Part shown: positions 1-57,989 of the stretch, piece by piece
How the letters are laid out: each line of letters starts with the position of its first letter
How positions within the stretch are numbered: the first letter of the stretch is position 1
Assembly (NCBI GenBank): GCA_016934735.1
Contig: JAFGSG010000056.1
Location: 1-57,989, forward strand
Reading direction: 5' to 3'
DNA length: 57,989 nt
Origin: Spirochaetota bacterium
Lineage (GTDB): Bacteria; Spirochaetota; UBA4802; JAFGDQ01
Notes under the pieces: generated by a model
The model's input: only the letters and a program-made list of their open reading frames with translations
What the model was told of the DNA's origin: nothing
Databases searched by the model: none
Program-made: the position numbers and the translations under genes

Positions 1-36
1 AAAAAATAAAAATTACCCGTTTTACAACAAAAGTTG

Positions 37-65
37 TTGACACTTATTGCTCATTTCACTTTAGT
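37..65 (+). promoter_or_regulatory. Predicted promoter of the two tRNA genes
   Basis: A perfect TTGACA -35 box lies at 37-42, followed by a 17-base spacer and a weak -10 (TTTAGT) at 60-65. The expected start point, near 72, is just upstream of the first tRNA at 77, which fits a stable-RNA promoter. Nothing else in the first 76 bases looks coding. Confidence 0.5.
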
Positions 66-76
66 TCACACAAGAT

Positions 77-149
77 CGCGCGGTGGAGCAGTTGGTAGCT
101 CGTTGGGCTCATAACCCAAAGGCCGCAGGTTCAAATCCTGCCCGCGCTA
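77..149 (+). tRNA. Initiator tRNA-fMet (CAT)
   Basis: This folds as a full cloverleaf. The acceptor strands at 77-83 and 142-148 pair except for a C1-T72 mismatch, the hallmark of bacterial initiator tRNA. The anticodon stem ends in three G-C pairs (GGG 105-107, CCC 115-117), another initiator feature. The anticodon is CAT at 110-112, the T arm is 125-141 and the discriminator A is 149. The 3' CCA is not encoded. Confidence 0.93.
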
Positions 150-154
150 ATAAT

Positions 155-228
155 GGCGGAGTAGCTCAGTCGGTTAGAGCACACGGCTCATATCCGTGGT
201 GTGGGGGGTTCGAGTCCCTCCTCCGCTA
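155..228 (+). tRNA. Elongator tRNA-Met (CAT)
   Basis: A complete cloverleaf begins six bases after the initiator tRNA and is probably co-transcribed with it. Acceptor strands 155-161 and 221-227 pair with a G-T pair at position 1-72. The anticodon arm 182-198 holds CAT at 189-191. A CAT anticodon can also belong to the lysidine-modified tRNA-Ile; the D-arm and variable region look more like elongator Met, but identity is not fully decided. CCA is not encoded. Confidence 0.85.
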
Positions 229-429
229 ATATAATACGTATTATCGATTATTATACGACCATCTGTATTAAGCGTATAAACCGGCAGATATATCCTCAAA
301 AAATTATGGACTTTTACACCCTGTTCCGCAAAAAATGTCTTAAAAATAATATTTAAAGCTATCATAATATTCTCATAAATTATAAATATATTGTTGTTTA
401 TACACCAACTGAATATAAAGGCAAAATAA
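229..429. other. Intergenic region upstream of aspS
   Basis: No convincing gene is present. A perfect 14-bp palindrome (ATAATACGTATTAT) sits at 231-244 directly after the tRNA. It has no following T-run, so it is not a clear terminator. The aspS promoter is presumably here, but no strong -35/-10 pair can be singled out. Confidence 0.4.
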
Positions 430-2199
430 ATGTTTGAAAAAAGAAGTTATTGCGGCGAATTGTCTAAAACGGACATCGGTAAAAATGTAATCCTTGCTGG
501 CTGGGTAAACAGAAAAAGAGATCTCGGTGGAATCATTTTTATACAATTGCGTGATATCACAGGAATTTTGCAAATAACTGTTGATCCGGTTAAATCCCCG
601 GAATTAACAAATATATTAAATGATATTAAAAGCGAATATTGCCTGCTGGTTTCAGGAGCAGTAAAAAGCAGGGCAAAGGAAGCTGTGAATCCAGACATGA
701 TGACCGGAGAGATCGAACTGACTGCAACAACTATAGAGATACTCAACAGTTCACCCGTGCCTCCGATTCTCGTTGATACAGACGAGAAGATAGGCGAAGA
801 CCTGCGGCTGAAATTCAGATTTCTTGACCTGCGTAGGGAAGAGATGAAAGACGCTGTGATCAAACGGCACATGTTGATGCAAAGCGCGAGAGCGTATCTT
901 TCGAGTAAAAGATTTCTCGAGATAGAAACTCCGCTCTTAAATAAATCGACACCTGAAGGAGCACGCGATTTTCTGGTGCCCAGCAGGATCAACAAAAACA
1001 TGTTTTATGCTCTGCCCCAGTCCCCTCAGCTTTTTAAACAAATCCTTATGATATCCGGGTTCGACCGCTATTTTCAGATCGCGAAATGCTTCCGTGACGA
1101 AGATCTTCGAAATGACAGGCAGCCTGAATTTACTCAAATCGATCTTGAGATGTCATTCATTACAGTTGATATGATCATTGAAATAATTGAAGGGCTGTTG
1201 AAAATAATTGTTAAAGAATTACTCGGAAAAGATATCGATATGCCGTTTAAGCGGATTACTTATGATGAGGCAATGGCAAGGTTCGGAAAAGACGCCCCTG
1301 ACATGAGATTCGGCATGGAACTGGCAGAAATGTCTGACATATTTGCAAAATCTGATTTTAAGGTATTTGCGTCAGCCCTGAAAGACGGTGGCATGATTAA
1401 AGCAATAGTATTCCCTGAAGGCGGAAAAATCTCCAGAAAATATATCGATGAATACACTGAGTATGTTAAAATATTCAAAGCCAAAGGGCTGCCATATGCG
1501 AGGTTTAAAGACGGAGCTTTCGACGGGGGCATTGCAAAATTTCTTACTGAGGACGAAAAGAATGCTTTAACAGGCAGACTCAAACTGAAAGATGGCGGGA
1601 TTATTTTTTTCGCGAGCGACTCGGAAAAAATTGTTAATGACACTCTCGGCAATCTGCGTATACGTCTTGCCAATGATTTCAATATTATTGATTTAAATAT
1701 TTTAGACTTTGTCTGGGTGACTGATTTTCCGCTTCTTGAATACAACATTGAAGACAAAAGATATTACGCTATGCATCATCCGTTTACCTCGCCGAAAAAG
1801 GAGCATATCGCGATTCTTAAAAACATCACACCTGATAATGTTAACGACATTAAAGCACAGGCATACGATATTGTTTTAAACGGCGTTGAAATAGGCGGCG
1901 GTTCCATAAGAATCAGCAGTACGGAGCTTCAGAATAAAATATTTTCTTTGCTGGGTATCTCCGAGGAAGAGGCAAATGTCAAATTCTCTTTTCTCCTTGA
2001 AGCTCTTAAATACGGCGCTCCGCCGCATGGAGGGCTGGCGCTCGGCCTTGATAGGATACTGATGCTGCTGCTGAAGAGAAATTCACTTAGGGATGTTATC
2101 CCGTTCCCTAAAACAGCAAGAGGCCAGTGTTTAATGAGCGAAGCACCATCATATGTTTCAGCAGAACAGCTTGACGAATTATCAATAAAAACGGTATAG
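430..2199 (+). CDS. aspS: Aspartyl-tRNA synthetase (bacterial, GAD-containing type)
   Basis: This class II synthetase charges tRNA-Asp (possibly also tRNA-Asn) with aspartate in the cytoplasm. At 589 residues it has the usual bacterial length. Visible are the N-terminal OB-fold anticodon-binding domain (about 1-110), the QSPQ segment (about 197-200), motif 2 with FRDEDLRNDRQPEFTQ (about 221-236), the bacterial GAD insertion in the middle, and motif 3 with GLALGLDRILML (about 536-547). The C-terminal PKTARGQ...SEAP segment is typical of the family. phoH starts nine bases after the stop, suggesting an operon. Whether the enzyme is discriminating, or non-discriminating with a GatCAB partner, cannot be read from this window. 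Confidence 0.97.
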   Translation: MFEKRSYCGELSKTDIGKNVILAGWVNRKRDLGGIIFIQLRDITGILQITVDPVKSPELTNILNDIKSEYCLLVSGAVKSRAKEAVNPDMMTGEIELTATTIEILNSSPVPPILVDTDEKIGEDLRLKFRFLDLRREEMKDAVIKRHMLMQSARAYLSSKRFLEIETPLLNKSTPEGARDFLVPSRINKNMFYALPQSPQLFKQILMISGFDRYFQIAKCFRDEDLRNDRQPEFTQIDLEMSFITVDMIIEIIEGLLKIIVKELLGKDIDMPFKRITYDEAMARFGKDAPDMRFGMELAEMSDIFAKSDFKVFASALKDGGMIKAIVFPEGGKISRKYIDEYTEYVKIFKAKGLPYARFKDGAFDGGIAKFLTEDEKNALTGRLKLKDGGIIFFASDSEKIVNDTLGNLRIRLANDFNIIDLNILDFVWVTDFPLLEYNIEDKRYYAMHHPFTSPKKEHIAILKNITPDNVNDIKAQAYDIVLNGVEIGGGSIRISSTELQNKIFSLLGISEEEANVKFSFLLEALKYGAPPHGGLALGLDRILMLLLKRNSLRDVIPFPKTARGQCLMSEAPSYVSAEQLDELSIKTV

Positions 2200-2207
2200 T
2201 ATACATA

Positions 2208-3179
2208 ATGACTGAAAACACTATTGAAATTGAAAATGTATCCCTTTATAAAAGGCTGTGCGGTTTTAAAGATAAAAACATAAGAACAATTGAAGAATTA
2301 TTCAAAGTAAAAATTATCCCGAGGGGCAATACGCTTATTATAGATTCCAGCAAGGAGAATACTGAAAAAGCATTAAAACTGATCCATTTGATGGGAGACT
2401 ATCTTCACATTAATAATATGGACTATGAATTTAACGATCTGGATTTAAAATATCTGGCAAAAACAATAGCTGGCGGAAAAACCGTTGATGCAAATGAAAT
2501 AAAAAAATTAAAAATAAATTTTCCGGAATCAAATAAGACAATCCTGCCGAAGACAATAAATCAGGCCAATTATTTATCAACCATACAAAACAAGGCCCTG
2601 ACATTCGCAATAGGGCCCGCAGGAACAGGAAAGACATATCTTGCAGTCGCAGCCGCACTGCATTTTTTTACCTCCAGAAAAGTCGAGAAAATCGTGCTTA
2701 CCAGGCCCGCAGTGGAAGCAGGCGAAAGCCTGGGGTTTTTACCCGGCGACCTTATCCAGAAAATAAACCCGTATCTCAGGCCTCTTTATGATGCGTTGTT
2801 CGATCTGCTTCCCTACGAAAAGATCCAGAAGCTCATTGAGGCAGGCAGCATTGAGATAGCTCCCCTGGCATATATGAGAGGCAGAACATTAAATCATGCC
2901 TTTATAATTCTGGATGAAGGACAAAACACGACTGTATCTCAGATGAAGATGTTCCTTACAAGATTAGGTAATAATTCCCGTATTGTAGTTTCCGGGGATA
3001 TTACGCAAATAGATCTTGATAAGCCCAAGGATTCGGGGCTGCTTCATGCAAGAAGAGTTCTGCACAGCATAGATGAAATTGGATTCATAGAATTTACAAG
3101 AGAGGATATCTGCAGGCATCCGCTGGTTGACAAAATAGTGGAAGCATACGATAATCACTCTAAAAGCGAAAAAAAGTAA
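2208..3179 (+). CDS. phoH: PhoH-like ATPase (YbeZ family)
   Basis: A P-loop ATPase of 323 residues, the normal length for the YbeZ/PhoH family. An N-terminal nucleic-acid-binding-like region (about 1-110) precedes the Walker A motif GPAGTGKT (about 136-143) and a Walker B-type ILDEGQN (about 233-239). Family members are linked to RNA metabolism and ribosome maturation and commonly sit beside ybeY, as here. The order phoH, HD-phosphodiesterase, ybeY is a conserved bacterial arrangement, so a shared function in rRNA processing is likely. The next gene starts 11 bases downstream. Confidence 0.93.
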   Translation: MTENTIEIENVSLYKRLCGFKDKNIRTIEELFKVKIIPRGNTLIIDSSKENTEKALKLIHLMGDYLHINNMDYEFNDLDLKYLAKTIAGGKTVDANEIKKLKINFPESNKTILPKTINQANYLSTIQNKALTFAIGPAGTGKTYLAVAAALHFFTSRKVEKIVLTRPAVEAGESLGFLPGDLIQKINPYLRPLYDALFDLLPYEKIQKLIEAGSIEIAPLAYMRGRTLNHAFIILDEGQNTTVSQMKMFLTRLGNNSRIVVSGDITQIDLDKPKDSGLLHARRVLHSIDEIGFIEFTREDICRHPLVDKIVEAYDNHSKSEKK

Positions 3180-3190
3180 TCAGGAAAACT

Positions 3191-5455
3191 ATGAACAGGG
3201 CCATAAAAAGAAAATTCAGACGGTTTATAATAGAACCGAATTTCAGATTTATTACTTATCTGATGCTGATCGTAATTATTATATCTACTGTTCTTCTTTC
3301 CATCAATGCTGCCGGCACCACCTATAACTATAACATAGGTGACATTGCAATAGAAGATATTAAAAGCCCGCGCGAGATACAATATATAAACGAATCCGAA
3401 ACGGAAATAGCAAAAAAAATAGCCGCAGAATCTGTTCCTGTTGTTTTTGATAAAGATCAGGCAATCCTTGTGGAAAGCATAAGAAGGATTGAAAGACTTT
3501 TTTCATATTCCGCAAAGGTATTAACCGAAAATCCCCCGGGGCGCTCAGAAGACAGGACATTTCAATTAATCACATTAAAGGACATACTGCCGAAAGATCT
3601 GATTTTTGACGACAGAACTTTATGGAATATTTTAAAAAGCGGTAGTATTGACAACTTAAAAAGAACTACCATCAGAATATTAATTTTTATTTTTGATAAT
3701 GGAATTATTGAAGAACCATTTAAAAATCCGTTTAACATCGATAATCAGAACATCACTATAAGAACAATTAATACTTCTGATGCAACCCCGGAAAAATCCA
3801 GCAGGCTTGAAGATATAAAAATATTGAAGGATATTAAAAAGGAGTTATACGCGATCTGCTACTCAATATCAGCTGATAAATCCAGAGAACAGTTGCAGGC
3901 TATATACGATATTGCGAACAGAGAACTCAGGCCGAATTTACAATTTAATCCGGAAGAAACAAAACGGCGGATAGATGAAAAGAATAAAACAATCAAACCT
4001 GTATTGGGCATCATTAAAAAAGGACAGATGATTGTCAGAGAAGGAGACACTGTTACAACAGAATCATTAAATAATATAATTATATTAAATAAAAACACAG
4101 CGTCTACAAATATAACTTATCCGGTCGGCATACTTCTGCTCCAATTAATAATAACATTAATTGCCGTATTCTTTTCAGATGATCCGGATTATAAAAAGCT
4201 TCAGAATAAAAAATTTCCCACTATAATTTTTTCCCTTGTTATGATTTTTATGATATACACTTTTGCTTTATCAAGAGCGGAAAATATTTATAATACAAAT
4301 TTTATTTTTGCCCTGCTGCTGCCTATACCGCTTGTAACTATGACCATTGTAACACTCTTTAACGACAGGCTCATAGCAATGCTGGTCAGCATCTTTATTA
4401 TTTTCTTCAGTTTTATTATCAGCCTTGCTTCCTATACAACAATGATACTTGCCTTCAGCTCAGCAATTCTTGGAATAATAGTTATCCGCAACATAGAAAA
4501 AAGGACAGAGTTTCTGCGTGCCGGATTTACGATCGGCCTGATCAATTCCGTCATAATTTTTGCAATCGGGCTCATGGAAGAATACTCGGCATCCACTATC
4601 TTTAAAAACATTCAGCTTTCATTCGCTCACGGAATAATGAATTCCATCCTTGTAATGGGCATTTTCCCTATATATGAAAATCTGTTCGGAGTGACTACCA
4701 GATTGAGACTGCTGGAGCTATCCGACTTAAATGCAAAGATATTCAAAAGAATGCTCATGAAAGCCCCCGGGACATACAATCATTCACTTATGGTTGCCAA
4801 TATGGCGGAAGCTGCATGCGAAGCAATCGGAGCTGATCCGATTCTTGCCAGAGTCGGCGGATATTATCATGATATCGGCAAGGTGAACAACGCGCAATAT
4901 TTCGTTGAAAACAAAAAAGACACGGAAGATAATCCTGATATTTCTCCGGAAGATTATACAAAATTAATAATATCGCATGTCGAGAAGGGAGTCGAAATCG
5001 CAAAGGAAAATAAAATTCCTGATCCAATAATTGATTTCATAAGGGAACATCACGGAACTTCCACCATGACGTATTTTTATCATCAGGCACTGGAAAATGC
5101 GCAAAGCTCCGGGGAAACGGATATAAATAAAAAGGACTTTCAATATGGAGGGCCTAAACCTCAAAGCCGCGAGACAGCTGTTGTAATGATAGCTGATTCC
5201 GTGGAGGCAGCTTCTCGCTCCATTCAGGGGCCTACAAGCATTAAACTTGAAGGACTGGTCAAAAAAATTATTTACAACAAACTGAATGACGGCGAACTCG
5301 AAAATTCAAATTTGAATATTTCCGATTTAAAAATAATTCAGACATCTATAAATAGAATCCTGAAAGGGCTTTTTCATACAAGGCTGGAATATCCCAAAGA
5401 TGAAGAAGTAAAAGAGCTGGAAGACAAGGTGCTTAACAGCAACGGTGAATCATAA
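3191..5455 (+). CDS. pgpH: 7TM-HD membrane phosphodiesterase (PgpH/YqfF family)
   Basis: A 754-residue membrane protein. A first transmembrane helix lies near residues 18-38, followed by a large extracytoplasmic domain to about 310, a block of about six hydrophobic helices (about 315-500) and a cytoplasmic HD domain. The HD metal motif is seen in YNHSL (about 528-532), GGYYHDIGKV (about 556-565) and a later EHHG. Homologues in Firmicutes hydrolyse c-di-AMP, so the likely role is second-messenger turnover controlled by an external domain. That substrate is inferred from the family, not shown here. It follows phoH closely; a 215-bp gap with an inverted-repeat element separates it from ybeY. Confidence 0.9.
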   Translation: MNRAIKRKFRRFIIEPNFRFITYLMLIVIIISTVLLSINAAGTTYNYNIGDIAIEDIKSPREIQYINESETEIAKKIAAESVPVVFDKDQAILVESIRRIERLFSYSAKVLTENPPGRSEDRTFQLITLKDILPKDLIFDDRTLWNILKSGSIDNLKRTTIRILIFIFDNGIIEEPFKNPFNIDNQNITIRTINTSDATPEKSSRLEDIKILKDIKKELYAICYSISADKSREQLQAIYDIANRELRPNLQFNPEETKRRIDEKNKTIKPVLGIIKKGQMIVREGDTVTTESLNNIIILNKNTASTNITYPVGILLLQLIITLIAVFFSDDPDYKKLQNKKFPTIIFSLVMIFMIYTFALSRAENIYNTNFIFALLLPIPLVTMTIVTLFNDRLIAMLVSIFIIFFSFIISLASYTTMILAFSSAILGIIVIRNIEKRTEFLRAGFTIGLINSVIIFAIGLMEEYSASTIFKNIQLSFAHGIMNSILVMGIFPIYENLFGVTTRLRLLELSDLNAKIFKRMLMKAPGTYNHSLMVANMAEAACEAIGADPILARVGGYYHDIGKVNNAQYFVENKKDTEDNPDISPEDYTKLIISHVEKGVEIAKENKIPDPIIDFIREHHGTSTMTYFYHQALENAQSSGETDINKKDFQYGGPKPQSRETAVVMIADSVEAASRSIQGPTSIKLEGLVKKIIYNKLNDGELENSNLNISDLKIIQTSINRILKGLFHTRLEYPKDEEVKELEDKVLNSNGES

Positions 5456-5505
5456 TATATTTGAATCCATCTCAGAAATATGATTGTATATAATCTTATG
5501 AAAAT

Positions 5506-5630
5506 AGAATGAAATATATTACAAAATTTTCTCCGGAATCAGGTCTTCCTGGATAGTTTCTATTGTTTTTAAGTGCTTTTACATCAGGCCTGAAAAGCGT
5601 CCTCAAAAATTTTGTAATGTATTTCATTCT
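5506..5630. repeat. 125-bp element bounded by 25-bp inverted repeats
   Basis: The left arm 5506-5530 and the right arm 5606-5630 are inverted copies matching at 24 of 25 positions. The 75-bp centre contains a 10-bp palindrome (TCAGGCCTGA). It lies alone in the gap between pgpH and ybeY, a pair that is normally tightly linked. Size and structure resemble a MITE, but no clear target-site duplication is seen, so a large processed hairpin or operon-splitting attenuator is an alternative. The first 12 bases of the arm (AGAATGAAATAT) recur at 8026-8037. Confidence 0.6.
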
Positions 5631-5670
5631 TGCGTTTGCTTAATTTAATTTTAAGAATGGTTCCAGTGAA

Positions 5671-6123
5671 ATGAAAATTGATCTTTTTACAGAAGGAAAT
5701 GTTCACCTGCCATATGAAGGACTTACCTCAAAAAAAATCAAGTCATTCGCAAAAAAAACCTGCTCATACCTGAACCTAAATAATATCATTCTGACAATTA
5801 TAATCTGCGATAACGATTTTATACAAAAGATCAATAAAGACTACAGAAAAAAAAATAAACCCACTGATGTAATCTCATTTGCCTGCAGAGAAAATCCTTT
5901 TCCGGATATAACGCAAGTACCGGAACTACTGGGCGATATATTTATATCTGTTGAAAAAGCATCTGAGAACGCGAAGGCTTACGGATCAATCCTTCCGGAA
6001 GAGATGCGACGCCTTGTCGCGCACGGCATTCTGCATCTGATCGGATACGATCATGAAAAATCGCGTAAAGACAAAAAGATCATGGAAGAAAAAGAAGAGG
6101 AATTATTCCGCGCGTACAAATAA
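5671..6123 (+). CDS. ybeY: Endoribonuclease YbeY (rRNA maturation factor)
   Basis: YbeY is a zinc-dependent single-strand endoribonuclease needed for 16S rRNA 3'-end maturation and ribosome quality control. The 150-residue length is normal. The diagnostic zinc motif HGILHLIGYDH is present with His118, His122 and His128, and the conserved R-x-x-N-K-P-T-D-V-I-S-F-like segment precedes it. It completes the phoH-pgpH-ybeY neighbourhood, although separated from pgpH by the inverted-repeat element, which may give it separate expression. Confidence 0.96.
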   Translation: MKIDLFTEGNVHLPYEGLTSKKIKSFAKKTCSYLNLNNIILTIIICDNDFIQKINKDYRKKNKPTDVISFACRENPFPDITQVPELLGDIFISVEKASENAKAYGSILPEEMRRLVAHGILHLIGYDHEKSRKDKKIMEEKEEELFRAYK

Positions 6124-6264
6124 CTGCAGGTTATCTCAAAATATGTTTCATTTCTAAATTATAGGACTGTCTGAGGCCAAATTCCGCTGACATTTAAATT
6201 GAAACAATGATACTACTTCATATACAGCCCTATCAGGCTATATCCTGTTTTAATCAAATTTCAA
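6124..6264. other. Short convergent intergenic region
   Basis: Between the 3' ends of ybeY and the MBL-fold gene. No gene is seen. A small dyad, AGCCCTATCAGGCT, lies near 6225-6238. It lacks the T-run of a standard terminator. Confidence 0.3.
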
Positions 6265-7866
6265 CTATAGTTCATCCATAATCAAAGCAATCATCTCGCG
6301 GGCGTCATTTAAGTCGGTCTGGAGTTTCTTCATGTCTTTGATCCTTCTTCCATCGCGCGCGCGCCTGTACTGCTCAGTAAGCGATTTAAGCGACTCGGTC
6401 AATGCCTCGACCTCGCGGTCAACCGTCGTGTACGCACCGCTTACGCCGTAAGGCGCGATCCTTGAGCGCATTGTAGCCAGATCCACGATCTCTCCCCAGT
6501 TCGGGACATAGGTATCGTATCCAAATCTGGTTCTGACAGATTCCGCGAATTTTTGCGAAGCTTCCTCTTCTCCGTGGACAACAAAGACTTTAAGCTTATT
6601 ATTTTTTATATTACCCATCCAGTCAAGCAGGCCGTCCCTGTCCGCGTGCGCGGAAAATCCTCCGAGTGTGTGTATCTTTGCGTTTACAATCACCTCTTCA
6701 CCGAACAGTTTTACACGCTTTGCGCCGTCCACAAGGCTTCTGCCCAGAGTTCCCTCTGCCTGGAAGCCGACAAATATTACGCATGACTCCGGCTTATACA
6801 GGTTGTGCAGCAGATGATATTTTATTCTGCCAGCAGTGCACATTCCGCTAGCCGAAATAATAATGGCTCCGTTCACCTCTTCGTTCAGGCGCTTTGATTC
6901 TTCAGCCGTTTTTGTGAAATACAGATTGGGAAAATCCAGAGGGCTGTTTCCGGACAAAAGAATTTTTTTTGTCTCTTCATCAAAGTAGTCTCCGTTCTTC
7001 CTGAATATTTCGGTTGCGCTTATCGCAAGCGGGGAGTCAATGTAAACGGGGATCTCCGGTATTTCCTTTGACCTGAACAGCTTTGAAAGAGTATAAATTA
7101 TTTCCTGCGTCCTTTCGACTGCGAACGCGGGAATAATAATATTTCCCCTGTTGTTATAAGAATTTAAAATGATCTCCTTGAATTCTGTAAGAGTATCTTC
7201 CTTTTTTCTGTGCAGCCTGTTTCCGTAAGTCGATTCGATTAAAAGAATATCCGCTTCTTCAATGATCTCCGGATCCCTTATAAAAGCCGTATCCTCCTGC
7301 CCGAGATCGCCTGAAAAAACAATCTTGGTTTTACCGCGTTCGCCGTCCACCCATAATTCTATCATGGACGATCCGAGAATATGTCCTGCGTCCCTGAATC
7401 TTGCTTCAATGCGCGGATGAATCTTTATTTTGTTTCCGTATCCGACCCGAACATAATGTTCTATGGACTCCTCTGCATCAACAACCGTATAGATCGGATC
7501 ATGCAGAGGCAGCCCAAGCCTTTTATTCTTTTTGTTCGTCCATTCCACTTCCATTTCCTGGATATGGGCGCTGTCAGGAAGCATCACAGCACAAAGGTCG
7601 GCGGTCGGACTCGTTGCAAAAATCTTGCCTGTAAATCCTTCCTTAACAAGCTTAGGGATAAGCCCGCTATGGTCAATATGTGCATGGGTTAACAGCAAAG
7701 TATCAATCTCAGCAGGCGCGTATATAAGGTTAAGGGAATTCCTCTCCCTTATCTGGCTTCTTCCCTGAAACATCCCGCAGTCTACCATTATCTGAAAGTC
7801 TTTATCTTTTAGTATGAAAGACGACCCGGTGACTGTTCTCGCTCCGCCTACAAATTCGATTTCCAT
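6265..7866 (-). CDS. MBL-fold beta-CASP RNA-processing exonuclease-like protein
   Basis: A 533-residue metallo-beta-lactamase-fold nuclease of the beta-CASP group (CPSF/YSH1-like bacterial RNA hydrolases). The start at 7866 is chosen because the protein begins MEIEFVGGARTVTGSS, the typical family N-terminus, and an AGGA box lies about nine bases upstream. Zinc ligands are seen as HAHIDH (His61, His63, Asp65, His66), then GHILGS, SGDLG, a middle beta-CASP domain with a SASGMC segment, and a C-terminal GGFSAHADRDGLLDW (RMMBL) motif. Members act on RNA ends in the cytoplasm. It stands alone and is divergent from the lipase gene. Confidence 0.88.
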   Translation of the reverse strand: MEIEFVGGARTVTGSSFILKDKDFQIMVDCGMFQGRSQIRERNSLNLIYAPAEIDTLLLTHAHIDHSGLIPKLVKEGFTGKIFATSPTADLCAVMLPDSAHIQEMEVEWTNKKNKRLGLPLHDPIYTVVDAEESIEHYVRVGYGNKIKIHPRIEARFRDAGHILGSSMIELWVDGERGKTKIVFSGDLGQEDTAFIRDPEIIEEADILLIESTYGNRLHRKKEDTLTEFKEIILNSYNNRGNIIIPAFAVERTQEIIYTLSKLFRSKEIPEIPVYIDSPLAISATEIFRKNGDYFDEETKKILLSGNSPLDFPNLYFTKTAEESKRLNEEVNGAIIISASGMCTAGRIKYHLLHNLYKPESCVIFVGFQAEGTLGRSLVDGAKRVKLFGEEVIVNAKIHTLGGFSAHADRDGLLDWMGNIKNNKLKVFVVHGEEEASQKFAESVRTRFGYDTYVPNWGEIVDLATMRSRIAPYGVSGAYTTVDREVEALTESLKSLTEQYRRARDGRRIKDMKKLQTDLNDAREMIALIMDEL

Positions 7867-8176
7867 AAAAGCATCCTGAAATATTATATAATTATATTTT
7901 TTTTTGATATGTATGTTTATCGATTTATATGCAAGAATAGTCAATAATTAATATAAATTAAAATTTATAATCTTTGCGTTCTTAATGTCTCCGGGATAAT
8001 ATATTTAAAATAGCCTCTGCATATGAGAATGAAATATCGTTGACATGTAACCCAAACATTTATACGAATCAGGATAAGGTTTTAAATTTCTTTCGTTTAC
8101 TGATACACTATTCCAAATATTAAAATCAATTTTTACGAATCAATTAATTATAATTAATCACTAACGAGTGGAAATT
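7867..8176. promoter_or_regulatory. Divergent intergenic region with AT palindrome
   Basis: This 310-bp gap separates two divergent genes and should hold both promoters. A perfect 16-bp palindrome (ATTAATTATAATTAAT) at 8143-8158 ends 18 bases before the lipase start and could be an operator. The 9-mer TACGAATCA occurs twice (around 8064 and 8134). The region is very AT-rich, so such dyads can arise by chance. Confidence 0.3.
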
Positions 8177-9007
8177 ATGAAACATATCGAAAATACATTC
8201 AAGGGAGTACGGAACACCGATATATATTACCAGGTATGGCTCCCGGCTAAAAAAGCAAAAGCCGTGCTTCTCATTGTTCACGGCATAGGAGAACACAGCG
8301 GCCGTTACATGAATGTGGTCAATCACTTTGTTCCGCTCGGGTACGCAGTGTATGCCCTTGACCACATAGGGCATGGAAGATCGGGCGGCACACGCGAGTT
8401 TGTAAAACGCTTTGAAGATTATACGGATACTCTTTCGATTTATTATAATATCGTCAAAGCTGCGCAGCCAGCTCAGCCTATCTTTCTTCTTGGCCACAGT
8501 ATGGGAGGCCTGATAGCAGCATATTTTCTTCTCGATCATCAGGCTGATTTTAAAGGCGCGGTTATTTCTGCCCCAAGCATCAAGGTAGGTGATATTTCAA
8601 AAGCTGCTGTCATAGCAGGGAAGATCTTTGCGCTTATTGCACCCAAAGCCGGTGTTCTGAAGATTAACTCGAACGGAATATCGCGCGATCCCGAAGTTGT
8701 AAAAGCTTATCAGAATGACCCGCTCGTTTTCCATAGAAAGACAACAGCGCGTCTTGGAGCCGAACTTCTGAAAGCAATCACCCGCGTAAATGCCGAACTT
8801 GAAAGAATCTCGCTGCCTTTTATTGTTTTGCAGGGAAGCGCAGACAGGATCATTGACCCTTCGGGTGCGCAAATGCTTTACGACAGAGCCGCTTCGAAAG
8901 ACAAGACGATTAAAATATATAATGGATTATACCATGAAGTGTTCAACGAGCCGGAGAAAGACCGTGTGCTTAAAGATGTGGAAAGATGGATAGAAGCACG
9001 AGTGTAA
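8177..9007 (+). CDS. Monoacylglycerol lipase-like alpha/beta hydrolase
   Basis: A serine hydrolase of 276 residues with the monoglyceride lipase pattern HGIGEHSGRY near residue 35, the nucleophile elbow GHSMGG with Ser108, a probable acid in SADR (about 223) and catalytic His253 in YHEVFNE. The likely substrates are monoacylglycerols or other short esters, in the cytoplasm. ATG at 8177 is preferred; a GTG three codons earlier is also open. A fragmentary second copy of this gene lies at 9877-10018, so it was once duplicated. A 10-bp-stem hairpin follows the stop. Confidence 0.85.
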   Translation: MKHIENTFKGVRNTDIYYQVWLPAKKAKAVLLIVHGIGEHSGRYMNVVNHFVPLGYAVYALDHIGHGRSGGTREFVKRFEDYTDTLSIYYNIVKAAQPAQPIFLLGHSMGGLIAAYFLLDHQADFKGAVISAPSIKVGDISKAAVIAGKIFALIAPKAGVLKINSNGISRDPEVVKAYQNDPLVFHRKTTARLGAELLKAITRVNAELERISLPFIVLQGSADRIIDPSGAQMLYDRAASKDKTIKIYNGLYHEVFNEPEKDRVLKDVERWIEARV

Positions 9008-9033
9008 CATCAAATTACATTATTACGCCATAA

Positions 9034-9062
9034 AGCTCTTTCCTAAATCTTGGGAAAGAGCT
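9034..9062 (+). terminator. Perfect 10-bp stem hairpin after the lipase gene
   Basis: AGCTCTTTCC (9034-9043) and GGAAAGAGCT (9053-9062) form a perfect stem with a nine-base loop 27 bases after the lipase stop codon. The downstream sequence is A-rich rather than T-rich, so it is not a classic intrinsic terminator. It may still protect the 3' end of the message. Confidence 0.4.
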
Positions 9063-9159
9063 GAAAATATATAAAACGAAAATGTAATTTTGGGACTCCT
9101 CTTGATTGAATGATAATAGAAAATCAGTTGCTATTTGCAAAGATGGATCCTATTTTGTT

Positions 9160-9184
9160 ATTGATTTTAGAATCTATAATCAAT
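9160..9184 (+). promoter_or_regulatory. -10 box inside a 7-bp inverted repeat upstream of the nucleotidyltransferase
   Basis: A perfect TATAAT lies at 9175-9180. It overlaps the right arm of the inverted repeat ATTGATT (9160-9166) / AATCAAT (9178-9184). No good -35 is found at standard spacing. A repressor bound to the dyad would block this promoter, an arrangement expected of an autoregulated two-gene unit. It lies 33 bases upstream of the start codon. Confidence 0.35.
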
Positions 9185-9217
9185 CTTAACAGCAAATTGA
9201 CTGCAAAATAAAATCCT

Positions 9218-9682
9218 ATGGACATTCTCAAGGAACTAGAAAAGCTTATTAAAAAGCTATACGAAAAAAATATTGAATATGCTCTTTGCGGTGGACTGGC
9301 AATGGCTGTCTATGCATTACCACGGGCAACTCTTGATATAGACGTATTAATTGAGCCGGATTCTCTTGAAAAAGCGATAGCCGCTGCAAGCGAAATTGGA
9401 TTCAATATAAATGCTGTTCCCATGGAGTTACATAACGGTAAAATTATTATATATCGTATTACGAAAATAGAGGCTGAAACAAGCGAACATTTAATTCTTG
9501 ATATTCTGCTTGTTACACCGGAAATAAGCAAGGTATGGAAGGATCGCTTAAAGATTGAATGGGAAGGCGGCATACTAACTGTAATTTCCCCTGAAGGTCT
9601 GATTACACTAAAATCTCTCCGCAACAGCGGTCAGGATCAGGATGACATTCAATACTTAAGGAGTATAATGGATGAAGATTGA
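9218..9682 (+). CDS. Nucleotidyltransferase-fold protein (AbiEii/DUF6036-like)
   Basis: A 154-residue protein of the minimal nucleotidyltransferase superfamily. CGGLAMAVYALPRATLDIDV (about 24-43) carries the GG motif and the Asp-x-Asp metal site, followed by the helix region and a C-terminal segment ending with a KSLRNSGQDQDDIQYL stretch typical of this subgroup, which is often paired with a very short partner gene. Relatives include toxin/antitoxin-type and AbiE-type transferases. Whether it modifies tRNA, protein or nothing here is unknown. A partner frame begins inside its last codons (9672), so the two are probably translated together. Confidence 0.7.
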   Translation: MDILKELEKLIKKLYEKNIEYALCGGLAMAVYALPRATLDIDVLIEPDSLEKAIAAASEIGFNINAVPMELHNGKIIIYRITKIEAETSEHLILDILLVTPEISKVWKDRLKIEWEGGILTVISPEGLITLKSLRNSGQDQDDIQYLRSIMDED

Positions 9683-9839
9683 TATGAGCCCGAATGCTGT
9701 AACGCATCGTTTGAAATCCGCAAATCAGCTTAGAAACCTCTGCTTAATACTTGCCAGGTCCAGCGCCGGCCAAAACATACGGCAGAAACATACAGCAAAC
9801 AAATTGGTGAAAAGAACATTTTCTGCAATCGGACGCTAA
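9672..9839 (+). CDS. Short partner protein of the nucleotidyltransferase, probably C-terminally altered
   Basis: A 55-codon frame begins within the end of the preceding gene (11-base overlap). Its start, MKIDMSPNAVTHRLKSANQL, reads like the small partner that often follows this type of nucleotidyltransferase, with a following LCLILAR segment. After about residue 29 the sequence turns polar and basic and no longer resembles that pattern, so the gene may have been truncated and joined to unrelated DNA. I infer a two-gene unit that may no longer be complete. Confidence 0.5.
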   Translation: MKIDMSPNAVTHRLKSANQLRNLCLILARSSAGQNIRQKHTANKLVKRTFSAIGR

Positions 9840-9876
9840 ATACTAAATAACAGGCGCATTAACAAATGAATATCGG

Positions 9877-10018
9877 TGTTCACGCCATAGGCGAACACAG
9901 TGGCCGTTACATGATTGTGGTCAATCACTTTGCCGAGTATAAAAGTCAGCGATATTTCAAAAATAATTGTTATAGCCGGGAAGATACCGTGTACTTAAAG
10001 ATGTGGAAAGATGGATAA
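9877..10018 (+). pseudogene. Deleted remnant of a second lipase gene
   Basis: Three blocks match the intact lipase gene in order, with large internal deletions. 9877-9932 matches 8275-8330 at 52 of 56 positions and includes the HxIGEHSGRY coding segment. 9951-9986 matches 8591-8626 more loosely. 9986-10017 matches 8961-8992 at 31 of 32. The catalytic Ser and His segments are gone. A 50-codon frame (9866-10018) happens to remain open, but the blocks are not in the original reading frame throughout. This is best read as a tandem duplicate that decayed by deletion. Confidence 0.85.
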
Positions 10019-10104
10019 ACAGCCATCTTTAAAAACCGGTAATAACAAACAATTAAATCCGGCTTACAGAAAAGCAAACTCCTGAATTCCGCAAAAAAAA
10101 TGCA

Positions 10105-10133
10105 TTGACACTAATCCCCTGTAAATATTTAAA
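10105..10133 (+). promoter_or_regulatory. Predicted trpBA promoter
   Basis: TTGACA at 10105-10110 is followed after 17 bases by TTTAAA at 10128-10133. trpB starts 48 bases further on. The short leader has no obvious leader peptide or terminator, so attenuation is not evident. Confidence 0.4.
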
Positions 10134-10181
10134 TTACACCTTCATGTTACTTTATATAGAAAACTTAAATTTTACGATGTT

Positions 10182-11432
10182 ATGATAACAAAAAAAATCA
10201 ATCCCTTTAAAACAGGCGGGCATTTTGGAAACTTCGGTGGAAGGTATGTCCCGGAAATGCTTATACCTGCTCTCGATGAACTGGAAAAAGCTTATATAAA
10301 AGCAAAGAAAGACAAAAGCTTTAAAGCTGAGTTCGAGAGCGTGCTTAAAACTTATTCCGGCAGGCCTACTCCGCTTTACTTTGCAGCGAACCTCACAAAA
10401 CAATTAAAAGGGGCAAAGATATACCTAAAGCAGGAAGGGCTCGGCCAGACAGGTTCTCACAAGATCAATAACGCGATCGGGCAGGCGATTCTTGCGAAGC
10501 GCATGGGAAAGAAACGTGTCATTGCGGAAACAGGCGCTGGCCAGCACGGGCTGGCAACAGCAACCGTAGCAGCAAAGTTCGGCTTTGAATGTGAGATATT
10601 CATGGGGCTTACGGACATCAGGCGCCAGCGCCCCAACGTGTTCTGGATGGAACAGCTTGGTGCAAAAGTAACGCCTGTCACAACAGGCAGCATGACTCTT
10701 AAAGACGCTGTAAACGAAGCAATCCGCAACTGGATCGAGACTCTTGAGAACACGCATTTCCTCATAGGATCCGTGCTATCCGCGCACCCCTACCCTGTTA
10801 TTGTACGCGATTTCCAGTCAGTCATCGGCCGCGAAGTGATCTCGCAGATAAAGCAGGCTGAAGGCAGACTGCCGGACTATCTTGTCGCGTGCGTTGGCGG
10901 CGGCAGCAACTCGATCGGGCTCTTCCATCCTTTTTTGCAGTATGATAAAATCAGGATGATAGGCGTGGAAGCAGGAGGGATTGGGCTTTCTCCGGGCAAA
11001 CACGCTGCCAGGTTTGCAAAAGGCAGGGAGGGCGTCATCGAAGGGTACAGGTCGCTCTTTCTGCAGGATGGTGACGGCCGGTCGCTCGAAACGCATTCCG
11101 TGGCAGCCGGGCTCGACTACATCGGTGTGGGGCCGGAACACGCTTACCTGAACTCTATAGGCAGGGTAAATTACGTAAACGCGTCCGATGCAGAGGTGCT
11201 CGAATCGCTCAGGCTGCTCATCAAAACAGAGGGGATAATACCCGCTCTCGAATCGGCACACGCGCTCGCAAAAGGGATAGAACTCGCGAAGAAACTTAAT
11301 AAGAACAAGATAATTGTAATAAATGTTTCAGGCAGAGGAGATAAGGATATCTTTCTTATAGCTGAAGCTCTGAACGATAAAGAATGGGTGTCATTTCTTA
11401 AATCAAAAGTAGAAGAGGCGGAAAAGAAATGA
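10182..11432 (+). CDS. trpB: Tryptophan synthase beta chain
   Basis: Catalyses the PLP-dependent joining of indole and serine to give tryptophan. The 416-residue length is normal for a TrpB1-type subunit. The N-terminal [13 protein letters not shown] motif, the PLP lysine (Lys94 in GSHKINN), the ETGAGQHG segment and the phosphate-binding GGGSNS loop are all visible. The lysine context [13 protein letters not shown] differs slightly from the more common DLNHTGAHKINN. The stop overlaps the trpA start (ATGA), so the two subunits of the complex are translationally coupled. Confidence 0.96.
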
Positions 11433-12205
11433 ATATAAATTCCAAAAAAGCTTTAATGACGCATATAGTACTCGGCTATCCTGATCTCAAAACCAACAGG
11501 GAACTTATCAAAGTAATGTCCGATACAGGAGTCGACTATATAGAAATGCAGATACCGTTCACAGACCCTATAGCGGACGGGCCGACCATAGTCAATGCTA
11601 ATCAGAAAGCATTACTTCAGAAGATCAGCCTTGCTGACTGCATCGCGTTCGCTGAAGAAATGACCGCATCATATAGAAATATTAAATTTTTATTCATGTC
11701 TTATTATAATATATTATTCAGTTCCGGCGTTGAGCCCTTTGTAAAAAAAGCCAGAGACGCAAACCTTTACGGACTGATCATACCTGACATTCCTTTTGAA
11801 GAAGACAAGGAAGACTTATTCGCGACATGCAAAAGATACGGACTTAATGCTGTTTATGTAATTTCGCCCACTACACGCGAAGCGCGCCTTAAGCAGATAC
11901 GCGACGTGGCGTCCGGATTCGTTTATTGTACATCGCGCATCGGCATCACGGGCGCGGACAAGAACCCGCACGCGAAGCTTGAACAGTACGTACGCAGAGC
12001 GAAAAAAATTCTCGATGCACCAATCGCGGTCGGGTTCGGCATAGACAGCGCAGCAAAAGCAAAGGCAATAGCGCATTTCGCAGACATAATCGTGATAGGC
12101 AGTAAAGTTATAAACCTTGTCAACGAATCCGGAAGCTCTTTTCAGGAACCGGTGTTTGATTTTTTATACGGAATTAAAAAGGCTATTTCAGCTTGTCAGC
12201 AATGA
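11429..12205 (+). CDS. trpA: Tryptophan synthase alpha chain
   Basis: The 258-residue TIM-barrel alpha subunit cleaves indole-3-glycerol phosphate and passes indole to TrpB. The active-site block [15 protein letters not shown] supplies Glu39 and Asp50, the equivalents of the two catalytic acids, and the phosphate-binding glycine region near GFGIDS is present. It overlaps trpB by four bases. No other trp genes are visible, so the rest of the pathway lies elsewhere or indole is salvaged. The last 23 bases overlap the convergent lipoprotein gene. Confidence 0.96.
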
Positions 12206-12734
12206 AGCCACAGAGATTATAAATCTGGTTGTCGATTCTTCCCTCAAGAGAGTTCATCATCCATCCCCTCTTGTAAGTCCCTACTGATGTCACTGAAAGG
12301 CTGGCACTATAGAGTTCGTGTTTGGTTTTATTATCGTACATTTCCACAAGCAGATCCAGCGAATCGAGATCATGAGCATATGCCCTGCCGATATTTTTTC
12401 TGTATCCTTTGTATGTAAGTTTTATATACAGACCGGCCTCGTTTGTAAAACCCTGAACCGGCGCGACAACCTTTTTTCCCGGGGCCTGTTCGCTCATATT
12501 AGCTTTCAGGGCTGTTTTATTTACTTCGCTTACAACCTTAAGCCAGTCTGCGCGGTTCTGGTATCCGAAGGATACCCAGAGATCAGCTGGAATATCCAGT
12601 TTGCCAATGTATAGAGTCGTATATTTGGACAGATCCTGACTCACTGTCTTTTCCGAGTTTACCACAAGATCCGACGACGTTGCGCATCCCGATAATAAAG
12701 CAAACGCAATAATAACAGCAAATAATTTCTTCAT
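12183..12734 (-). CDS. Predicted lipoprotein of unknown function
   Basis: A 183-residue protein beginning MKKLFAVIIAFALLSGCATSS, a clear lipoprotein signal peptide with lipobox LSGC, so the mature protein should start at Cys17. The rest contains beta-rich stretches (TTLYIGKLDIP, YIKLTYKGYRK, LLVEMYDNK) with no enzyme motif I recognise. It resembles DUF4410-type envelope lipoproteins in general pattern only. The 3' end overlaps trpA convergently. Confidence 0.75.
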   Translation of the reverse strand: MKKLFAVIIAFALLSGCATSSDLVVNSEKTVSQDLSKYTTLYIGKLDIPADLWVSFGYQNRADWLKVVSEVNKTALKANMSEQAPGKKVVAPVQGFTNEAGLYIKLTYKGYRKNIGRAYAHDLDSLDLLVEMYDNKTKHELYSASLSVTSVGTYKRGWMMNSLEGRIDNQIYNLCGFIADKLK

Positions 12735-12932
12735 AATAATCCTTGCAATAGTATGTTTCTTTGTTTCGGTTTAATTATCGTCAATTCTCCGGAATTCGAC
12801 CAAGTTTTTCCGGCCTGTCAGGTAATCTGGGCAGATTAAAATTGAGATTATATAAATTTCTCCCGATATTAACAATTTGCTTAATAGTTAAATTTGCCGG
12901 AGCTGCAACTATATTAAAATATAGCTATTCTT
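12735..12932. other. Intergenic region, no gene seen
   Basis: This 198-bp gap separates two - strand genes. It should hold the promoter of the lipoprotein gene and the 3' end of the hydrolase transcript. A + strand frame runs through it, but it has no ribosome-binding site and unnatural composition, so I leave it out. Confidence 0.3.
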
Positions 12933-13949
12933 TTATTTTAAAAAATCAATAACAGCTTTGTTAACCAGTTCCGGCTTGGAAAATATTAAGCCATGACCGG
13001 CATCAGGGATGACCTTAGTTTTAATTGCAGGTACGACATCCTTAATACGCTGTACAGCTTCCTGAGCAGAATAAATCTTTTCATTCTCACCTACTATGAA
13101 CAACACCGGTATTTTAATACTATGTAATTCATTATCAGTCAATACAGTGGGCATAACAATTCCAGGAATAGATACAAATAATCTCGAATCTTCTTCATTG
13201 CTATCAATCATTTTCTTAATAAATCGTCTGCCTTCCTCCCCCTGTACAGCAGCATCCTCGAATAACCATAAAAAAAATTGTTCCTTAAAATATCTGAAAG
13301 GCAATGCGATCATTAAAAGTCCGCGAATGTAAAACTGTGATTTAATCGGCAGTATGGTATCTGCAGGCGCAACCAATATAGCTTTTCTCAGGCGTTCAGG
13401 ATAACGCAGGGCATACTGCCCCGTCAGCCAGCCCCCGTACGAAAGCCCCATAAGGTTTATTTTATTGCCGAGATCCAGTTCCGTAAAAAGCTCATCGAGC
13501 CATTCAATAATCTCATCAGCCTTAGTTATTGTGCATGTATGAACGCTGAGTCCGCGTTCAAAAACTGGATCAACGGCATACACCCTGTAATTCCCTGATA
13601 ATTCTTTTACAGCCCTGTACCACATAAAAGAATTCCCCCCTTTACCCGGCAGCAGAACCAGAGGAGGGGCATTCTTCGGCCCGCTTACCCGTGCGTATGT
13701 TTTGCCGTAAGAAGTATCTGCATATACTGATTCGAAGGGGACAGGCCAGGATTTGCTTCTTTTTGCCTCTGCTTTAAGATATTCCTGTTTCGCTCCCGGG
13801 GTTTTAAAAGGATGATATTCAGTTATTATTATTTCAGATGTTTTAAAAAAAGGCAATAGACTGATAAGAATAATAACTGCTAATACAATTCCTAATCCGA
13901 TCAAAATATATTTTTTAATTCCCTTCTTGTCTGATTTATTATTTTTCAT
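12933..13949 (-). CDS. Membrane-anchored alpha/beta hydrolase
   Basis: 338 residues with one N-terminal transmembrane helix (about 12-32), then an alpha/beta hydrolase fold. The oxyanion segment LVLLPGKGGNSFMW, nucleophile elbow GLSYGGW and a late GHG with the catalytic His (about 321) are present. An N-in anchor would place the catalytic domain outside the cytoplasm, probably in the periplasm. The substrate is unknown; such proteins are often annotated only as alpha/beta hydrolases. It is monocistronic. Confidence 0.8.
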   Translation of the reverse strand: MKNNKSDKKGIKKYILIGLGIVLAVIILISLLPFFKTSEIIITEYHPFKTPGAKQEYLKAEAKRSKSWPVPFESVYADTSYGKTYARVSGPKNAPPLVLLPGKGGNSFMWYRAVKELSGNYRVYAVDPVFERGLSVHTCTITKADEIIEWLDELFTELDLGNKINLMGLSYGGWLTGQYALRYPERLRKAILVAPADTILPIKSQFYIRGLLMIALPFRYFKEQFFLWLFEDAAVQGEEGRRFIKKMIDSNEEDSRLFVSIPGIVMPTVLTDNELHSIKIPVLFIVGENEKIYSAQEAVQRIKDVVPAIKTKVIPDAGHGLIFSKPELVNKAVIDFLK

Positions 13950-14031
13950 AGTGATACCTTTATATCATTTATATGATTTCATTCACAGAGTATCCATCTC
14001 AGGAAATATCATATTTTAATTATTAAGCTTG

Positions 14032-14060
14032 TTGACTTTACAAGTAAATTTTATTATCCT
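14032..14060 (+). promoter_or_regulatory. Predicted argC promoter
   Basis: TTGACT at 14032-14037 and TATCCT at 14055-14060 are separated by 17 bases. The predicted leader to argC is about 90 bases and extremely AT-rich. No arginine-operator-like dyad is obvious. Confidence 0.4.
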
Positions 14061-14154
14061 AATAAAAATTTAAAGTAAAATAATTTTTTAATTGATTATA
14101 TAATACTATTAATCTTTTTAATATCTAAAATTATGATTTAAGTATAGGTTCAAC

Positions 14155-15201
14155 ATGAAAAATGCAACAATTATCGGAGCAACAGGTTTTGGCGGCCTTG
14201 GACTGATTGAAATTCTGCTAAGGCATCCTGAATTTAAGATAAAGCAGCTTGCAGCGCGCAAAGATGTTGGCAAACGCGTTGACGAGGTATTTCCGCATTT
14301 GAAGGGCTTTTGCGAACTGATAATAGAAAGCCCGGAAGCAATTGATTATTCAGGAATGGACATCGCGTTCTTTTCAACACCTGACAGGGCCGGTATGACT
14401 CTCATAAGCGAATTCTTCAGCAGAGACATACCAGTTATCGATTTCAGTGGAGACTTTCGCTTTAACGACGCGGAAACATACTCAGCCTATGCGCGCTTTA
14501 AAGGCATGGAGGACAAGCATCTTGCGCCCGAAATATTAGCGCACGCAGTGTACGGGCTCCCGGAAGTCAATGCAGACAGAATTAAGACAGCAAAGGTTGT
14601 CGGCAATCCCGGATGCTTCGCAGTTTCCATAATGCTGGGGCTATTGCCGGCAGTCGAGATGGGATTAGCAGACTCGCAGACGATCATCTGCGACGGGAAA
14701 ACAGGCGTTTCGGGAGCAGGGAAAAATCCGGGGGAGGCTAACTTTTATCCGCAAAGATATGAGAACGTAAACACATACAGGGAAGGCAAACATCAGCATA
14801 TTTACGAAGTGGAGAACGTACTGAAGAGCAAAAGCAAAAATAAAGTTAGAATAATGTTCGTACCCCAGATCGTACCGCTTAACCGCGGAATACTGACCAC
14901 TATGTACGCAACAGCCAAAGCCGGCCTAACTACAAAAAAAGCTTTTGATGCATATAAGGAATACTACGAAGGCAAACCGTTTGTTGTTATTACTGACAAA
15001 TCGCCTAATACAACAGACGTACGTGGATCCAACAGATGCGAGATCCGTCCCATGGTTGACGAGCGTACGGGCATGCTCTTTATTACTTCTGCAATAGACA
15101 ATCTTGTAAAAGGACAATCCGGCAATGCAGTACAGAACGCAAATATAATTTTCGGATTTGATGAAAGAACAGGGCTTGACGTACCGGCATTTTATCCGTA
15201 A
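14155..15201 (+). CDS. argC: N-acetyl-gamma-glutamyl-phosphate reductase
   Basis: NADPH-dependent reductase of the arginine pathway, converting N-acetylglutamyl phosphate to the semialdehyde. The 348-residue length matches the long ArgC type. The N-terminal Rossmann motif IGATGFGGLGL, the active-site cysteine in VGNPGCFAVS (Cys154), the GVSGAGK segment and the late conserved LVKGQSGNAVQ are all present. icd follows 72 bases downstream, which could place nitrogen and carbon metabolism genes in one transcript. No other arg genes are in the window. Confidence 0.95.
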   Translation: MKNATIIGATGFGGLGLIEILLRHPEFKIKQLAARKDVGKRVDEVFPHLKGFCELIIESPEAIDYSGMDIAFFSTPDRAGMTLISEFFSRDIPVIDFSGDFRFNDAETYSAYARFKGMEDKHLAPEILAHAVYGLPEVNADRIKTAKVVGNPGCFAVSIMLGLLPAVEMGLADSQTIICDGKTGVSGAGKNPGEANFYPQRYENVNTYREGKHQHIYEVENVLKSKSKNKVRIMFVPQIVPLNRGILTTMYATAKAGLTTKKAFDAYKEYYEGKPFVVITDKSPNTTDVRGSNRCEIRPMVDERTGMLFITSAIDNLVKGQSGNAVQNANIIFGFDERTGLDVPAFYP

Positions 15202-15273
15202 AATGGATCACCAATACCAACTGAAAAATATTTTTTCACTTAATACATAATATATTGTTCAGAGTAACCATAA

Positions 15274-16488
15274 ATGACAGCAGAGAAAATAAAATACGAA
15301 AACGGTATAATCAGTACCCCGGATAATCCGGTTATTCTTTTTATTGAAGGCGATGGTACCGGCCCCGATATATGGAGGGCTGCAAAGCATGTTCTTGATA
15401 TAGCAGTTGATAAAACTTATGCCGGTAAAAGAGAAATACAATGGATGGAAGTTTTTGCAGGCGAGAAAGCCTTTAAACAGACCGGGAACTGGCTTCCGGA
15501 TGACACTCTGGATAAAATAAAAAAATATAAGATCGCGATTAAAGGCCCGCTCACCACACCTGTGGGCGGCGGCATTCGAAGTATTAACGTAACTCTAAGA
15601 CAGGTACTCAAGCTTTACGCATGCGTAAGACCGGTCAGGTACATCAAGGGAATGCCGAGCCCTGTAAAAAATCCGGAAAAAGTCGACATGGTGATCTACA
15701 GGGAAAACATGGAAGATCTGTACGCGGGAATTGAATGGAAACAGGGCTCAGAGGAAGCAAAAAAACTAATCAGCTTCTTAAATAATGAAATGAAGCAAAA
15801 ACTCGAGTTCGACGCCGGAATAGGTATTAAGCCGATAAGTATAGCAAACACAAACAATCTTGTCAGGAGCGCTATCAAATATGCTATTGCGAACAAAAGA
15901 AAGAACATCACGCTTGTACATAAAGGTAACATTATGAAATTCACTGAAGGCTCATTCCGCGACTGGGGTTACGCTCTTGCAAAGAATGAATTCAGTGATA
16001 TAATAATTACAGAGAGTGAGCTCTGGGATAAATACGACGGAAAACAGCCGAAAGACAAAATCGTAATTAAGGACAGAATAGCTGACGCGATGTTCCAGCA
16101 GGTTCTGCTAAGGCCTGAAGAATACGATGTTATCGCCACACCGAATCTTAACGGCGACTATATATCGGACGCCCTTGCTGCTCAGGTTGGGGGGCTCGGC
16201 ATGGCGCCCGGTGCGAATATCGGGGACAGTGAAGCAGTGTTCGAGGCAACGCACGGTACAGCGCCAAAGTATGCGGGACAGGACAAGGTGAACCCAGGTT
16301 CTCTTATACTTTCTGGAGAGCTTATGCTTCGATTTATAGGATGGACCGAGGCTGCAGACCGTCTGATAAACGGACTTGAAAAAACGATTCGGCAGAAAAA
16401 AGTAACATATGATCTTGAAAGATTAATGGAAGGCGCAACGCTTGTAAAGTGCTCGGAATTCGGAGAAGCAATCGCTGGGAATATTTAA
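15274..16488 (+). CDS. icd: Isocitrate dehydrogenase (NADP type)
   Basis: Oxidatively decarboxylates isocitrate to 2-oxoglutarate in the TCA cycle. 404 residues, with the substrate-binding region [24 protein letters not shown], the [19 protein letters not shown] metal site and the [17 protein letters not shown] coenzyme loop. The Lys-Tyr in that loop is typical of NADP-preferring enzymes, as in E. coli Icd. The product 2-oxoglutarate feeds glutamate and arginine synthesis, which fits the neighbouring argC and the downstream Lrp-type regulator. Confidence 0.95.
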
Positions 16489-16640
16489 ACGCATATGAAC
16501 ATAGTTACATACGGATAAAATAAAAATAAGGAATATTCTTAAAAAATTTTATTTTCGCAACAAGTCTAATATATATTCTAATGACTATTTGAATCCGTGT
16601 TTATCTGTAGCTAATAAATAATTTATAAAAGGATAACTTT

Positions 16641-17147
16641 ATGAGACCATATAAAACCGATAAAACAGGCGAAGACATATTGGAAATTCTTACATCAAAT
16701 GCTAAAACGAGTCATGAAGACATTGCGAAGCAGCTGAATATCTCCCTCAATACAGTGACCAAATATATAAAAAAGTTTGAGAAAGATAAAATAATACTCA
16801 GCTATAAAGCACATGTGAACTGGGAACGCATAAGAGAGCATGAAGTCAGAGCGCTCATTGAAGTAAAAGTGATTCCCGAGCGCGGAGTAGGTTTTGACTC
16901 GATTGCAGAATCCATATACCGATATCCGGAAGTTACAGCTTTATACCTGATTTCCGGCGGATATGACCTTCTGGTACAGGTCGAGGGGCCCAACCTCAGA
17001 GAGGTTGCTTTTTTTGTATCTGAAAAACTTGCTACTCTGAAAAACGTACAGTCAACAGCTACGCATTTTCTCTTAAAAAAGTTCAAAGAAGATGGAGATA
17101 TTCTTGTCCATCAGCCGGATTCAACAAGACTGCTTATAAGCCCGTAA
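16641..17147 (+). CDS. Lrp/AsnC-family transcription regulator
   Basis: 168 residues with an N-terminal helix-turn-helix (about 8-55, SHEDIAKQLNISLNTVTKYIKKFEKDKII) and a C-terminal RAM/ligand-binding domain (about 70-150) containing the conserved GGYDLLVQVEG segment. Such regulators bind amino acids and control their metabolism. Its position after argC-icd suggests a local amino acid or 2-oxoglutarate-related role, but the targets are unknown. A good AAAGGATA ribosome-binding site precedes the ATG. Its 3' end nearly meets the convergent CBM48-like gene. Confidence 0.9.
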   Translation: MRPYKTDKTGEDILEILTSNAKTSHEDIAKQLNISLNTVTKYIKKFEKDKIILSYKAHVNWERIREHEVRALIEVKVIPERGVGFDSIAESIYRYPEVTALYLISGGYDLLVQVEGPNLREVAFFVSEKLATLKNVQSTATHFLLKKFKEDGDILVHQPDSTRLLISP

Positions 17148-17153
17148 TCCTGC

Positions 17154-17897
17154 TTACTTATCAATCTTTATAAGCGAACAAATGCCTTCCGCATTATCGT
17201 GTGCAGTTTTAGGATTAAATAAATCAACAATCCATGTACCGTCAATAATATATTTATATTTATAGATACCGGGAAAAAGCCTTTTTGTCAGAGTCCATAC
17301 ACCATTTTTCTTTTTCTCAAGCAGATCATTTTCCGGATTCCAGTTATTAAAATCACCCACAATAGAGACAAATTTCGCTTTAGGTTTAAATATTCTGAAT
17401 TCGACTATCTGCTTTTCAACATGTCTATAGGTTATATTATTATCGATTTGATCCAACTGTTCGATAATCGACACATAAGATCCTGAATTATCATCTTCTT
17501 TTTCAATATTAACAGGATCATTTATCCATATCCCATCCACCATGAACTTATATCTAGTTATATTAGAATCTTTTAAAAAGTAATACCATACTCCGAATTT
17601 ACTTTTTAACATATCAATGGGCTGCCAGTTGGAAAAATCTCCCGCTATTTTTAAATTTCCCGCTTTCCTGTTTTTATATGAGATCAGGGTACCATATTCA
17701 ATTAATGATTTGCCTTTATTGATATTGCCTGTATTTATTACTTTCATCTCACGCGGAGGTCGCGCTTCTTTTAATAATTGAAAATTATGATAATATTCTA
17801 TTGTATTATTTGTATTGTTATCTGTCGAAATGAAACCGGTAAAAAGAAAAGGTAAGAACAATATTGCATTTTTTATTATCTTTAATTTTTTTGACAT
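17154..17897 (-). CDS. Secreted protein with two CBM48/E-set (AMPK-type glycogen-binding) domains
   Basis: A 247-residue protein with a hydrophobic N-terminus (about 7-24) that may be a signal peptide or anchor. Two related domains follow (about 75-145 and 165-243). Each has the GDFxxWxPxxxL motif (GDFSNWQPIDML; GDFNNWNPENDLL), then GVWxxxxxLxxxxYKYKxxxDGxW, the classic AMPK-glycogen-binding signature. No catalytic domain is attached. In other bacteria such proteins can be envelope or glycogen-related and occur in spirochaete genomes. Target and location are inferred. Confidence 0.75.
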   Translation of the reverse strand: MSKKLKIIKNAILFLPFLFTGFISTDNNTNNTIEYYHNFQLLKEARPPREMKVINTGNINKGKSLIEYGTLISYKNRKAGNLKIAGDFSNWQPIDMLKSKFGVWYYFLKDSNITRYKFMVDGIWINDPVNIEKEDDNSGSYVSIIEQLDQIDNNITYRHVEKQIVEFRIFKPKAKFVSIVGDFNNWNPENDLLEKKKNGVWTLTKRLFPGIYKYKYIIDGTWIVDLFNPKTAHDNAEGICSLIKIDK

Positions 17898-18037
17898 TTT
17901 AATAATAAGCGTTATATTAAATTATTAGTGAATTCAGACTTACATATTTTATGTCGATAACTAAAGTAAAAATATTGAAATAAAAACTTGTTAAATACAA
18001 AATAAGTTAAATTTAAATAAAAATAGGATTTTATTAA

Positions 18038-21000
18038 ATGCAGGAAATCGACGGTAAAATTGAATATACACCTGAAGAATTACGGGAAATAGAAAGAATT
18101 CTGGGATATATATCACAGGAAACGCTCGGTCACTTGCCGGCAAATGAAATTCCTGATGCCGAGCGCTATCATGATAAAGAACAGGAAATGCACAATGATA
18201 ATGTTGATATTGACCTTCAGCATAAACATGAACAGTTTCCTGAAGAAATGGAAATATTAGGTCAGGACATCGGAGAAGAGCAGGATTTTCAATATGAACA
18301 CGAAGAAACTGAACCGGGAGCAGAAGAGGAAGCTGAAAAAATTGAAGAAATTGCCGACATCACGGATCTAATTCAGGAAATTAACGAAGAAAAAGATGAA
18401 AGAATACCTGAAGAATCTTTTCAGGGAATTCCTCCGGAAAAAATATCAACTATAGAGGAAGTATTTGAGGAACCTTCTTTTGAAACAGAAGAGGAAGACC
18501 TCACAGTGTTGAAGAAAAAAGAACAGATTCAGGATATTCCCGAAGAAGAAGATTTTGACATGGATCTGCTCGCAGAAGAACTCGAAAAGCAACAGGAGGA
18601 AGAAGAGCCGTCTAAGAAAGCTGAAAGAGCAATACCGCCTATAGCCGAAGAACCGCTGTTTGATGAAGATACGTTAACAGGCCTTGAATCACCAGCGTTA
18701 ACAGAATTTGATATAGAAGGACCAGAAGAAATTTTAAAGGCGGCAGCAGAACAAAAAGGAAAAATTCGAGGGAAAGAAACCCTTGATTTGGATATTTCAG
18801 ATATATCACCGGTTGAGGAAATAGAAACAGAATATGCTGAACCTGCAGCAGTAAAACCGGGTATTGAAAAAGTCGGAACTGAAATTGAAGATGAATTTCC
18901 GGATATTGACTTTACAGGATTGGATGAACCTAAATCCAGACCCGATAAAAATACCCCGCCTGCTGAATCATCATTAACCGAAATCCCGGAAGCAAAATTA
19001 TCAACCGATCTAGATAAAATCCATGACTTATTCGCTGATGAGAAACCGGGTGAATTTTCACTGGATATGGATTTAGAACCCGATGTAAAACCATCTATTA
19101 AAGATGAATTTACACCAGATGCACAAAAAGAAAAAATTAAAAAAACAGAAGAAGAAATTGAACTTTCTGACAACGAATTAAAAAAACTTAATAAAGTTAT
19201 CCAGTTTTTCCACCCGAATCTGACTAAAATTATTAAAGATGTAATTATAAATGATCTTCTTTCAGGCACAGAAACAAGAGAGCTTGTGGATATACTGCTA
19301 TCCGGAAGTCCGGAAGAGGATGTTAAATCCTATTTAGAAAAAAAATTAAATAAAAAAATAGATGTTTTCCGCCCGGCTAAAGGAAGACGCGTAATTGCCG
19401 CAAGGCCTGAATATACCGAAGAAGGAAGAGAGAGAAAGACGCGTCTTTACAAAATTTCCGGGCTCTTTGCTGCTGCTGCTATAGTCCTGGTTATATTAGG
19501 CGTACTTGCGTATCAAAACATTTATATTCCGGTAATGGCCAAAAAAAATATTGATGAGGGCGTCAGTCTTATAAAAAAACCCGGAGTGCCTGTTATTCAA
19601 AAGCAAAGAGATTACAAAAAAGCCGAGGAAATTTTTAATCATGTAAATGATAATTATATAAAAGATTACCTTTACGGATATCATTCTTATGCAAAAGCAT
19701 ATTTTCAGAATAAGGAATATGATTACGCGCTTGATAAGCTGAATAAGGCATACGAAATCGACGCTTCAAATGTCGATACTCTGATCAATCTGGGTTTTTT
19801 CTATTCAAAGCTGCCGGCTCCTAATTTTGAAAAAATAAAACCTCAGCTTGACAATTATTATTATAAAAAAATAAAACCCGCAGGGCCGGTTGATAAACAA
19901 ATCGATGTCGCAATTGATTTTTACAGGAAAGCCATCAATAAAGACCCGGAAAACATTACAGCATTATACGGGATAGGAAACGCTTACACAAATCAGGGAG
20001 AATATTATAAGGCAAGGCAGTACTATGAAAATATTTTGGCAGTGGACAAAGAATCAGTAGTGGGATATTCGGGACTATTAAATCTATATATTGAAAGAGA
20101 TGCGTTGCCCGAAATATTAACAATCCATACAGATCTTGGAAACAGGAAAAAATTATCCGATGTGCCGTCCGCTTTGCTCGCAAAACTCGCTTCTTATTAT
20201 TTGAGCAAGAAAAGAACAGACGAAAGAAACATTAGAATCGATTATGGTGTGCAGTCCCCCTCTATCAAAGATTTCAACGACAATCCCTATCCTGCCGTAA
20301 AAAACGTGCTAAACGCGCTTACTGCCCGCGACATTGAATATCCTCCGTTATTTTTGCAGTTTGCCAAGCTCTCAAAAGAAGAAAATAACCTTAACCTTAT
20401 GAAGAGAAATCTTTTAACAGCACTGGAAAAAGATCCAAATTATTTTGCAGCACATATACTGTTAGCGCAGTATTATTATATGACAAATGATTTTGTTGAA
20501 GCTTACAAGTCATGCAAAAAAGCTGAGCAGGCATATCTCTCACCCCCGGAATTCACTAACGAAGACTTTTTCCATGAAACAGAAAAAATCGGCGCCGCCT
20601 ATGCCATTATGGGAAATATTTTTTATTATGCTGATAAAATGAAATTCAGATTCGGTGATGAGTTCGATGAAGGAAATAATCAGGAAAAAAGTGATAAACT
20701 GGCTAATTACTCTATAGCACAGGAAAAATATGAAAAATCTATAGAGGAAAATTACAAATCCAGCGAGGTATTCTATAACCTTGGAAGGATTTATTATGTA
20801 AAAGGCCAATATGACAAGGCAACCTCTGTATGGCTCAATCTTTATGAAGATTTTACTGCCGAGCCAGAATTATTATTCGCTTTAGGGAATGCGTTCTACC
20901 ATCAGGATAATCTTGAAGCAGGCAAAGGGGAATATCTCAAGGTTATTTCATTTTTTGAAAGCAAGGCGGACCGCATACCGCAGATTGTACCCGGAAGAAA

Positions 21001-21256
21001 TGAGCATACAAGAATCTATCAGAATCTTGCATCTGCATATAATAATCTCGGCGCAATATATCAGATCCAAAATAATGAATCAAAGAGCAATATCAGTTAT
21101 TGGAAAGCCATTGAATACGCAAAAAAAATCGAAAAAGAAAATGAGTTCGCGCGAGTTAATCTCGCAAGAGCATTTAAAACTAAAAGAGAAAACGTGTTGC
21201 CTATTATTGATGAAAATATAGCGGTAACTATTGATACATACAAAGAATTTAAATAG
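18038..21256 (+). CDS. TPR-containing membrane protein, FlcA-like flagellar collar candidate
   Basis: A very long 1,072-residue protein in three parts. Residues about 1-390 are strongly acidic, Glu-rich and probably disordered. Residues about 390-470 form a helical basic segment, followed by one transmembrane helix (about 474-496). The remainder (about 540-1060) is a string of TPR repeats (for example ALYGIGNAYTNQGEYYKARQYYENIL). This architecture matches the spirochaetal periplasmic flagellar collar protein FlcA, which links the flagellar motor stators to the membrane, with the TPR part in the periplasm. I recognise the pattern, not a tested homology. The PilZ gene follows immediately on the other strand. 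Confidence 0.6.
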   Translation: MQEIDGKIEYTPEELREIERILGYISQETLGHLPANEIPDAERYHDKEQEMHNDNVDIDLQHKHEQFPEEMEILGQDIGEEQDFQYEHEETEPGAEEEAEKIEEIADITDLIQEINEEKDERIPEESFQGIPPEKISTIEEVFEEPSFETEEEDLTVLKKKEQIQDIPEEEDFDMDLLAEELEKQQEEEEPSKKAERAIPPIAEEPLFDEDTLTGLESPALTEFDIEGPEEILKAAAEQKGKIRGKETLDLDISDISPVEEIETEYAEPAAVKPGIEKVGTEIEDEFPDIDFTGLDEPKSRPDKNTPPAESSLTEIPEAKLSTDLDKIHDLFADEKPGEFSLDMDLEPDVKPSIKDEFTPDAQKEKIKKTEEEIELSDNELKKLNKVIQFFHPNLTKIIKDVIINDLLSGTETRELVDILLSGSPEEDVKSYLEKKLNKKIDVFRPAKGRRVIAARPEYTEEGRERKTRLYKISGLFAAAAIVLVILGVLAYQNIYIPVMAKKNIDEGVSLIKKPGVPVIQKQRDYKKAEEIFNHVNDNYIKDYLYGYHSYAKAYFQNKEYDYALDKLNKAYEIDASNVDTLINLGFFYSKLPAPNFEKIKPQLDNYYYKKIKPAGPVDKQIDVAIDFYRKAINKDPENITALYGIGNAYTNQGEYYKARQYYENILAVDKESVVGYSGLLNLYIERDALPEILTIHTDLGNRKKLSDVPSALLAKLASYYLSKKRTDERNIRIDYGVQSPSIKDFNDNPYPAVKNVLNALTARDIEYPPLFLQFAKLSKEENNLNLMKRNLLTALEKDPNYFAAHILLAQYYYMTNDFVEAYKSCKKAEQAYLSPPEFTNEDFFHETEKIGAAYAIMGNIFYYADKMKFRFGDEFDEGNNQEKSDKLANYSIAQEKYEKSIEENYKSSEVFYNLGRIYYVKGQYDKATSVWLNLYEDFTAEPELLFALGNAFYHQDNLEAGKGEYLKVISFFESKADRIPQIVPGRNEHTRIYQNLASAYNNLGAIYQIQNNESKSNISYWKAIEYAKKIEKENEFARVNLARAFKTKRENVLPIIDENIAVTIDTYKEFK

Positions 21257-21265
21257 CAGATAATT

Positions 21266-21583
21266 TCATGAATCAATAACTTTTTTTAATTTTGATTCAT
21301 GACTGATATTTATATCGATAAATTCAATTCCCATGCCGCATTTACTGTCTTTACTGTTCCCTTCGCTCATCCATCGGACAATTCCTTTTATATCAATATT
21401 TTCTTCGTTGGGAGTCATAATGGAAAGTTGAATTTCCGATCCTATTTTTACCGGCTCGGGAGTAGATATAAATATACCTCCATAGCTTAAATCCTCCGAC
21501 GTACTAAAAGTCATTCCGTCAGATGAGTGAACTTCCGATTTAACTTTTTTCGCGGTCCTTGAATGTTTTCTTTTTTCTTTCAT
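21266..21583 (-). CDS. PilZ-domain protein
   Basis: A 105-residue single PilZ domain. The N-terminal KRKHSRTAKK holds basic residues in the position of the c-di-GMP-binding RxxxR motif, and EDLSYGGI supplies the D/NxSxxG motif, so c-di-GMP binding is plausible though the first motif is not canonical. PilZ proteins commonly control motility or secretion. It is convergent with, and adjacent to, the FlcA-like gene, consistent with a motility role. Confidence 0.85.
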   Translation of the reverse strand: MKEKRKHSRTAKKVKSEVHSSDGMTFSTSEDLSYGGIFISTPEPVKIGSEIQLSIMTPNEENIDIKGIVRWMSEGNSKDSKCGMGIEFIDINISHESKLKKVIDS

Positions 21584-21764
21584 GTTTTTTCTCTAAAATA
21601 TTTTATATTAAACAAATAATATATGTGTTGCTTTTTTGCAAGAATAATATGTTTTATCACCGTCTGTGGCGGGGTGAAAAATATATTATGTCCGGATTAG
21701 CAACAAGTTAAATAATTATAATATACATTGACAAATTTACAACTTTTTTTTATCTTAATAAGAT
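21584..21764 (+). promoter_or_regulatory. Intergenic region with strong promoter-like sequence
   Basis: A perfect TTGACA at 21728-21733 and a TATCTT -10 at 21751-21756 are spaced by exactly 17 bases. The predicted start point (about 21763) lies at the ATG of the next gene, implying a leaderless message or a later real start. The rest of this gap shows no gene. Confidence 0.45.
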
Positions 21765-22226
21765 ATGCAAAAGCAAGTTAAAAGAGAAAAAGTATATTAC
21801 AACATTGTTTGGTCTCAACCGGCTGCCTGCAACAGACATACTATTATGGGAATTCCGGCTCTCGCCGGGATTGTGTGTTTATTTCAAAAAAAACATGACA
21901 TAATTAATTATCTGCTTTTTTATGCCTGCTGGAAAAGCGGGGTCCGGAACGGAACGAGAGATCTTTTAGACCCCAACCACAGCCAGTTCCCCGAACTGAT
22001 AAAATTGTCGGACAATAAAGACCTGATGTTTAAATATACCGTTGTTGATACAAGTCCTTCAGATATGCAGGATATAATGTACTGGCTGATAAATGAATAT
22101 GTGCCCTTGCTGAATAATGCTGAAGATTTCATCGACTCCGAAAGATATAAAGATATTTATTTACTGGAATTGTGTGAAAATGATGAAAATAATAGTGAGT
22201 CTTTCCCCAGAAGAGCAAAAAAATAA
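21765..22226 (+). CDS. Hypothetical protein beside the prophage attachment site
   Basis: A 153-residue protein I do not recognise. It has a hydrophobic stretch (about 27-50, MGIPALAGIVCLFQ..), an aromatic-rich region, and an acidic C-terminal half (YLINEYVPLLNNAEDFIDSERYKD). The promoter upstream sits so close that the message would be leaderless, or translation starts at Met28. It is the last host gene before the integrated phage. Composition is host-like, so it is probably a genuine chromosomal gene. Confidence 0.5.
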   Translation: MQKQVKREKVYYNIVWSQPAACNRHTIMGIPALAGIVCLFQKKHDIINYLLFYACWKSGVRNGTRDLLDPNHSQFPELIKLSDNKDLMFKYTVVDTSPSDMQDIMYWLINEYVPLLNNAEDFIDSERYKDIYLLELCENDENNSESFPRRAKK

Positions 22227-22228
22227 TT

Positions 22229-22270
22229 TGGGTTGCCGGGGAATCGAACCCCGAACCTATTGATTAAGAG
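22229..22270 (-). mobile_element. Phage attachment site: 3' fragment of tRNA-Lys(CTT)
   Basis: Read on the - strand, this 42-base stretch contains the anticodon loop CTCTTAA (anticodon CTT), the 3' anticodon stem, the variable region, a full T arm, the acceptor 3' strand GCAACCC and discriminator A. The 5' half of the tRNA is absent; upstream bases (from 22271) no longer pair as a D arm or anticodon stem. A tyrosine-recombinase element integrated in a tRNA 3' end leaves exactly such a copy at one junction and rebuilds the whole tRNA at the other, which must lie beyond the right edge. Confidence 0.85.
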
Positions 22271-22438
22271 ACACAAAAGATCAATTCCTTTTAGTTCTTG
22301 CCTATGCTTTTTATTACTTTTAATTACTATATTATATAGAAGAAAGTCAATCACTTTTCTTTCTATTGCGTTATAATAATATGTATTACTTAAAATCTAT
22401 CTCACATTTATCTCACATTTGAAATTTTCTTGTATAAT

Positions 22439-23278
22439 TTATTTTTTATACTTCTTCAACGCCAGTTTTCGATACTTCTCATAGCTCGGATCGTTAAATA
22501 TGCTCTCGATCTCTCTCTCGATTATCGGCTTGACCTTCCGCAGCGCAAGAGCGTAGACCTGAGCTTCCCAGTCCGTCTCGAACTTCTGTTCCAGCTTGTC
22601 ACGTGTTACTTTGAACTTTGGAAAGTTAAAGTTGACTTGTATGTGTTCCCATGTCTTTCCTTTCTTAACGAGCGGGATCTCTTTTAGTTCAGTTCCTCCG
22701 GCAAGATAAGACTCATACTCGCCACCCCGGACAAACTTAACGCATTGCTCATAAGTTAAAGTCTTCATCTTTTTAACCAGCTTCATAATTTCATTAGAAT
22801 TAAGCGATTCTATGATATAAGCAGAGAGCAAAGTTGTTTTGTTGCCAAGCTCTATTACGTCTTCTCTCTTCAGCCTGCCATGCAGGACAAGTTTATATAT
22901 CTGCTCAGCTTTATAAAAATAATTTTCACCATAAGGCGAGCTTTCAATAAATTCTTTTTCATTATTAAATCCAAGTTCAGCCCACTTTTTATGTTCTTTG
23001 AAATAGCTGTAAGTTCTGCCGAGCTTGAAATAATTATCGCCCGTCTTCCCGGATAACACCAGTATTGAGGCCTGAAGGTATCGGGCTTCTATCTCGCCTT
23101 TAATATCTATGATTGCTTTATATCGTTCTTTATCCTTCAGGATTTCGTCAATATCGGGAACGCGCGATCTTTGAACTGCTTTGAAATATCGGTCTGCCTG
23201 TATTTCACTTCCGATTATCGATTCTTTAATATTTTCGAGGTCTGTAATGAGGGCTAAATCAGCATCCTTGCCGAACAT
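22439..23278 (-). CDS. Hypothetical protein next to the attachment site
   Basis: A 279-residue, charged, mostly helical protein I cannot assign. The middle (YFKLGRTYSYFKEHKKWAEL, then EFIESSPYGENYFYKAEQIYKL) resembles segments in phage or plasmid DNA-binding proteins, but no diagnostic motif is seen. A terminator at 23407-23435 separates it from the lysis genes, and it has its own ribosome-binding site (AAGGAG). It is therefore a separate unit at the prophage edge, a place where accessory or immunity genes often sit. Confidence 0.6.
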   Translation of the reverse strand: MFGKDADLALITDLENIKESIIGSEIQADRYFKAVQRSRVPDIDEILKDKERYKAIIDIKGEIEARYLQASILVLSGKTGDNYFKLGRTYSYFKEHKKWAELGFNNEKEFIESSPYGENYFYKAEQIYKLVLHGRLKREDVIELGNKTTLLSAYIIESLNSNEIMKLVKKMKTLTYEQCVKFVRGGEYESYLAGGTELKEIPLVKKGKTWEHIQVNFNFPKFKVTRDKLEQKFETDWEAQVYALALRKVKPIIEREIESIFNDPSYEKYRKLALKKYKK

Positions 23279-23371
23279 AAATACTCCTTAGTGTTTTTGC
23301 TAATTGTGATAAGGACGGCAGGAAAAGGCAAGCAATTAATTTCATTTCTCTTAGTATTTATATTTTACTAT

Positions 23372-23389
23372 ACAATTATCATAAATTGT
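23372..23389 (-). promoter_or_regulatory. Inverted repeat upstream of the att-proximal gene
   Basis: ACAATT (23372-23377) and AATTGT (23384-23389) form a 6-bp dyad about 95 bases upstream of the start at 23278. A TATAGT-like -10 lies just downstream of it on the - strand. It may be an operator for separately controlled expression. The support is modest. Confidence 0.3.
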
Positions 23390-23406
23390 TTACTTTTTAC
23401 AAGTGT

Positions 23407-23435
23407 AAAAAAATACCGGACAGAGGATGTCCGGT
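23407..23435 (-). terminator. Rho-independent terminator of the late operon
   Basis: On the - strand, a seven-pair stem (ACCGGAC at 23429-23435, GTCCGGT at 23415-23421) with a seven-base loop is followed by a run of seven Ts (23407-23413). It sits 36 bases after the last lysis gene and should end the long tail-lysis transcript. Confidence 0.85.
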
Positions 23436-23470
23436 GAGTTAAGATTCATAAGGAGATTTATGAAGCCAGT

Positions 23471-23902
23471 TTAAAAATTTATCTGAGCGCTGGCTTGCAG
23501 ACCCGCACTCTTATTTGAAAATAAAGCATTACCCCCGATTGCAAAACGCCCAAAGTTATACAAATAACCCACGCCGTAGCTCGACAGAAAAGATTTATCA
23601 TGGTATTGAAATAAATAGCTGACCTGTATTATATGCCGTCTTACCCTGGGAATACATGAGATCGGAAAATCGGCATGAATACTCTTTTCATTATCCCAAC
23701 AATCAACGCCTAATTTACTGTCTTTGAGTTCACCTTTAATTTGCAATGGTACGGGATTTTTCGGTTTATCCGTGTGCCATGTATGTGTAGTTGTAGGCTG
23801 TCCCACGTTCACCGTCCCTGAATCCGGCGCGAGCTTATACCCGATAATACCGCAGATTAAAGCGTAAATTATCAGACCTGCTATGATTAAATATTTTTTC
23901 AT
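23471..23902 (-). CDS. Membrane-anchored phage protein, possible spanin-type lysis protein
   Basis: 143 residues with an N-terminal transmembrane helix (about 4-24), a Pro/Thr-rich linker and a beta-rich C-terminus ending in an aromatic-poor strand (ASAQINF). It lies last in the lysis cluster. The single anchor and position suggest an envelope-spanning lysis (spanin-like) function. The C-terminal beta pattern could also be an outer-membrane segment. No diagnostic motif is present. Confidence 0.5.
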   Translation of the reverse strand: MKKYLIIAGLIIYALICGIIGYKLAPDSGTVNVGQPTTTHTWHTDKPKNPVPLQIKGELKDSKLGVDCWDNEKSIHADFPISCIPRVRRHIIQVSYLFQYHDKSFLSSYGVGYLYNFGRFAIGGNALFSNKSAGLQASAQINF

Positions 23903-23905
23903 TTT

Positions 23906-24136
23906 CTACTGTTCTTCGCTCTGGCACTTTCCGAATTTAATATAACCTACATGATAAATCAGCAGATACAAATCGCCATCTATACAGACAGCCATAGCCC
24001 CGATATCGGGATAAATCGCAACCTGTTCGATTTTCGGTATTTTGTATTTCATTTTTACTTCAGGCTTTTTCTCTTCCGGCAGTACAGGCAAGGCCAGTAA
24101 CCCAAACAGTAAGATTGCACTTAATAACTTTTTCAT
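23906..24136 (-). CDS. Small secreted protein of the lysis cluster
   Basis: 76 residues with a strong signal peptide (MKKLLSAILLFGLLALPVLP), no lipobox, and a short mature part containing two cysteines. It sits four bases from its neighbours in the holin-amidase-spanin region. An o-spanin-like or signal-exported lysis role is possible. It is not recognised as a known family. Confidence 0.6.
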   Translation of the reverse strand: MKKLLSAILLFGLLALPVLPEEKKPEVKMKYKIPKIEQVAIYPDIGAMAVCIDGDLYLLIYHVGYIKFGKCQSEEQ

Positions 24137-24139
24137 AAC

Positions 24140-24340
24140 TCACCTCAGTTTATTAATAAAATAATTCCTTATTAAATCTGCGAGATCAGGTACTATTATC
24201 AATATGACAATAACCATCAGCAAGACAATAATAGCCCAGCGCCTGCTTTCTTTTGACGTGAGATAAAAAGCTAAAACCTGCCAGCCGTTTGTAATCTTCT
24301 GTATTTTTATAGCATCTTTTAACGGCATTCGTTTATTCAT
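24140..24340 (-). CDS. Candidate holin
   Basis: 66 residues with a single strongly hydrophobic helix (about 34-54, WAIIVLLMVIVILIIV) between charged ends, lying just downstream of the amidase gene. Size, one membrane helix and position are those of a small holin. A GGTG box precedes the start. It would make the membrane hole that releases the amidase. Confidence 0.6.
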   Translation of the reverse strand: MNKRMPLKDAIKIQKITNGWQVLAFYLTSKESRRWAIIVLLMVIVILIIVPDLADLIRNYFINKLR

Positions 24341-24341
24341 T

Positions 24342-24518
24342 TTATTTCACCTTTAACGTCTTATCATATAATAATAATACTGCCCGGCACAGATTAAGTA
24401 TGTAACTTTTGACCGTCGGAGACATGTCTTTGCTTCCGTTATCAAGCAGTTCAAAATTAAACCTTATATCCTTTATCAGAATATCAAGGTCTTTTTGCTC
24501 TTTATCGCTCAAGCTCAT
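24342..24518 (-). CDS. Small hypothetical protein between amidase and holin
   Basis: A 58-codon frame (MSLSDKEQKDLDILIKDIRF..) that overlaps the last 17 bases of the amidase gene and stops one base before the holin start. It encodes a helical charged peptide with no membrane segment. Tight overlap on both sides supports translation. The role is unknown; regulation of holin timing is one possibility. Confidence 0.5.
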   Translation of the reverse strand: MSLSDKEQKDLDILIKDIRFNFELLDNGSKDMSPTVKSYILNLCRAVLLLYDKTLKVK

Positions 24519-25062
24519 AGCATTCGTTATCCGCTTTGTTAAATTTAAAACCTTCAGCTATTAAGAATTTCTGTAATTTATTCCAGTCAAAATTACCAGG
24601 GCAATTCTTGTATTTTCCGCTGAATTTTTTTCCGTTATAGCCGTGTCCAACTATGGACGCGATTGGAAATAACCCCAGGTATGCGTCTATCATCTCAAAC
24701 AGCGATTTATACTGATTGCTTGTATAGCTTCCTTTGTTGTCAACTTCAGAATTAACAAGCTCTATTCCTATTGTGTATTTATCGTGCTTGCCTGATGAGC
24801 TATGATAACACCAGTACAACGGATTAAGAATATTGTATATATCGCCGTTCTTATCGATTTCGCTGTGGAATAAAGCTATGCCTTTTTTGTATTGTTCAGC
24901 TCTTTCCCCCGCGAGCATCCAGTTCAGGATTGCCCTTGCCGACTTTCCGCCGCCCGTGCCATGTATGACTATTTCTTTTATATCTTCGACCTTGCGATTA
25001 AACTGATCTTCAATGTCCTTGAAATATTTTTTGTGAATCCGGTCTTCATTGATTATATTCAT
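24502..25062 (-). CDS. Endolysin, N-acetylmuramoyl-L-alanine amidase (Amidase_2)
   Basis: A 186-residue zinc amidase that cuts between muramic acid and the peptide stem. Zinc ligands are His34 (IVIHGTGGG), His140 (VGHGY) and Cys154 (KNCPG). The HGTGGGKSARAIL start and GIELVNS segment fit the family. No signal peptide is present, so release by a holin is expected. It starts just inside the end of the upstream gene. Confidence 0.85.
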   Translation of the reverse strand: MNIINEDRIHKKYFKDIEDQFNRKVEDIKEIVIHGTGGGKSARAILNWMLAGERAEQYKKGIALFHSEIDKNGDIYNILNPLYWCYHSSSGKHDKYTIGIELVNSEVDNKGSYTSNQYKSLFEMIDAYLGLFPIASIVGHGYNGKKFSGKYKNCPGNFDWNKLQKFLIAEGFKFNKADNECYELER

Positions 25063-25592
25063 GTTATAACCCCCTGCCGAATCTCGATCTTTTCGAGCGG
25101 TATCCCTTCATAGGTAAGTTCAAGTTCCCTCTTATCGGTTGCCGATCTCTCAACTTGTATCCCGATATACTTTTCGTCAAGTGTCACGGCAGCGGTAAAG
25201 TCTGCCGGAAGGAATGGTATGTTGATCTTTCCCGCGACACCACCGTAATCAATGTTAAGATCAGCCTTAACCTTTGAAATTATCGCATCGCCATCCAGCG
25301 AGTCCTTGAGCTGCACCTTGATTTCCGTAGTGTCTGCCAAGTCTTCAACAGGCAATCCCGTATCTTTATTTGTTACCATTACCGATATATCGCTTGCGTC
25401 TCCGTATATAATGTACACGTCCGACACCTCCCCGTATAAAATATTAATCTTAGTCAGGCTTCCGATAAGCTCGTTGATTTTTTCTACTTCGCCGACAAGA
25501 CGAACGTATTCACCTTCATCAGGCTCTCCTGAATTATCAGATAACCAATCACCGAGCCATATTTCAGCCCAATCAATAAGCCAGTTCATCAA
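25059..25592 (-). CDS. Phage structural protein, baseplate/fibre-associated
   Basis: 177 residues; the N-terminal half is acidic and amphipathic. The C-terminal half looks like an Ig/BppU-type beta domain (DISVMVTNKDTGLPVEDLAD..KVQLKDS). Such modules build receptor-binding or upper-baseplate proteins. Genes on both sides overlap it by four bases (ATGA). The exact part is unknown. Confidence 0.55.
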   Translation of the reverse strand: MMNWLIDWAEIWLGDWLSDNSGEPDEGEYVRLVGEVEKINELIGSLTKINILYGEVSDVYIIYGDASDISVMVTNKDTGLPVEDLADTTEIKVQLKDSLDGDAIISKVKADLNIDYGGVAGKINIPFLPADFTAAVTLDEKYIGIQVERSATDKRELELTYEGIPLEKIEIRQGVIT

Positions 25593-26800
25593 TCAGCCTC
25601 AACTGTAGTTGTTCTCGTCCCATCTTCTTCAATAGTTCCGGTCAATTGCGGCGTTGTTCCGTCTTCCTTCGCAAACGTCTGTGTTACCGTAGTTCCTTCC
25701 AACGTTCTCGTTGAATTACCCCTGACAAACGCATTCAATGTTTTAATCATTTTACCAAAAGTCTTTGTGCCGTCTACAACCTTTAACCACAAAGCAGTTA
25801 TAACATCTGCTGCCGTATGGCTTGACCTCGAAGATACTGTTGCATCAAGATTTGTAAGCCTTGTATCTCCGAGAGCCGTAAGACCTGCCCCATTTGCGCC
25901 CAGTCTTGTATATGCATCACCGGATTGCGGATTGTGCGTGCCGGATGCAAGAGTGCCGATTATTCTACCAAGTATAGTTGCTATGTTACTTACTGCCGTA
26001 AGTAGTCCAGCATCACTTATTGCAGTATCGCACTCTACATTTACCTGAGCTACAGAAATATTATTTAATACCCCAAGAGCGTGTGCAGTCCATCTGTACC
26101 CTGTAACATCTTCATACATCGTTGCAAGACTATCTGTTACTACTTTTATGGCATCAATAAGAAGATCAAGCCTTCCGCCATCATGCCAGTCGGCTTGAAG
26201 TTCGCTTGTATCGGCTAAAATATAATCGACAACAGTTTTAACATCGCCTACATCGTCAAAAGTATCGCTGACATGTCCGTCAACTGTTGAAATAGCCATA
26301 TCAAGATAGGTATTCAATAAATCCAAATAACCGGCACGGGCAGCCGTAAGTCTGCTTTCAATTTCATCTACAAGCGTTTCTATTGCAGACAGCCCATAAG
26401 TGCCGTTATTGACAATAGCATAACTATCACCTGTCTGCGCTGTATGTCCGTCAAGAGTATTTACCTTGTTTAAGTCGCCATCGCTCGCAATTCCTAAGTC
26501 TGCAAAATACGATGGTACTGTAACGATTGTATTTCCGCCTTCGACAAGAACAACAACATTAGAAGTAGAACTTACAGAATCGCATACGATTATATCAGCA
26601 TTAGATTCCGTTTGTGTAACATCAAAGTAATATCTGCCATGAGCGAGTTCAGTCGGATTAGTATCTGTAATAGCTGCAAACGCTCCATTATCTTTTGATA
26701 TTTCCATCGTTATCTGTGCGGCATCTCCTGTCACGGGTGCGCCTGTGGAATAATTAAATGCAAATACATATATTCTCTGACTTGCTACGTTTTTTTTCAT
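25589..26800 (-). CDS. Tail fibre/structural protein
   Basis: 403 residues. The N-terminus (RIYVFAFNYSTGAPVTGDAAQ..) looks like a beta-sandwich attachment domain, then a long region of regular helical-looking repeats (VVTDSLATMYEDVTGYRW) and a threonine-rich C-terminal segment. This fits a trimeric fibre that carries the receptor-binding protein. No enzymatic motif is seen. It starts four bases into the gene upstream. Confidence 0.6.
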   Translation of the reverse strand: MKKNVASQRIYVFAFNYSTGAPVTGDAAQITMEISKDNGAFAAITDTNPTELAHGRYYFDVTQTESNADIIVCDSVSSTSNVVVLVEGGNTIVTVPSYFADLGIASDGDLNKVNTLDGHTAQTGDSYAIVNNGTYGLSAIETLVDEIESRLTAARAGYLDLLNTYLDMAISTVDGHVSDTFDDVGDVKTVVDYILADTSELQADWHDGGRLDLLIDAIKVVTDSLATMYEDVTGYRWTAHALGVLNNISVAQVNVECDTAISDAGLLTAVSNIATILGRIIGTLASGTHNPQSGDAYTRLGANGAGLTALGDTRLTNLDATVSSRSSHTAADVITALWLKVVDGTKTFGKMIKTLNAFVRGNSTRTLEGTTVTQTFAKEDGTTPQLTGTIEEDGTRTTTVEAD

Positions 26801-27567
26801 TGCATTGCCTTCTGTAATATATTTTTATAATATTGCATTGCTGCAATTGTTGAGCCGCCGCCGGATGTATAATCAAACATCCAAATAGGAGTTTGTCTAA
26901 ACATACTATACGGATCAATATGTAATTGTTTTATTTCGATGTCAGACAAGGCTCTATTATATAAATATAAACAATGCATAACTCCATCGAAAGTACCCGA
27001 AGTTGTCTTATATCCGTCTGAACCTATGTCTAATTTAGTTGGTTTATTTATACTATCAGAATGAGTAATTTGAGCATCCAATATCCCGTTAATATATAAT
27101 TTTACTTGTCCGGTTCCAATCCCTTGTCGAACCCAAGCCAATGTAACAATTCCTGTATCAAGGATAGATGTAGAATACCCTTCCCAAGAAGAATCATATA
27201 TATACATTTTATAAGAATCGTTGATTCCCCATGAAGGATTATATTGTTGTAATCCATCATAAAAATTAAATAAACCAGAAAAATTATTTCTAATATAATT
27301 TATTTTAGTAAAAATTGTATATTGTCCAGTTCCAATATTTGGAATATTAGGCGATTCAATGGTTATCTGACTATCGTTAATTACGCCAAAATCCAAACCC
27401 TCTTTTTGCCATACGGGATAATGGCCAGAATAAAATTGTGCTCTATTATTATTCTCACTAATATCTTTACAATAAATTCCAGCTCTTTCATTAAATACCC
27501 ATCCGGCAATAAGTTTATGAGATAATAATTGAGCAGGGTTTATTTGTGTGCCAAGAATAGGCTTCAT
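26797..27567 (-). CDS. LamG/concanavalin-like lectin domain protein, receptor-binding candidate
   Basis: 256 residues with a typical laminin-G-like (LamG_3) domain: AGWVFNERAGIYCKDISENNN near the start, then VTLAWVRQGIGTGQVKLYINGIL and a C-terminal LYLYNRALSDIEIKQL. Such domains bind sugars, so this is a good candidate for host recognition. It is in the fibre module next to the beta-rich neighbours. AT-rich codon use suggests it was exchanged. Confidence 0.75.
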   Translation of the reverse strand: MKPILGTQINPAQLLSHKLIAGWVFNERAGIYCKDISENNNRAQFYSGHYPVWQKEGLDFGVINDSQITIESPNIPNIGTGQYTIFTKINYIRNNFSGLFNFYDGLQQYNPSWGINDSYKMYIYDSSWEGYSTSILDTGIVTLAWVRQGIGTGQVKLYINGILDAQITHSDSINKPTKLDIGSDGYKTTSGTFDGVMHCLYLYNRALSDIEIKQLHIDPYSMFRQTPIWMFDYTSGGGSTIAAMQYYKNILQKAMQ

Positions 27568-28004
27568 GCGATAACCTCAAAATTAACCATCCTATTTTCA
27601 TCTTCTGCGTCTGTCGTAAATGGCAACACGGCAAGAAGTTTTAAATCCGTAATGTCGAAATCATCAGCATCGCTCGGCCATTGCGTATTGTCTGCCGATT
27701 CTTCTATGTATAAATAAGCATAGCCGTCCGTACTATTCGCATCGGCAGTCATTTCCAAAATGCCTTTAAATCCGAGATAGAGATTGCTGGTATTGTCCAC
27801 AACAGTCCCCTCTACTTCTCCCTCATCTGCAATTGTTTCCCCTGCTCCAAATCCTAAGTCCTCAGATATTTCAGACCCATACGACAACGCACCAGAAGAT
27901 AACTTCCAAGGAATTATACTTATATCAACTCTTGCTCCATTATCATAAGTAAGTGTTTGATCTGCATCCCACTTTAATCTTAATCGCCAATATCTTGCTA
28001 ACAT
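27564..28004 (-). CDS. Tail fibre module protein, unknown function
   Basis: 146 residues, beta-rich (YWRLRLKWDADQTLTYDN..; YLFIEESADN..). Four-base overlap with the downstream LamG-type gene. It is likely an adaptor or fibre component. I recognise no family. Confidence 0.5.
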   Translation of the reverse strand: MLARYWRLRLKWDADQTLTYDNGARVDISIIPWKLSSGALSYGSEISEDLGFGAGETIADEGEVEGTVVDNTSNLYLGFKGILEMTADANSTDGYAYLYIEESADNTQWPSDADDFDITDLKLLAVLPFTTDAEDENRMVNFEVIA

Positions 28005-28041
28005 AAATCACCTCTTTTACAAATTTATCCTTTCTCAATCA

Positions 28042-28302
28042 TTATAAATTTTCAACTCTCTCTTTGAGTTGTTTAACGTACTCATTGAAATAATCTTTGA
28101 TAAACTTTCTGCGATTTACAGACTCAAAATCCCAATTGAAATAAGGATTAATAGAATCAAGTTCTGCGTCAATGCGTTCGCGAACCAGTTCTTTAATGTC
28201 GTTGCTGTTTGACTTTGCATTGCGAGTATTACGAGCGCGAAAATAGTCATTAAAAAACAACTTACCTGCCACGCTAAGATACGCCATTTTAAATTTCTGC
28301 AT
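28042..28302 (-). CDS. Hypothetical protein at the start of the fibre module
   Basis: 86 residues, basic and helical (DIKELVRERIDAELDSI..), with good spacing to an AGGGG box. A second frame (28116-28307) with a membrane-like stretch overlaps it, starting five bases earlier; this longer frame is preferred but the choice is not certain. Function unknown. Confidence 0.45.
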   Translation of the reverse strand: MQKFKMAYLSVAGKLFFNDYFRARNTRNAKSNSNDIKELVRERIDAELDSINPYFNWDFESVNRRKFIKDYFNEYVKQLKERVENL

Positions 28303-28335
28303 TTCATAACCCCTGCCTCTTAATTGATATTTTAC

Positions 28336-28364
28336 TTGACTAATTTTAATTTCGTTTGTATATT
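28336..28364 (+). promoter_or_regulatory. Promoter for the + strand lipoprotein gene
   Basis: TTGACT (28336-28341) and TATATT (28359-28364) are separated by exactly 17 bases. The predicted start (near 28371) is about 54 bases before the lipoprotein ATG, and an AAGGAGG box lies at 28413-28419. This is a self-contained + strand promoter inside the - strand prophage. Confidence 0.7.
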
Positions 28365-28424
28365 GATAATATAAATATATAACATGCTTATGATCTCCAT
28401 TATTTAAAAATTAAGGAGGATTTT

Positions 28425-28661
28425 ATGAAAAAATTAGTTGTCATTTTAATTTCCGGTTTAATTTTTTCTTGTACATCTGTAATGCCTCGTGCTAATTCCG
28501 GTTATGTAATTACAAAAGATAACCAGAAAATTGAATTCAAAGATGTTAGATTATGGGATGACAAAGATTCTATCTTTGTTGCCGGTCATTACATAATGAA
28601 ACGAGATATTAAAGAAATTCATCTTGAATTCGGCGAAAAGGATTATATTTTTAATCATTAA
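28425..28661 (+). CDS. Small lipoprotein, likely phage moron (lysogenic conversion gene)
   Basis: A 78-residue protein with signal peptide MKKLVVILISGLIFSCTSV, lipobox-like IFSC, and a hydrophilic mature part (YVITKDNQKIEFKDVRLWDD..). It is the only gene seen on the + strand of the prophage, and it has a strong promoter and ribosome-binding site of its own. That is how morons expressed from a resident prophage look. A surface or periplasmic function such as superinfection exclusion or host-phenotype change is inferred, not shown. Confidence 0.75.
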   Translation: MKKLVVILISGLIFSCTSVMPRANSGYVITKDNQKIEFKDVRLWDDKDSIFVAGHYIMKRDIKEIHLEFGEKDYIFNH

Positions 28662-28671
28662 AATTTATCCT

Positions 28672-29649
28672 TTATAAATATTGACATACTGCTTTTATTT
28701 TAGCTGGTCCTATCCCTAAAACTACAGATGAAGAGCCAGTCATTGTTGCTCTTTCCACTAAATAATATGGTGTTTTACTTGCAACCAAAATATGTTTATC
28801 AGTAAAAGCAGTAAAATAGAACCCATAACTTTGAGCAGCATATCCTTCTTTAACAAAGCTAAAATCGTCATCTGATATACTATTATTAGCCGTAGATAAA
28901 GAGCATTGCATTTCCAAATCACCAGTTACATTCCCCTGTATGCTAAAAGTTCCTCGATAAGATAGACCCCAAGATCCAATCGGAAGATTAATAAGATTCC
29001 CTTGTATATTATATATCACGGAGGTAGTTACATTTATCTGACTCCCAGGAGTACAAGAAACAATATAACTCCATGTATCCGGATTCATCGGGAAATCAAA
29101 GGGTCTCCATGTTGTTGCATAATAAGGATTAGTGATTGCGTTTGTTGACATTGCATAAGACGGACTTGCGGTATTGCCACCGCCGTAAATTGTGATATTG
29201 GTATAACCACCGGAATAGGCTCCGACTGCTGTTATAATTCCGTACTTTGTTGTAGCGTCCTGAGTGTATTTGATCTTCTGTCCGACAGAAAGAATAGCTG
29301 TCATGTCCGCATTTATTCTAAATACATAAGTCGGTGCATCGGCTGAGACGTATTCCCATGTGTTATTGTCAGGAAACCATTGTAATGATTGTTTTAAAGA
29401 TATTTGTTTTAACTTATTTCCGTCCTCTGAATCCATGAGTCCGACCATATCAGCATCAACAGGCGTTGCCTTTGCGTCTGCGGCATTAATTGCATCGCCA
29501 TGCCCCTGTGCAGAATCCAGATATTCCATATCTTGCCAGATAAGATTATTATTCGCCCTTAAATGGTCTGCCCTTGCCGCGTCAACATCGCTGAATAATG
29601 GAGCGGGAAGAGAAGGTAATGAAGGATCATTAGGATATGGTAAACTCAT
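28672..29649 (-). CDS. Tail fibre/attachment protein
   Basis: 325 residues. The N-terminal part (SLPYPNDPSLPSLPAPLF..) looks like a baseplate-docking segment found in contractile-tail phages, and the rest is beta-rich with many Tyr, Thr and Asn, consistent with a fibre tip. It overlaps the upstream gene by four bases. The moron lies just downstream on the opposite strand. Confidence 0.55.
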   Translation of the reverse strand: MSLPYPNDPSLPSLPAPLFSDVDAARADHLRANNNLIWQDMEYLDSAQGHGDAINAADAKATPVDADMVGLMDSEDGNKLKQISLKQSLQWFPDNNTWEYVSADAPTYVFRINADMTAILSVGQKIKYTQDATTKYGIITAVGAYSGGYTNITIYGGGNTASPSYAMSTNAITNPYYATTWRPFDFPMNPDTWSYIVSCTPGSQINVTTSVIYNIQGNLINLPIGSWGLSYRGTFSIQGNVTGDLEMQCSLSTANNSISDDDFSFVKEGYAAQSYGFYFTAFTDKHILVASKTPYYLVERATMTGSSSVVLGIGPAKIKAVCQYL

Positions 29650-30743
29650 TGTATTTGCCTCGCATCTGAAATTTCGTATTCTACATCATCTATATATAAT
29701 GTTAATACTTTGCCTATTGGTTTAACTCTGCGTAACAGTTCTATTAATGTCGATATCGCCAGATTTCCGCCGGACAGTTGTTGCATTTGCAATGTGATCT
29801 GATTCGCGTTAATATTCGTATCAGAGAATGACGCGAAAGTCCCATAGCCTTCCGTTCTCCCGTCTGAAGGCGGCGGAGACTGAGACGTTATCGGATAAGA
29901 CACAGAAGACGGATTAGGAGCCCATACCGCAATAGCTTCAGGATCAGGCCTGTCACCTTCGGGATCGACAAGCCCTAAGTCTGCGTTCGGTATAGAATTC
30001 TTGCGCCATGCCGTACCATCGGAATAATATACAGAACTTCTGTCTCCTGTGCTATCGTCATCAACAATACAGATAGTGCCGACTGAAGGTACTGCAACGG
30101 GAATATCGGCTGAAAAATACGGCGGATTTTCAAAATCTGCTATAGTTCGGGGAGCGCACCAGACTATATTCCCGCCTGAGAGATATCCCCTTGAATATGA
30201 TACCGCGCTTTCTGCAGCGCGTGTCCATCCTGACGGCGTTGTCCATGCCCTTGCCGTATAAGCTGTAGCTGAGGGAGTCGCGGGACTGGATGCCGTAGAA
30301 TATATTAAAAATCCCGTATCGGTTACAGACGGAACCAGATTGCCTACCAGAATTTGAGGAGTAAACGCGCTGTCAAACCACGCAAACGGAGGCAGGCATA
30401 CAGTCTGTAAAACCAGTATAATATTATATAAGACCTCTTTTCTCCATGCCGTGGAAATTAACTTATAAATTGCCGCAGCCTGATTGTTTGTGCCGCCGCT
30501 GAATAACATCCCATAAGAAGAAATCAGATACGACAACCATGAATTACGGGGAGTGTCGGGAAAATCTACGAGCCAGGGCGTTAGAATAAGCTGACGCAAG
30601 GCCGTGACATCGGCAGCGCGTCTTGCGAGTATGGCATTCCACCACGTTATATATGCCGCGTGTTCTGCCGGAGCGTCTTCCGCGAGATTAAAATATCCCG
30701 GAGGCGTAAGATTTTTGACTGTTAATGCGGACGCTATATCCAT
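29646..30743 (-). CDS. Baseplate/tail protein (gpI-like position)
   Basis: 365 residues following the baseplate J gene, where P2-type phages encode tail protein I or its equivalent. The N-terminus (LTPPGYFNLAEDAPAEHAAYI) and the middle (ILTPWLVDFPDTPRNSW) are distinctive but not matched to a family here; the C-terminus ends in a helix (ELLRRVKPIGKVLTLYIDDVEYE). The function is likely structural, connecting baseplate and fibres. Confidence 0.5.
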   Translation of the reverse strand: MDIASALTVKNLTPPGYFNLAEDAPAEHAAYITWWNAILARRAADVTALRQLILTPWLVDFPDTPRNSWLSYLISSYGMLFSGGTNNQAAAIYKLISTAWRKEVLYNIILVLQTVCLPPFAWFDSAFTPQILVGNLVPSVTDTGFLIYSTASSPATPSATAYTARAWTTPSGWTRAAESAVSYSRGYLSGGNIVWCAPRTIADFENPPYFSADIPVAVPSVGTICIVDDDSTGDRSSVYYSDGTAWRKNSIPNADLGLVDPEGDRPDPEAIAVWAPNPSSVSYPITSQSPPPSDGRTEGYGTFASFSDTNINANQITLQMQQLSGGNLAISTLIELLRRVKPIGKVLTLYIDDVEYEISDARQIQ

Positions 30744-32137
30744 TCCACCACCTTTACAGTTAAGTCTATATTTGCAGGATCAAGGAAAACGTAACGATCA
30801 TACCAGGACGTATTATCAGAAAATAAAGCATCGTTTACAAAATCGATAAATGATTCGTCATACTCATCAAGTCCCAGCGTTACCGGAGATTCGTATTCCA
30901 CTTCAGGATCAATTTCCATAGTCAATGATTCCACAGAGTCATAAACGATCTGAGGAGTTTCAGACATAGTATTCAGGTCACTTATCAAGTCCCGGATCAA
31001 AGCAATCCCGAATTGAGGTGCTGTAGTTCCTTCTACTCCGGTATTGCCGGAAATGTCTATTTCAGTAATAACATCATCATATTCGTCTTCTTCAAAGGTT
31101 ATATTTGTAGTTCCGTTGATTCCGGACAATAGAGACATAAGCCGGTTAATGTAATTCGTTGCAAAATCATTTGCCTGAGCAATGATCTCTTCTCTGTTGG
31201 CGCTGCTGTAAGCGCGGATATTTATTACCCCGGTTAATGTTATTTTAACCGGCTGCGCTACAGTATAATAATAACTTTGCTGTATCTGAGACGTGTATAT
31301 AGTGCCGGAATTAACCTGATGGAAAGAACTTCCTGCACTTTGTGAATTTATAAATTCGAGCCGGTTAGCGAGTATAGAAAATATTTGTTCCATTTCCGCC
31401 GCAGTTGCCAGAGTCCCGCTTGGAGTTCTTACGACAAGGTTATATCCGTTTCCGGGAACCGGGACAGGAGTATCAAGCGCGACAGCATTTCTATTAACGT
31501 AAATTTTAGCGTCTTCATAATACTTTTTTAATTCGGTTTCGACCGCGACCGATCCGTTTTGAGTCCCGTATTCTGTCTTTTCGTTTATTATCCTGTTAAG
31601 ATATATCGCGTCCGATTCTTCCTCTGCCCCGCTTAATAATGGCAATGTATTTATTCCGGACAAACCGGATAATGATCCTATGGTAAAACTTATACCGGCG
31701 GGAATATTATATCCTATTCCCTCCTCTATTGCAGTAATATATACATCTGCTGATCCCAGGGCAGGTATAATATTTGATGACACTCCGACACTGTATTGCT
31801 GACCCGTCGATGCCGTGCAAATAGTATCAGACGGAATAGGAATCGGAGATTCGGTTGAATTAGTTACACTAATATATCCGGTACAGGCCTGAGCAGATTT
31901 TCGGGGATTATTAGGATTAAGCAGATCAATCATTGATCCGACAGGCGACATCATGGCAGCCAGCATAGCCCCGATTTCTTCATCTATCAATACATCGGCC
32001 TCTGCAAACATATTTGCGAGTATAAGTTCCGGAGGATTCCCCGGTGAAAACTTGATTGAAGATGGAGCTGAATCAATTACCTGAGCCAGCGCATCTTCAA
32101 AAGTTAATTCTGTGTAAACTCCGTTTTCTATTCCCAT
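30734..32137 (-). CDS. Baseplate J / gp47-like protein
   Basis: 467 residues with the domain order of baseplate wedge proteins (P2 J, Mu gp47). Near the N-terminus are FEDALAQVIDSAPSSIKFSPGNPPELILANMFAEADV-like elements, then PNNPRKSAQACTGYISV, and later AEEESDAIYLNRIINEKTEYGTQNGSV. The AEEESD-YLNRI region is strongly diagnostic. It builds the baseplate of a contractile tail. Confidence 0.85.
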   Translation of the reverse strand: MGIENGVYTELTFEDALAQVIDSAPSSIKFSPGNPPELILANMFAEADVLIDEEIGAMLAAMMSPVGSMIDLLNPNNPRKSAQACTGYISVTNSTESPIPIPSDTICTASTGQQYSVGVSSNIIPALGSADVYITAIEEGIGYNIPAGISFTIGSLSGLSGINTLPLLSGAEEESDAIYLNRIINEKTEYGTQNGSVAVETELKKYYEDAKIYVNRNAVALDTPVPVPGNGYNLVVRTPSGTLATAAEMEQIFSILANRLEFINSQSAGSSFHQVNSGTIYTSQIQQSYYYTVAQPVKITLTGVINIRAYSSANREEIIAQANDFATNYINRLMSLLSGINGTTNITFEEDEYDDVITEIDISGNTGVEGTTAPQFGIALIRDLISDLNTMSETPQIVYDSVESLTMEIDPEVEYESPVTLGLDEYDESFIDFVNDALFSDNTSWYDRYVFLDPANIDLTVKVVEWI

Positions 32138-32138
32138 T

Positions 32139-32420
32139 TTATTTTACCGTGATAGTATTATTTTCAGCCGATATTGAATTCGGTTCATAATATTTCTGAA
32201 TAATTCTTTTAATATCCGCAACCCTGTCTATATTGCTTTGTGATAATTTCCATACGAGAGCGTCTCTTCCATAAGTAGGATCAGCAAAATTGCCATTTTG
32301 CTCGCAGCGACATTCAGACATAGCTTGTTCTTCTAATGCTTGTTGTCCAGATACTTGTATTGATAATCCGGTTATAGGATTAACTTGAATATTTCCATCA
32401 GGATCAAGGCTAATTGACAT
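32139..32420 (-). CDS. Small baseplate protein (gp46/W-like candidate)
   Basis: 93 residues located directly upstream of the J-like gene, where W/gp25/gp46-type wedge proteins lie. It contains FADPTYGRDALVWKLSQSNID, a pattern also seen at this position in other contractile phages, but the family match is weak. A structural role is inferred from position. Confidence 0.5.
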   Translation of the reverse strand: MSISLDPDGNIQVNPITGLSIQVSGQQALEEQAMSECRCEQNGNFADPTYGRDALVWKLSQSNIDRVADIKRIIQKYYEPNSISAENNTITVK

Positions 32421-32433
32421 ATATATTCCCTTT

Positions 32434-32958
32434 TTAAATTTGATTTAATCTTGCAAATTTACTATGATATTTTATAGCTGCTTGATTATATGTAAGAGCA
32501 GCTTCTTTTAGATCAATGAAATAACCCAAACAAATTCTTTTATTATTTATGCTAATTCTACATTGCCATTTTTTAATTTTTTCTCGCCAAGTTACTCCTT
32601 TATATCCTGAAGTATTATTTTTTTGTAATCCCCTATTACACATATTTTGTTGATTAGTACATTTTCTTAAATTTGATTCTCTATTGTCAAATATATCCCC
32701 ATTATTATGGTCAATCCATTTATCATTCATAATTAACTGATGCAAAAGTATATGTATATTATTATTTTTTACTGCTGCTATATTTGTGAACTTTTTATTT
32801 TTTTTGCTATAATTCACATACCATCTATAATCTTTAATTTTATCATAATTTTTAGTATCAATTATGACTTCAAATTCACCATACTTTTTAGATTCAACAA
32901 GAAATTTAGTAATCTCTGAATCTTGATATATTATTTTATTTTCACCTTTATAATACAT
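32434..32958 (-). CDS. HNH homing endonuclease with AP2-type DNA-binding domain
   Basis: 174 residues. An HNH-type region (about 70-108, HQLIMNDKWIDHNNGDIFDN, RESNLRKCT) is followed by an AP2 domain (about 118-172, GYKGVTWREKIKKWQCRI). This is a free-standing homing endonuclease of the kind that inserts between phage genes. It is strongly AT-rich and interrupts the baseplate operon, with no sign of an intron because both neighbours look complete. It could spread into phages lacking it. Confidence 0.85.
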   Translation of the reverse strand: MYYKGENKIIYQDSEITKFLVESKKYGEFEVIIDTKNYDKIKDYRWYVNYSKKNKKFTNIAAVKNNNIHILLHQLIMNDKWIDHNNGDIFDNRESNLRKCTNQQNMCNRGLQKNNTSGYKGVTWREKIKKWQCRISINNKRICLGYFIDLKEAALTYNQAAIKYHSKFARLNQI

Positions 32959-32964
32959 ATTGCC

Positions 32965-33435
32965 TCAGTCAAGTTTGTGATTTTCCGACAAAATATTATC
33001 CTGCCACTCCGATGCGGTTATAGTGGGCACGTAATCGCTCCCGGCCGCTCCCTGAATTATACTTAAAGCCGTATCGACTGATTGCGCCCAGGCCGCGAGA
33101 GCTTCACCTAATACCATTTTAGACGACCCTTCGCCGAGTGTCATTTTGCCTAATAACTGCATATCAATTTTATAAACAATCGGAGAGACAAGCGTTGCAA
33201 AGATTAACGGAAACGCACCCCCGTTGTCGTTTATTAATAATTCTATTTCCTGATTAAAATCGTTAATTCCTTCAGCGCAAAAAACTATATCTCCAACGCC
33301 GGGATACAGCCCGTTTATCGGCAACGCTTCAATTGTTAAAGCATCAACACCATCGATACGCGTATATTTCGGCTGTACGATAAAAGCATCTGGATTTATT
33401 ATTCCCGTTGATATAATTTCCGCCGCGTAAATCAT
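32965..33435 (-). CDS. Baseplate-associated protein (gp45/V-like candidate)
   Basis: 156 residues located between the hub-like gene and the homing endonuclease. Its beta-rich N-terminal half (VQPKYTRIDGVDALTIEALPING..YPGVGDIVFC) suggests an OB-fold assembly or spike protein. The position matches Mu gp45 / P2 V. The assignment is from context. Confidence 0.5.
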   Translation of the reverse strand: MIYAAEIISTGIINPDAFIVQPKYTRIDGVDALTIEALPINGLYPGVGDIVFCAEGINDFNQEIELLINDNGGAFPLIFATLVSPIVYKIDMQLLGKMTLGEGSSKMVLGEALAAWAQSVDTALSIIQGAAGSDYVPTITASEWQDNILSENHKLD

Positions 33436-34544
33436 AAATAACCTTCGTAAATTTTATTTTCCAGAATCCCATCAATTCGCATTTGTGCCAGTATCCAGTT
33501 GTTTGTTGCCGTTACCTCGCAGCATAGTTCATAATCATTTCTGATAATGAGATAGCGTATAATTATCATGTCATACGCTGAGGCAATGGAAGTGCTGAAT
33601 ATAGATTGCTGCATTCCCGCGAACAAACCGGATTTACTGTCATCAAATAATAGGATTTTATCAAATAAACCTGCGTCAAAAACAGGCGTTTTAAATTTAA
33701 TATTAGCGTAATTTTCCACGCCCACAGCCCACATAAGAGAACCCGCATATCCCGAAAATGAAAATTTCGGCTTGTTGACGTTAGTAATAGTCGGCTCTGT
33801 TGTCTGAGACAATATGGTTATGATCTTACCGTCTATTTTATAAATCAGTTTATTCTGTAGACAAATTTCATCCAGAATTTTTGTGAATGATGACGGCTGA
33901 AATAGTATCTCGCTGACAGGCGGCAGAGACGCATTGGTTGCTTTGGAATAATCCACAATATAACCCACTTTAGCCGCAATTTCTGAAAGCTGGTCTCCGA
34001 TTGTTCTGTTTTTACTAAGATGAAAAGCAAGATCGGTGCGTATAAGCGTATCATCTATCGATGCGCCCTTGATAAAAAGAGTCGCGGAAACACCCAGAGA
34101 ATCAGGCTGTAGAATAGATGAATACGCGATAAAAGAACGTGATATGTTTGAAGTAGAACTTATTTTTTCCACAACAACGGCATACATTATATTTACCGCC
34201 GGATTTGCGATTGTTTCAACGGCTTCAGCCATTGCGCTTGGAGACAGGGCAGATGATACGAATCCGACAGAAACCTGAGATATTAAATCAGAGGGAGGCA
34301 TTTTTATTGCCACGCCAAGCGTCATTTTTAAAGATGATCCCAGGGGAATTCCGTTATGCGCAATCTCATAATTATACTTACAGGAAAAAACATCCGGAGA
34401 TAATAACATAGTTATCCCGGAAGGCAGATATTTATATACAAGACTTGACAGCTCTGCCGTTGTCCATTGATCTGAACTGTCTGTCATATCGGCTACAATA
34501 ACGGGATTGCAGACCGGATTAGCTGGTGGATAGAAAATAATCAT
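33432..34544 (-). CDS. Baseplate hub / tail late-control D-like protein
   Basis: 370 residues with the layout of the tail hub (Mu gp44, P2 D, T4 gp27 group). The segment LSEIAAKVGYIVDYSK resembles the conserved ripening region of the family. It is placed between the upstream tail proteins and the V-like gene, the expected position. It overlaps both neighbours by four bases. Confidence is moderate. Confidence 0.55.
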   Translation of the reverse strand: MIIFYPPANPVCNPVIVADMTDSSDQWTTAELSSLVYKYLPSGITMLLSPDVFSCKYNYEIAHNGIPLGSSLKMTLGVAIKMPPSDLISQVSVGFVSSALSPSAMAEAVETIANPAVNIMYAVVVEKISSTSNISRSFIAYSSILQPDSLGVSATLFIKGASIDDTLIRTDLAFHLSKNRTIGDQLSEIAAKVGYIVDYSKATNASLPPVSEILFQPSSFTKILDEICLQNKLIYKIDGKIITILSQTTEPTITNVNKPKFSFSGYAGSLMWAVGVENYANIKFKTPVFDAGLFDKILLFDDSKSGLFAGMQQSIFSTSIASAYDMIIIRYLIIRNDYELCCEVTATNNWILAQMRIDGILENKIYEGYL

Positions 34545-34858
34545 ACGTAATCAATCCTGTAATAAGTGCATGTTGATGAAAAAATATCATCTTCAGACGG
34601 AATAACCCCCGTCGAAAACAATCCCCGGAATATATCACATCCGGCCTTAACGTAAACAACTCCCTTGAGAACGGCGGTTCCGCTTGTTTTATCATATAAT
34701 TTAACCAAAATATTACCGTCATCATCAGTCCTGTAATACTCCCATCCCGCCAGCTCTCCGTTTATACATTGAATATAATTCTGTACACCGGCTTCCGGAG
34801 TTACAAAATTAAATACAGTGGTTGTAACCGCTGATTCTATGTCTTTAAAATAACTCAA
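34541..34858 (-). CDS. Small tail-region protein, unknown function
   Basis: 105 residues (MSYFKDIESAVTTTVFNFVTPE..), overlapping its neighbours by four bases on each side. It is presumably a baseplate or tail-assembly component. No motif is recognised. Confidence 0.5.
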   Translation of the reverse strand: MSYFKDIESAVTTTVFNFVTPEAGVQNYIQCINGELAGWEYYRTDDDGNILVKLYDKTSGTAVLKGVVYVKAGCDIFRGLFSTGVIPSEDDIFSSTCTYYRIDYV

Positions 34859-35532
34859 AACATGCCTCCTATGGAACTGCCGCCGTTCGGAGCCGCGACT
34901 TCAGTAGCAACAGCAATAAGGGAGCCTATAAGAGACGTGCTTCGTTGCTTAAATTGTTCCCGGAGTTTTATCGTAACTTTAACTCCCGCCACGCCTGCAT
35001 CATGCGGAACGCCTATTTCTTCAATATACCACGAGCTCGACAGATACGGAGTGGTCTGCTGAATAGTCCCAAGCGGGATATAAGAACCTAAAATAACAAC
35101 AGGCATCATGTAATTTTTGATCTGATTAAGTACAGATAAACACGATGCTACGTAACCGGACGTAACTCCGGAAAGATTAGGCGTAATAGCTCCATAAGAC
35201 GCAAGGGAATTTGTAATAGCGGCGGCATTTGCCAGCACGACCTGAATTGACCTGAAAATGCTTTGATCTGCACTCATCGGAAAATCGGAAAATACAAGAT
35301 CAAGCTCTATCGTTGACGCTTCAATTACCGTCCTTGCCCTCATTTCTCCGGCCTGTGTGAGATTGCCGGGAAGTTTGACCGATGCGCGAGCATCTTCTCT
35401 CGGTATCTCGCACATTGCAAAAACAGGAACATAAGTATTTGTAAAATCCGGCATACCTACAATTAAAGCCGATTGAAACAAATTTGTAACAGCCCCGGAA
35501 ATTAACGATGCTATGTCAAGTGTAAAAGCCAT
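34855..35532 (-). CDS. Tail/baseplate protein, unknown function
   Basis: 225 residues beginning with a hydrophobic helix (SLISGAVTNLFQSALIVG) and containing YLSSSWYIEEIGVPHDAG near the middle, then a basic end (KLREQFKQRSTSLIG). It lies directly downstream of the tape measure, where proteins completing the tail tip or hub are encoded. Not assigned to a family. Confidence 0.5.
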   Translation of the reverse strand: MAFTLDIASLISGAVTNLFQSALIVGMPDFTNTYVPVFAMCEIPREDARASVKLPGNLTQAGEMRARTVIEASTIELDLVFSDFPMSADQSIFRSIQVVLANAAAITNSLASYGAITPNLSGVTSGYVASCLSVLNQIKNYMMPVVILGSYIPLGTIQQTTPYLSSSWYIEEIGVPHDAGVAGVKVTIKLREQFKQRSTSLIGSLIAVATEVAAPNGGSSIGGMF

Positions 35533-36575
35533 TATTTTCCTGCCCTTATCCTGTTATTTGCTTTCTCAATTTGATTTGCGACAAAATTTAATCCGGTTGC
35601 TACTGATGTTCCTGCTGAAACCATTTTTACCTGCAATTGATTTAATTGATTGTTAAGGCCTAAAAGCTCTTTAGCGCTTCTGGTAATAGCTCCAAATATT
35701 TCATTTATTTGCTGTTCATTGCGGTTAGCCCAGGCCGCATTCATGGTCTGCGCTTCCCTTTGCTCTTTTGTAGTTTTCTGTATTTCTTCGGCTCCGTATC
35801 TTTTTAAAAGCGCGGCCTGAAATTTCTGCGCGATGGTAGGCGGCAGATCACCGAGACTATCAGTCATTTGCTGTAATATCCAGCCCCTGTCCGTCCCTGT
35901 TGATCTCCAATTCCCGGACGCAACTCTCATAAGTGCAGTAGGATCATATTTATTTGTCTTTGTAAATTCGCTGATTGCATCTGCAAGCGGCTGCTGAATT
36001 TTTCCGTATGACTGTCCTATGCCCGTCCGCAGCATTGCCATTTCTTCATTCGACCATTTATCTGTCTTAAAAGATACTTTCTCGCCATAATATTTTGCTG
36101 CCGCATTTCTTTGCGTGAGTCCATATTGCGCGCCTGCATACGCCTTAGCCATACTAATTGTCTTTGTAGCCGTAGCTAACGCGGCTCCCGCTATTGCGAA
36201 CGGAATTCCGGCAATTGCGATCTTTGAAAGTTCGGACAACCCGGAATGGATGGCAGACGCAGGGTCGAGATCAGACATACTCCGCGAGAGATTTGCTGTT
36301 GTATTTCCGAATTTATCTACAGATTTACCGAATTTACTCGTATTCTTTTTGTCTTTTTTGGACTCTTCGTCTTTGCGTTTGCTTTCTTTTTCAGAAGTCT
36401 TCTTTGCCAGTTCTTCCGTTTTTGTCTTTGCTTCAGCAGTCGTTTTTGCAGCAAGAGTTACGGTAGTTTTTTTCTTCGACAGGTCTTTGCCTTTTTTCTG
36501 AATTTTATCCATTACGGATAAAACAACATCCTGACCCTTTACGCCTATTTTAACAAGATACGAATCAAGAGCCAT
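35532..36575 (-). CDS. Tape measure protein (short)
   Basis: 347 residues, Lys/Ala/Thr-rich helical N-terminus (about 25-90), then a hydrophobic segment (about 117-140, LSKIAIAGIPFAIAGAAL) and a soluble C-terminal part. The position right after the frameshifted tail chaperone and before the baseplate genes is diagnostic. Using about 0.15 nm per residue, the tail would be only about 50 nm long, which is short for a contractile tail. Confidence 0.75.
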   Translation of the reverse strand: MALDSYLVKIGVKGQDVVLSVMDKIQKKGKDLSKKKTTVTLAAKTTAEAKTKTEELAKKTSEKESKRKDEESKKDKKNTSKFGKSVDKFGNTTANLSRSMSDLDPASAIHSGLSELSKIAIAGIPFAIAGAALATATKTISMAKAYAGAQYGLTQRNAAAKYYGEKVSFKTDKWSNEEMAMLRTGIGQSYGKIQQPLADAISEFTKTNKYDPTALMRVASGNWRSTGTDRGWILQQMTDSLGDLPPTIAQKFQAALLKRYGAEEIQKTTKEQREAQTMNAAWANRNEQQINEIFGAITRSAKELLGLNNQLNQLQVKMVSAGTSVATGLNFVANQIEKANNRIRAGK

Positions 36576-37130
36576 TTTTAACCTCTAAGAGCCTGTCATA
36601 TAATCTTTTTAAATCATTATAATCAATTGTTCCTGCTTCTGTGTATGATAAAACTCCGGACACTATTAGCAAATCAAAATCTATTAGAGATACGGCATGA
36701 AAAAAAAACTTTCAGCTATTTTTGACAGCAGTTGAATTACTTCTACTGATATACCGGAAAAATCTTTCGGTATGGGTACAGCGCCAACTACGATACAACG
36801 CTGAAGATTTAATACTTCAAGCGCGTCCATAATAGAATTTTCCCTTGCCCGCGCAATCTGTAATGAATTTACAGGCTTTTTAATTGTGTATGTTATGCCG
36901 TCATACGAAAATTTTACCTGATCGTTATCGTATTCCGTTATGTCCGTCAACGCGCATACAGACAATTTTTTTCTCTTGACTGCAAGTTCAGGCGCGTCAC
37001 TGCGCATAATTTCAATCCATGCGAGTTCTTCTTCAGTCGGATCAACAGTCGAACCATCCCCTATAATTTTACTATCCGAATTGACTACTTTAATGCGCGT
37101 AAGCGATATTTTAGGAAATTCAATTTTCAT
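36565..37130 (-). CDS. Predicted -1 frameshift fusion of the tail assembly chaperone (G-GT type)
   Basis: Reading in the -1 frame after the nine-T run (36700-36708), the sequence stays open for 44 more codons (beginning HAVSLIDFDLLIVSG) and stops at 36565, 11 bases inside the tape measure start. The slippery heptamer T_TTT_TTT (36708 to 36702) is canonical. The result is a 188-residue long form beside the 148-residue short form, as for lambda G and GT. The arrangement is standard; slippage itself is unproven. Confidence 0.75.
36684..37130 (-). CDS. Tail assembly chaperone, short form (gpG-like)
   Basis: 148 residues, located between the tail tube gene and the tape measure. Ends SFFFMPYL just after the slippery run, which explains why the zero-frame product is short. 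An N-terminal beta-rich region (KIEFPKISLTRIKVV) and helical rest match the short chaperone in position and size. It starts in a four-base overlap with the tube gene. Confidence 0.7.
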   Translation of the reverse strand: MKIEFPKISLTRIKVVNSDSKIIGDGSTVDPTEEELAWIEIMRSDAPELAVKRKKLSVCALTDITEYDNDQVKFSYDGITYTIKKPVNSLQIARARENSIMDALEVLNLQRCIVVGAVPIPKDFSGISVEVIQLLSKIAESFFFMPYL

Positions 37131-37609
37131 ATTTCTTTATCAGTCGCAGGATCAACTTCTGCGACATCTCCAAACGAAATTTTTGTAGTAACATATCCTT
37201 TATCGCGTCCGACACCCTGAAGCGGCATATCTAAAAATATGCATCTTTTATGCCTTTGTATTCGCGCGCCTTCGGCAGACTGTGTATTATATTTATAATA
37301 AAAATCGAAGTCAAATACTGTCTGAGGCCGCGCCTGTCCCCATGATTTTAATTTATCTAAATTAGCTCCGAGAAGAAATTTAACCTCGCGCGTTCCAGCC
37401 CTGGGGAGAGAGTGCATAAGCACGTCACGGGAACCGTCCGCAGACGGAAAACGTTTAGCTCTGTCCGTATCCATTGTAATATCGCCAAGCAAATCTTCCT
37501 CATTGTAAAATGTATCACCGGCAAACTTTATCGATTCTCCGGTTACACTTGCCACGAATGTTACGATACATTCGCCTATCGATACCGATAATGATTCTTG
37601 ACCAGCCAT
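37127..37609 (-). CDS. Tail tube protein
   Basis: 160 residues, immediately downstream of the sheath gene as in contractile-tail phages. It is beta-rich with elements such as GRDKGYVTTKISFGDV and KFAGDTFYNEEDLLG. The central part resembles tube-type (gpM/FII-like) proteins in size and composition. The assignment rests mainly on order: sheath, tube, chaperone, tape measure. Confidence 0.7.
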   Translation of the reverse strand: MAGQESLSVSIGECIVTFVASVTGESIKFAGDTFYNEEDLLGDITMDTDRAKRFPSADGSRDVLMHSLPRAGTREVKFLLGANLDKLKSWGQARPQTVFDFDFYYKYNTQSAEGARIQRHKRCIFLDMPLQGVGRDKGYVTTKISFGDVAEVDPATDKEI

Positions 37610-37620
37610 GTTATTTCTCC

Positions 37621-38784
37621 TTAGCTAAAATTGAAAACAATTGTAAAGTAATGAATTGCTTTGTACGGCATAATCTGCGCTACTATCGCACCGGCCGGGA
37701 TAACTCCTTCCGATTGCCAATCAGGATTAAGCACGTCAATTTGTGACTTTGTTTTTGTTGTTAAAGCATAATCCGCAGTGCCGTCTTCCAGTGAAAGAAT
37801 TGCCCCTGCTTTCCATAGAGCATCCAGCGCCGATCTTATCAGAGCAGCCACTTCAAGCACTCCGGGATAATCAGCATCAATTCCTGTACGTCCTGCCGCA
37901 ATAAGAGAATTGCGCGCAGATACAACGCAATAATCATTTATATAGTCAATTGCTATCTGCGTTTCAAGCTGCATCGATGACGGAGGATTTACGGTTGAAT
38001 TCATAAACGTGTCATAAATAAATAATGCTGCACCTTGATCTTTTGCGCCGTTATACTGCGCCAGAGACTGCGAGGCTATATAAGCACGTGTAGTCGCTGA
38101 ATAAGTATCTCCGTCCACCTCTTCAAAATCATGCGCGTCTGACAGAGAACCAATACTCCTCGCTATCATTCCGCCGTACAGTACGAATACCAGCGCGGCC
38201 AGCAATGGATTATGATATACGTAAGTATATTCGTCTATTTCATCATAAGCATTTGTTACAACTGTAATAGTCCGGCTCTGTGTAGTAAGGTCTCCGCCAA
38301 GCAGAAGTTCGTCTGGTAAAGTACCGCCATCTTCCATTGTGAAGGAATGAAAGAATATTTTTTCTTTTGCATCCGTACACCATTCTGACGCGACTATGCA
38401 ATCAGCAAGAAATGTACTTTCATCGTCAAGACCGTTTGTCTGTGAGCCTACGGTTAAGAATGACCATGAACGCGGACTGTAATTCGCGTCATCAAGCATA
38501 TCGCTTGTCAAAGCCACTCCGCCGGTGCTGAGAATATATACTTTGTCCGGCTTAACCGATCCCGCAAAAACAGTATTTAAAAATTTAGCAGTAGCGTATG
38601 CTGTAGGATTGTCATCGATAAAATCTTCGACCATTGCCTCGGTTACTTCAATAAGTCCTGAATTTGCATCAGGGGTATAACCTGTAATAGCTTCTCTTGT
38701 TGCAAACACAATCCTGCGCGGCAAGCTCCCAAGAGTAGCGGTAGTTGCCTGGCTTAATAGTGTGATAAAGGATGATGCTGACAT
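37621..38784 (-). CDS. Tail sheath protein (DUF3383-type)
   Basis: 387 residues, matching the sheath-like DUF3383 group in length and in the beginning SASSFITLLSQATTATLGSL. A central AALVFVLYGGMIARSI and late QIAIDYINDYCVV help the match. It forms the outer contractile tube and shows that the phage is a myovirus. The coding sequence is complete. Confidence 0.8.
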   Translation of the reverse strand: MSASSFITLLSQATTATLGSLPRRIVFATREAITGYTPDANSGLIEVTEAMVEDFIDDNPTAYATAKFLNTVFAGSVKPDKVYILSTGGVALTSDMLDDANYSPRSWSFLTVGSQTNGLDDESTFLADCIVASEWCTDAKEKIFFHSFTMEDGGTLPDELLLGGDLTTQSRTITVVTNAYDEIDEYTYVYHNPLLAALVFVLYGGMIARSIGSLSDAHDFEEVDGDTYSATTRAYIASQSLAQYNGAKDQGAALFIYDTFMNSTVNPPSSMQLETQIAIDYINDYCVVSARNSLIAAGRTGIDADYPGVLEVAALIRSALDALWKAGAILSLEDGTADYALTTKTKSQIDVLNPDWQSEGVIPAGAIVAQIMPYKAIHYFTIVFNFS

Positions 38785-38796
38785 AATTTACCTCGC

Positions 38797-39309
38797 TTAA
38801 ATATATTCGTCTTCTAAAATTTCCTGTATTGTTTCAATAATATCATCAACGGGAATTTCCGTGCCGCCGTGAAGTGTAGATGTAAATTCCGCCACAGTCT
38901 GACAATTAAAAACCAATCCACGTTGAAGCACTTCAAGTCCGCCTTTAAAATTAAATTCAGGCGTTTCATCATGGTTTAAAATATTTGCAATGCCTGTCCA
39001 TATCATGCTTTCCGGCGATGTAATCAATTCCCTTGCCGTTTCGTAAGGAATAAACAAAGCCACATCGTTTGCTTTTTCATGTCCGGCTGCTGTAAAAAAA
39101 TTGAGTGTATATTCAAAGTCAATCAATACTCCGCTTATCGAAGACGCATAAGGCTGTCTTTTAGTTATTCTATAAGTCGTCTGCATATACGGATACGATA
39201 CAGGCTTAGCAACTGCCCCGTATTTATATACCGGGCAAATAATATCTCTGGCTATCAACGCCGTGTTTAAGGCCGAATTCATCGCATAATATTTCTGGTT
39301 TATGTTCAT
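38797..39309 (-). CDS. Tail terminator/neck-like protein
   Basis: 170 residues upstream of the sheath gene, where tail completion or terminator proteins are usually found. Contains a Tyr-rich N-terminal part (YKYGAVAKPVSYPYMQTT) and a C-terminal acidic helix. The role is inferred from position. Confidence 0.5.
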   Translation of the reverse strand: MNINQKYYAMNSALNTALIARDIICPVYKYGAVAKPVSYPYMQTTYRITKRQPYASSISGVLIDFEYTLNFFTAAGHEKANDVALFIPYETARELITSPESMIWTGIANILNHDETPEFNFKGGLEVLQRGLVFNCQTVAEFTSTLHGGTEIPVDDIIETIQEILEDEYI

Positions 39310-39668
39310 TCCACACCCGCAATTGGAATTTGATCACATGTAGCTATTATTGTATTGTTGTCCCCTTCTTTTTTTAAAGCCCACTCTACGACCCTGTAAG
39401 ACTGATTATCATATATCACTATATCCGGTTGCGTATCCGCTGTCTCCGGAATTACAATCGTTATACCGTTACGAATAATAATCCCGCCTTTTTCAAGCCT
39501 TTCTATATCTTTTGCCTGCAACGCTCCAACAGAAGCCCGGCAATTCACTGTTTCATTTGTAACTACTGCCGAACCATCGCTATATTCATCATATTCTGAA
39601 TAAATCAGGGATACAAATTCCGATGCTATTCTATTTGCTACCAGTCCTTGCATTCCCCTTGTTTTCAT
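39306..39668 (-). CDS. Head closure / neck protein candidate
   Basis: 120 residues, beta-rich after a helical N-terminus, placed between the connector and terminator positions. ITIVIPETADTQPDIVIYD and VEWALKKEGDN are typical of small head-closure or tail-joining proteins only by general character. It overlaps the next gene by four bases. Confidence 0.45.
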   Translation of the reverse strand: MKTRGMQGLVANRIASEFVSLIYSEYDEYSDGSAVVTNETVNCRASVGALQAKDIERLEKGGIIIRNGITIVIPETADTQPDIVIYDNQSYRVVEWALKKEGDNNTIIATCDQIPIAGVE

Positions 39669-39688
39669 ATATTATAGATACCTGTTTT

Positions 39689-39916
39689 TTACTGAGCGTG
39701 TGCCCAGCCCTTAGCAATTCTTTTATTCTTAATTCTTTGTACTCTTGCCTTATTCGTATAATGATACATATAAAATCCTTTAGCATGTGCTATAGAATAA
39801 TTTTCCGGATGTTTTAATAAACTCTTTGTTAGTCTGGATTTATGAGATATAAAGTTAAAAATATTGCTAAAAAAATTTTTTACTGATATAAATGCCAATT
39901 TAAAATATCTAAACAT
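39689..39916 (-). CDS. Small basic protein in the neck region
   Basis: 75 residues, very basic and aromatic (FRYFKLAFISVKNFFSNIFNF). A clear AAGGAG box precedes the start. Unusual for the position, since neck proteins are generally acidic or neutral; a minor accessory insertion is possible. Confidence 0.5.
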   Translation of the reverse strand: MFRYFKLAFISVKNFFSNIFNFISHKSRLTKSLLKHPENYSIAHAKGFYMYHYTNKARVQRIKNKRIAKGWAHAQ

Positions 39917-39942
39917 ACTCTACTCCTTATTTTTATATTTTT

Positions 39943-40266
39943 TCATTCAATCCCAGCTCCTGTACCTAACAGACTTGCTTGCCGCCTTTCCGTTATGCGT
40001 CTTCTGAATCGTTCAGGATCATTTTGAGAAAATGAAGTTGTAAGTCCATTCTGAGACACAGAAGATATTTCCGGAAATTTATTATCAATGGCTAACTTCA
40101 TGCACGCAGTATCAAGTATCTGCTCGATATAGTCATCATTTGTATAATTACTAATCTTAACTTCTCTTTTAGCCGATATGATATAATCTAATAGTTCTTT
40201 ATCAGAGACGGCCGGATTTCCCAACCGTCTCTCTAATAATGCTACAAAATTTAAGTCAGTATACAT
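39943..40266 (-). CDS. Head-tail connector protein (gp6-like candidate)
   Basis: 107 residues, helical, next to the major capsid gene as head completion proteins usually are. Its residues DYIISAKREVKISNYTNDDYIE are compatible with a connector of the HK97 gp6 group. The identity comes from order, not motif. Confidence 0.5.
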   Translation of the reverse strand: MYTDLNFVALLERRLGNPAVSDKELLDYIISAKREVKISNYTNDDYIEQILDTACMKLAIDNKFPEISSVSQNGLTTSFSQNDPERFRRRITERRQASLLGTGAGIE

Positions 40267-41750
40267 TATGATACGTTTACACTAAACACAAGATCGAATA
40301 CCTGACCGCGCTGTATTACCATCGGGCCGCCGAACGTAAGTTGAGCCGCAAAAGAACTTCTCTGCTCACTTACAACGCCTGTAGTCACTCTCGGAGTCGC
40401 TGTTGTCATTGGAGACAAAATGCCTTTCTTGCCTGTAGGCGCACCGTGTACAACCGCAACAATATGATTGTACTGAGCAGTTCCCAGAGAATTTGTTCTT
40501 GCGTTCAGTAATCCGGAAGTTTTCGGAACTATCTCTTTAATCGTCCCGCCGGTTGCCAGCTTCAAGGCTTCTCCAAGTGTGCGATTATAAGTTCCGGTTG
40601 CAAGATACTGCACAAGACCTGCATACATGGAAGTCGGAATATACAGTACGACTTTTCCGCTTGTCGCTACGTTTGTTAATGCTATAAGATTTAACAACCG
40701 TACAATATCGGCATATATTAAGGCAGCGTTTGTAGATGATACAGAAGGCAGTGGTAATGTTCTGTCTACCGGTTTATAATTGTAATTGGTTATCTGCTGT
40801 ACCAGTTTTGTCGGATTAGATGCCCAGTCGGAAGCTGCCGCAAGAGCGGGAGATTCAGCCCCGGCACTCGCAAGAGCCAGCATTATATCAGATGACAATA
40901 AGCCGTAATCCCCTGATTCTCCGTCAAAGGCGGAAGATCCCCAGCCGTCAACAAAAATGCGTTCGCCTGCCTGCATGATCTGCTGTTCGATTGTTGCAAA
41001 AAGCTGATTCTGAAGGATAAATCCTGCCAGAGCCGGAGCTATTGATCTTGCATATCCGAGCAGCGCGGCTTCCTGTTCCTGTTCAACGATAAATCCCTGC
41101 GATTCAGTATGAGCATTTTTAAACTCATTGATAAGCGATATTGAAGCAAGGTTATTGCTGTAAGCCCTGTCATCGCCGTAAGGATTGAGATCGCCAAGAC
41201 GCTGTTTTGCCGCTCCGGATGCCTCTACACGCGGAACTCTGAATCTTGACATCGCGCCTGCGCTTGCGCTAAGTTCTGCAGCAAGCTGTACGGCATCGCC
41301 TTCGTCAACAAACGACTGTACGAACGTAAGCTGTTCATAAAGCTGGTCGGCAAGCTGCTGAAGCCCTGCAAACTGATCGTATCCGGGATTACCGAAATAT
41401 GCGTTCAACGCTATCGCGTGAGCGCCTTCCGGAGTAGACCCTGCTTTAATTGCGTTAGCAGCTATTGCGTTTAACTTATCGCGTAAGCCGTAAGCCATAT
41501 CAACTACGTGATCAATAGATGCCCCGCCGAATGCGGTTCGTAATGCCCCGATTTTATCGTTATGATCTGCGCTTGTTGCGTTGGCTACCGACAAAAGAGC
41601 ATCATGTAATGTCTTATACTCTTCGCGCCCCTGTATTTCATTTACAACATGGCATCCTTCAGCTTCATGTGCACGAGCATAAGCGTTACGGACAACCAGC
41701 CAGTTTCTGAATTTTTGCTCAGCTACCTGAGATGATGTAATTTTTTTCAT
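40266..41750 (-). CDS. Major capsid protein (DUF2184-type, HK97 fold)
   Basis: 494 residues. It follows the protease/scaffold and decoration genes. An alanine-rich helical N-terminal part may be removed on maturation; the rest contains typical capsid regions such as PLPSVSSTNAALIYADIVRLLNLI and late AAQLTFGGPMVIQRGQVFD. The group name is inferred from overall character. It is the largest structural protein of the head. Confidence 0.75.
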   Translation of the reverse strand: MKKITSSQVAEQKFRNWLVVRNAYARAHEAEGCHVVNEIQGREEYKTLHDALLSVANATSADHNDKIGALRTAFGGASIDHVVDMAYGLRDKLNAIAANAIKAGSTPEGAHAIALNAYFGNPGYDQFAGLQQLADQLYEQLTFVQSFVDEGDAVQLAAELSASAGAMSRFRVPRVEASGAAKQRLGDLNPYGDDRAYSNNLASISLINEFKNAHTESQGFIVEQEQEAALLGYARSIAPALAGFILQNQLFATIEQQIMQAGERIFVDGWGSSAFDGESGDYGLLSSDIMLALASAGAESPALAAASDWASNPTKLVQQITNYNYKPVDRTLPLPSVSSTNAALIYADIVRLLNLIALTNVATSGKVVLYIPTSMYAGLVQYLATGTYNRTLGEALKLATGGTIKEIVPKTSGLLNARTNSLGTAQYNHIVAVVHGAPTGKKGILSPMTTATPRVTTGVVSEQRSSFAAQLTFGGPMVIQRGQVFDLVFSVNVS

Positions 41751-41761
41751 GTTCTTTCACC

Positions 41762-42307
41762 TTATCCTATTGTCACAGATTTCAGGCGTGCAAATATATA
41801 GCCTGATTTAAGTTGTCCTGAATTCTGCACTCCGGGAACTCCGTAAAATACTTCGCCTGGAAACGCTACATTTCCGCTTGATGAATTGGAAATTGTACCG
41901 TCCGGCGTAATATATGCGGCCGCTCCTGCATCCGGTTCCTCGCTTGTTTTTAGCGGAGACGCTGCAACGGCAGCCGGATCAGAAATCATGCACGCAAAAT
42001 CGCCGTCAGCATACTCGCCTATGCTCTGGTCTATCTGATTATTTGTCTGTGTTGCCGCCTCAAGAAATCCTACCGCAATAATAGCATAAAGATCATATTC
42101 GTCATCTTCGTATGCGGCCGCGCCTAATACAATGCGCTGTTTTCCGTCTGCGTTTTCCTGTAATGTTACAACCGACCCTATCGGTGCCGATTCAACAGTT
42201 GCGGCTTCCGGGATTATAAATTGAACGCCATCAATACGCCGTGCGTCCCATTGCACTGCGCCGCGTTTCGGGTTAGTTTCGCCTATTCCTAATGTTAGTC
42301 CTGGCAT
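41762..42307 (-). CDS. Capsid decoration/cement protein candidate
   Basis: 181 residues, beta-rich, located between the protease-scaffold and capsid genes, where decoration or cement proteins lie. The ITPDGTISNSSSG stretch and the repeated Ala/Gly-rich segments are compatible with DUF2190-like cement proteins. The link is context-based. Confidence 0.55.
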   Translation of the reverse strand: MPGLTLGIGETNPKRGAVQWDARRIDGVQFIIPEAATVESAPIGSVVTLQENADGKQRIVLGAAAYEDDEYDLYAIIAVGFLEAATQTNNQIDQSIGEYADGDFACMISDPAAVAASPLKTSEEPDAGAAAYITPDGTISNSSSGNVAFPGEVFYGVPGVQNSGQLKSGYIFARLKSVTIG

Positions 42308-43386
42308 TAGAATATACCTCCTGTTGATACTTTTCCTTCCGGTTTCTTGCTGATAATCTCGGCATACTTTGCATTTACTGCTGTTATGCGTTTTGCCGGA
42401 TCGGTTTCAGTAATTCCCATGAGAGAAGCAAGAGACGCAAAAGAAGGAGTCTTTGAGCCGAAATCAATATTGAGAGCAGTTCCTACTGCATCAATAAGCG
42501 GCTGTGCAGGCTTTGTGTTCTCAAGCGTAGACGCTTCTTTTTCTTCTTCTTTCTTCTTCTTTTCTTCTTCTGTCAGCTCATCTTCTTTTTCTTCTTCGTC
42601 TTTCTTTTCTTCTTCCTGATTTTTTACCAATGTATCTACAGTATTGGTAAGATTGGTTACTGCTTTTTCCAGCTTATCCATCCGGTCATCATCATTCTTA
42701 GCAGTTACAGCTTTAGATACTGCATTCTCAACTATTACTGCTATTTGTTCTGCTGTTAGTTCCATATTTTTAACCTCGTTATTATATTCTCCGTTGGTAT
42801 TAATCACAACGGCATTGGTTACCTTAATTTTATTTTCTTTATCCCGTACATGCGGAGCCAGTGCTACATGAGTCGCCCTTAAATCTTTAGCAATGGCATT
42901 ATACGGCTGTCCGTCCGGAGCCGTCCCGGATTCAACAAGCAAATTATAAATATCCACGAATGCGGACGCTCCAAAATCGCTCTGACCCAGATTGCTTTTA
43001 ATATACGCGACTTCTTTGTTGCCTTTAACAACTCCGGCTATCATAGCGGCTTTCTGTGCGTTATCGTAATTTACTGTGTGCGCCCAACCGTCAATTTTCT
43101 TGTTATTTTCGTTTGTCGTAGACTCATGTCCGCCAACTACTACAGGAGAGGTTTCAAGAGATTTAAGAAATTTTTCATCAGATACAGATTCAGGCGGATA
43201 ATAAAGTCTAACGGTCTTTCCTTCCAGTTCTGAATTGTTGGTTGTCAATTGTCCGGGTGCATACTCAAGAACTCCAACCCTTAGAGCCGGAACGGTAAAG
43301 CGTAATGATTCTATGCGTTCCTGAAGATTGCACGCCCTTGCTACAGGTCTTTTAAATAAATGTCGAATTAGAGATTTTATGTTCAT
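42307..43386 (-). CDS. Prohead protease fused to scaffold-like coiled coil (DUF2213-type)
   Basis: 359 residues using ATG 43386 (AGGGAG box; the upstream extension would run through a terminator hairpin). An N-terminal protease-like domain (RVGVLEYAPGQL..PVVVGGH..) ends near residue 180, followed by a long Glu/Lys-rich coiled coil (about 220-290, KKDEEEKEDEL, TEEEKKKKEEE) and a conserved tail. This matches phages in which the capsid maturation protease carries its own scaffold. Proteolysis of the scaffold is expected. Confidence 0.75.
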   Translation of the reverse strand: MNIKSLIRHLFKRPVARACNLQERIESLRFTVPALRVGVLEYAPGQLTTNNSELEGKTVRLYYPPESVSDEKFLKSLETSPVVVGGHESTTNENNKKIDGWAHTVNYDNAQKAAMIAGVVKGNKEVAYIKSNLGQSDFGASAFVDIYNLLVESGTAPDGQPYNAIAKDLRATHVALAPHVRDKENKIKVTNAVVINTNGEYNNEVKNMELTAEQIAVIVENAVSKAVTAKNDDDRMDKLEKAVTNLTNTVDTLVKNQEEEKKDEEEKEDELTEEEKKKKEEEKEASTLENTKPAQPLIDAVGTALNIDFGSKTPSFASLASLMGITETDPAKRITAVNAKYAEIISKKPEGKVSTGGIF

Positions 43387-43395
43387 GTTCTCCCT

Positions 43396-43435
43396 GAAAA
43401 ATAAAAAAGCCGGTGACCCCTTTGAGTCATCGGCT
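43396..43435 (-). terminator. Rho-independent terminator upstream of the capsid operon
   Basis: On the - strand, AGCCGATGAC (43426-43435) pairs with GTCACCGGCT (43408-43417), one mismatch, followed by TTTTTTATTTTT (43397-43408). It lies between a mini-gene and the protease gene. It should stop or attenuate transcription into the capsid operon. Confidence 0.75.
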
Positions 43436-43460
43436 GCTTGTTCCATCAGTACCGAAAAAC

Positions 43461-43613
43461 TTATTTAAAAGTTTTAGTTAAACTTGATTTAATTTTAATC
43501 GACTTGTTTATATGCTCGCTATCAATTTCAATGTGTATGTTCCTGTCTGCTTCTTCCATCAGTTCAAGAACTACAAGTCTTATTTTCTCTTCAAATTTGT
43601 CAATATCAACCAT
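43461..43613 (-). CDS. Mini-gene between promoter box and terminator
   Basis: A 50-codon frame (MVDIDKFEEKIRLVVLELME..) with a helical acidic start and basic end. It begins right after a promoter-like element and ends 26 bases before a strong terminator. It may encode a regulator or be part of a short leader transcript. No family is recognised. Confidence 0.5.
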   Translation of the reverse strand: MVDIDKFEEKIRLVVLELMEEADRNIHIEIDSEHINKSIKIKSSLTKTFK

Positions 43614-43642
43614 AAGGTATATTATGTCTCTTTAAATGTCAA
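43614..43642 (-). promoter_or_regulatory. Promoter region with conserved 17-bp box (copy 2)
   Basis: TTGACA (43637-43642, - strand) is followed by the 17-mer TTTAAAGAGACATAATA (43620-43636), which also occurs exactly at 50224-50240. A normal -10 is weak (TACCTT at 43614-43619), and the ATG at 43613 is adjacent. The shared box suggests control of two phage operons by the same factor. Confidence 0.55.
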
Positions 43643-43650
43643 CTATTTTT

Positions 43651-44385
43651 TTATGCCGCTTTTTTATCCTGCTTTGTTTCGCGTACAACATAATGCTGTA
43701 AAGCTATTGCTTTTGTTGACGCTATTTCCGCCCAGCAACGGCAGCCATAATCCGTACCCGGATTTCCCACATGCTCTCTCCCAGAGAGATAAATTACTTT
43801 AGGCGGATCAACAAACAAAAAACATTTATCAGCAAGTTTTTGATGTGTCTTTCTTACTCGTTTATCTCTTTGAGTACGCCAGAAATATCTGTCACTGTAT
43901 TGCTGAATTATCCGTTCGTTAATGCCGGTTCCGAGTTCGTATGCGCTGTCACTTCCTTTCTGTTTTGATAAAGCTGCAAAATTATCTTTAAATGAGAAGA
44001 CTTTATATACGGTCTCGTTCTCTTTTGCATCATAAAGTTTATTAAGCATTTCCTGCGATTTTTCAGTTCTTTGTAGATCGTTTATAGCGTCTTCTATGAG
44101 TTTATTCTGTTTTTCTTTAGCTATAACCTGTAAATTTTCTTTAAGCACTTCCTGCCTGCGTTGCCATTCCTCTACCCAGCCGTCAAGCGTTCCCCTGTAA
44201 ACTTTCATTCCTTTCTGGCGGTAATATTTCTCCAGTTCGTAACGATACCGCTTAGAAAACAATACTGCCTTATTGTTGTATATCCTGACAGCATCGTCAT
44301 CGACCTGATTGCGCCAAATCTTTTCTGCAAATCTGGCAACTTCCTTTTCCCATGCGGGTGCGAATTTTTCAAATATATCTATCAT
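43651..44385 (-). CDS. MuF-like head morphogenesis protein
   Basis: 244 residues located after portal. The C-terminal part carries the MuF signature (RTQRDKRVRKTHQKLADKC, about 165-185, then PGTDYGCRCWAEI near the end). MuF-type proteins sit inside or on the prohead and help assembly. It starts in a four-base overlap with the portal gene. Confidence 0.8.
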   Translation of the reverse strand: MIDIFEKFAPAWEKEVARFAEKIWRNQVDDDAVRIYNNKAVLFSKRYRYELEKYYRQKGMKVYRGTLDGWVEEWQRRQEVLKENLQVIAKEKQNKLIEDAINDLQRTEKSQEMLNKLYDAKENETVYKVFSFKDNFAALSKQKGSDSAYELGTGINERIIQQYSDRYFWRTQRDKRVRKTHQKLADKCFLFVDPPKVIYLSGREHVGNPGTDYGCRCWAEIASTKAIALQHYVVRETKQDKKAA

Positions 44386-45986
44386 GCAAGCGGCTTACCA
44401 AGTAAAGATTCCGTGTCTTCATCTTCAAGTAAATCTTCTTCCGTATGTGCTGGCTCCTCGAATTGCAAAGATATATCCTCCGCAAGTAATCCTTCCTGTT
44501 TAAACGCTTCTTCAAGTTCAGGATATTCCCTCTGGCGGATCAAAATTTCCGTTTTCTTGTCAATAAGGTCAACTCGTTCCTGCTCTGTTTCTTCGTATAT
44601 AGATTCAAATTCAATGTCAAAATCGTCTTCTTTCATGTTAAAAGAAGCAAATTCTTTATCATATCTAATTAGCGTATTTACAATGAATCTGAGTAAAGGC
44701 TCTATCTCTCCGATCTGATAGCGAGAGCTTATATTCTCATTCGTAGCATGAATTTGAAACGCTGCCTGTGAATAAGCGGATGTACCGCCGCTGAAGAAAT
44801 ATTCAGGTGATATTCCTGTTACTGACCCGACAAAATCTTTGAAAACCACTGCAATATCTGCCGTGCCGGGACTTATATTATTATTAAGAATATCAAGCGC
44901 CATACCGCGGGATTGTTCAATCGGAGTGCTGACTCCCATTGTTTGAGACAGTCTCTGTAACTGTGTTCTCATACGTGCCAGCATTGTATCTGTCTGAATG
45001 TCGCCTTCCATTTTTTCTATGATAACCTGGGAGCGGACAAGCAAAATCTTTAACACGTGAATATATAAATTCCATGCCTCGGCTGCTGTACGCAGTTTGG
45101 GTATTTGATTAAGTCCAATCCCGAATAACGGCTCATAGCCGGGACAAGTAAAAAATGCCGATACTCCATGCCTTAACTTTGCGCCCATACAATACAGATC
45201 ACCTACCCTCATCGGAGTATATGGCTGGGTCACCCCGCTATAAGATGATCCCATACCGTAAGCAAACTGAGTGTCATTGAACACATTAAATGTTACGGCA
45301 TCGCCTCTCTGGATAGGTACTACAAGCGAACCACGCGGAGACAGCACGCTATAAAATAATGCGTCCTTAATCACGGATTTAATTTTCTTTAAGTTGATTG
45401 CGTTTACAACAGCTTCATCAAATTTGTCATTAGGTGAGTTCACGGTAGGAAATTTTTTTAAAGCGATAGCTAAAGGCCTATCAACCATTTCCGAAAGTGT
45501 CGGCATTGACAAATATTCATAATAATTGATTCTGTACGGGGAATAATCCATATAAGTCATTAACATACTCGGATCGGTTGAAGTATTTATTTTAAGCGCG
45601 CCGTCGGAATAAACGGAATTAAAAACCGATGAAAACGCCTTATCTGCTTTTCTGCTTGCTTTGAACGGTTCAAATTTGATTTCATTCTCAGCCTTGACAA
45701 TTTCCGTTATACACGTCTTATCAACTTTTGCATGTTTTACTCTGTCGTCTTCTCTCGCTGCATACGCGAATAACAGAGAATTTTGATTCATATTATTTGT
45801 CTCGTTATTGCGTATTTCCGCTAATTCCTGCATTGCAGAATTTATTATCCCATCAATGTTATGTACGGAAAAAGCGTTTTGAATTTCAGCGACTAATTTC
45901 TTGTTTCCGATAACTTCGTTTTCAGGGAGTAAATATAACTTCTCTACGGAATCCACGAGAATAGAAAGTTGCTTATAAGGGTTCAT
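44382..45986 (-). CDS. Portal protein (DUF1073-type)
   Basis: 534 residues, the normal size, forming the DNA entry ring. DUF1073-type features such as SPRGSLVVPIQRGD, a central EAWNLYIHVLKILLVRSQ helix, SPGTADIAVVFKDF and GISPEYFFSGG are seen, and the C-terminus is acidic. It follows the sugar-modifying cassette and a small gene rather than the terminase directly, which is unusual. Confidence 0.8.
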   Translation of the reverse strand: MNPYKQLSILVDSVEKLYLLPENEVIGNKKLVAEIQNAFSVHNIDGIINSAMQELAEIRNNETNNMNQNSLLFAYAAREDDRVKHAKVDKTCITEIVKAENEIKFEPFKASRKADKAFSSVFNSVYSDGALKINTSTDPSMLMTYMDYSPYRINYYEYLSMPTLSEMVDRPLAIALKKFPTVNSPNDKFDEAVVNAINLKKIKSVIKDALFYSVLSPRGSLVVPIQRGDAVTFNVFNDTQFAYGMGSSYSGVTQPYTPMRVGDLYCMGAKLRHGVSAFFTCPGYEPLFGIGLNQIPKLRTAAEAWNLYIHVLKILLVRSQVIIEKMEGDIQTDTMLARMRTQLQRLSQTMGVSTPIEQSRGMALDILNNNISPGTADIAVVFKDFVGSVTGISPEYFFSGGTSAYSQAAFQIHATNENISSRYQIGEIEPLLRFIVNTLIRYDKEFASFNMKEDDFDIEFESIYEETEQERVDLIDKKTEILIRQREYPELEEAFKQEGLLAEDISLQFEEPAHTEEDLLEDEDTESLLGKPLA

Positions 45987-45987
45987 A

Positions 45988-46392
45988 TTATACCTCTACT
46001 ATTTCATAACTTAAATTTTTAATCATCAATCCCTTTTCAAATAAAGGCTTATTAAAGCCTTTGTATGCAATCGTAGCCGGTGCGTTTTCTCTTAACTCCG
46101 TCTCACCTTGAATAATACGTTTTGCTTCTGCTATGGAACTAACTCCTATCTTTCGCATTAATTCTGCTTCTGCTTTTTTATGATCGGATTCAATAGGATT
46201 ATTTTTAATATTTTCAAAATACGCTGCAAGGGCATCCTTGAATTCTGTACTGCTAAGATATTTTTCCGCTGCTATTCTAAGTACAGGCCGGGGCGGGATA
46301 GTTTCTGTACCGTAATGATTATTAACCATTACATCAGACAGACTTTCTCCGTTTTCATATTTTGCAGCTTTAACGCCTAAATGGACTTGCAT
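45988..46392 (-). CDS. Phage head/tail morphogenesis protein (HK97 gp10-like candidate)
   Basis: 134 residues containing GTETIPPRPVLRIAAEKYL, close to the IPPRPFLR-type motif of gp10-like tail-completion proteins. Its location upstream of the portal is atypical for that role, so I only suggest the family. The end is beta-rich (KNLSYEIVEV). Confidence 0.55.
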   Translation of the reverse strand: MQVHLGVKAAKYENGESLSDVMVNNHYGTETIPPRPVLRIAAEKYLSSTEFKDALAAYFENIKNNPIESDHKKAEAELMRKIGVSSIAEAKRIIQGETELRENAPATIAYKGFNKPLFEKGLMIKNLSYEIVEV

Positions 46393-46405
46393 TATTTACC
46401 TCACC

Positions 46406-47140
46406 CTATTTATATTCAGTGCCATAAAAAAAGTCAAGCGCTTTTGGCGGATACCAACTACTTCTATGATTATACCAAGCCTTATTGACCGAGCGTATAA
46501 ATATTTTCTTTTCCGGGAATGATACCTTATCAATAGCTGCCAGTACAGAAGCAGCAGAATCTATTCCGATAAATTCACGGCAACCTAAAGTCAATCCAAC
46601 ATATTCCTCAAAAGTCGTCTTACCTTCCCCAAGCTCGGATATAATCAAATTATTTATTTTTGCGTATTCTTTCACCCGGTCGATCTCCGATTGTGTAAAA
46701 CTTCTGTTAGATATTCTCCAATCCCCGGATGTTGTTATAAAATCACACACAAGATCACATTTAATCCGGGGGAATGCAAATCCTGATCCATTCCACGGTC
46801 TTTGTCCTGCCCTTATCTCGCCGAATATTTTAATAATGCTCATATCCACAATTTTACCGGAAGGATATGTAACGCCTTTTGTTTTACATACTTTAATAAG
46901 TTCAGAAAGTGAATGTATGCAGTATTTACTTGGTGCAAATTTAGCTATTTGCTCTCGTGTGAGAATATCAGTAACCGGATATTTATTCCATAGATAATGA
47001 TATTTCAATGCTTGCTTGATAAATTTTGACGCAGGAGTTGCAAGATATATTTCCCTGACAGAAAATTTTTCCGCATCTGACATGCGCGCCTCAACTGCAA
47101 AAATATCACCGAGTCCGCCCGTAAAAAGAATTTTATTCAT
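46406..47140 (-). CDS. Glycosyltransferase, GT-B fold, GT9-like
   Basis: 244 residues. The N-terminal FTGGLGDIFAVEA resembles the GLGD nucleotide-sugar/heptosyltransferase motif, and LGCREFIGIDSAASVLAA matches the C-terminal acceptor/donor loop of GT9-type enzymes. The protein is shorter than full GT9 enzymes (about 320-350), so the middle may be reduced. It probably transfers a sugar to a phage or host surface acceptor. It is part of a three-gene cassette between terminase and portal. Confidence 0.65.
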   Translation of the reverse strand: MNKILFTGGLGDIFAVEARMSDAEKFSVREIYLATPASKFIKQALKYHYLWNKYPVTDILTREQIAKFAPSKYCIHSLSELIKVCKTKGVTYPSGKIVDMSIIKIFGEIRAGQRPWNGSGFAFPRIKCDLVCDFITTSGDWRISNRSFTQSEIDRVKEYAKINNLIISELGEGKTTFEEYVGLTLGCREFIGIDSAASVLAAIDKVSFPEKKIFIRSVNKAWYNHRSSWYPPKALDFFYGTEYK

Positions 47141-47783
47141 ATTTTTTAAACACTGCCGTTAGTATATTATTTTCCCAGGGAGCTTTCCTGATCTTATCTT
47201 CCGCATGACAAGCAAAGTAAAAATTAAACCTCTCTCTTCTGAAACGAAAATATAATGCGATTGGTGTATAATAATGTAAATGTTCTTTTGGTCGATAATG
47301 CCGCCAGTTTCCTAATCTTTGATCTTTTTTTGGAGTGTCAAAATCAGGAACAGATAATACGATCAACTTTGCATTTTCGGCAATTTTAAAAAATTCAATT
47401 TGCTGTTCATCGGTAAGATGTTCAAAAGAATCCCATGCGGTTATTATGTCAGGCTGGAAGCCTTCTGGTGGTCGCAGATCAGCGGTAAAATCATTTATAT
47501 CATAGCCATAAGCAACGTATCCGGCCTGTCTTGCGGCTTTTACAAAGGAGCCTGATCCGCAACCGTAATCAAGTATAGTTCCTTTTTCTGAAATAAAAGA
47601 TAATCGAATTTTATTTATTGCTGCTTCAGGATAGGCAAGATATTTCTTTTCGTAATTTTCATCGTATTGTATAGACGTTTGCAATGACGGCCTGCCGTAT
47701 CCGCAATTTTTACAGATAGTCATATCTTCTAACTCAAGATTGATTGTAGATGTTTCATTCGATCCGCAATTCAGACACTTCAT
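47133..47783 (-). CDS. Zinc-ribbon SAM-dependent methyltransferase
   Basis: 216 residues using ATG 47783 (AGGA box seven bases upstream). An N-terminal zinc ribbon with Cys3/Cys6 and Cys24/Cys27 is followed by SAM-binding motif I (ILDYGCGSGSF, about 70-80) and AWDSFEHL. This build resembles sugar and nucleoside methyltransferases of polysaccharide loci. It lies between two glycosyltransferase genes, with coupling overlaps on both sides, so a methylated sugar product is plausible. Confidence 0.75.
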   Translation of the reverse strand: MKCLNCGSNETSTINLELEDMTICKNCGYGRPSLQTSIQYDENYEKKYLAYPEAAINKIRLSFISEKGTILDYGCGSGSFVKAARQAGYVAYGYDINDFTADLRPPEGFQPDIITAWDSFEHLTDEQQIEFFKIAENAKLIVLSVPDFDTPKKDQRLGNWRHYRPKEHLHYYTPIALYFRFRRERFNFYFACHAEDKIRKAPWENNILTAVFKKYE

Positions 47784-48484
47784 AATATTTCCTGCCCCGG
47801 CCATACAACGCCGTCAATGTGCTTTCTATGTTGTTCTTCTGTTTCTTTAGCAGCCGAAAGAAATAATGTCGGAATTCTGAATAATCCGGCAAGCGTTGTA
47901 ATAGCTCCTATTTGCGATATAACCATTTTCGCATTTTTAATTAGCAGACATAATTCTGAAAACGATGTCTTATTTCTCATGTCGATAACATTTTGTATGT
48001 CCGGTAAATCCGGATAAATATCATGCTGTCCGACAAGTATAACTCTTCCTTTCAAAGAAAAAATCAAGTCGTATGTTCTCTTAATATCAGGCGTGCATTC
48101 AAACATATATTTTTTATGCTGATGTCGTTTAGCTGCGTGGGGAGGTGCGAATATAATAAAATTATCTTCTATTTTCAATTTATAATTATAAAATTGATTA
48201 TATCGTTCCCTGACTTTATCAACATATAATTCATAATCATCACCCTGAAAATATATGTCACGGTATCGCTCTTTTCCATACCGGGTATATCTTAACTGCT
48301 GAAAATCTTTTTTAGATATCGGCAATCTTCCGTTGTATTCAACTGGTACAGTATTAATATTATTAAACGGTTCGAGTGCATAACCGTGATTAGTTGCAAC
48401 TATTACATCCGGATTTAATTTCTCAATATAAGGCAACAGATTGATTAAGTCGCCCAGTCCGCTCTGAGGTTGTATGTTCATCAT
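47780..48484 (-). CDS. Glycosyltransferase, GT-B fold, GT9-like (second)
   Basis: 234 residues with N-terminal SGLGDLINLLPYIEKLNPDVIV and the C-terminal VISQIGAITTLAGLFRIPTLFL motif of GT9-like enzymes. It overlaps terL by four bases and the methyltransferase gene downstream. Its start ATG ATG follows an AGAGGAA box. It is probably a sugar transferase acting with its two neighbours. It is also rather short for the family. Confidence 0.65.
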   Translation of the reverse strand: MMNIQPQSGLGDLINLLPYIEKLNPDVIVATNHGYALEPFNNINTVPVEYNGRLPISKKDFQQLRYTRYGKERYRDIYFQGDDYELYVDKVRERYNQFYNYKLKIEDNFIIFAPPHAAKRHQHKKYMFECTPDIKRTYDLIFSLKGRVILVGQHDIYPDLPDIQNVIDMRNKTSFSELCLLIKNAKMVISQIGAITTLAGLFRIPTLFLSAAKETEEQHRKHIDGVVWPGQEIL

Positions 48485-49842
48485 TTCCTCTGGCTTAAAA
48501 TGTGAATTGCTTCTGCATATTCTGCGACTATTGGAGACGATGCAAGATGTTCAATAGCCCCTGCAAGACTATCTGGTTCATCGTCGTGAGGTGCACCTTT
48601 ATAATACCGTGATACGCCCAAACTGAATTCCTGTTGTGTGCCGTTAAGAATAAGCATATCCGGTTTATTGGCTATAACAGTCGCGGCAATTCTTTCATGT
48701 TTATTTCTAAATTGTCTTTTTATCGTCCAGTGATTCTTGATCTGATATTGCGCTTCATCTGCTCTGAATGCATCAATGAAAAATATGCTTGTTTCTGCCA
48801 GTTGAGATTCAATCACCGTTTCAATCGGAGTAAATCTTTGTATAAAAGTTAAAATTTCAATTCTTGTCGCTCGATCTGATATTGACTTTGGCAAAGTAAT
48901 ACCAGTAAATAATAATTTGCCGTGTCTATTTACTCCTACAACTGCAACTGCTGTTTTATCTGTATCTGTTTTATCCGAGAAACTGGGATCAATAAAACCT
49001 ACGCAATATTGACAGTCCCAATTGTCGGCAATGTTAAATGCTCCGATTGTATCGTTATCCTGAACATGCCTGAGCTCGTAATTACAGCACCATTCTGCAT
49101 AAGGTAATCTATCTTTCCTTGCATATATTTCCTGTAATTCTTTTTCCGGAAGATCAACTGTTCCGATTGGAAATTTACGTCCTTGAAAATGTTTTTCCGG
49201 TATCTTTGAAAAGACCCCTTCTTCGTGCCAGGGCGTACCTGATAGTCTTCTACATCCTAACGGTTCAATAAGATTTTCAGTCTCGTTAAAATATGCTAAA
49301 GTCCAGTTTCTTTCGGCATTACTATATCTATCTTCGATAGTCTCAATATCGTCCATCCAGATATAATCAAAATGCGAACCGACAATCGAAGACCCTACAC
49401 CTGCCGCAGTAATTGACGGTTCAGGAGTTACTGATTTTTTAAATGCAAGAGTCGTACGCTCTGAAGACCAGTCTTTTGTTTTAACATCCAAAATATTCCA
49501 TCGTGAATACAGATATAATCGAACTATATCATTGGTAAGAATATGCTTTTGAATCGATTTAAGGACTGCCGAAGATAACAACATATTTTTACGCACAATC
49601 AATAATCGCATATCGGGGTTGCACATAAATAATAAAACCATGGCTATTATGCCGCAAGTTGTTTTATAGCTATTTCTATGTGCCATTAACAGATCGAATA
49701 TTCCATATTTAAGAAATATTTTTATCCATTCATTATGTGTAAAAGTTAGTTTAGTATAACCTAACAAATGTCCGAATTTATACGGCTCATTTAACCAATC
49801 ATCAAGAGCAGCAACATAATCAATTCTTTGATTTAATGCCAT
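48481..49842 (-). CDS. terL: Terminase large subunit
   Basis: 453 residues; the ATP-driven DNA packaging motor. The Walker A-like motif is HRNSYKTT (Lys60), lacking the usual GxGKS glycines. Walker B is IWMDDIE (about 161-167), and the C-terminal nuclease begins with GFIDPSFSDKT (Asp285), then DEPDSLAGAIEH. Length and order are right. The small subunit gene overlaps its start by 23 bases. Confidence 0.9.
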   Translation of the reverse strand: MALNQRIDYVAALDDWLNEPYKFGHLLGYTKLTFTHNEWIKIFLKYGIFDLLMAHRNSYKTTCGIIAMVLLFMCNPDMRLLIVRKNMLLSSAVLKSIQKHILTNDIVRLYLYSRWNILDVKTKDWSSERTTLAFKKSVTPEPSITAAGVGSSIVGSHFDYIWMDDIETIEDRYSNAERNWTLAYFNETENLIEPLGCRRLSGTPWHEEGVFSKIPEKHFQGRKFPIGTVDLPEKELQEIYARKDRLPYAEWCCNYELRHVQDNDTIGAFNIADNWDCQYCVGFIDPSFSDKTDTDKTAVAVVGVNRHGKLLFTGITLPKSISDRATRIEILTFIQRFTPIETVIESQLAETSIFFIDAFRADEAQYQIKNHWTIKRQFRNKHERIAATVIANKPDMLILNGTQQEFSLGVSRYYKGAPHDDEPDSLAGAIEHLASSPIVAEYAEAIHILSQRK

Positions 49843-50179
49843 GTTTTATTAATACAGATTCAACTGCTGGATCATTATTATCTATATCCAAAGATGCTAC
49901 TTTAAGCATGCTGCCCTCTGTTGCCTCCCTCATCTCACGCAATAAAGATACTGTTGCGGAATCGCCTCTTGATAAGACTTTATCTGTAATATCAGTAATT
50001 GATTTGCCTTTAGTTTTAACATTATATCGTTTTGCAAGAATTTCTTTATATATTTCAGACAATAGTTTTCTTTCTTTTCTTGCTTTCCCTGATTTAATAC
50101 CACCGTTTCTGCCTCGCTCTCTTGCTTCTTCCTTGGTTTTAACAGGGATTAAATTATCTATTTTTCCTCTTTTGGACAT
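49820..50179 (-). CDS. terS: Terminase small subunit
   Basis: 119 residues starting with a basic region (EARERGRNGGIKSGKARKERK, about 18-38) typical of one terminase small-subunit group, followed by helical parts. It recognises phage DNA for packaging. It is the first gene of the packaging operon, downstream of the shared-box promoter. Confidence 0.8.
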   Translation of the reverse strand: MSKRGKIDNLIPVKTKEEARERGRNGGIKSGKARKERKLLSEIYKEILAKRYNVKTKGKSITDITDKVLSRGDSATVSLLREMREATEGSMLKVASLDIDNNDPAVESVLIKHGIKSKN

Positions 50180-50216
50180 TTTATCTTGTTAAACTCTCGT
50201 TTTCCATTTCTGCTAT

Positions 50217-50245
50217 ATAATAGTATTATGTCTCTTTAAAATCAA
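50217..50245 (-). promoter_or_regulatory. Promoter of the packaging operon with conserved 17-bp box (copy 1)
   Basis: On the - strand TTGATT (50240-50245), a 17-base spacer and TATTAT (50217-50222) form a good promoter. The spacer carries TTTAAAGAGACATAATA (50224-50240), identical over 17 bases to the element at 43620-43636. It probably controls the terminase operon. Confidence 0.6.
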
Positions 50246-50427
50246 GCTGTTTTCCGCATTTTTTTCTTTTTCCTCGGATTGCGGTAATATCCGTGATCCT
50301 CGACAAATCCGAGTATCGAGTACATTTTAGCCTCAAGACTTTTGTTGATCCGGTAAAGCTCTTCACCCGTAAATCTTTCTTGACCTGAGTGTCTTTTCGC
50401 ACTTTTTACAGTAGATATTGCCGCCAT
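50242..50427 (-). CDS. Small basic hypothetical protein
   Basis: 61 residues with a very basic C-terminus (RNPRKKKKMRKT). It overlaps the preceding gene by 65 bases in a different frame, but a GGTG box precedes its start. It may be DNA-binding. Unknown function. Confidence 0.45.
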   Translation of the reverse strand: MAAISTVKSAKRHSGQERFTGEELYRINKSLEAKMYSILGFVEDHGYYRNPRKKKKMRKTA

Positions 50428-50596
50428 GTTTCACCGTCTGTTTTGTGTTGAAAAAATTTTTGCACTTTATACATTTTCTTTTACCGGGTACTTTCTGATT
50501 TACAACAGTGTTACGTTTAATCATTAAATCAGATAGTGGTTTCCAGAGCATGTCTGATAATTTCTGATTAGCCTCGTATATCTGTTCCTGTGTCAT
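50363..50596 (-). CDS. Small zinc-ribbon protein
   Basis: 77 residues with a four-cysteine zinc ribbon (CIKC about 41-44, CKKC about 65-68). It starts in an ATGA overlap with the gene before it. Such proteins may be transcription factors or DNA/RNA-binding adaptors in phages. Confidence 0.65.
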   Translation of the reverse strand: MTQEQIYEANQKLSDMLWKPLSDLMIKRNTVVNQKVPGKRKCIKCKNFFNTKQTVKHGGNIYCKKCEKTLRSRKIYG

Positions 50597-50757
50597 TTAT
50601 CTTCCTGCCATGATTTATTGATATATTCTTCCCATTCTTTTTTAGTGTATTCTTTGTTCTTGTATAAATGCCAGCCGCAGGCTTTACAGTAATAATGCGG
50701 CTCAGTTCCTAAATATGGAGATATATTCTGTTTGCCTTTATGTTTGCAAAGTTTCAT
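50593..50757 (-). CDS. Small zinc-binding protein
   Basis: 54 codons (MKLCKHKGKQN..YYCKACGWHLY). C-x2-H and C-x2-C pairs make a zinc finger likely. It ends in an ATGA overlap with the next gene. Confidence 0.6.
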   Translation of the reverse strand: MKLCKHKGKQNISPYLGTEPHYYCKACGWHLYKNKEYTKKEWEEYINKSWQEDK

Positions 50758-50776
50758 TTAAAATAGTTTCCCCTGT

Positions 50777-50941
50777 TTATTCACAAATCGTTATACTTTC
50801 CATACTAATACAGTATGATTTTTTATCATTGCAATATACTTGCTCTTTCAAATCAATTAGTTTAGGTTTGTGAAAATTAAAATGCGGGCAATTCTTGTAT
50901 TTACATATTTTATTCAATGCATAATTACATATTACTTTCAC
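50777..50941 (-). CDS. Cys-rich small protein (GTG start)
   Basis: 54 codons starting at GTG 50941, with a strong GGGGAG box nine bases upstream. It contains NKICKYKNCPHF and YCNDKKSYC, a Cys/His pattern common in small phage proteins. Function unknown. Confidence 0.55.
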   Translation of the reverse strand: MKVICNYALNKICKYKNCPHFNFHKPKLIDLKEQVYCNDKKSYCISMESITICE

Positions 50942-50945
50942 TTTA

Positions 50946-51149
50946 TTACTCTCCCCAAATAATCTCCGGCAGCCCTGTCCAGAAGCATGCCGCCAAAATT
51001 AATGATATTGTAAAACTTATCGTAAGCGTAAGAACTAAGTCATACAGCCACAAATTACAGCGTTCTAACTGCTTCCACTTCTCAGTAAACTTATGCCAGC
51101 GGATTACTAATTGATAGTGTAAGTTGATATATTCGTAGTGAATGTTCAT
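50946..51149 (-). CDS. Small membrane protein
   Basis: 67 residues with one transmembrane helix near 38-58 (YDLVLTLTISFTISLILAA). An AGGAG box precedes the ATG. Function unknown. Confidence 0.55.
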   Translation of the reverse strand: MNIHYEYINLHYQLVIRWHKFTEKWKQLERCNLWLYDLVLTLTISFTISLILAACFWTGLPEIIWGE

Positions 51150-51168
51150 ATATCATTCTCCTGACAAA

Positions 51169-51348
51169 TTATAATATATAATCATTTATTGGATGTATAA
51201 TTTTAGCAATTTCCCACGCTAAATTTGGCATTGTTCTGTATTCACCTTGATTTATCCGAAAAACGATCAGAATAAAAAGTATGATACGGCTATAATATAT
51301 TTTTGTGTATGTGGTTACATACATACATAATTTTTTTGTTTTATACAT
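51169..51348 (-). CDS. Small membrane-associated protein
   Basis: 59 codons, with a hydrophobic segment (RIILFILIVF) and a TGAAT-type amphipathic tail. The leader (AGGAGAATGAT) is nearly the same as that of the next downstream small gene. Function unknown. Confidence 0.5.
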   Translation of the reverse strand: MYKTKKLCMYVTTYTKIYYSRIILFILIVFRINQGEYRTMPNLAWEIAKIIHPINDYIL

Positions 51349-51374
51349 ATCATTCTCCTGATTAGGGAATATGG

Positions 51375-51638
51375 TTAAAATGTTTTAAACTGCAAACTCT
51401 TCCCGGCTAAATGTCTCAATCTAAAACCTGCTTTTTCCCCGGCTTCAATAAATTCAATTTCATTGTAAGTAGGAATAGGCCGATTTAGATGACAAACCGA
51501 ACAAACATAAATAATATTAAACGGCATATTTATTATTTTCCTCGAATAAAGTTTTCTATTTACTTTACTATTTGAAAATTTATGATGTTTATGCTCTGCC
51601 GGTGCGCCACATAATTCACAAGGTCTATTGATTTTCAT
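51375..51638 (-). CDS. HNH-like zinc-binding protein
   Basis: 87 residues with CELC (Cys7/Cys10), HKHH (about 16-19), and CSVCH (Cys46, Cys49, His50), a zinc-finger/HNH-nuclease-like arrangement. HNH endonucleases help packaging in some phages, but this protein is far from the terminase and lacks a clear catalytic Asn. Function uncertain. Confidence 0.6.
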   Translation of the reverse strand: MKINRPCELCGAPAEHKHHKFSNSKVNRKLYSRKIINMPFNIIYVCSVCHLNRPIPTYNEIEFIEAGEKAGFRLRHLAGKSLQFKTF

Positions 51639-51988
51639 ATTTCCTTTACTAAAATTTTATATTTATTAAACATGAGTTTTTGTTTAATTTTAAAAAGTGA
51701 ATAAGCTGTTCCTTTCCGCATTCCTTTCACATCTTCAATTACAGTTTCATTATTCCATTTATACCTAAAATCAGCGATGTATTTAACTGCCTTAAAATAT
51801 TGACAGGCCGGCAGAAGTTCATATTCAATTTGACGTTCAAGGTCTTTTATAATGCCTTGCTTTTCATTATTCTGTAAGAATAAATAACGCTCAAATTCTT
51901 TCTTCGAATGAAACACCATGCCTTTATATTCAACTTTCCGGGCATTGAATTTATTTGCTCTTTTGATCTTAACGCTTGGATTTTTCAT
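51635..51988 (-). CDS. DUF1064-like phage nuclease candidate
   Basis: 117 residues from ATG 51988 (a longer start at 52081 is possible). FNARKVEYKGMVFHSKKEFERYLFLQ and IADFRYKWNNETVIEDVKGMRKG show the Glu/Asp-x(n)-Lys pattern of the DUF1064 group, probably a restriction-endonuclease-like nuclease in phage recombination or replication. It overlaps its neighbour. Confidence 0.7.
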   Translation of the reverse strand: MKNPSVKIKRANKFNARKVEYKGMVFHSKKEFERYLFLQNNEKQGIIKDLERQIEYELLPACQYFKAVKYIADFRYKWNNETVIEDVKGMRKGTAYSLFKIKQKLMFNKYKILVKEI

Positions 51989-52178
51989 TATTTGTTGTGT
52001 CTGGCTGTTCCTTGGCGTATAATTTTCTACATGTGATTGTATTATAAACTTTTGCACAATCAATTGATCCTTGAGCTTCACATCCGGGACGTACAGATTT
52101 AATTTTAGGATTTGGATCGAGCAAACTTATTCTCCATACGCATAACTTACAATTTGGCGTTTCTTTTTTCTTAAACAT
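51969..52178 (-). CDS. Cys-rich small protein
   Basis: 69 residues with six cysteines (CKLC.., GCEAQGSIDCAKVYNTITC). A strong AGGAGG box precedes it. Probably metal-binding. Unknown function. Confidence 0.55.
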   Translation of the reverse strand: MFKKKETPNCKLCVWRISLLDPNPKIKSVRPGCEAQGSIDCAKVYNTITCRKLYAKEQPDTTNNEKSKR

Positions 52179-52192
52179 ATCTTTAATCCTCC

Positions 52193-52462
52193 TTAATTTT
52201 TCATTTTTATGTTATTTATCATACAATCAAATTTTATTACCCCTTTTAATCGTTCTCTTAATGTTAATTTAACTTTAAGCACATTACTTTCTTCCATTGG
52301 CACAATATAAAAATCCAAACGATGAATATTATTTTTGGATTTATTTTTTAAATTCAAAGCTGCAATTTGTTCTGCTCTTGTTAATGATATTGTTTCTATA
52401 ATTTCATGATTCCAATATGAAGCGTCTACAAACCATTCATGATAAACAACAATATATTTCAT
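52193..52462 (-). CDS. Small hypothetical protein
   Basis: 89 residues with conserved-looking aromatic start (KYIVVYHEWFVDASYWN) and a basic C-terminus. AGGAGG box present. No family recognised. Confidence 0.5.
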   Translation of the reverse strand: MKYIVVYHEWFVDASYWNHEIIETISLTRAEQIAALNLKNKSKNNIHRLDFYIVPMEESNVLKVKLTLRERLKGVIKFDCMINNIKMKN

Positions 52463-52484
52463 TTATTTAATCCTCCTTAATTAT

Positions 52485-52604
52485 TTAATATCTTCCCTTG
52501 CAAATTCCCATGCTAATGAAATTATGATAACAAGTTATTTCCGGTCTGTGATATAAGTATAGTGCTTGTTCTAATCGTTTAAAAAAAATTATTATTGGTT
52601 GCAT
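52485..52604 (-). CDS. Very small frame, uncertain
   Basis: 39 codons (MQPIIIFFKRLEQALYLYH..). It lies in the small gap between two genes and has only a weak ribosome-binding site. It could be non-coding. Confidence 0.3.
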   Translation of the reverse strand: MQPIIIFFKRLEQALYLYHRPEITCYHNFISMGICKGRY

Positions 52605-52609
52605 ACTTC

Positions 52610-52831
52610 TTACTCTTTTTGTGATAAGTCAACATTGAATATTGATTCAACTACATCTATAATACTATCTGTATACCCTATAATGCCATTCCAGTTTAGA
52701 TAATGATTTAATAACTGATAATTTGTTTTCCTGTTTATTTCCTCATCTGTAAATTCATTTCTATCAACTGGCACATTTTTGCGAATATCTTTTAAAATAT
52801 AATTTGGTATTCTTTCCGTAGGTTTACTCAT
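52610..52831 (-). CDS. Small hypothetical protein
   Basis: 73 residues, acidic and aromatic (SKPTERIPNYILKDIRKNVPV). An AAGGAG box lies in front. Function unknown. Confidence 0.5.
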   Translation of the reverse strand: MSKPTERIPNYILKDIRKNVPVDRNEFTDEEINRKTNYQLLNHYLNWNGIIGYTDSIIDVVESIFNVDLSQKE

Positions 52832-52872
52832 CTTCTTACTCCTTAATTATTTTAAATTTTTGCCTGTCTCAA

Positions 52873-53052
52873 TTATATATGCTTTTTTATCAGTAGTTTA
52901 TTATTCTCTTCTTTTAATTTTTTTATTTCTTCTATCGCTGCTATGTCTCTTTCTTTTTCTATTTGTTGTATGATATCAAATATATATTTAGAATCATCTA
53001 ATTTAAAATCATGTAACAAATCATCAATTTTTTTTATATCTATATCTGTCAT
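52873..53052 (-). CDS. Small coiled-coil protein
   Basis: 59 codons (MTDIDIKKIDDLLHDFKL.., later IEKERDIAAIEEIKKLKEENNKLL). A continuous heptad-like helix makes a coiled coil likely. It starts six bases after the tiny zinc-ribbon frame. Function unknown. Confidence 0.5.
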   Translation of the reverse strand: MTDIDIKKIDDLLHDFKLDDSKYIFDIIQQIEKERDIAAIEEIKKLKEENNKLLIKKHI

Positions 53053-53058
53053 TTTTAT

Positions 53059-53124
53059 TTATCTTCTTACTCTATTATTTCCAGCTTCTATTTTTTTCCC
53101 GCATCTGCAACATGTCCACTTCAT
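53059..53124 (-). CDS. Tiny zinc-binding peptide
   Basis: 21 codons (MKWTCCRCGKKIEAGNNRVRR) just seven bases after the stop of the gene upstream, with a GAGGTGAGC box. It carries a CCRC half-ribbon only, so either it dimerises or it is a leader/coupling peptide. Confidence 0.4.
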   Translation of the reverse strand: MKWTCCRCGKKIEAGNNRVRR

Positions 53125-53131
53125 GCTCACC

Positions 53132-53557
53132 TCATAAATATTCATCGTGATTAGATTCAAGCTGATTAACCGTGTACCCGAATTTATCAGCCCATAACGG
53201 CAGAGCCTTATCATAAAAGCCCTCGAATTTATCTTGCGACCAGTTTTCAAAATTTATAGATTCAGCCTTTATAATACACTCGCCGTTAAGTTTAAATTCC
53301 TGCTCTACATATCCGAGTTCAATTTCGCTTGCCTTAATAAGTGCATACGGTTCTTTGTTTGCCCAGATATTTTCGTCCGGCAAATTGGCAATTATCATTT
53401 TAGCTATTGCGAACAATTTCTTATGATGTTTGTAATTACGGTCATTTTTAATTTCGCAGATATATATTTCACCGGATGCTAATTTATCATAGTTCTGATG
53501 ATCGGATTTATATACCGGACGTATGCCGGAATTTGTTTTAACTATGTGTAATTTCAT
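53132..53557 (-). CDS. DUF1367-like phage protein
   Basis: 141 residues. YICEIKNDRNYKHHKKLFAI and the Trp-rich C-terminal (FEGFYDKALPLW) are compatible with the DUF1367 group, common in early phage regions and possibly linked to recombination. The assignment is from pattern memory. Confidence 0.55.
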   Translation of the reverse strand: MKLHIVKTNSGIRPVYKSDHQNYDKLASGEIYICEIKNDRNYKHHKKLFAIAKMIIANLPDENIWANKEPYALIKASEIELGYVEQEFKLNGECIIKAESINFENWSQDKFEGFYDKALPLWADKFGYTVNQLESNHDEYL

Positions 53558-53954
53558 TTATTTTTTTATCCACTATTTCCCGTTCTGATTTGATATCTTG
53601 TTTTAATTTATTATATTCTAAACTTATCACAGAATGAGCTTGCATAAAATCTATCAATTCATCCGTCTTTTCCCTTGCTTCTTGCAAAGGGGATTTGCGA
53701 ATAATGTTATCAGCTTTCAATGCACTAATAGCAAGATTAAGTTCAGATTGAGTTAAATCTGCGTACTTTAATATAAATACAGCTTTTTCTTCCGTAACTT
53801 GATCTTCTTTGATTTCTTCAGATTTGCGGATAATGCCGGCTTGTTTAAGATTATATAAACTTGCATTAATGGCTATTTGCCCGGTTGGACGAATTCCAAC
53901 TATTTCTTTTAATAATTCTCTCGCATCTTCTTCTGTTAATAAATCTTTTAACAT
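53538..53954 (-). CDS. Helical hypothetical protein
   Basis: 138 residues, nearly all charged helix, with two repeated blocks (LLTEEDARELLKEIVGIR; TEEKAVFILKYADLTQSELN). It may be a small DNA-binding or scaffold-like protein. Not recognised. Confidence 0.5.
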   Translation of the reverse strand: MLKDLLTEEDARELLKEIVGIRPTGQIAINASLYNLKQAGIIRKSEEIKEDQVTEEKAVFILKYADLTQSELNLAISALKADNIIRKSPLQEAREKTDELIDFMQAHSVISLEYNKLKQDIKSEREIVDKKINEITHS

Positions 53955-54184
53955 ATTACCTCCTTATAATTAGAAAGTGATTCGATAAAATTATTTATAT
54001 CTTCAAGGCATCCTTTACTGTATACTGCTTGAATTGTAGGAAAATAACAATATTGTCTCCATGCTGGATAATATTTTATTATTCCAAGTTCATTTTGACT
54101 CGAATTGTTTATACATTTATAAACTTGTGTTTTTGGTTTTTGTTCTATAAATATAAAACTAATAAATTTATATTTTGTTTTCAT
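53948..54184 (-). CDS. Small conserved phage protein
   Basis: 78 residues. KTQVYKCINNSSQNELGIIKYYPAWRQYCYFP resembles a protein often seen in early phage regions (single-domain beta-type, with W-R-Q-Y-C/F-F-P). Biochemical function unknown. It overlaps both neighbours slightly. Confidence 0.55.
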   Translation of the reverse strand: MKTKYKFISFIFIEQKPKTQVYKCINNSSQNELGIIKYYPAWRQYCYFPTIQAVYSKGCLEDINNFIESLSNYKEVIC

Positions 54185-54365
54185 ATTTTTTTACCTCATT
54201 ACCGGCATAACCAATTATATAATCCCAAAATTCTTTTTTATCCTTTTGTAAATTAGTTTTGCCTGCATATTCTGACATAACTTTAAAATGTTTTAATTCT
54301 TCTTTAATATATTTTTCCCAACTTATCGGTTTTTCAGTTTTTTCAATTTTAATTATTATTTTCAT
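54168..54365 (-). CDS. Small charged hypothetical protein
   Basis: 65 residues, lysine-rich and helical (WEKYIKEELKHFKVMSEYAG). Good position in the operon. No family recognised. Confidence 0.45.
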   Translation of the reverse strand: MKIIIKIEKTEKPISWEKYIKEELKHFKVMSEYAGKTNLQKDKKEFWDYIIGYAGNEVKKYENKI

Positions 54366-54377
54366 CTCAAAACCTCT

Positions 54378-54563
54378 TTAATATTTAAATTCTACTGGTA
54401 ATAATTTTTCCTTGTCTTCTTTAGTTGCTTTTCGCAGCGAAGTCCAATTTCCATTATTGTAATAAAATATCCAACCACTCCATTCTCCATACAAACATAG
54501 TATCATTTGCTTTCCCGACGCGTTATCAAAAAATTCAACTCCTGTTGGTTTTATTTCGCCCAT
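54378..54563 (-). CDS. Small hypothetical protein
   Basis: 61 residues, probably a small beta-type domain (GKQMILCLYGEWSGWIFYYNN). AAGGAGG box present. Function unknown. Confidence 0.5.
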   Translation of the reverse strand: MGEIKPTGVEFFDNASGKQMILCLYGEWSGWIFYYNNGNWTSLRKATKEDKEKLLPVEFKY

Positions 54564-54575
54564 CTCAAAACCTCC

Positions 54576-54752
54576 TTAAATAGTTTTAGTAGTATCGTTA
54601 TAATTTTTATTCAAAAATTCTGGATTAATTTCAGGATAATTAATAAACACACGCCCGCATAAATAACAATAAAAACCATTTTGTATTGCAATGTGGCTGG
54701 TGGAAATTGGTATATATTTTTTACACCGTGGACAGTAGTTCATAATATTCAT
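54576..54752 (-). CDS. Small zinc-ribbon protein
   Basis: 58 codons with CPRC (about 7-10) and CYLC (about 29-32), a zinc ribbon. The ATG at 54752 lies close to an AAGGAG box; a second ATG follows three codons later. It directly follows the methyltransferase gene and may accompany it. Confidence 0.6.
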   Translation of the reverse strand: MNIMNYCPRCKKYIPISTSHIAIQNGFYCYLCGRVFINYPEINPEFLNKNYNDTTKTI

Positions 54753-54759
54753 ATCTCCT

Positions 54760-55803
54760 TTACTGATATACTAAACTTTTTATCTGCCTGAATAATAATT
54801 CCGCTATTTGAGGTACAATCGCGTTTCCGAGTCCTTTAAGTCTGTCCACCCTATGGGGTATCCCATGAGCCAGTCTGCCCACGTCGGGTTCAACTGACCA
54901 TCTGTTACTTTCTCTCTCACCCACTCGTCCAGATTGCCCTTGTATGTCTCGCTCCCCCTGAATCTGCTCTTTACTGCCCCTTTGTAATTCGTTGCTGAAG
55001 GAGTCGGGCATTTTACAATATCGTTCAGATTGTTTTGAAATCCTGGACGGTTTACTCTCTTTGCCTGTCCGCTCCTGTAATCCCGATTCTGAAGTATCGG
55101 CCACATCTTGACCGCCGTTGTCAAATCCACATCCCTGTTCTCGTTCACTCGTTTCTGCATCCATTTTTTTGAATGTCTGACTATTCCATCGCAAGCTCTC
55201 GCAGTCGGCCAGAATTTCTTGTTCATTGGCTGAACCTGATCCCTCAATTTGTAATGCCCTGAACAATTTTCCCTCATTTCCATTATTCCACCCTCGCCGT
55301 CTGACCCGTTCGGAGTACGCCACAATCCAGATTCGTTCCCTCTTGTGCGGCGCACCCATGTCACTTGCTCGTATATGCTGCCATTCAGCATTATACCCGA
55401 TTTCAGAAAGCGATCCAAGCACAGCGGCAAGTCCTCGAAAAGTGAGTGCTGCGACATTTTCCATAATTGCGAATCTCGGTCGTAAGTCCCTAATAATTCG
55501 CCAATACTCAAACCAAAGACCAGACCGACTTCCGGTAATACCTTCACCTTTTCCTGCGATTGAAATATCCTGACAGGGAAATCCTCCTGTGATAATCCAC
55601 TCTGTGCCATATTTATTTATTAACTCCTGTGTATCAATCTTTGTAATATTACCTAATTGTATCGAATCTGGAAATCTTAACTTATATAATTTCTGGCAAT
55701 ACGGCTCAATGTCCGAACATAAATGATTTTCAAACTTCATGCCGGCAAGATAAGCGCCATAAGCAAAACCTCCTATGCCGTGAAACAAGTCAAGATAATT
55801 CAT
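54760..55803 (-). CDS. DNA cytosine-5 methyltransferase
   Basis: 347 residues using ATG 55803, which has an AAAGGGA box (a longer start at 55842 lacks one). It carries the C5-methylase motifs: the SAM-binding FHGIGGF near the start, catalytic Cys77 in GFPCQDIS, ENV (about 115-117), motif VIII (GAPHKRERIWIV), and motif X (LGNAIVPQIAELL) near the end. It may protect phage DNA. Between motifs VIII and X, about residues 165-300, it is polar and low-complexity (repeated VADTSESG-type segments) instead of a folded target domain. That section is also open in another frame (see next entry). Confidence 0.85.
   Translation of the reverse strand: MNYLDLFHGIGGFAYGAYLAGMKFENHLCSDIEPYCQKLYKLRFPDSIQLGNITKIDTQELINKYGTEWIITGGFPCQDISIAGKGEGITGSRSGLWFEYWRIIRDLRPRFAIMENVAALTFRGLAAVLGSLSEIGYNAEWQHIRASDMGAPHKRERIWIVAYSERVRRRGWNNGNEGKLFRALQIEGSGSANEQEILADCESLRWNSQTFKKMDAETSEREQGCGFDNGGQDVADTSESGLQERTGKESKPSRISKQSERYCKMPDSFSNELQRGSKEQIQGERDIQGQSGRVGERESNRWSVEPDVGRLAHGIPHRVDRLKGLGNAIVPQIAELLFRQIKSLVYQ
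54804..55610 (-). CDS. Long reading frame nested in the methyltransferase gene
   Basis: A 268-residue frame lies entirely inside the methyltransferase gene, read +1 on the same strand. Its product has a regular character: SFxK/W-type start (YDRDSQLWKMSQHSLFEDL), SGIMLNGSIYEQ, then four repeats of a WRTPNGSDGEGG / FWPTARACDG / MWPILQNRDYRSG / CPTPSATNYKG pattern, and the end GQLNPTWADWLMGYPIGWTDL. Similar WPTP and LNPTWVEWLMG-type products are, as I recall, annotated beside phage cytosine methylases. It has no clear Shine-Dalgarno. Either a real overprinted gene or a shadow kept open by constraint on the methylase. Confidence 0.5.
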   Translation of the reverse strand: MAQSGLSQEDFPVRIFQSQEKVKVLPEVGLVFGLSIGELLGTYDRDSQLWKMSQHSLFEDLPLCLDRFLKSGIMLNGSIYEQVTWVRRTRGNESGLWRTPNGSDGEGGIMEMRENCSGHYKLRDQVQPMNKKFWPTARACDGIVRHSKKWMQKRVNENRDVDLTTAVKMWPILQNRDYRSGQAKRVNRPGFQNNLNDIVKCPTPSATNYKGAVKSRFRGSETYKGNLDEWVREKVTDGQLNPTWADWLMGYPIGWTDLKDSETRLYLK

Positions 55804-55831
55804 ATTCCCTTTCATATTATACTTAGTATTG

Positions 55832-56425
55832 TTAAATAACATCCTCTAATGTTTGACTTATATGCTCAATCTTCCCTGCCATTTCGGGTTCAGATTCTAC
55901 TACCGGTTTTAGTTCAGGCATTAAATCACCCAGGAAAATCGGTTCGTGTAATTCTTTGTCGCCGTTAGCTATTATGCGTTGCTTTGCTATGTTCCTTGAT
56001 TCTGGCAATACATCCTTCAGCCGTTCCCATATTACAAGAAAACTTACCTCCCATGACTTCAAGCCGGACGTTCCGCATACGTCCTGTTTATTCCGAATGT
56101 TTTTGCAATTATTTAATATTTTATCCGGCTCCCACTCTCGCGCTCGATAAAGTTGTTGTAATGGCGATTCCCGATGCAATCCAGTATTTATTTGTAGCCC
56201 TCCTCCCTTGAGAGCATTGTCTATTATTTCTTTGAATTTATTTTTTTTCGGCAAATACGTTTCGTTATCTGTAATAAGGACATAAAGATTATTTAATGCA
56301 GAAAATGGAAAATTACGTTTAATTAAATAATCGTTTATATCTTCGATTTGGATTGCATTATAAGTCTTGTCGTATGCTTCCTGAATACGGTTTATAAGTT
56401 CTTTATAATTATTGATTTTTTGCAT
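55832..56425 (-). CDS. Hypothetical early phage protein
   Basis: 197 residues, mostly helical, located between the replication initiator and the methyltransferase. Contains HRESPLQQLYRAREWEPDKIL and SFLVIWERLKDVLPE. It may be involved in replication (helicase loader-like position), but no ATPase motif is present. It overlaps the initiator gene by 17 bases. Confidence 0.5.
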   Translation of the reverse strand: MQKINNYKELINRIQEAYDKTYNAIQIEDINDYLIKRNFPFSALNNLYVLITDNETYLPKKNKFKEIIDNALKGGGLQINTGLHRESPLQQLYRAREWEPDKILNNCKNIRNKQDVCGTSGLKSWEVSFLVIWERLKDVLPESRNIAKQRIIANGDKELHEPIFLGDLMPELKPVVESEPEMAGKIEHISQTLEDVI

Positions 56426-57119
56426 TTTTTAATACCTCGTTAGCGTCAAGGAATTTTGACTTTTCTGGTTTATCAAACTTTTTAGCATTTTCACGCCATG
56501 TTGACGGGATAGATTGCCAGCGTATAATTTTAAGTCCGTTAGATTGCCGCCAGCCGTTGGCATTATAGTGATGCCAGCACTTTTTTATATTTATATCAAT
56601 ATAACCTTTTTCTGTGCAGTATTTAGTAAATTCTTCTTCTGTCGGGTATTTAGGTTCGTCATTTTTAGGATTATAGAATTGATTAAGCTCGTTTAAGTTA
56701 GAGTTTAAGTTTAAGTTATAGTTTAAGTTAGAGTTTAAGTTTAAGTAGGAATAGGCTTTAGATAGGCTTTGAAAGGCTATCATAATGAATTCAGGGGCTT
56801 TTTTTAGGTTTTCTTCTATCCCTTTTTTGACATTTGGATTAATTTTTTGATGTTTTATGAAATTAGTAATAGCTAACCAGCCGTCTTTATAAACCATTTT
56901 ATTATCTTTTTCAAAGCGTTTTAAAATTTTATCGATCATTTCTTTATCAATTCCAGTATCTAAAGCAATTTGTTTGATCTGGATTTCATATATTCCGGCT
57001 AAATTTGTTAAGGGATTCGTTAATAAATATACAAATAATAATTTTTCTATCGGGTCTAAATTTGAAATGTAATTATCAGTCCAGAATTTAGTATTTACAT
57101 AACGATTTTTATCTGCCAT
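56409..57119 (-). CDS. Phage replication initiator / replisome organiser-like protein
   Basis: 236 residues from ATG 57119 (AGGAG box, correct spacing). Its N-terminal half is a winged-helix region (TKFWTDNYISNLDPIEKLLFVYLLTNP..IYEIQIKQIALDTGIDKEMIDKIL) typical of phage replisome organisers. An Asn/Leu-rich linker (about 124-143) follows, encoded by direct DNA repeats, then a C-terminal part (WRQSNGLKIIRWQSIPSTWRENAKK) that may recruit other replication proteins. It would bind the repeats in its own gene, as lambda O does. Confidence 0.75.
   Translation of the reverse strand: MADKNRYVNTKFWTDNYISNLDPIEKLLFVYLLTNPLTNLAGIYEIQIKQIALDTGIDKEMIDKILKRFEKDNKMVYKDGWLAITNFIKHQKINPNVKKGIEENLKKAPEFIMIAFQSLSKAYSYLNLNSNLNYNLNLNSNLNELNQFYNPKNDEPKYPTEEEFTKYCTEKGYIDINIKKCWHHYNANGWRQSNGLKIIRWQSIPSTWRENAKKFDKPEKSKFLDANEVLKNAKNQ
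56691..56750 (-). repeat. Iteron-like direct repeats, candidate replication origin
   Basis: Two tandem 30-bp units (56691-56720 and 56721-56750) share their first 26 bases; each unit holds three copies of a GTTTAAGT-type motif, giving six. They lie within the linker-coding part of the replication initiator gene. Lambda-type phages have origin iterons inside the initiator gene at this point, so this is a good origin candidate. Confidence 0.6.
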
Positions 57120-57149
57120 TCTCAACTCCTAATCCGACATAATCCGATT

Positions 57150-57341
57150 CTACTTGAAAAAAAAATTGTAAAGCACTACATACACTATAAAAGTTACGAC
57201 TCCCGCTATTGTCGCATTACGCATGCACCTGTTATGTCTGTCAGCCCACTTACGGTCAGGATTGTCTACCCGGTATAATTCGCAATCCGGGCAGGGATCG
57301 AGGCCTCGGTATTTGTGCTGTTTGCATGTATAGCGTTTCAT
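57150..57341 (-). CDS. Small membrane protein with zinc-like motif
   Basis: 63 residues. An N-terminal Cys-His-Cys-rich part (YTCKQHKYRGLDPCPDCELY) precedes a hydrophobic C-terminal helix (IAGVVTFIVYVVLYNFFF). It has an AAGGAG box. Function unknown. Confidence 0.6.
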   Translation of the reverse strand: MKRYTCKQHKYRGLDPCPDCELYRVDNPDRKWADRHNRCMRNATIAGVVTFIVYVVLYNFFFK

Positions 57342-57345
57342 AAAC

Positions 57346-57989
57346 TTACTCCTTATAATCTTCTATGACTTCAACTTCTGAGCATCTTACTTTTGTAATA
57401 TCATCTGGATATACAACAAAGTTATCAATATTAACTTTACATATTTTAAGTTTGCCTTTATTATAATTTAAAGCTAATTGTGGTAGGGGTGATAAGTGTA
57501 ATCCATCACCACATTGCACTTGTTCGTCGGGATTCCATTTTTCGGGTTTAACTATACCTTCATATTTAATTTTGCCTGTATAAAAGTCGCATTCAGTTTC
57601 TGGATTAACGGATTTATAAAGTGTAATTTGATTATCTTTTATCTGTTCAGAATATATATCTAAAAAATCATTTTTTGTTAATTGAGTATTATTTGTTTTA
57701 ATTATTTGCACTGAATCAGATTTTTTTAAAATATTAGGGGTACAATTATTACATATTATAATTGCATTTTGTAGAACTTTTTGAATTGTAATATTATTAT
57801 AAATTTGAATAACACTGTTGCCCCATACATACTGGATAGTACCGCCCCATACATACTGGATAGTACCGCCCCTGACATACTGGATAGTACCGCCCTCGAC
57901 AGACTGGATAGTACCGCCCTCGACATACTGGATAGTACCGCCCTCGACATACTGGATAGTACCGCCCTCGACATACTGGATAGTACCGC
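57346..57989 (-). CDS. Repeat protein with octapeptide repeats, 5' end outside window
   Basis: The reading frame runs from the stop at 57346 to the window edge without a break (213 residues visible). From the edge inwards it reads as seven repeats of GGTIQYVE-type octapeptides (GGTIQYVW, GGTIQYVR, GGTIQSVE variants), then about 55 residues of Asn/Ile-rich linker, then a conserved-looking C-terminal domain (LYKSVNPETECDFYTGKIKYEG, QCGDGLHLSP, YPDDITKVRCSEVEV). Octapeptide repeats like this could form a beta-solenoid. A GTG at 57711 could wrongly suggest a shorter gene. Function unknown. Confidence 0.7.
   Translation of the reverse strand, partial: GTIQYVEGGTIQYVEGGTIQYVEGGTIQSVEGGTIQYVRGGTIQYVWGGTIQYVWGNSVIQIYNNITIQKVLQNAIIICNNCTPNILKKSDSVQIIKTNNTQLTKNDFLDIYSEQIKDNQITLYKSVNPETECDFYTGKIKYEGIVKPEKWNPDEQVQCGDGLHLSPLPQLALNYNKGKLKICKVNIDNFVVYPDDITKVRCSEVEVIEDYKE
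57820..57989 (-). repeat. Tandem 24-bp repeats, seven copies to the window edge
   Basis: The core ACTGGATAGTACCGCC (+ strand) starts at 57831, 57855, 57879, 57903, 57927, 57951 and 57975, exactly 24 bases apart. The period is eight codons and encodes the GGTIQYVE unit on the - strand. The units near the edge are almost identical, so copy number could change by recombination. Confidence 0.9.

Follow-up and report, generated by a model that had tools for sequence, protein, structure and literature searches.

The window analysed here, the whole 57,989-nucleotide stretch of a Spirochaetota contig, raises the question of whether a 268-codon frame lying inside a cytosine methyltransferase gene is a gene in its own right, or a shadow cast by constraint on the methylase. 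Among prokaryotes, few long overlapping genes have been called fully established, as described in PMC9927249.

A nested frame in a prophage methyltransferase gene

Prophage-like DNA extends from about 24.5 kb to the window end and includes amidase, baseplate, head protease, portal, terminase, NinB-like and DnaD-like genes. The methyltransferase gene, M, is situated in the early region of this prophage, and the nested frame, W, lies in its +1 frame. Both are open over the extents originally described. The features of the locus are the following:

54760..55842 (-): M, C5-cytosine DNA methyltransferase, predicted catalytic subunit, 360 aa (PF00145, E 2.4e-43; TIGR00675)
54804..55610 (-): W, 268 aa, gene nested within M in the +1 frame; predicted subunit for target recognition and motif IX (homologues, phrog_1008, selection tests)
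55561..55587 (-): M motif IV, GGFPCQDIS
55312..55341 (-): M motif VIII, RERIWIVAYS; in the W frame the same DNA runs into ESGLW
54835..55311 (-): M residues 178–336, read-through stretch between motifs VIII and X
54808..54834 (-): M motif X, GLGNAIVPQ

The catalytic motifs of a C5-methyltransferase (I, IV, VI, VIII and X) are all present in M and in order, and the match of M to M.HhaI is restricted to M residues 13–178. On the DNA the motif order is the ordinary one, namely I–VIII, variable region, IX-like block and X. Motifs I–VIII and X are in frame 0 and the remainder is in +1. W matched 91 database proteins and phrog_1008, annotated ‘DNA methyltransferase’ (E 1.3e-24). It had no Pfam or NCBIfam match and nothing significant among PDB sequences, and AlphaFold returned no confident fold for the W of the window or for a split-type W (pLDDT 56.3 and 51.6, respectively). 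The four WPTP-like units reported in W were found where they had been placed, beginning at 55322, 55211, 55103 and 55010, and the end segment reads LNPTWADWLMGYPIGWTDL (54837–54893). The VADTSESG repeat noted in the M frame lies at 55081–55104 and spans the start of the third WPTP-like unit.

The longest open run in the +1 frame of M was 270 codons. When the codons of M were permuted with the protein fixed (n = 20,000), the +1 open run averaged 109 codons and did not exceed 228; in sequences drawn according to the codon usage of ten prophage ORFs (n = 20,000), it averaged 93 and reached at most 242. None of the sequences in either set reached 268. The other alternative frame of M had an open run of just 28 codons, and in the family described below the third frame was interrupted by a stop in 153 of 154 loci. 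The initial annotation had also set an aromatic and hydrophobic nested frame against a polar methylase frame. Hardly any such contrast was seen in the 154 loci: aromatic residues made up 5.6% of the M stretch versus 5.0% of W, and V, I, L, M, F, W and Y together made up 16% versus 20% over the same DNA. Composition was rejected as an argument for W, as the frames are not told apart by composition alone.

Other features of the window were recorded. A 24-base tandem repeat (57827–57989; 6.8 copies, 95% match) reaches the contig end; the gene that contains it has a weak DUF7666 match, below the Pfam cut-off, and several frames are open there on both strands. A degenerate GTTTAA hexamer repeat (56691–56746) within the DnaD-like replication gene encodes an Asn/Leu-rich stretch. 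Among the tail genes, 32434–32958 has weak AP2 and HNH matches, also below the Pfam cut-off, and is possibly a homing endonuclease.

The two frames across the phage family

We assembled 168 loci, consisting of the window and 167 loci fetched by W similarity from phages, IMG/VR (the best 80 of at least 545) and genome contigs (the best 80 of 338). The window itself (L008) was left out of the first-set counts. W was in the +1 frame of M in 166 of the 168 loci; the exceptions were L058, where the contig is cut inside the gene, and L076, where two methylases were mis-paired. The overlap between W and M had a median of 875 nt, or 81% of the stop-to-stop methylase frame. A methylase match was present at every one of the 168 W loci, and the stand-alone W homologue for which a search had been proposed was not seen away from a methylase in this set, which was gathered by W similarity. 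Stops in the nested frame of homologous methylases had been named as evidence against a gene; the open W frame continued into the end block in at least 162 of the 166 loci. Broken copies exist, as in L009, in L225, where the W match ends before the modules, and in L266, where both frames are affected. The last of these (L266:801-1581) is from an E. coli prophage and is annotated as a pseudogene, and its two frames are interrupted at about the same place.

Loci differed in the frame that holds motif X. In 154 loci and in L150, motif X was in the M frame and the methylase frame read through to it. In six of the 168 loci (for example, L015) the methylase frame ends downstream of motif VIII, and the W frame holds motif X. 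L049 has a single stop between motif VIII and a same-frame motif X, and no motif X was found in four loci. In L194 a stop directly follows motif VIII in the methylase frame, and W terminates past the IX-like block; motif X was not found there by profile. In Salmonella phage S9-5 (L249:1997-2744) the overlap is near-total, the methylase of 244 aa and the W of 247 aa having starts 4 nt and ends 13 nt from each other, and the annotation covers the methylase only. In Mycobacterium phage Wiks (L253:1501-2500) both halves of an arrangement resembling that with motif X in W are annotated ‘DNA methylase’. The W protein P0069 switches to a GIY-YIG domain (PF01541) past its N-terminal part, which suggests a homing endonuclease inserted in the overlap.

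A second gathering scanned by the methylase core alone, with a query itself built from W-bearing loci and the window, and 80 loci were kept of 579 confirmed. All 80 had a W-profile match in +1. The matches of L210 (27 bits) and L244 (31 bits) were weak, and these two are methylases of the ordinary kind, which lack modules and have both the variable region and motif IX in-frame; the match of L225 reached 48 bits and ended ahead of the modules. The small E. coli plasmid methyltransferase L252 was considered as an EcoHK31I-like enzyme and rejected, being ordinary with its variable region in-frame. When the split-type member P0092 served as query, 4,264 of 7,997 scored candidates matched. The 120 matches listed were mostly unnamed or ‘hypothetical’, and 71 of them had an X-like LGN after the IX-like block in the W frame. 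Among the 46 genomes searched from the class of the window, W was found in one, the window's own.

Selection acts on different frames along the gene

We compared variation by codon position in disjoint pairs of loci, dropping pairs above 95% identity and taking region bounds from profiles. Before W, the mismatch at M positions 1/2/3 was 0.18/0.11/0.52, and M position 3 was the most variable in 31 of 32 pairs. The same held in the core overlap (motifs IV–VIII; 0.21/0.13/0.37; 75 of 76 pairs) and after the W stop (0.19/0.11/0.40; 17 of 20 pairs). In the modules the values were 0.44/0.17/0.13, and all 55 disjoint pairs were most variable at M position 1, which is W position 3, the wobble position of W. 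The IX-like block gave 0.20/0.10/0.18. Bounds set by regular expressions gave the same outcome, though motif VIII went undetected in 78 of the 154 loci and motif X in 61.

Ratios of nonsynonymous to synonymous change (pN/pS), for which pairs above 97% identity were dropped, followed the same regions. Before W, pN/pS was 0.18 for M and 1.41 for the same +1 frame. In the modules it was 0.22 (0.19–0.26) for W and 2.07 (1.85–2.32) for M, and in the IX-like block it was 0.40 for W and 0.50 for M. In the core, over the first ~95 W residues, M dominates and the W ratio was 1.03. Purifying selection on the nested frame is thus present in the modules and the IX-like block, and it is weak in the core. 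Across the family, the M frame at 54897–55311, up to the IX-like block, gives no sign of purifying selection and yet remains stop-free. We repeated the analysis on 43 loci of the methylase-core scan, paired mutually or with first-set loci and with the same 97% limit; 24 of 26 pairs agreed and two were opposite. The repeat kept loci with a W score of at least 60, and 37 of the 80 were dropped because they were in the first set, scored below 60 or had bounds that were not found.

The suggestion that the nested frame is a systematic shadow of methylase constraint therefore does not hold for the repeat region. The frame under constraint there is W (0.22) rather than M (2.07), and it is the polar stretch of M that is the shadow. 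The suggestion is partly true of the first ~95 W residues, which are weakly constrained and partly shadow because the methylase dominates the core and the W ratio is 1.03. The ordinary methylase L244 gives its weak 31-bit W-like shadow over motifs IV–VIII.

Reduced synonymous change in the methylase had been put forward as a further sign of overlap, and the synonymous sites of M are indeed conserved where W overlaps. We examined fourfold sites in 61 loci with a late-starting W (705 pairs; core identity 45–93%, GC3 difference at most 0.12). The fraction of M fourfold sites that differed was 0.704 before W and 0.692 after the W stop, and fell to 0.493 in the core overlap and to 0.086 in the IX-like one. 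In 26 disjoint pairs, the core was lower in 22 and higher in four. Along the gene, the drop starts at about the W start and ends at about the W stop. Columns 81–88 of the core, at 0.685, were not lowered and were as variable as the region before W. Loci with an early-type W provide no overlap-free baseline before W, so low synonymous change was not used as proof in that group.

The methylase frame stays open across the modules

When the W protein and its codons were held, the M frame was expected to be open in 6.4 of 152 loci (~4%), and for the window it was open in none of 400 such shuffles. It was observed open in 152 of 152 loci, a class that is defined by motif X in the same open frame; the only further locus with motif X in M and a closed M frame was L049. 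In the six loci with motif X in W, the M frame has 6–14 stops each, the first of them 3–6 codons past motif VIII. These loci are a natural control for what happens once the dual requirement is lifted. By inference from selection, the methylase is read through the modules.

Exchangeable modules and a motif IX-like block in W

In 159 loci, W consisted of an N-terminal part followed by 1–7 modules with a median length of 39 aa. The window has four modules and the block that follows them:

55212..55322 (-): W module 1, WRTPNGSDGEGG...; 72% identical module in P0042, N-flank 10% (cut 10 residues longer at its start in the module comparison)
55104..55211 (-): W module 2, WPTARACDGIVRHSKK...; 89% identical module in P0038, N-flank 11%
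55011..55103 (-): W module 3, WPILQNRDYRSG...; 81% identical module in P0006, N-flank 38%
54897..55010 (-): W module 4, CPTPSATNYKGA...; 67% identical module in P0055, N-flank 9%
54837..54896 (-): W motif IX-like block, QLNPTWADWLMGYPIGWTDL; dual-coded, the same DNA giving EPDVGRLAHGIPHRV in M

Since the best relatives of these modules (67–89% identical) sit in proteins whose N-flanks are only 9–38% identical, the modules point to cassette exchange.

The block after the modules reads LNPxWVEWLMGYPxGWT in the W family. We scored it with a matrix for motif IX that was derived from 11 of 12 ordinary methyltransferases, L255 being left out. Motif IX was not recognisable in the M of the window, where the best window of this matrix scored 0.5 bits, versus 6.0 bits in its W. 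In 75 of 84 and in 89 of 118 W proteins, the block outscored every other window, and shuffled W proteins attained its score in a median of 4% and 6% of shuffles. An hhalign comparison with ordinary C5 methyltransferases placed IX–X in register and was not significant (E 0.18 and 0.23; probability 0.3%). Thus motif IX is likely carried by W, and is not proven to be, because the profile comparison was non-significant and shuffles reach the score in 4–6% of cases. In a Megaera plasmid (L251:1793-2818), the IX-like block and motif X share a frame, the modules are in +1 and W stops before the block.

Start codons

The ATG at 55610 is the likeliest start of W; AGGAG lies 13 nt upstream of it, a long spacing, and an alternative start is GTG at 55547. 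In 41 of 162 loci, W is of an early type that begins MxW near the methylase start. Tandem starts of the form NTGAATG, with the M and W start codons 4 nt apart, were found in 36 of these 41 loci, and a Shine–Dalgarno-like core in 34 of the 41. Closely spaced overlapping starts are described in E. coli (PMC9841429).

Relation to known split and multispecific methyltransferases

Among the precedents that we found, M.EcoHK31I appears to be the closest to M and W. Its small frame is nested in its large frame. This two-polypeptide C5 methyltransferase (YGGCCR) is described as having motifs I–VIII and X on the larger polypeptide and motif IX on the small one (PMC3404938), and both proteins are required according to the title of Lee, Kam and Shaw 1995, as cited in PMC3404938. 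Compared by description rather than by sequence, M is similar in having motifs I–VIII and X, with IX predicted on a second polypeptide. The two differ in that the variable modules here are in W, whereas the predicted target-recognition domain of M.EcoHK31I is placed in the larger subunit in the account given in PMC3404938. If the two enzymes are of one kind, our selection data would predict the opposite of that placement. EcoHK31I is a Type II restriction-modification system, according to PMC6456624, whereas no partner endonuclease was noticed at the M/W locus.

M.AquI (CYCGRG) is a split C5 methyltransferase, described with motifs I–VIII on one polypeptide and IX–X on the other, and with a variable region that the two share (PMC3404938). 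The likeness lies in the two polypeptides, and the six of 168 loci with motif X in W resemble its I–VIII/IX–X plan. In the window, however, motif X remains in the catalytic frame, and W is within the coding DNA of M. Multispecific C5 methyltransferases of Bacillus phages are described as carrying tandem target-recognition units in their own coding sequence (PMC8936443). M and W resemble them as a phage enzyme with tandem modules that are predicted target-recognition units, but the W modules are out of frame with the catalytic motifs.

Two entries share the family and the nested position of W and are known as annotations only: the ‘g49 internal gene’ of Paenibacillus phage Diva (KP296791) and phrog_1008, annotated ‘DNA methyltransferase’. 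In two genome papers on P. larvae phages, the passages found assign the g49 internal gene no function and report no test of selection on it. Among the open-literature matches listed, as titles and abstract openings, no description of the interleaved M/W arrangement was found.

A proposed interleaved two-polypeptide enzyme and its alternatives

The proposal of an overprinted second gene, perhaps acting in target recognition, stands as far as the gene is concerned, on the selection tests, and the recognition role is plausible. We consider it probable that W evolves as a protein-coding gene whose product is predicted to join M in trans, supplying target recognition and motif IX. Motifs I–VIII are in frame 0, the modules and the IX-like block in +1, and motif X again in frame 0; the simplest working enzyme would be two polypeptides. 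The ribosome would start W separately, inside or just after the M start. M would bring the catalytic domain, and its stretch over the modules may be a tether that lets motif X return; W would bring target recognition and motif IX. Its modules may be tandem target-recognition units swapped between phages, and the pair would methylate cytosines at several phage-genome sites, which may protect the phage from host restriction.

A programmed +1 frameshift after motif VIII, which would produce a fusion of the catalytic and target-recognition parts and no separate W protein, seems unlikely. It fits the ordinary motif order along the DNA and the position of the frame switch between motif VIII and the variable region. 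However, the synonymous constraint and the W profile extend far upstream of motif VIII, to about the W start, and early-type W starts 4 nt after M in 36 of 41 loci. In loci with motif X in M, moreover, the fusion would be without motif X or require a second shift back.

W might also be a genuine protein with no part in methyl transfer, such as an inhibitor or a DNA mimic overprinted on the methylase; the lack of any significant match, by fold or by profile, between W and part of a methyltransferase agrees with such a role. But W occupies the place of the variable region and motif IX next to an M without a recognisable motif IX, motif X can itself sit in the W frame, and W was not seen away from a methylase in the 168 loci. 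The two ordinary relatives with in-frame versions (L210 and L244) lack the modules. We judge an unrelated W to be decidedly improbable.

That the polar stretch of the methylase is the target-recognition region and W a side product is how M.EcoHK31I is described in PMC3404938, yet it is very hard to reconcile with a pN/pS in that stretch of 2.07 for M and 0.22 for W, and with the loss of the M stretch altogether in loci with motif X in W. A nested frame that is purely a shadow or a chance reading frame, to which the overlap of the first ~95 W residues with conserved motifs IV–VIII and the 31-bit shadow of L244 would lend themselves, is refuted for the module region by the codon-position test, pN/pS, the shuffles (0 of 20,000) and the core-scan repeat, and has almost no probability left for W as a whole.

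Returning to the two-polypeptide enzyme, we also favour, with rather less assurance, a broader reading of it. A very common phage methyltransferase would be an interleaved enzyme in which one stretch of DNA gives both a specificity subunit, in +1 and selected for its sequence, and a nearly sequence-free tether in the catalytic subunit, in frame 0 and selected for openness only. Specificity cassettes would be exchanged between phages as DNA modules that have to remain stop-free in two frames. In that case, what has been assigned as a target-recognition domain in the large subunit of M.EcoHK31I would be a shadow as well.

In conclusion, along one gene the two frames pass the main constraint back and forth. 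If the interleaved enzyme is real, it would give a function to a very large set of mostly unnamed or ‘hypothetical’ proteins and correct annotations that call just one frame. It would also provide a swappable set of modules in which phage methylation specificity might be read.
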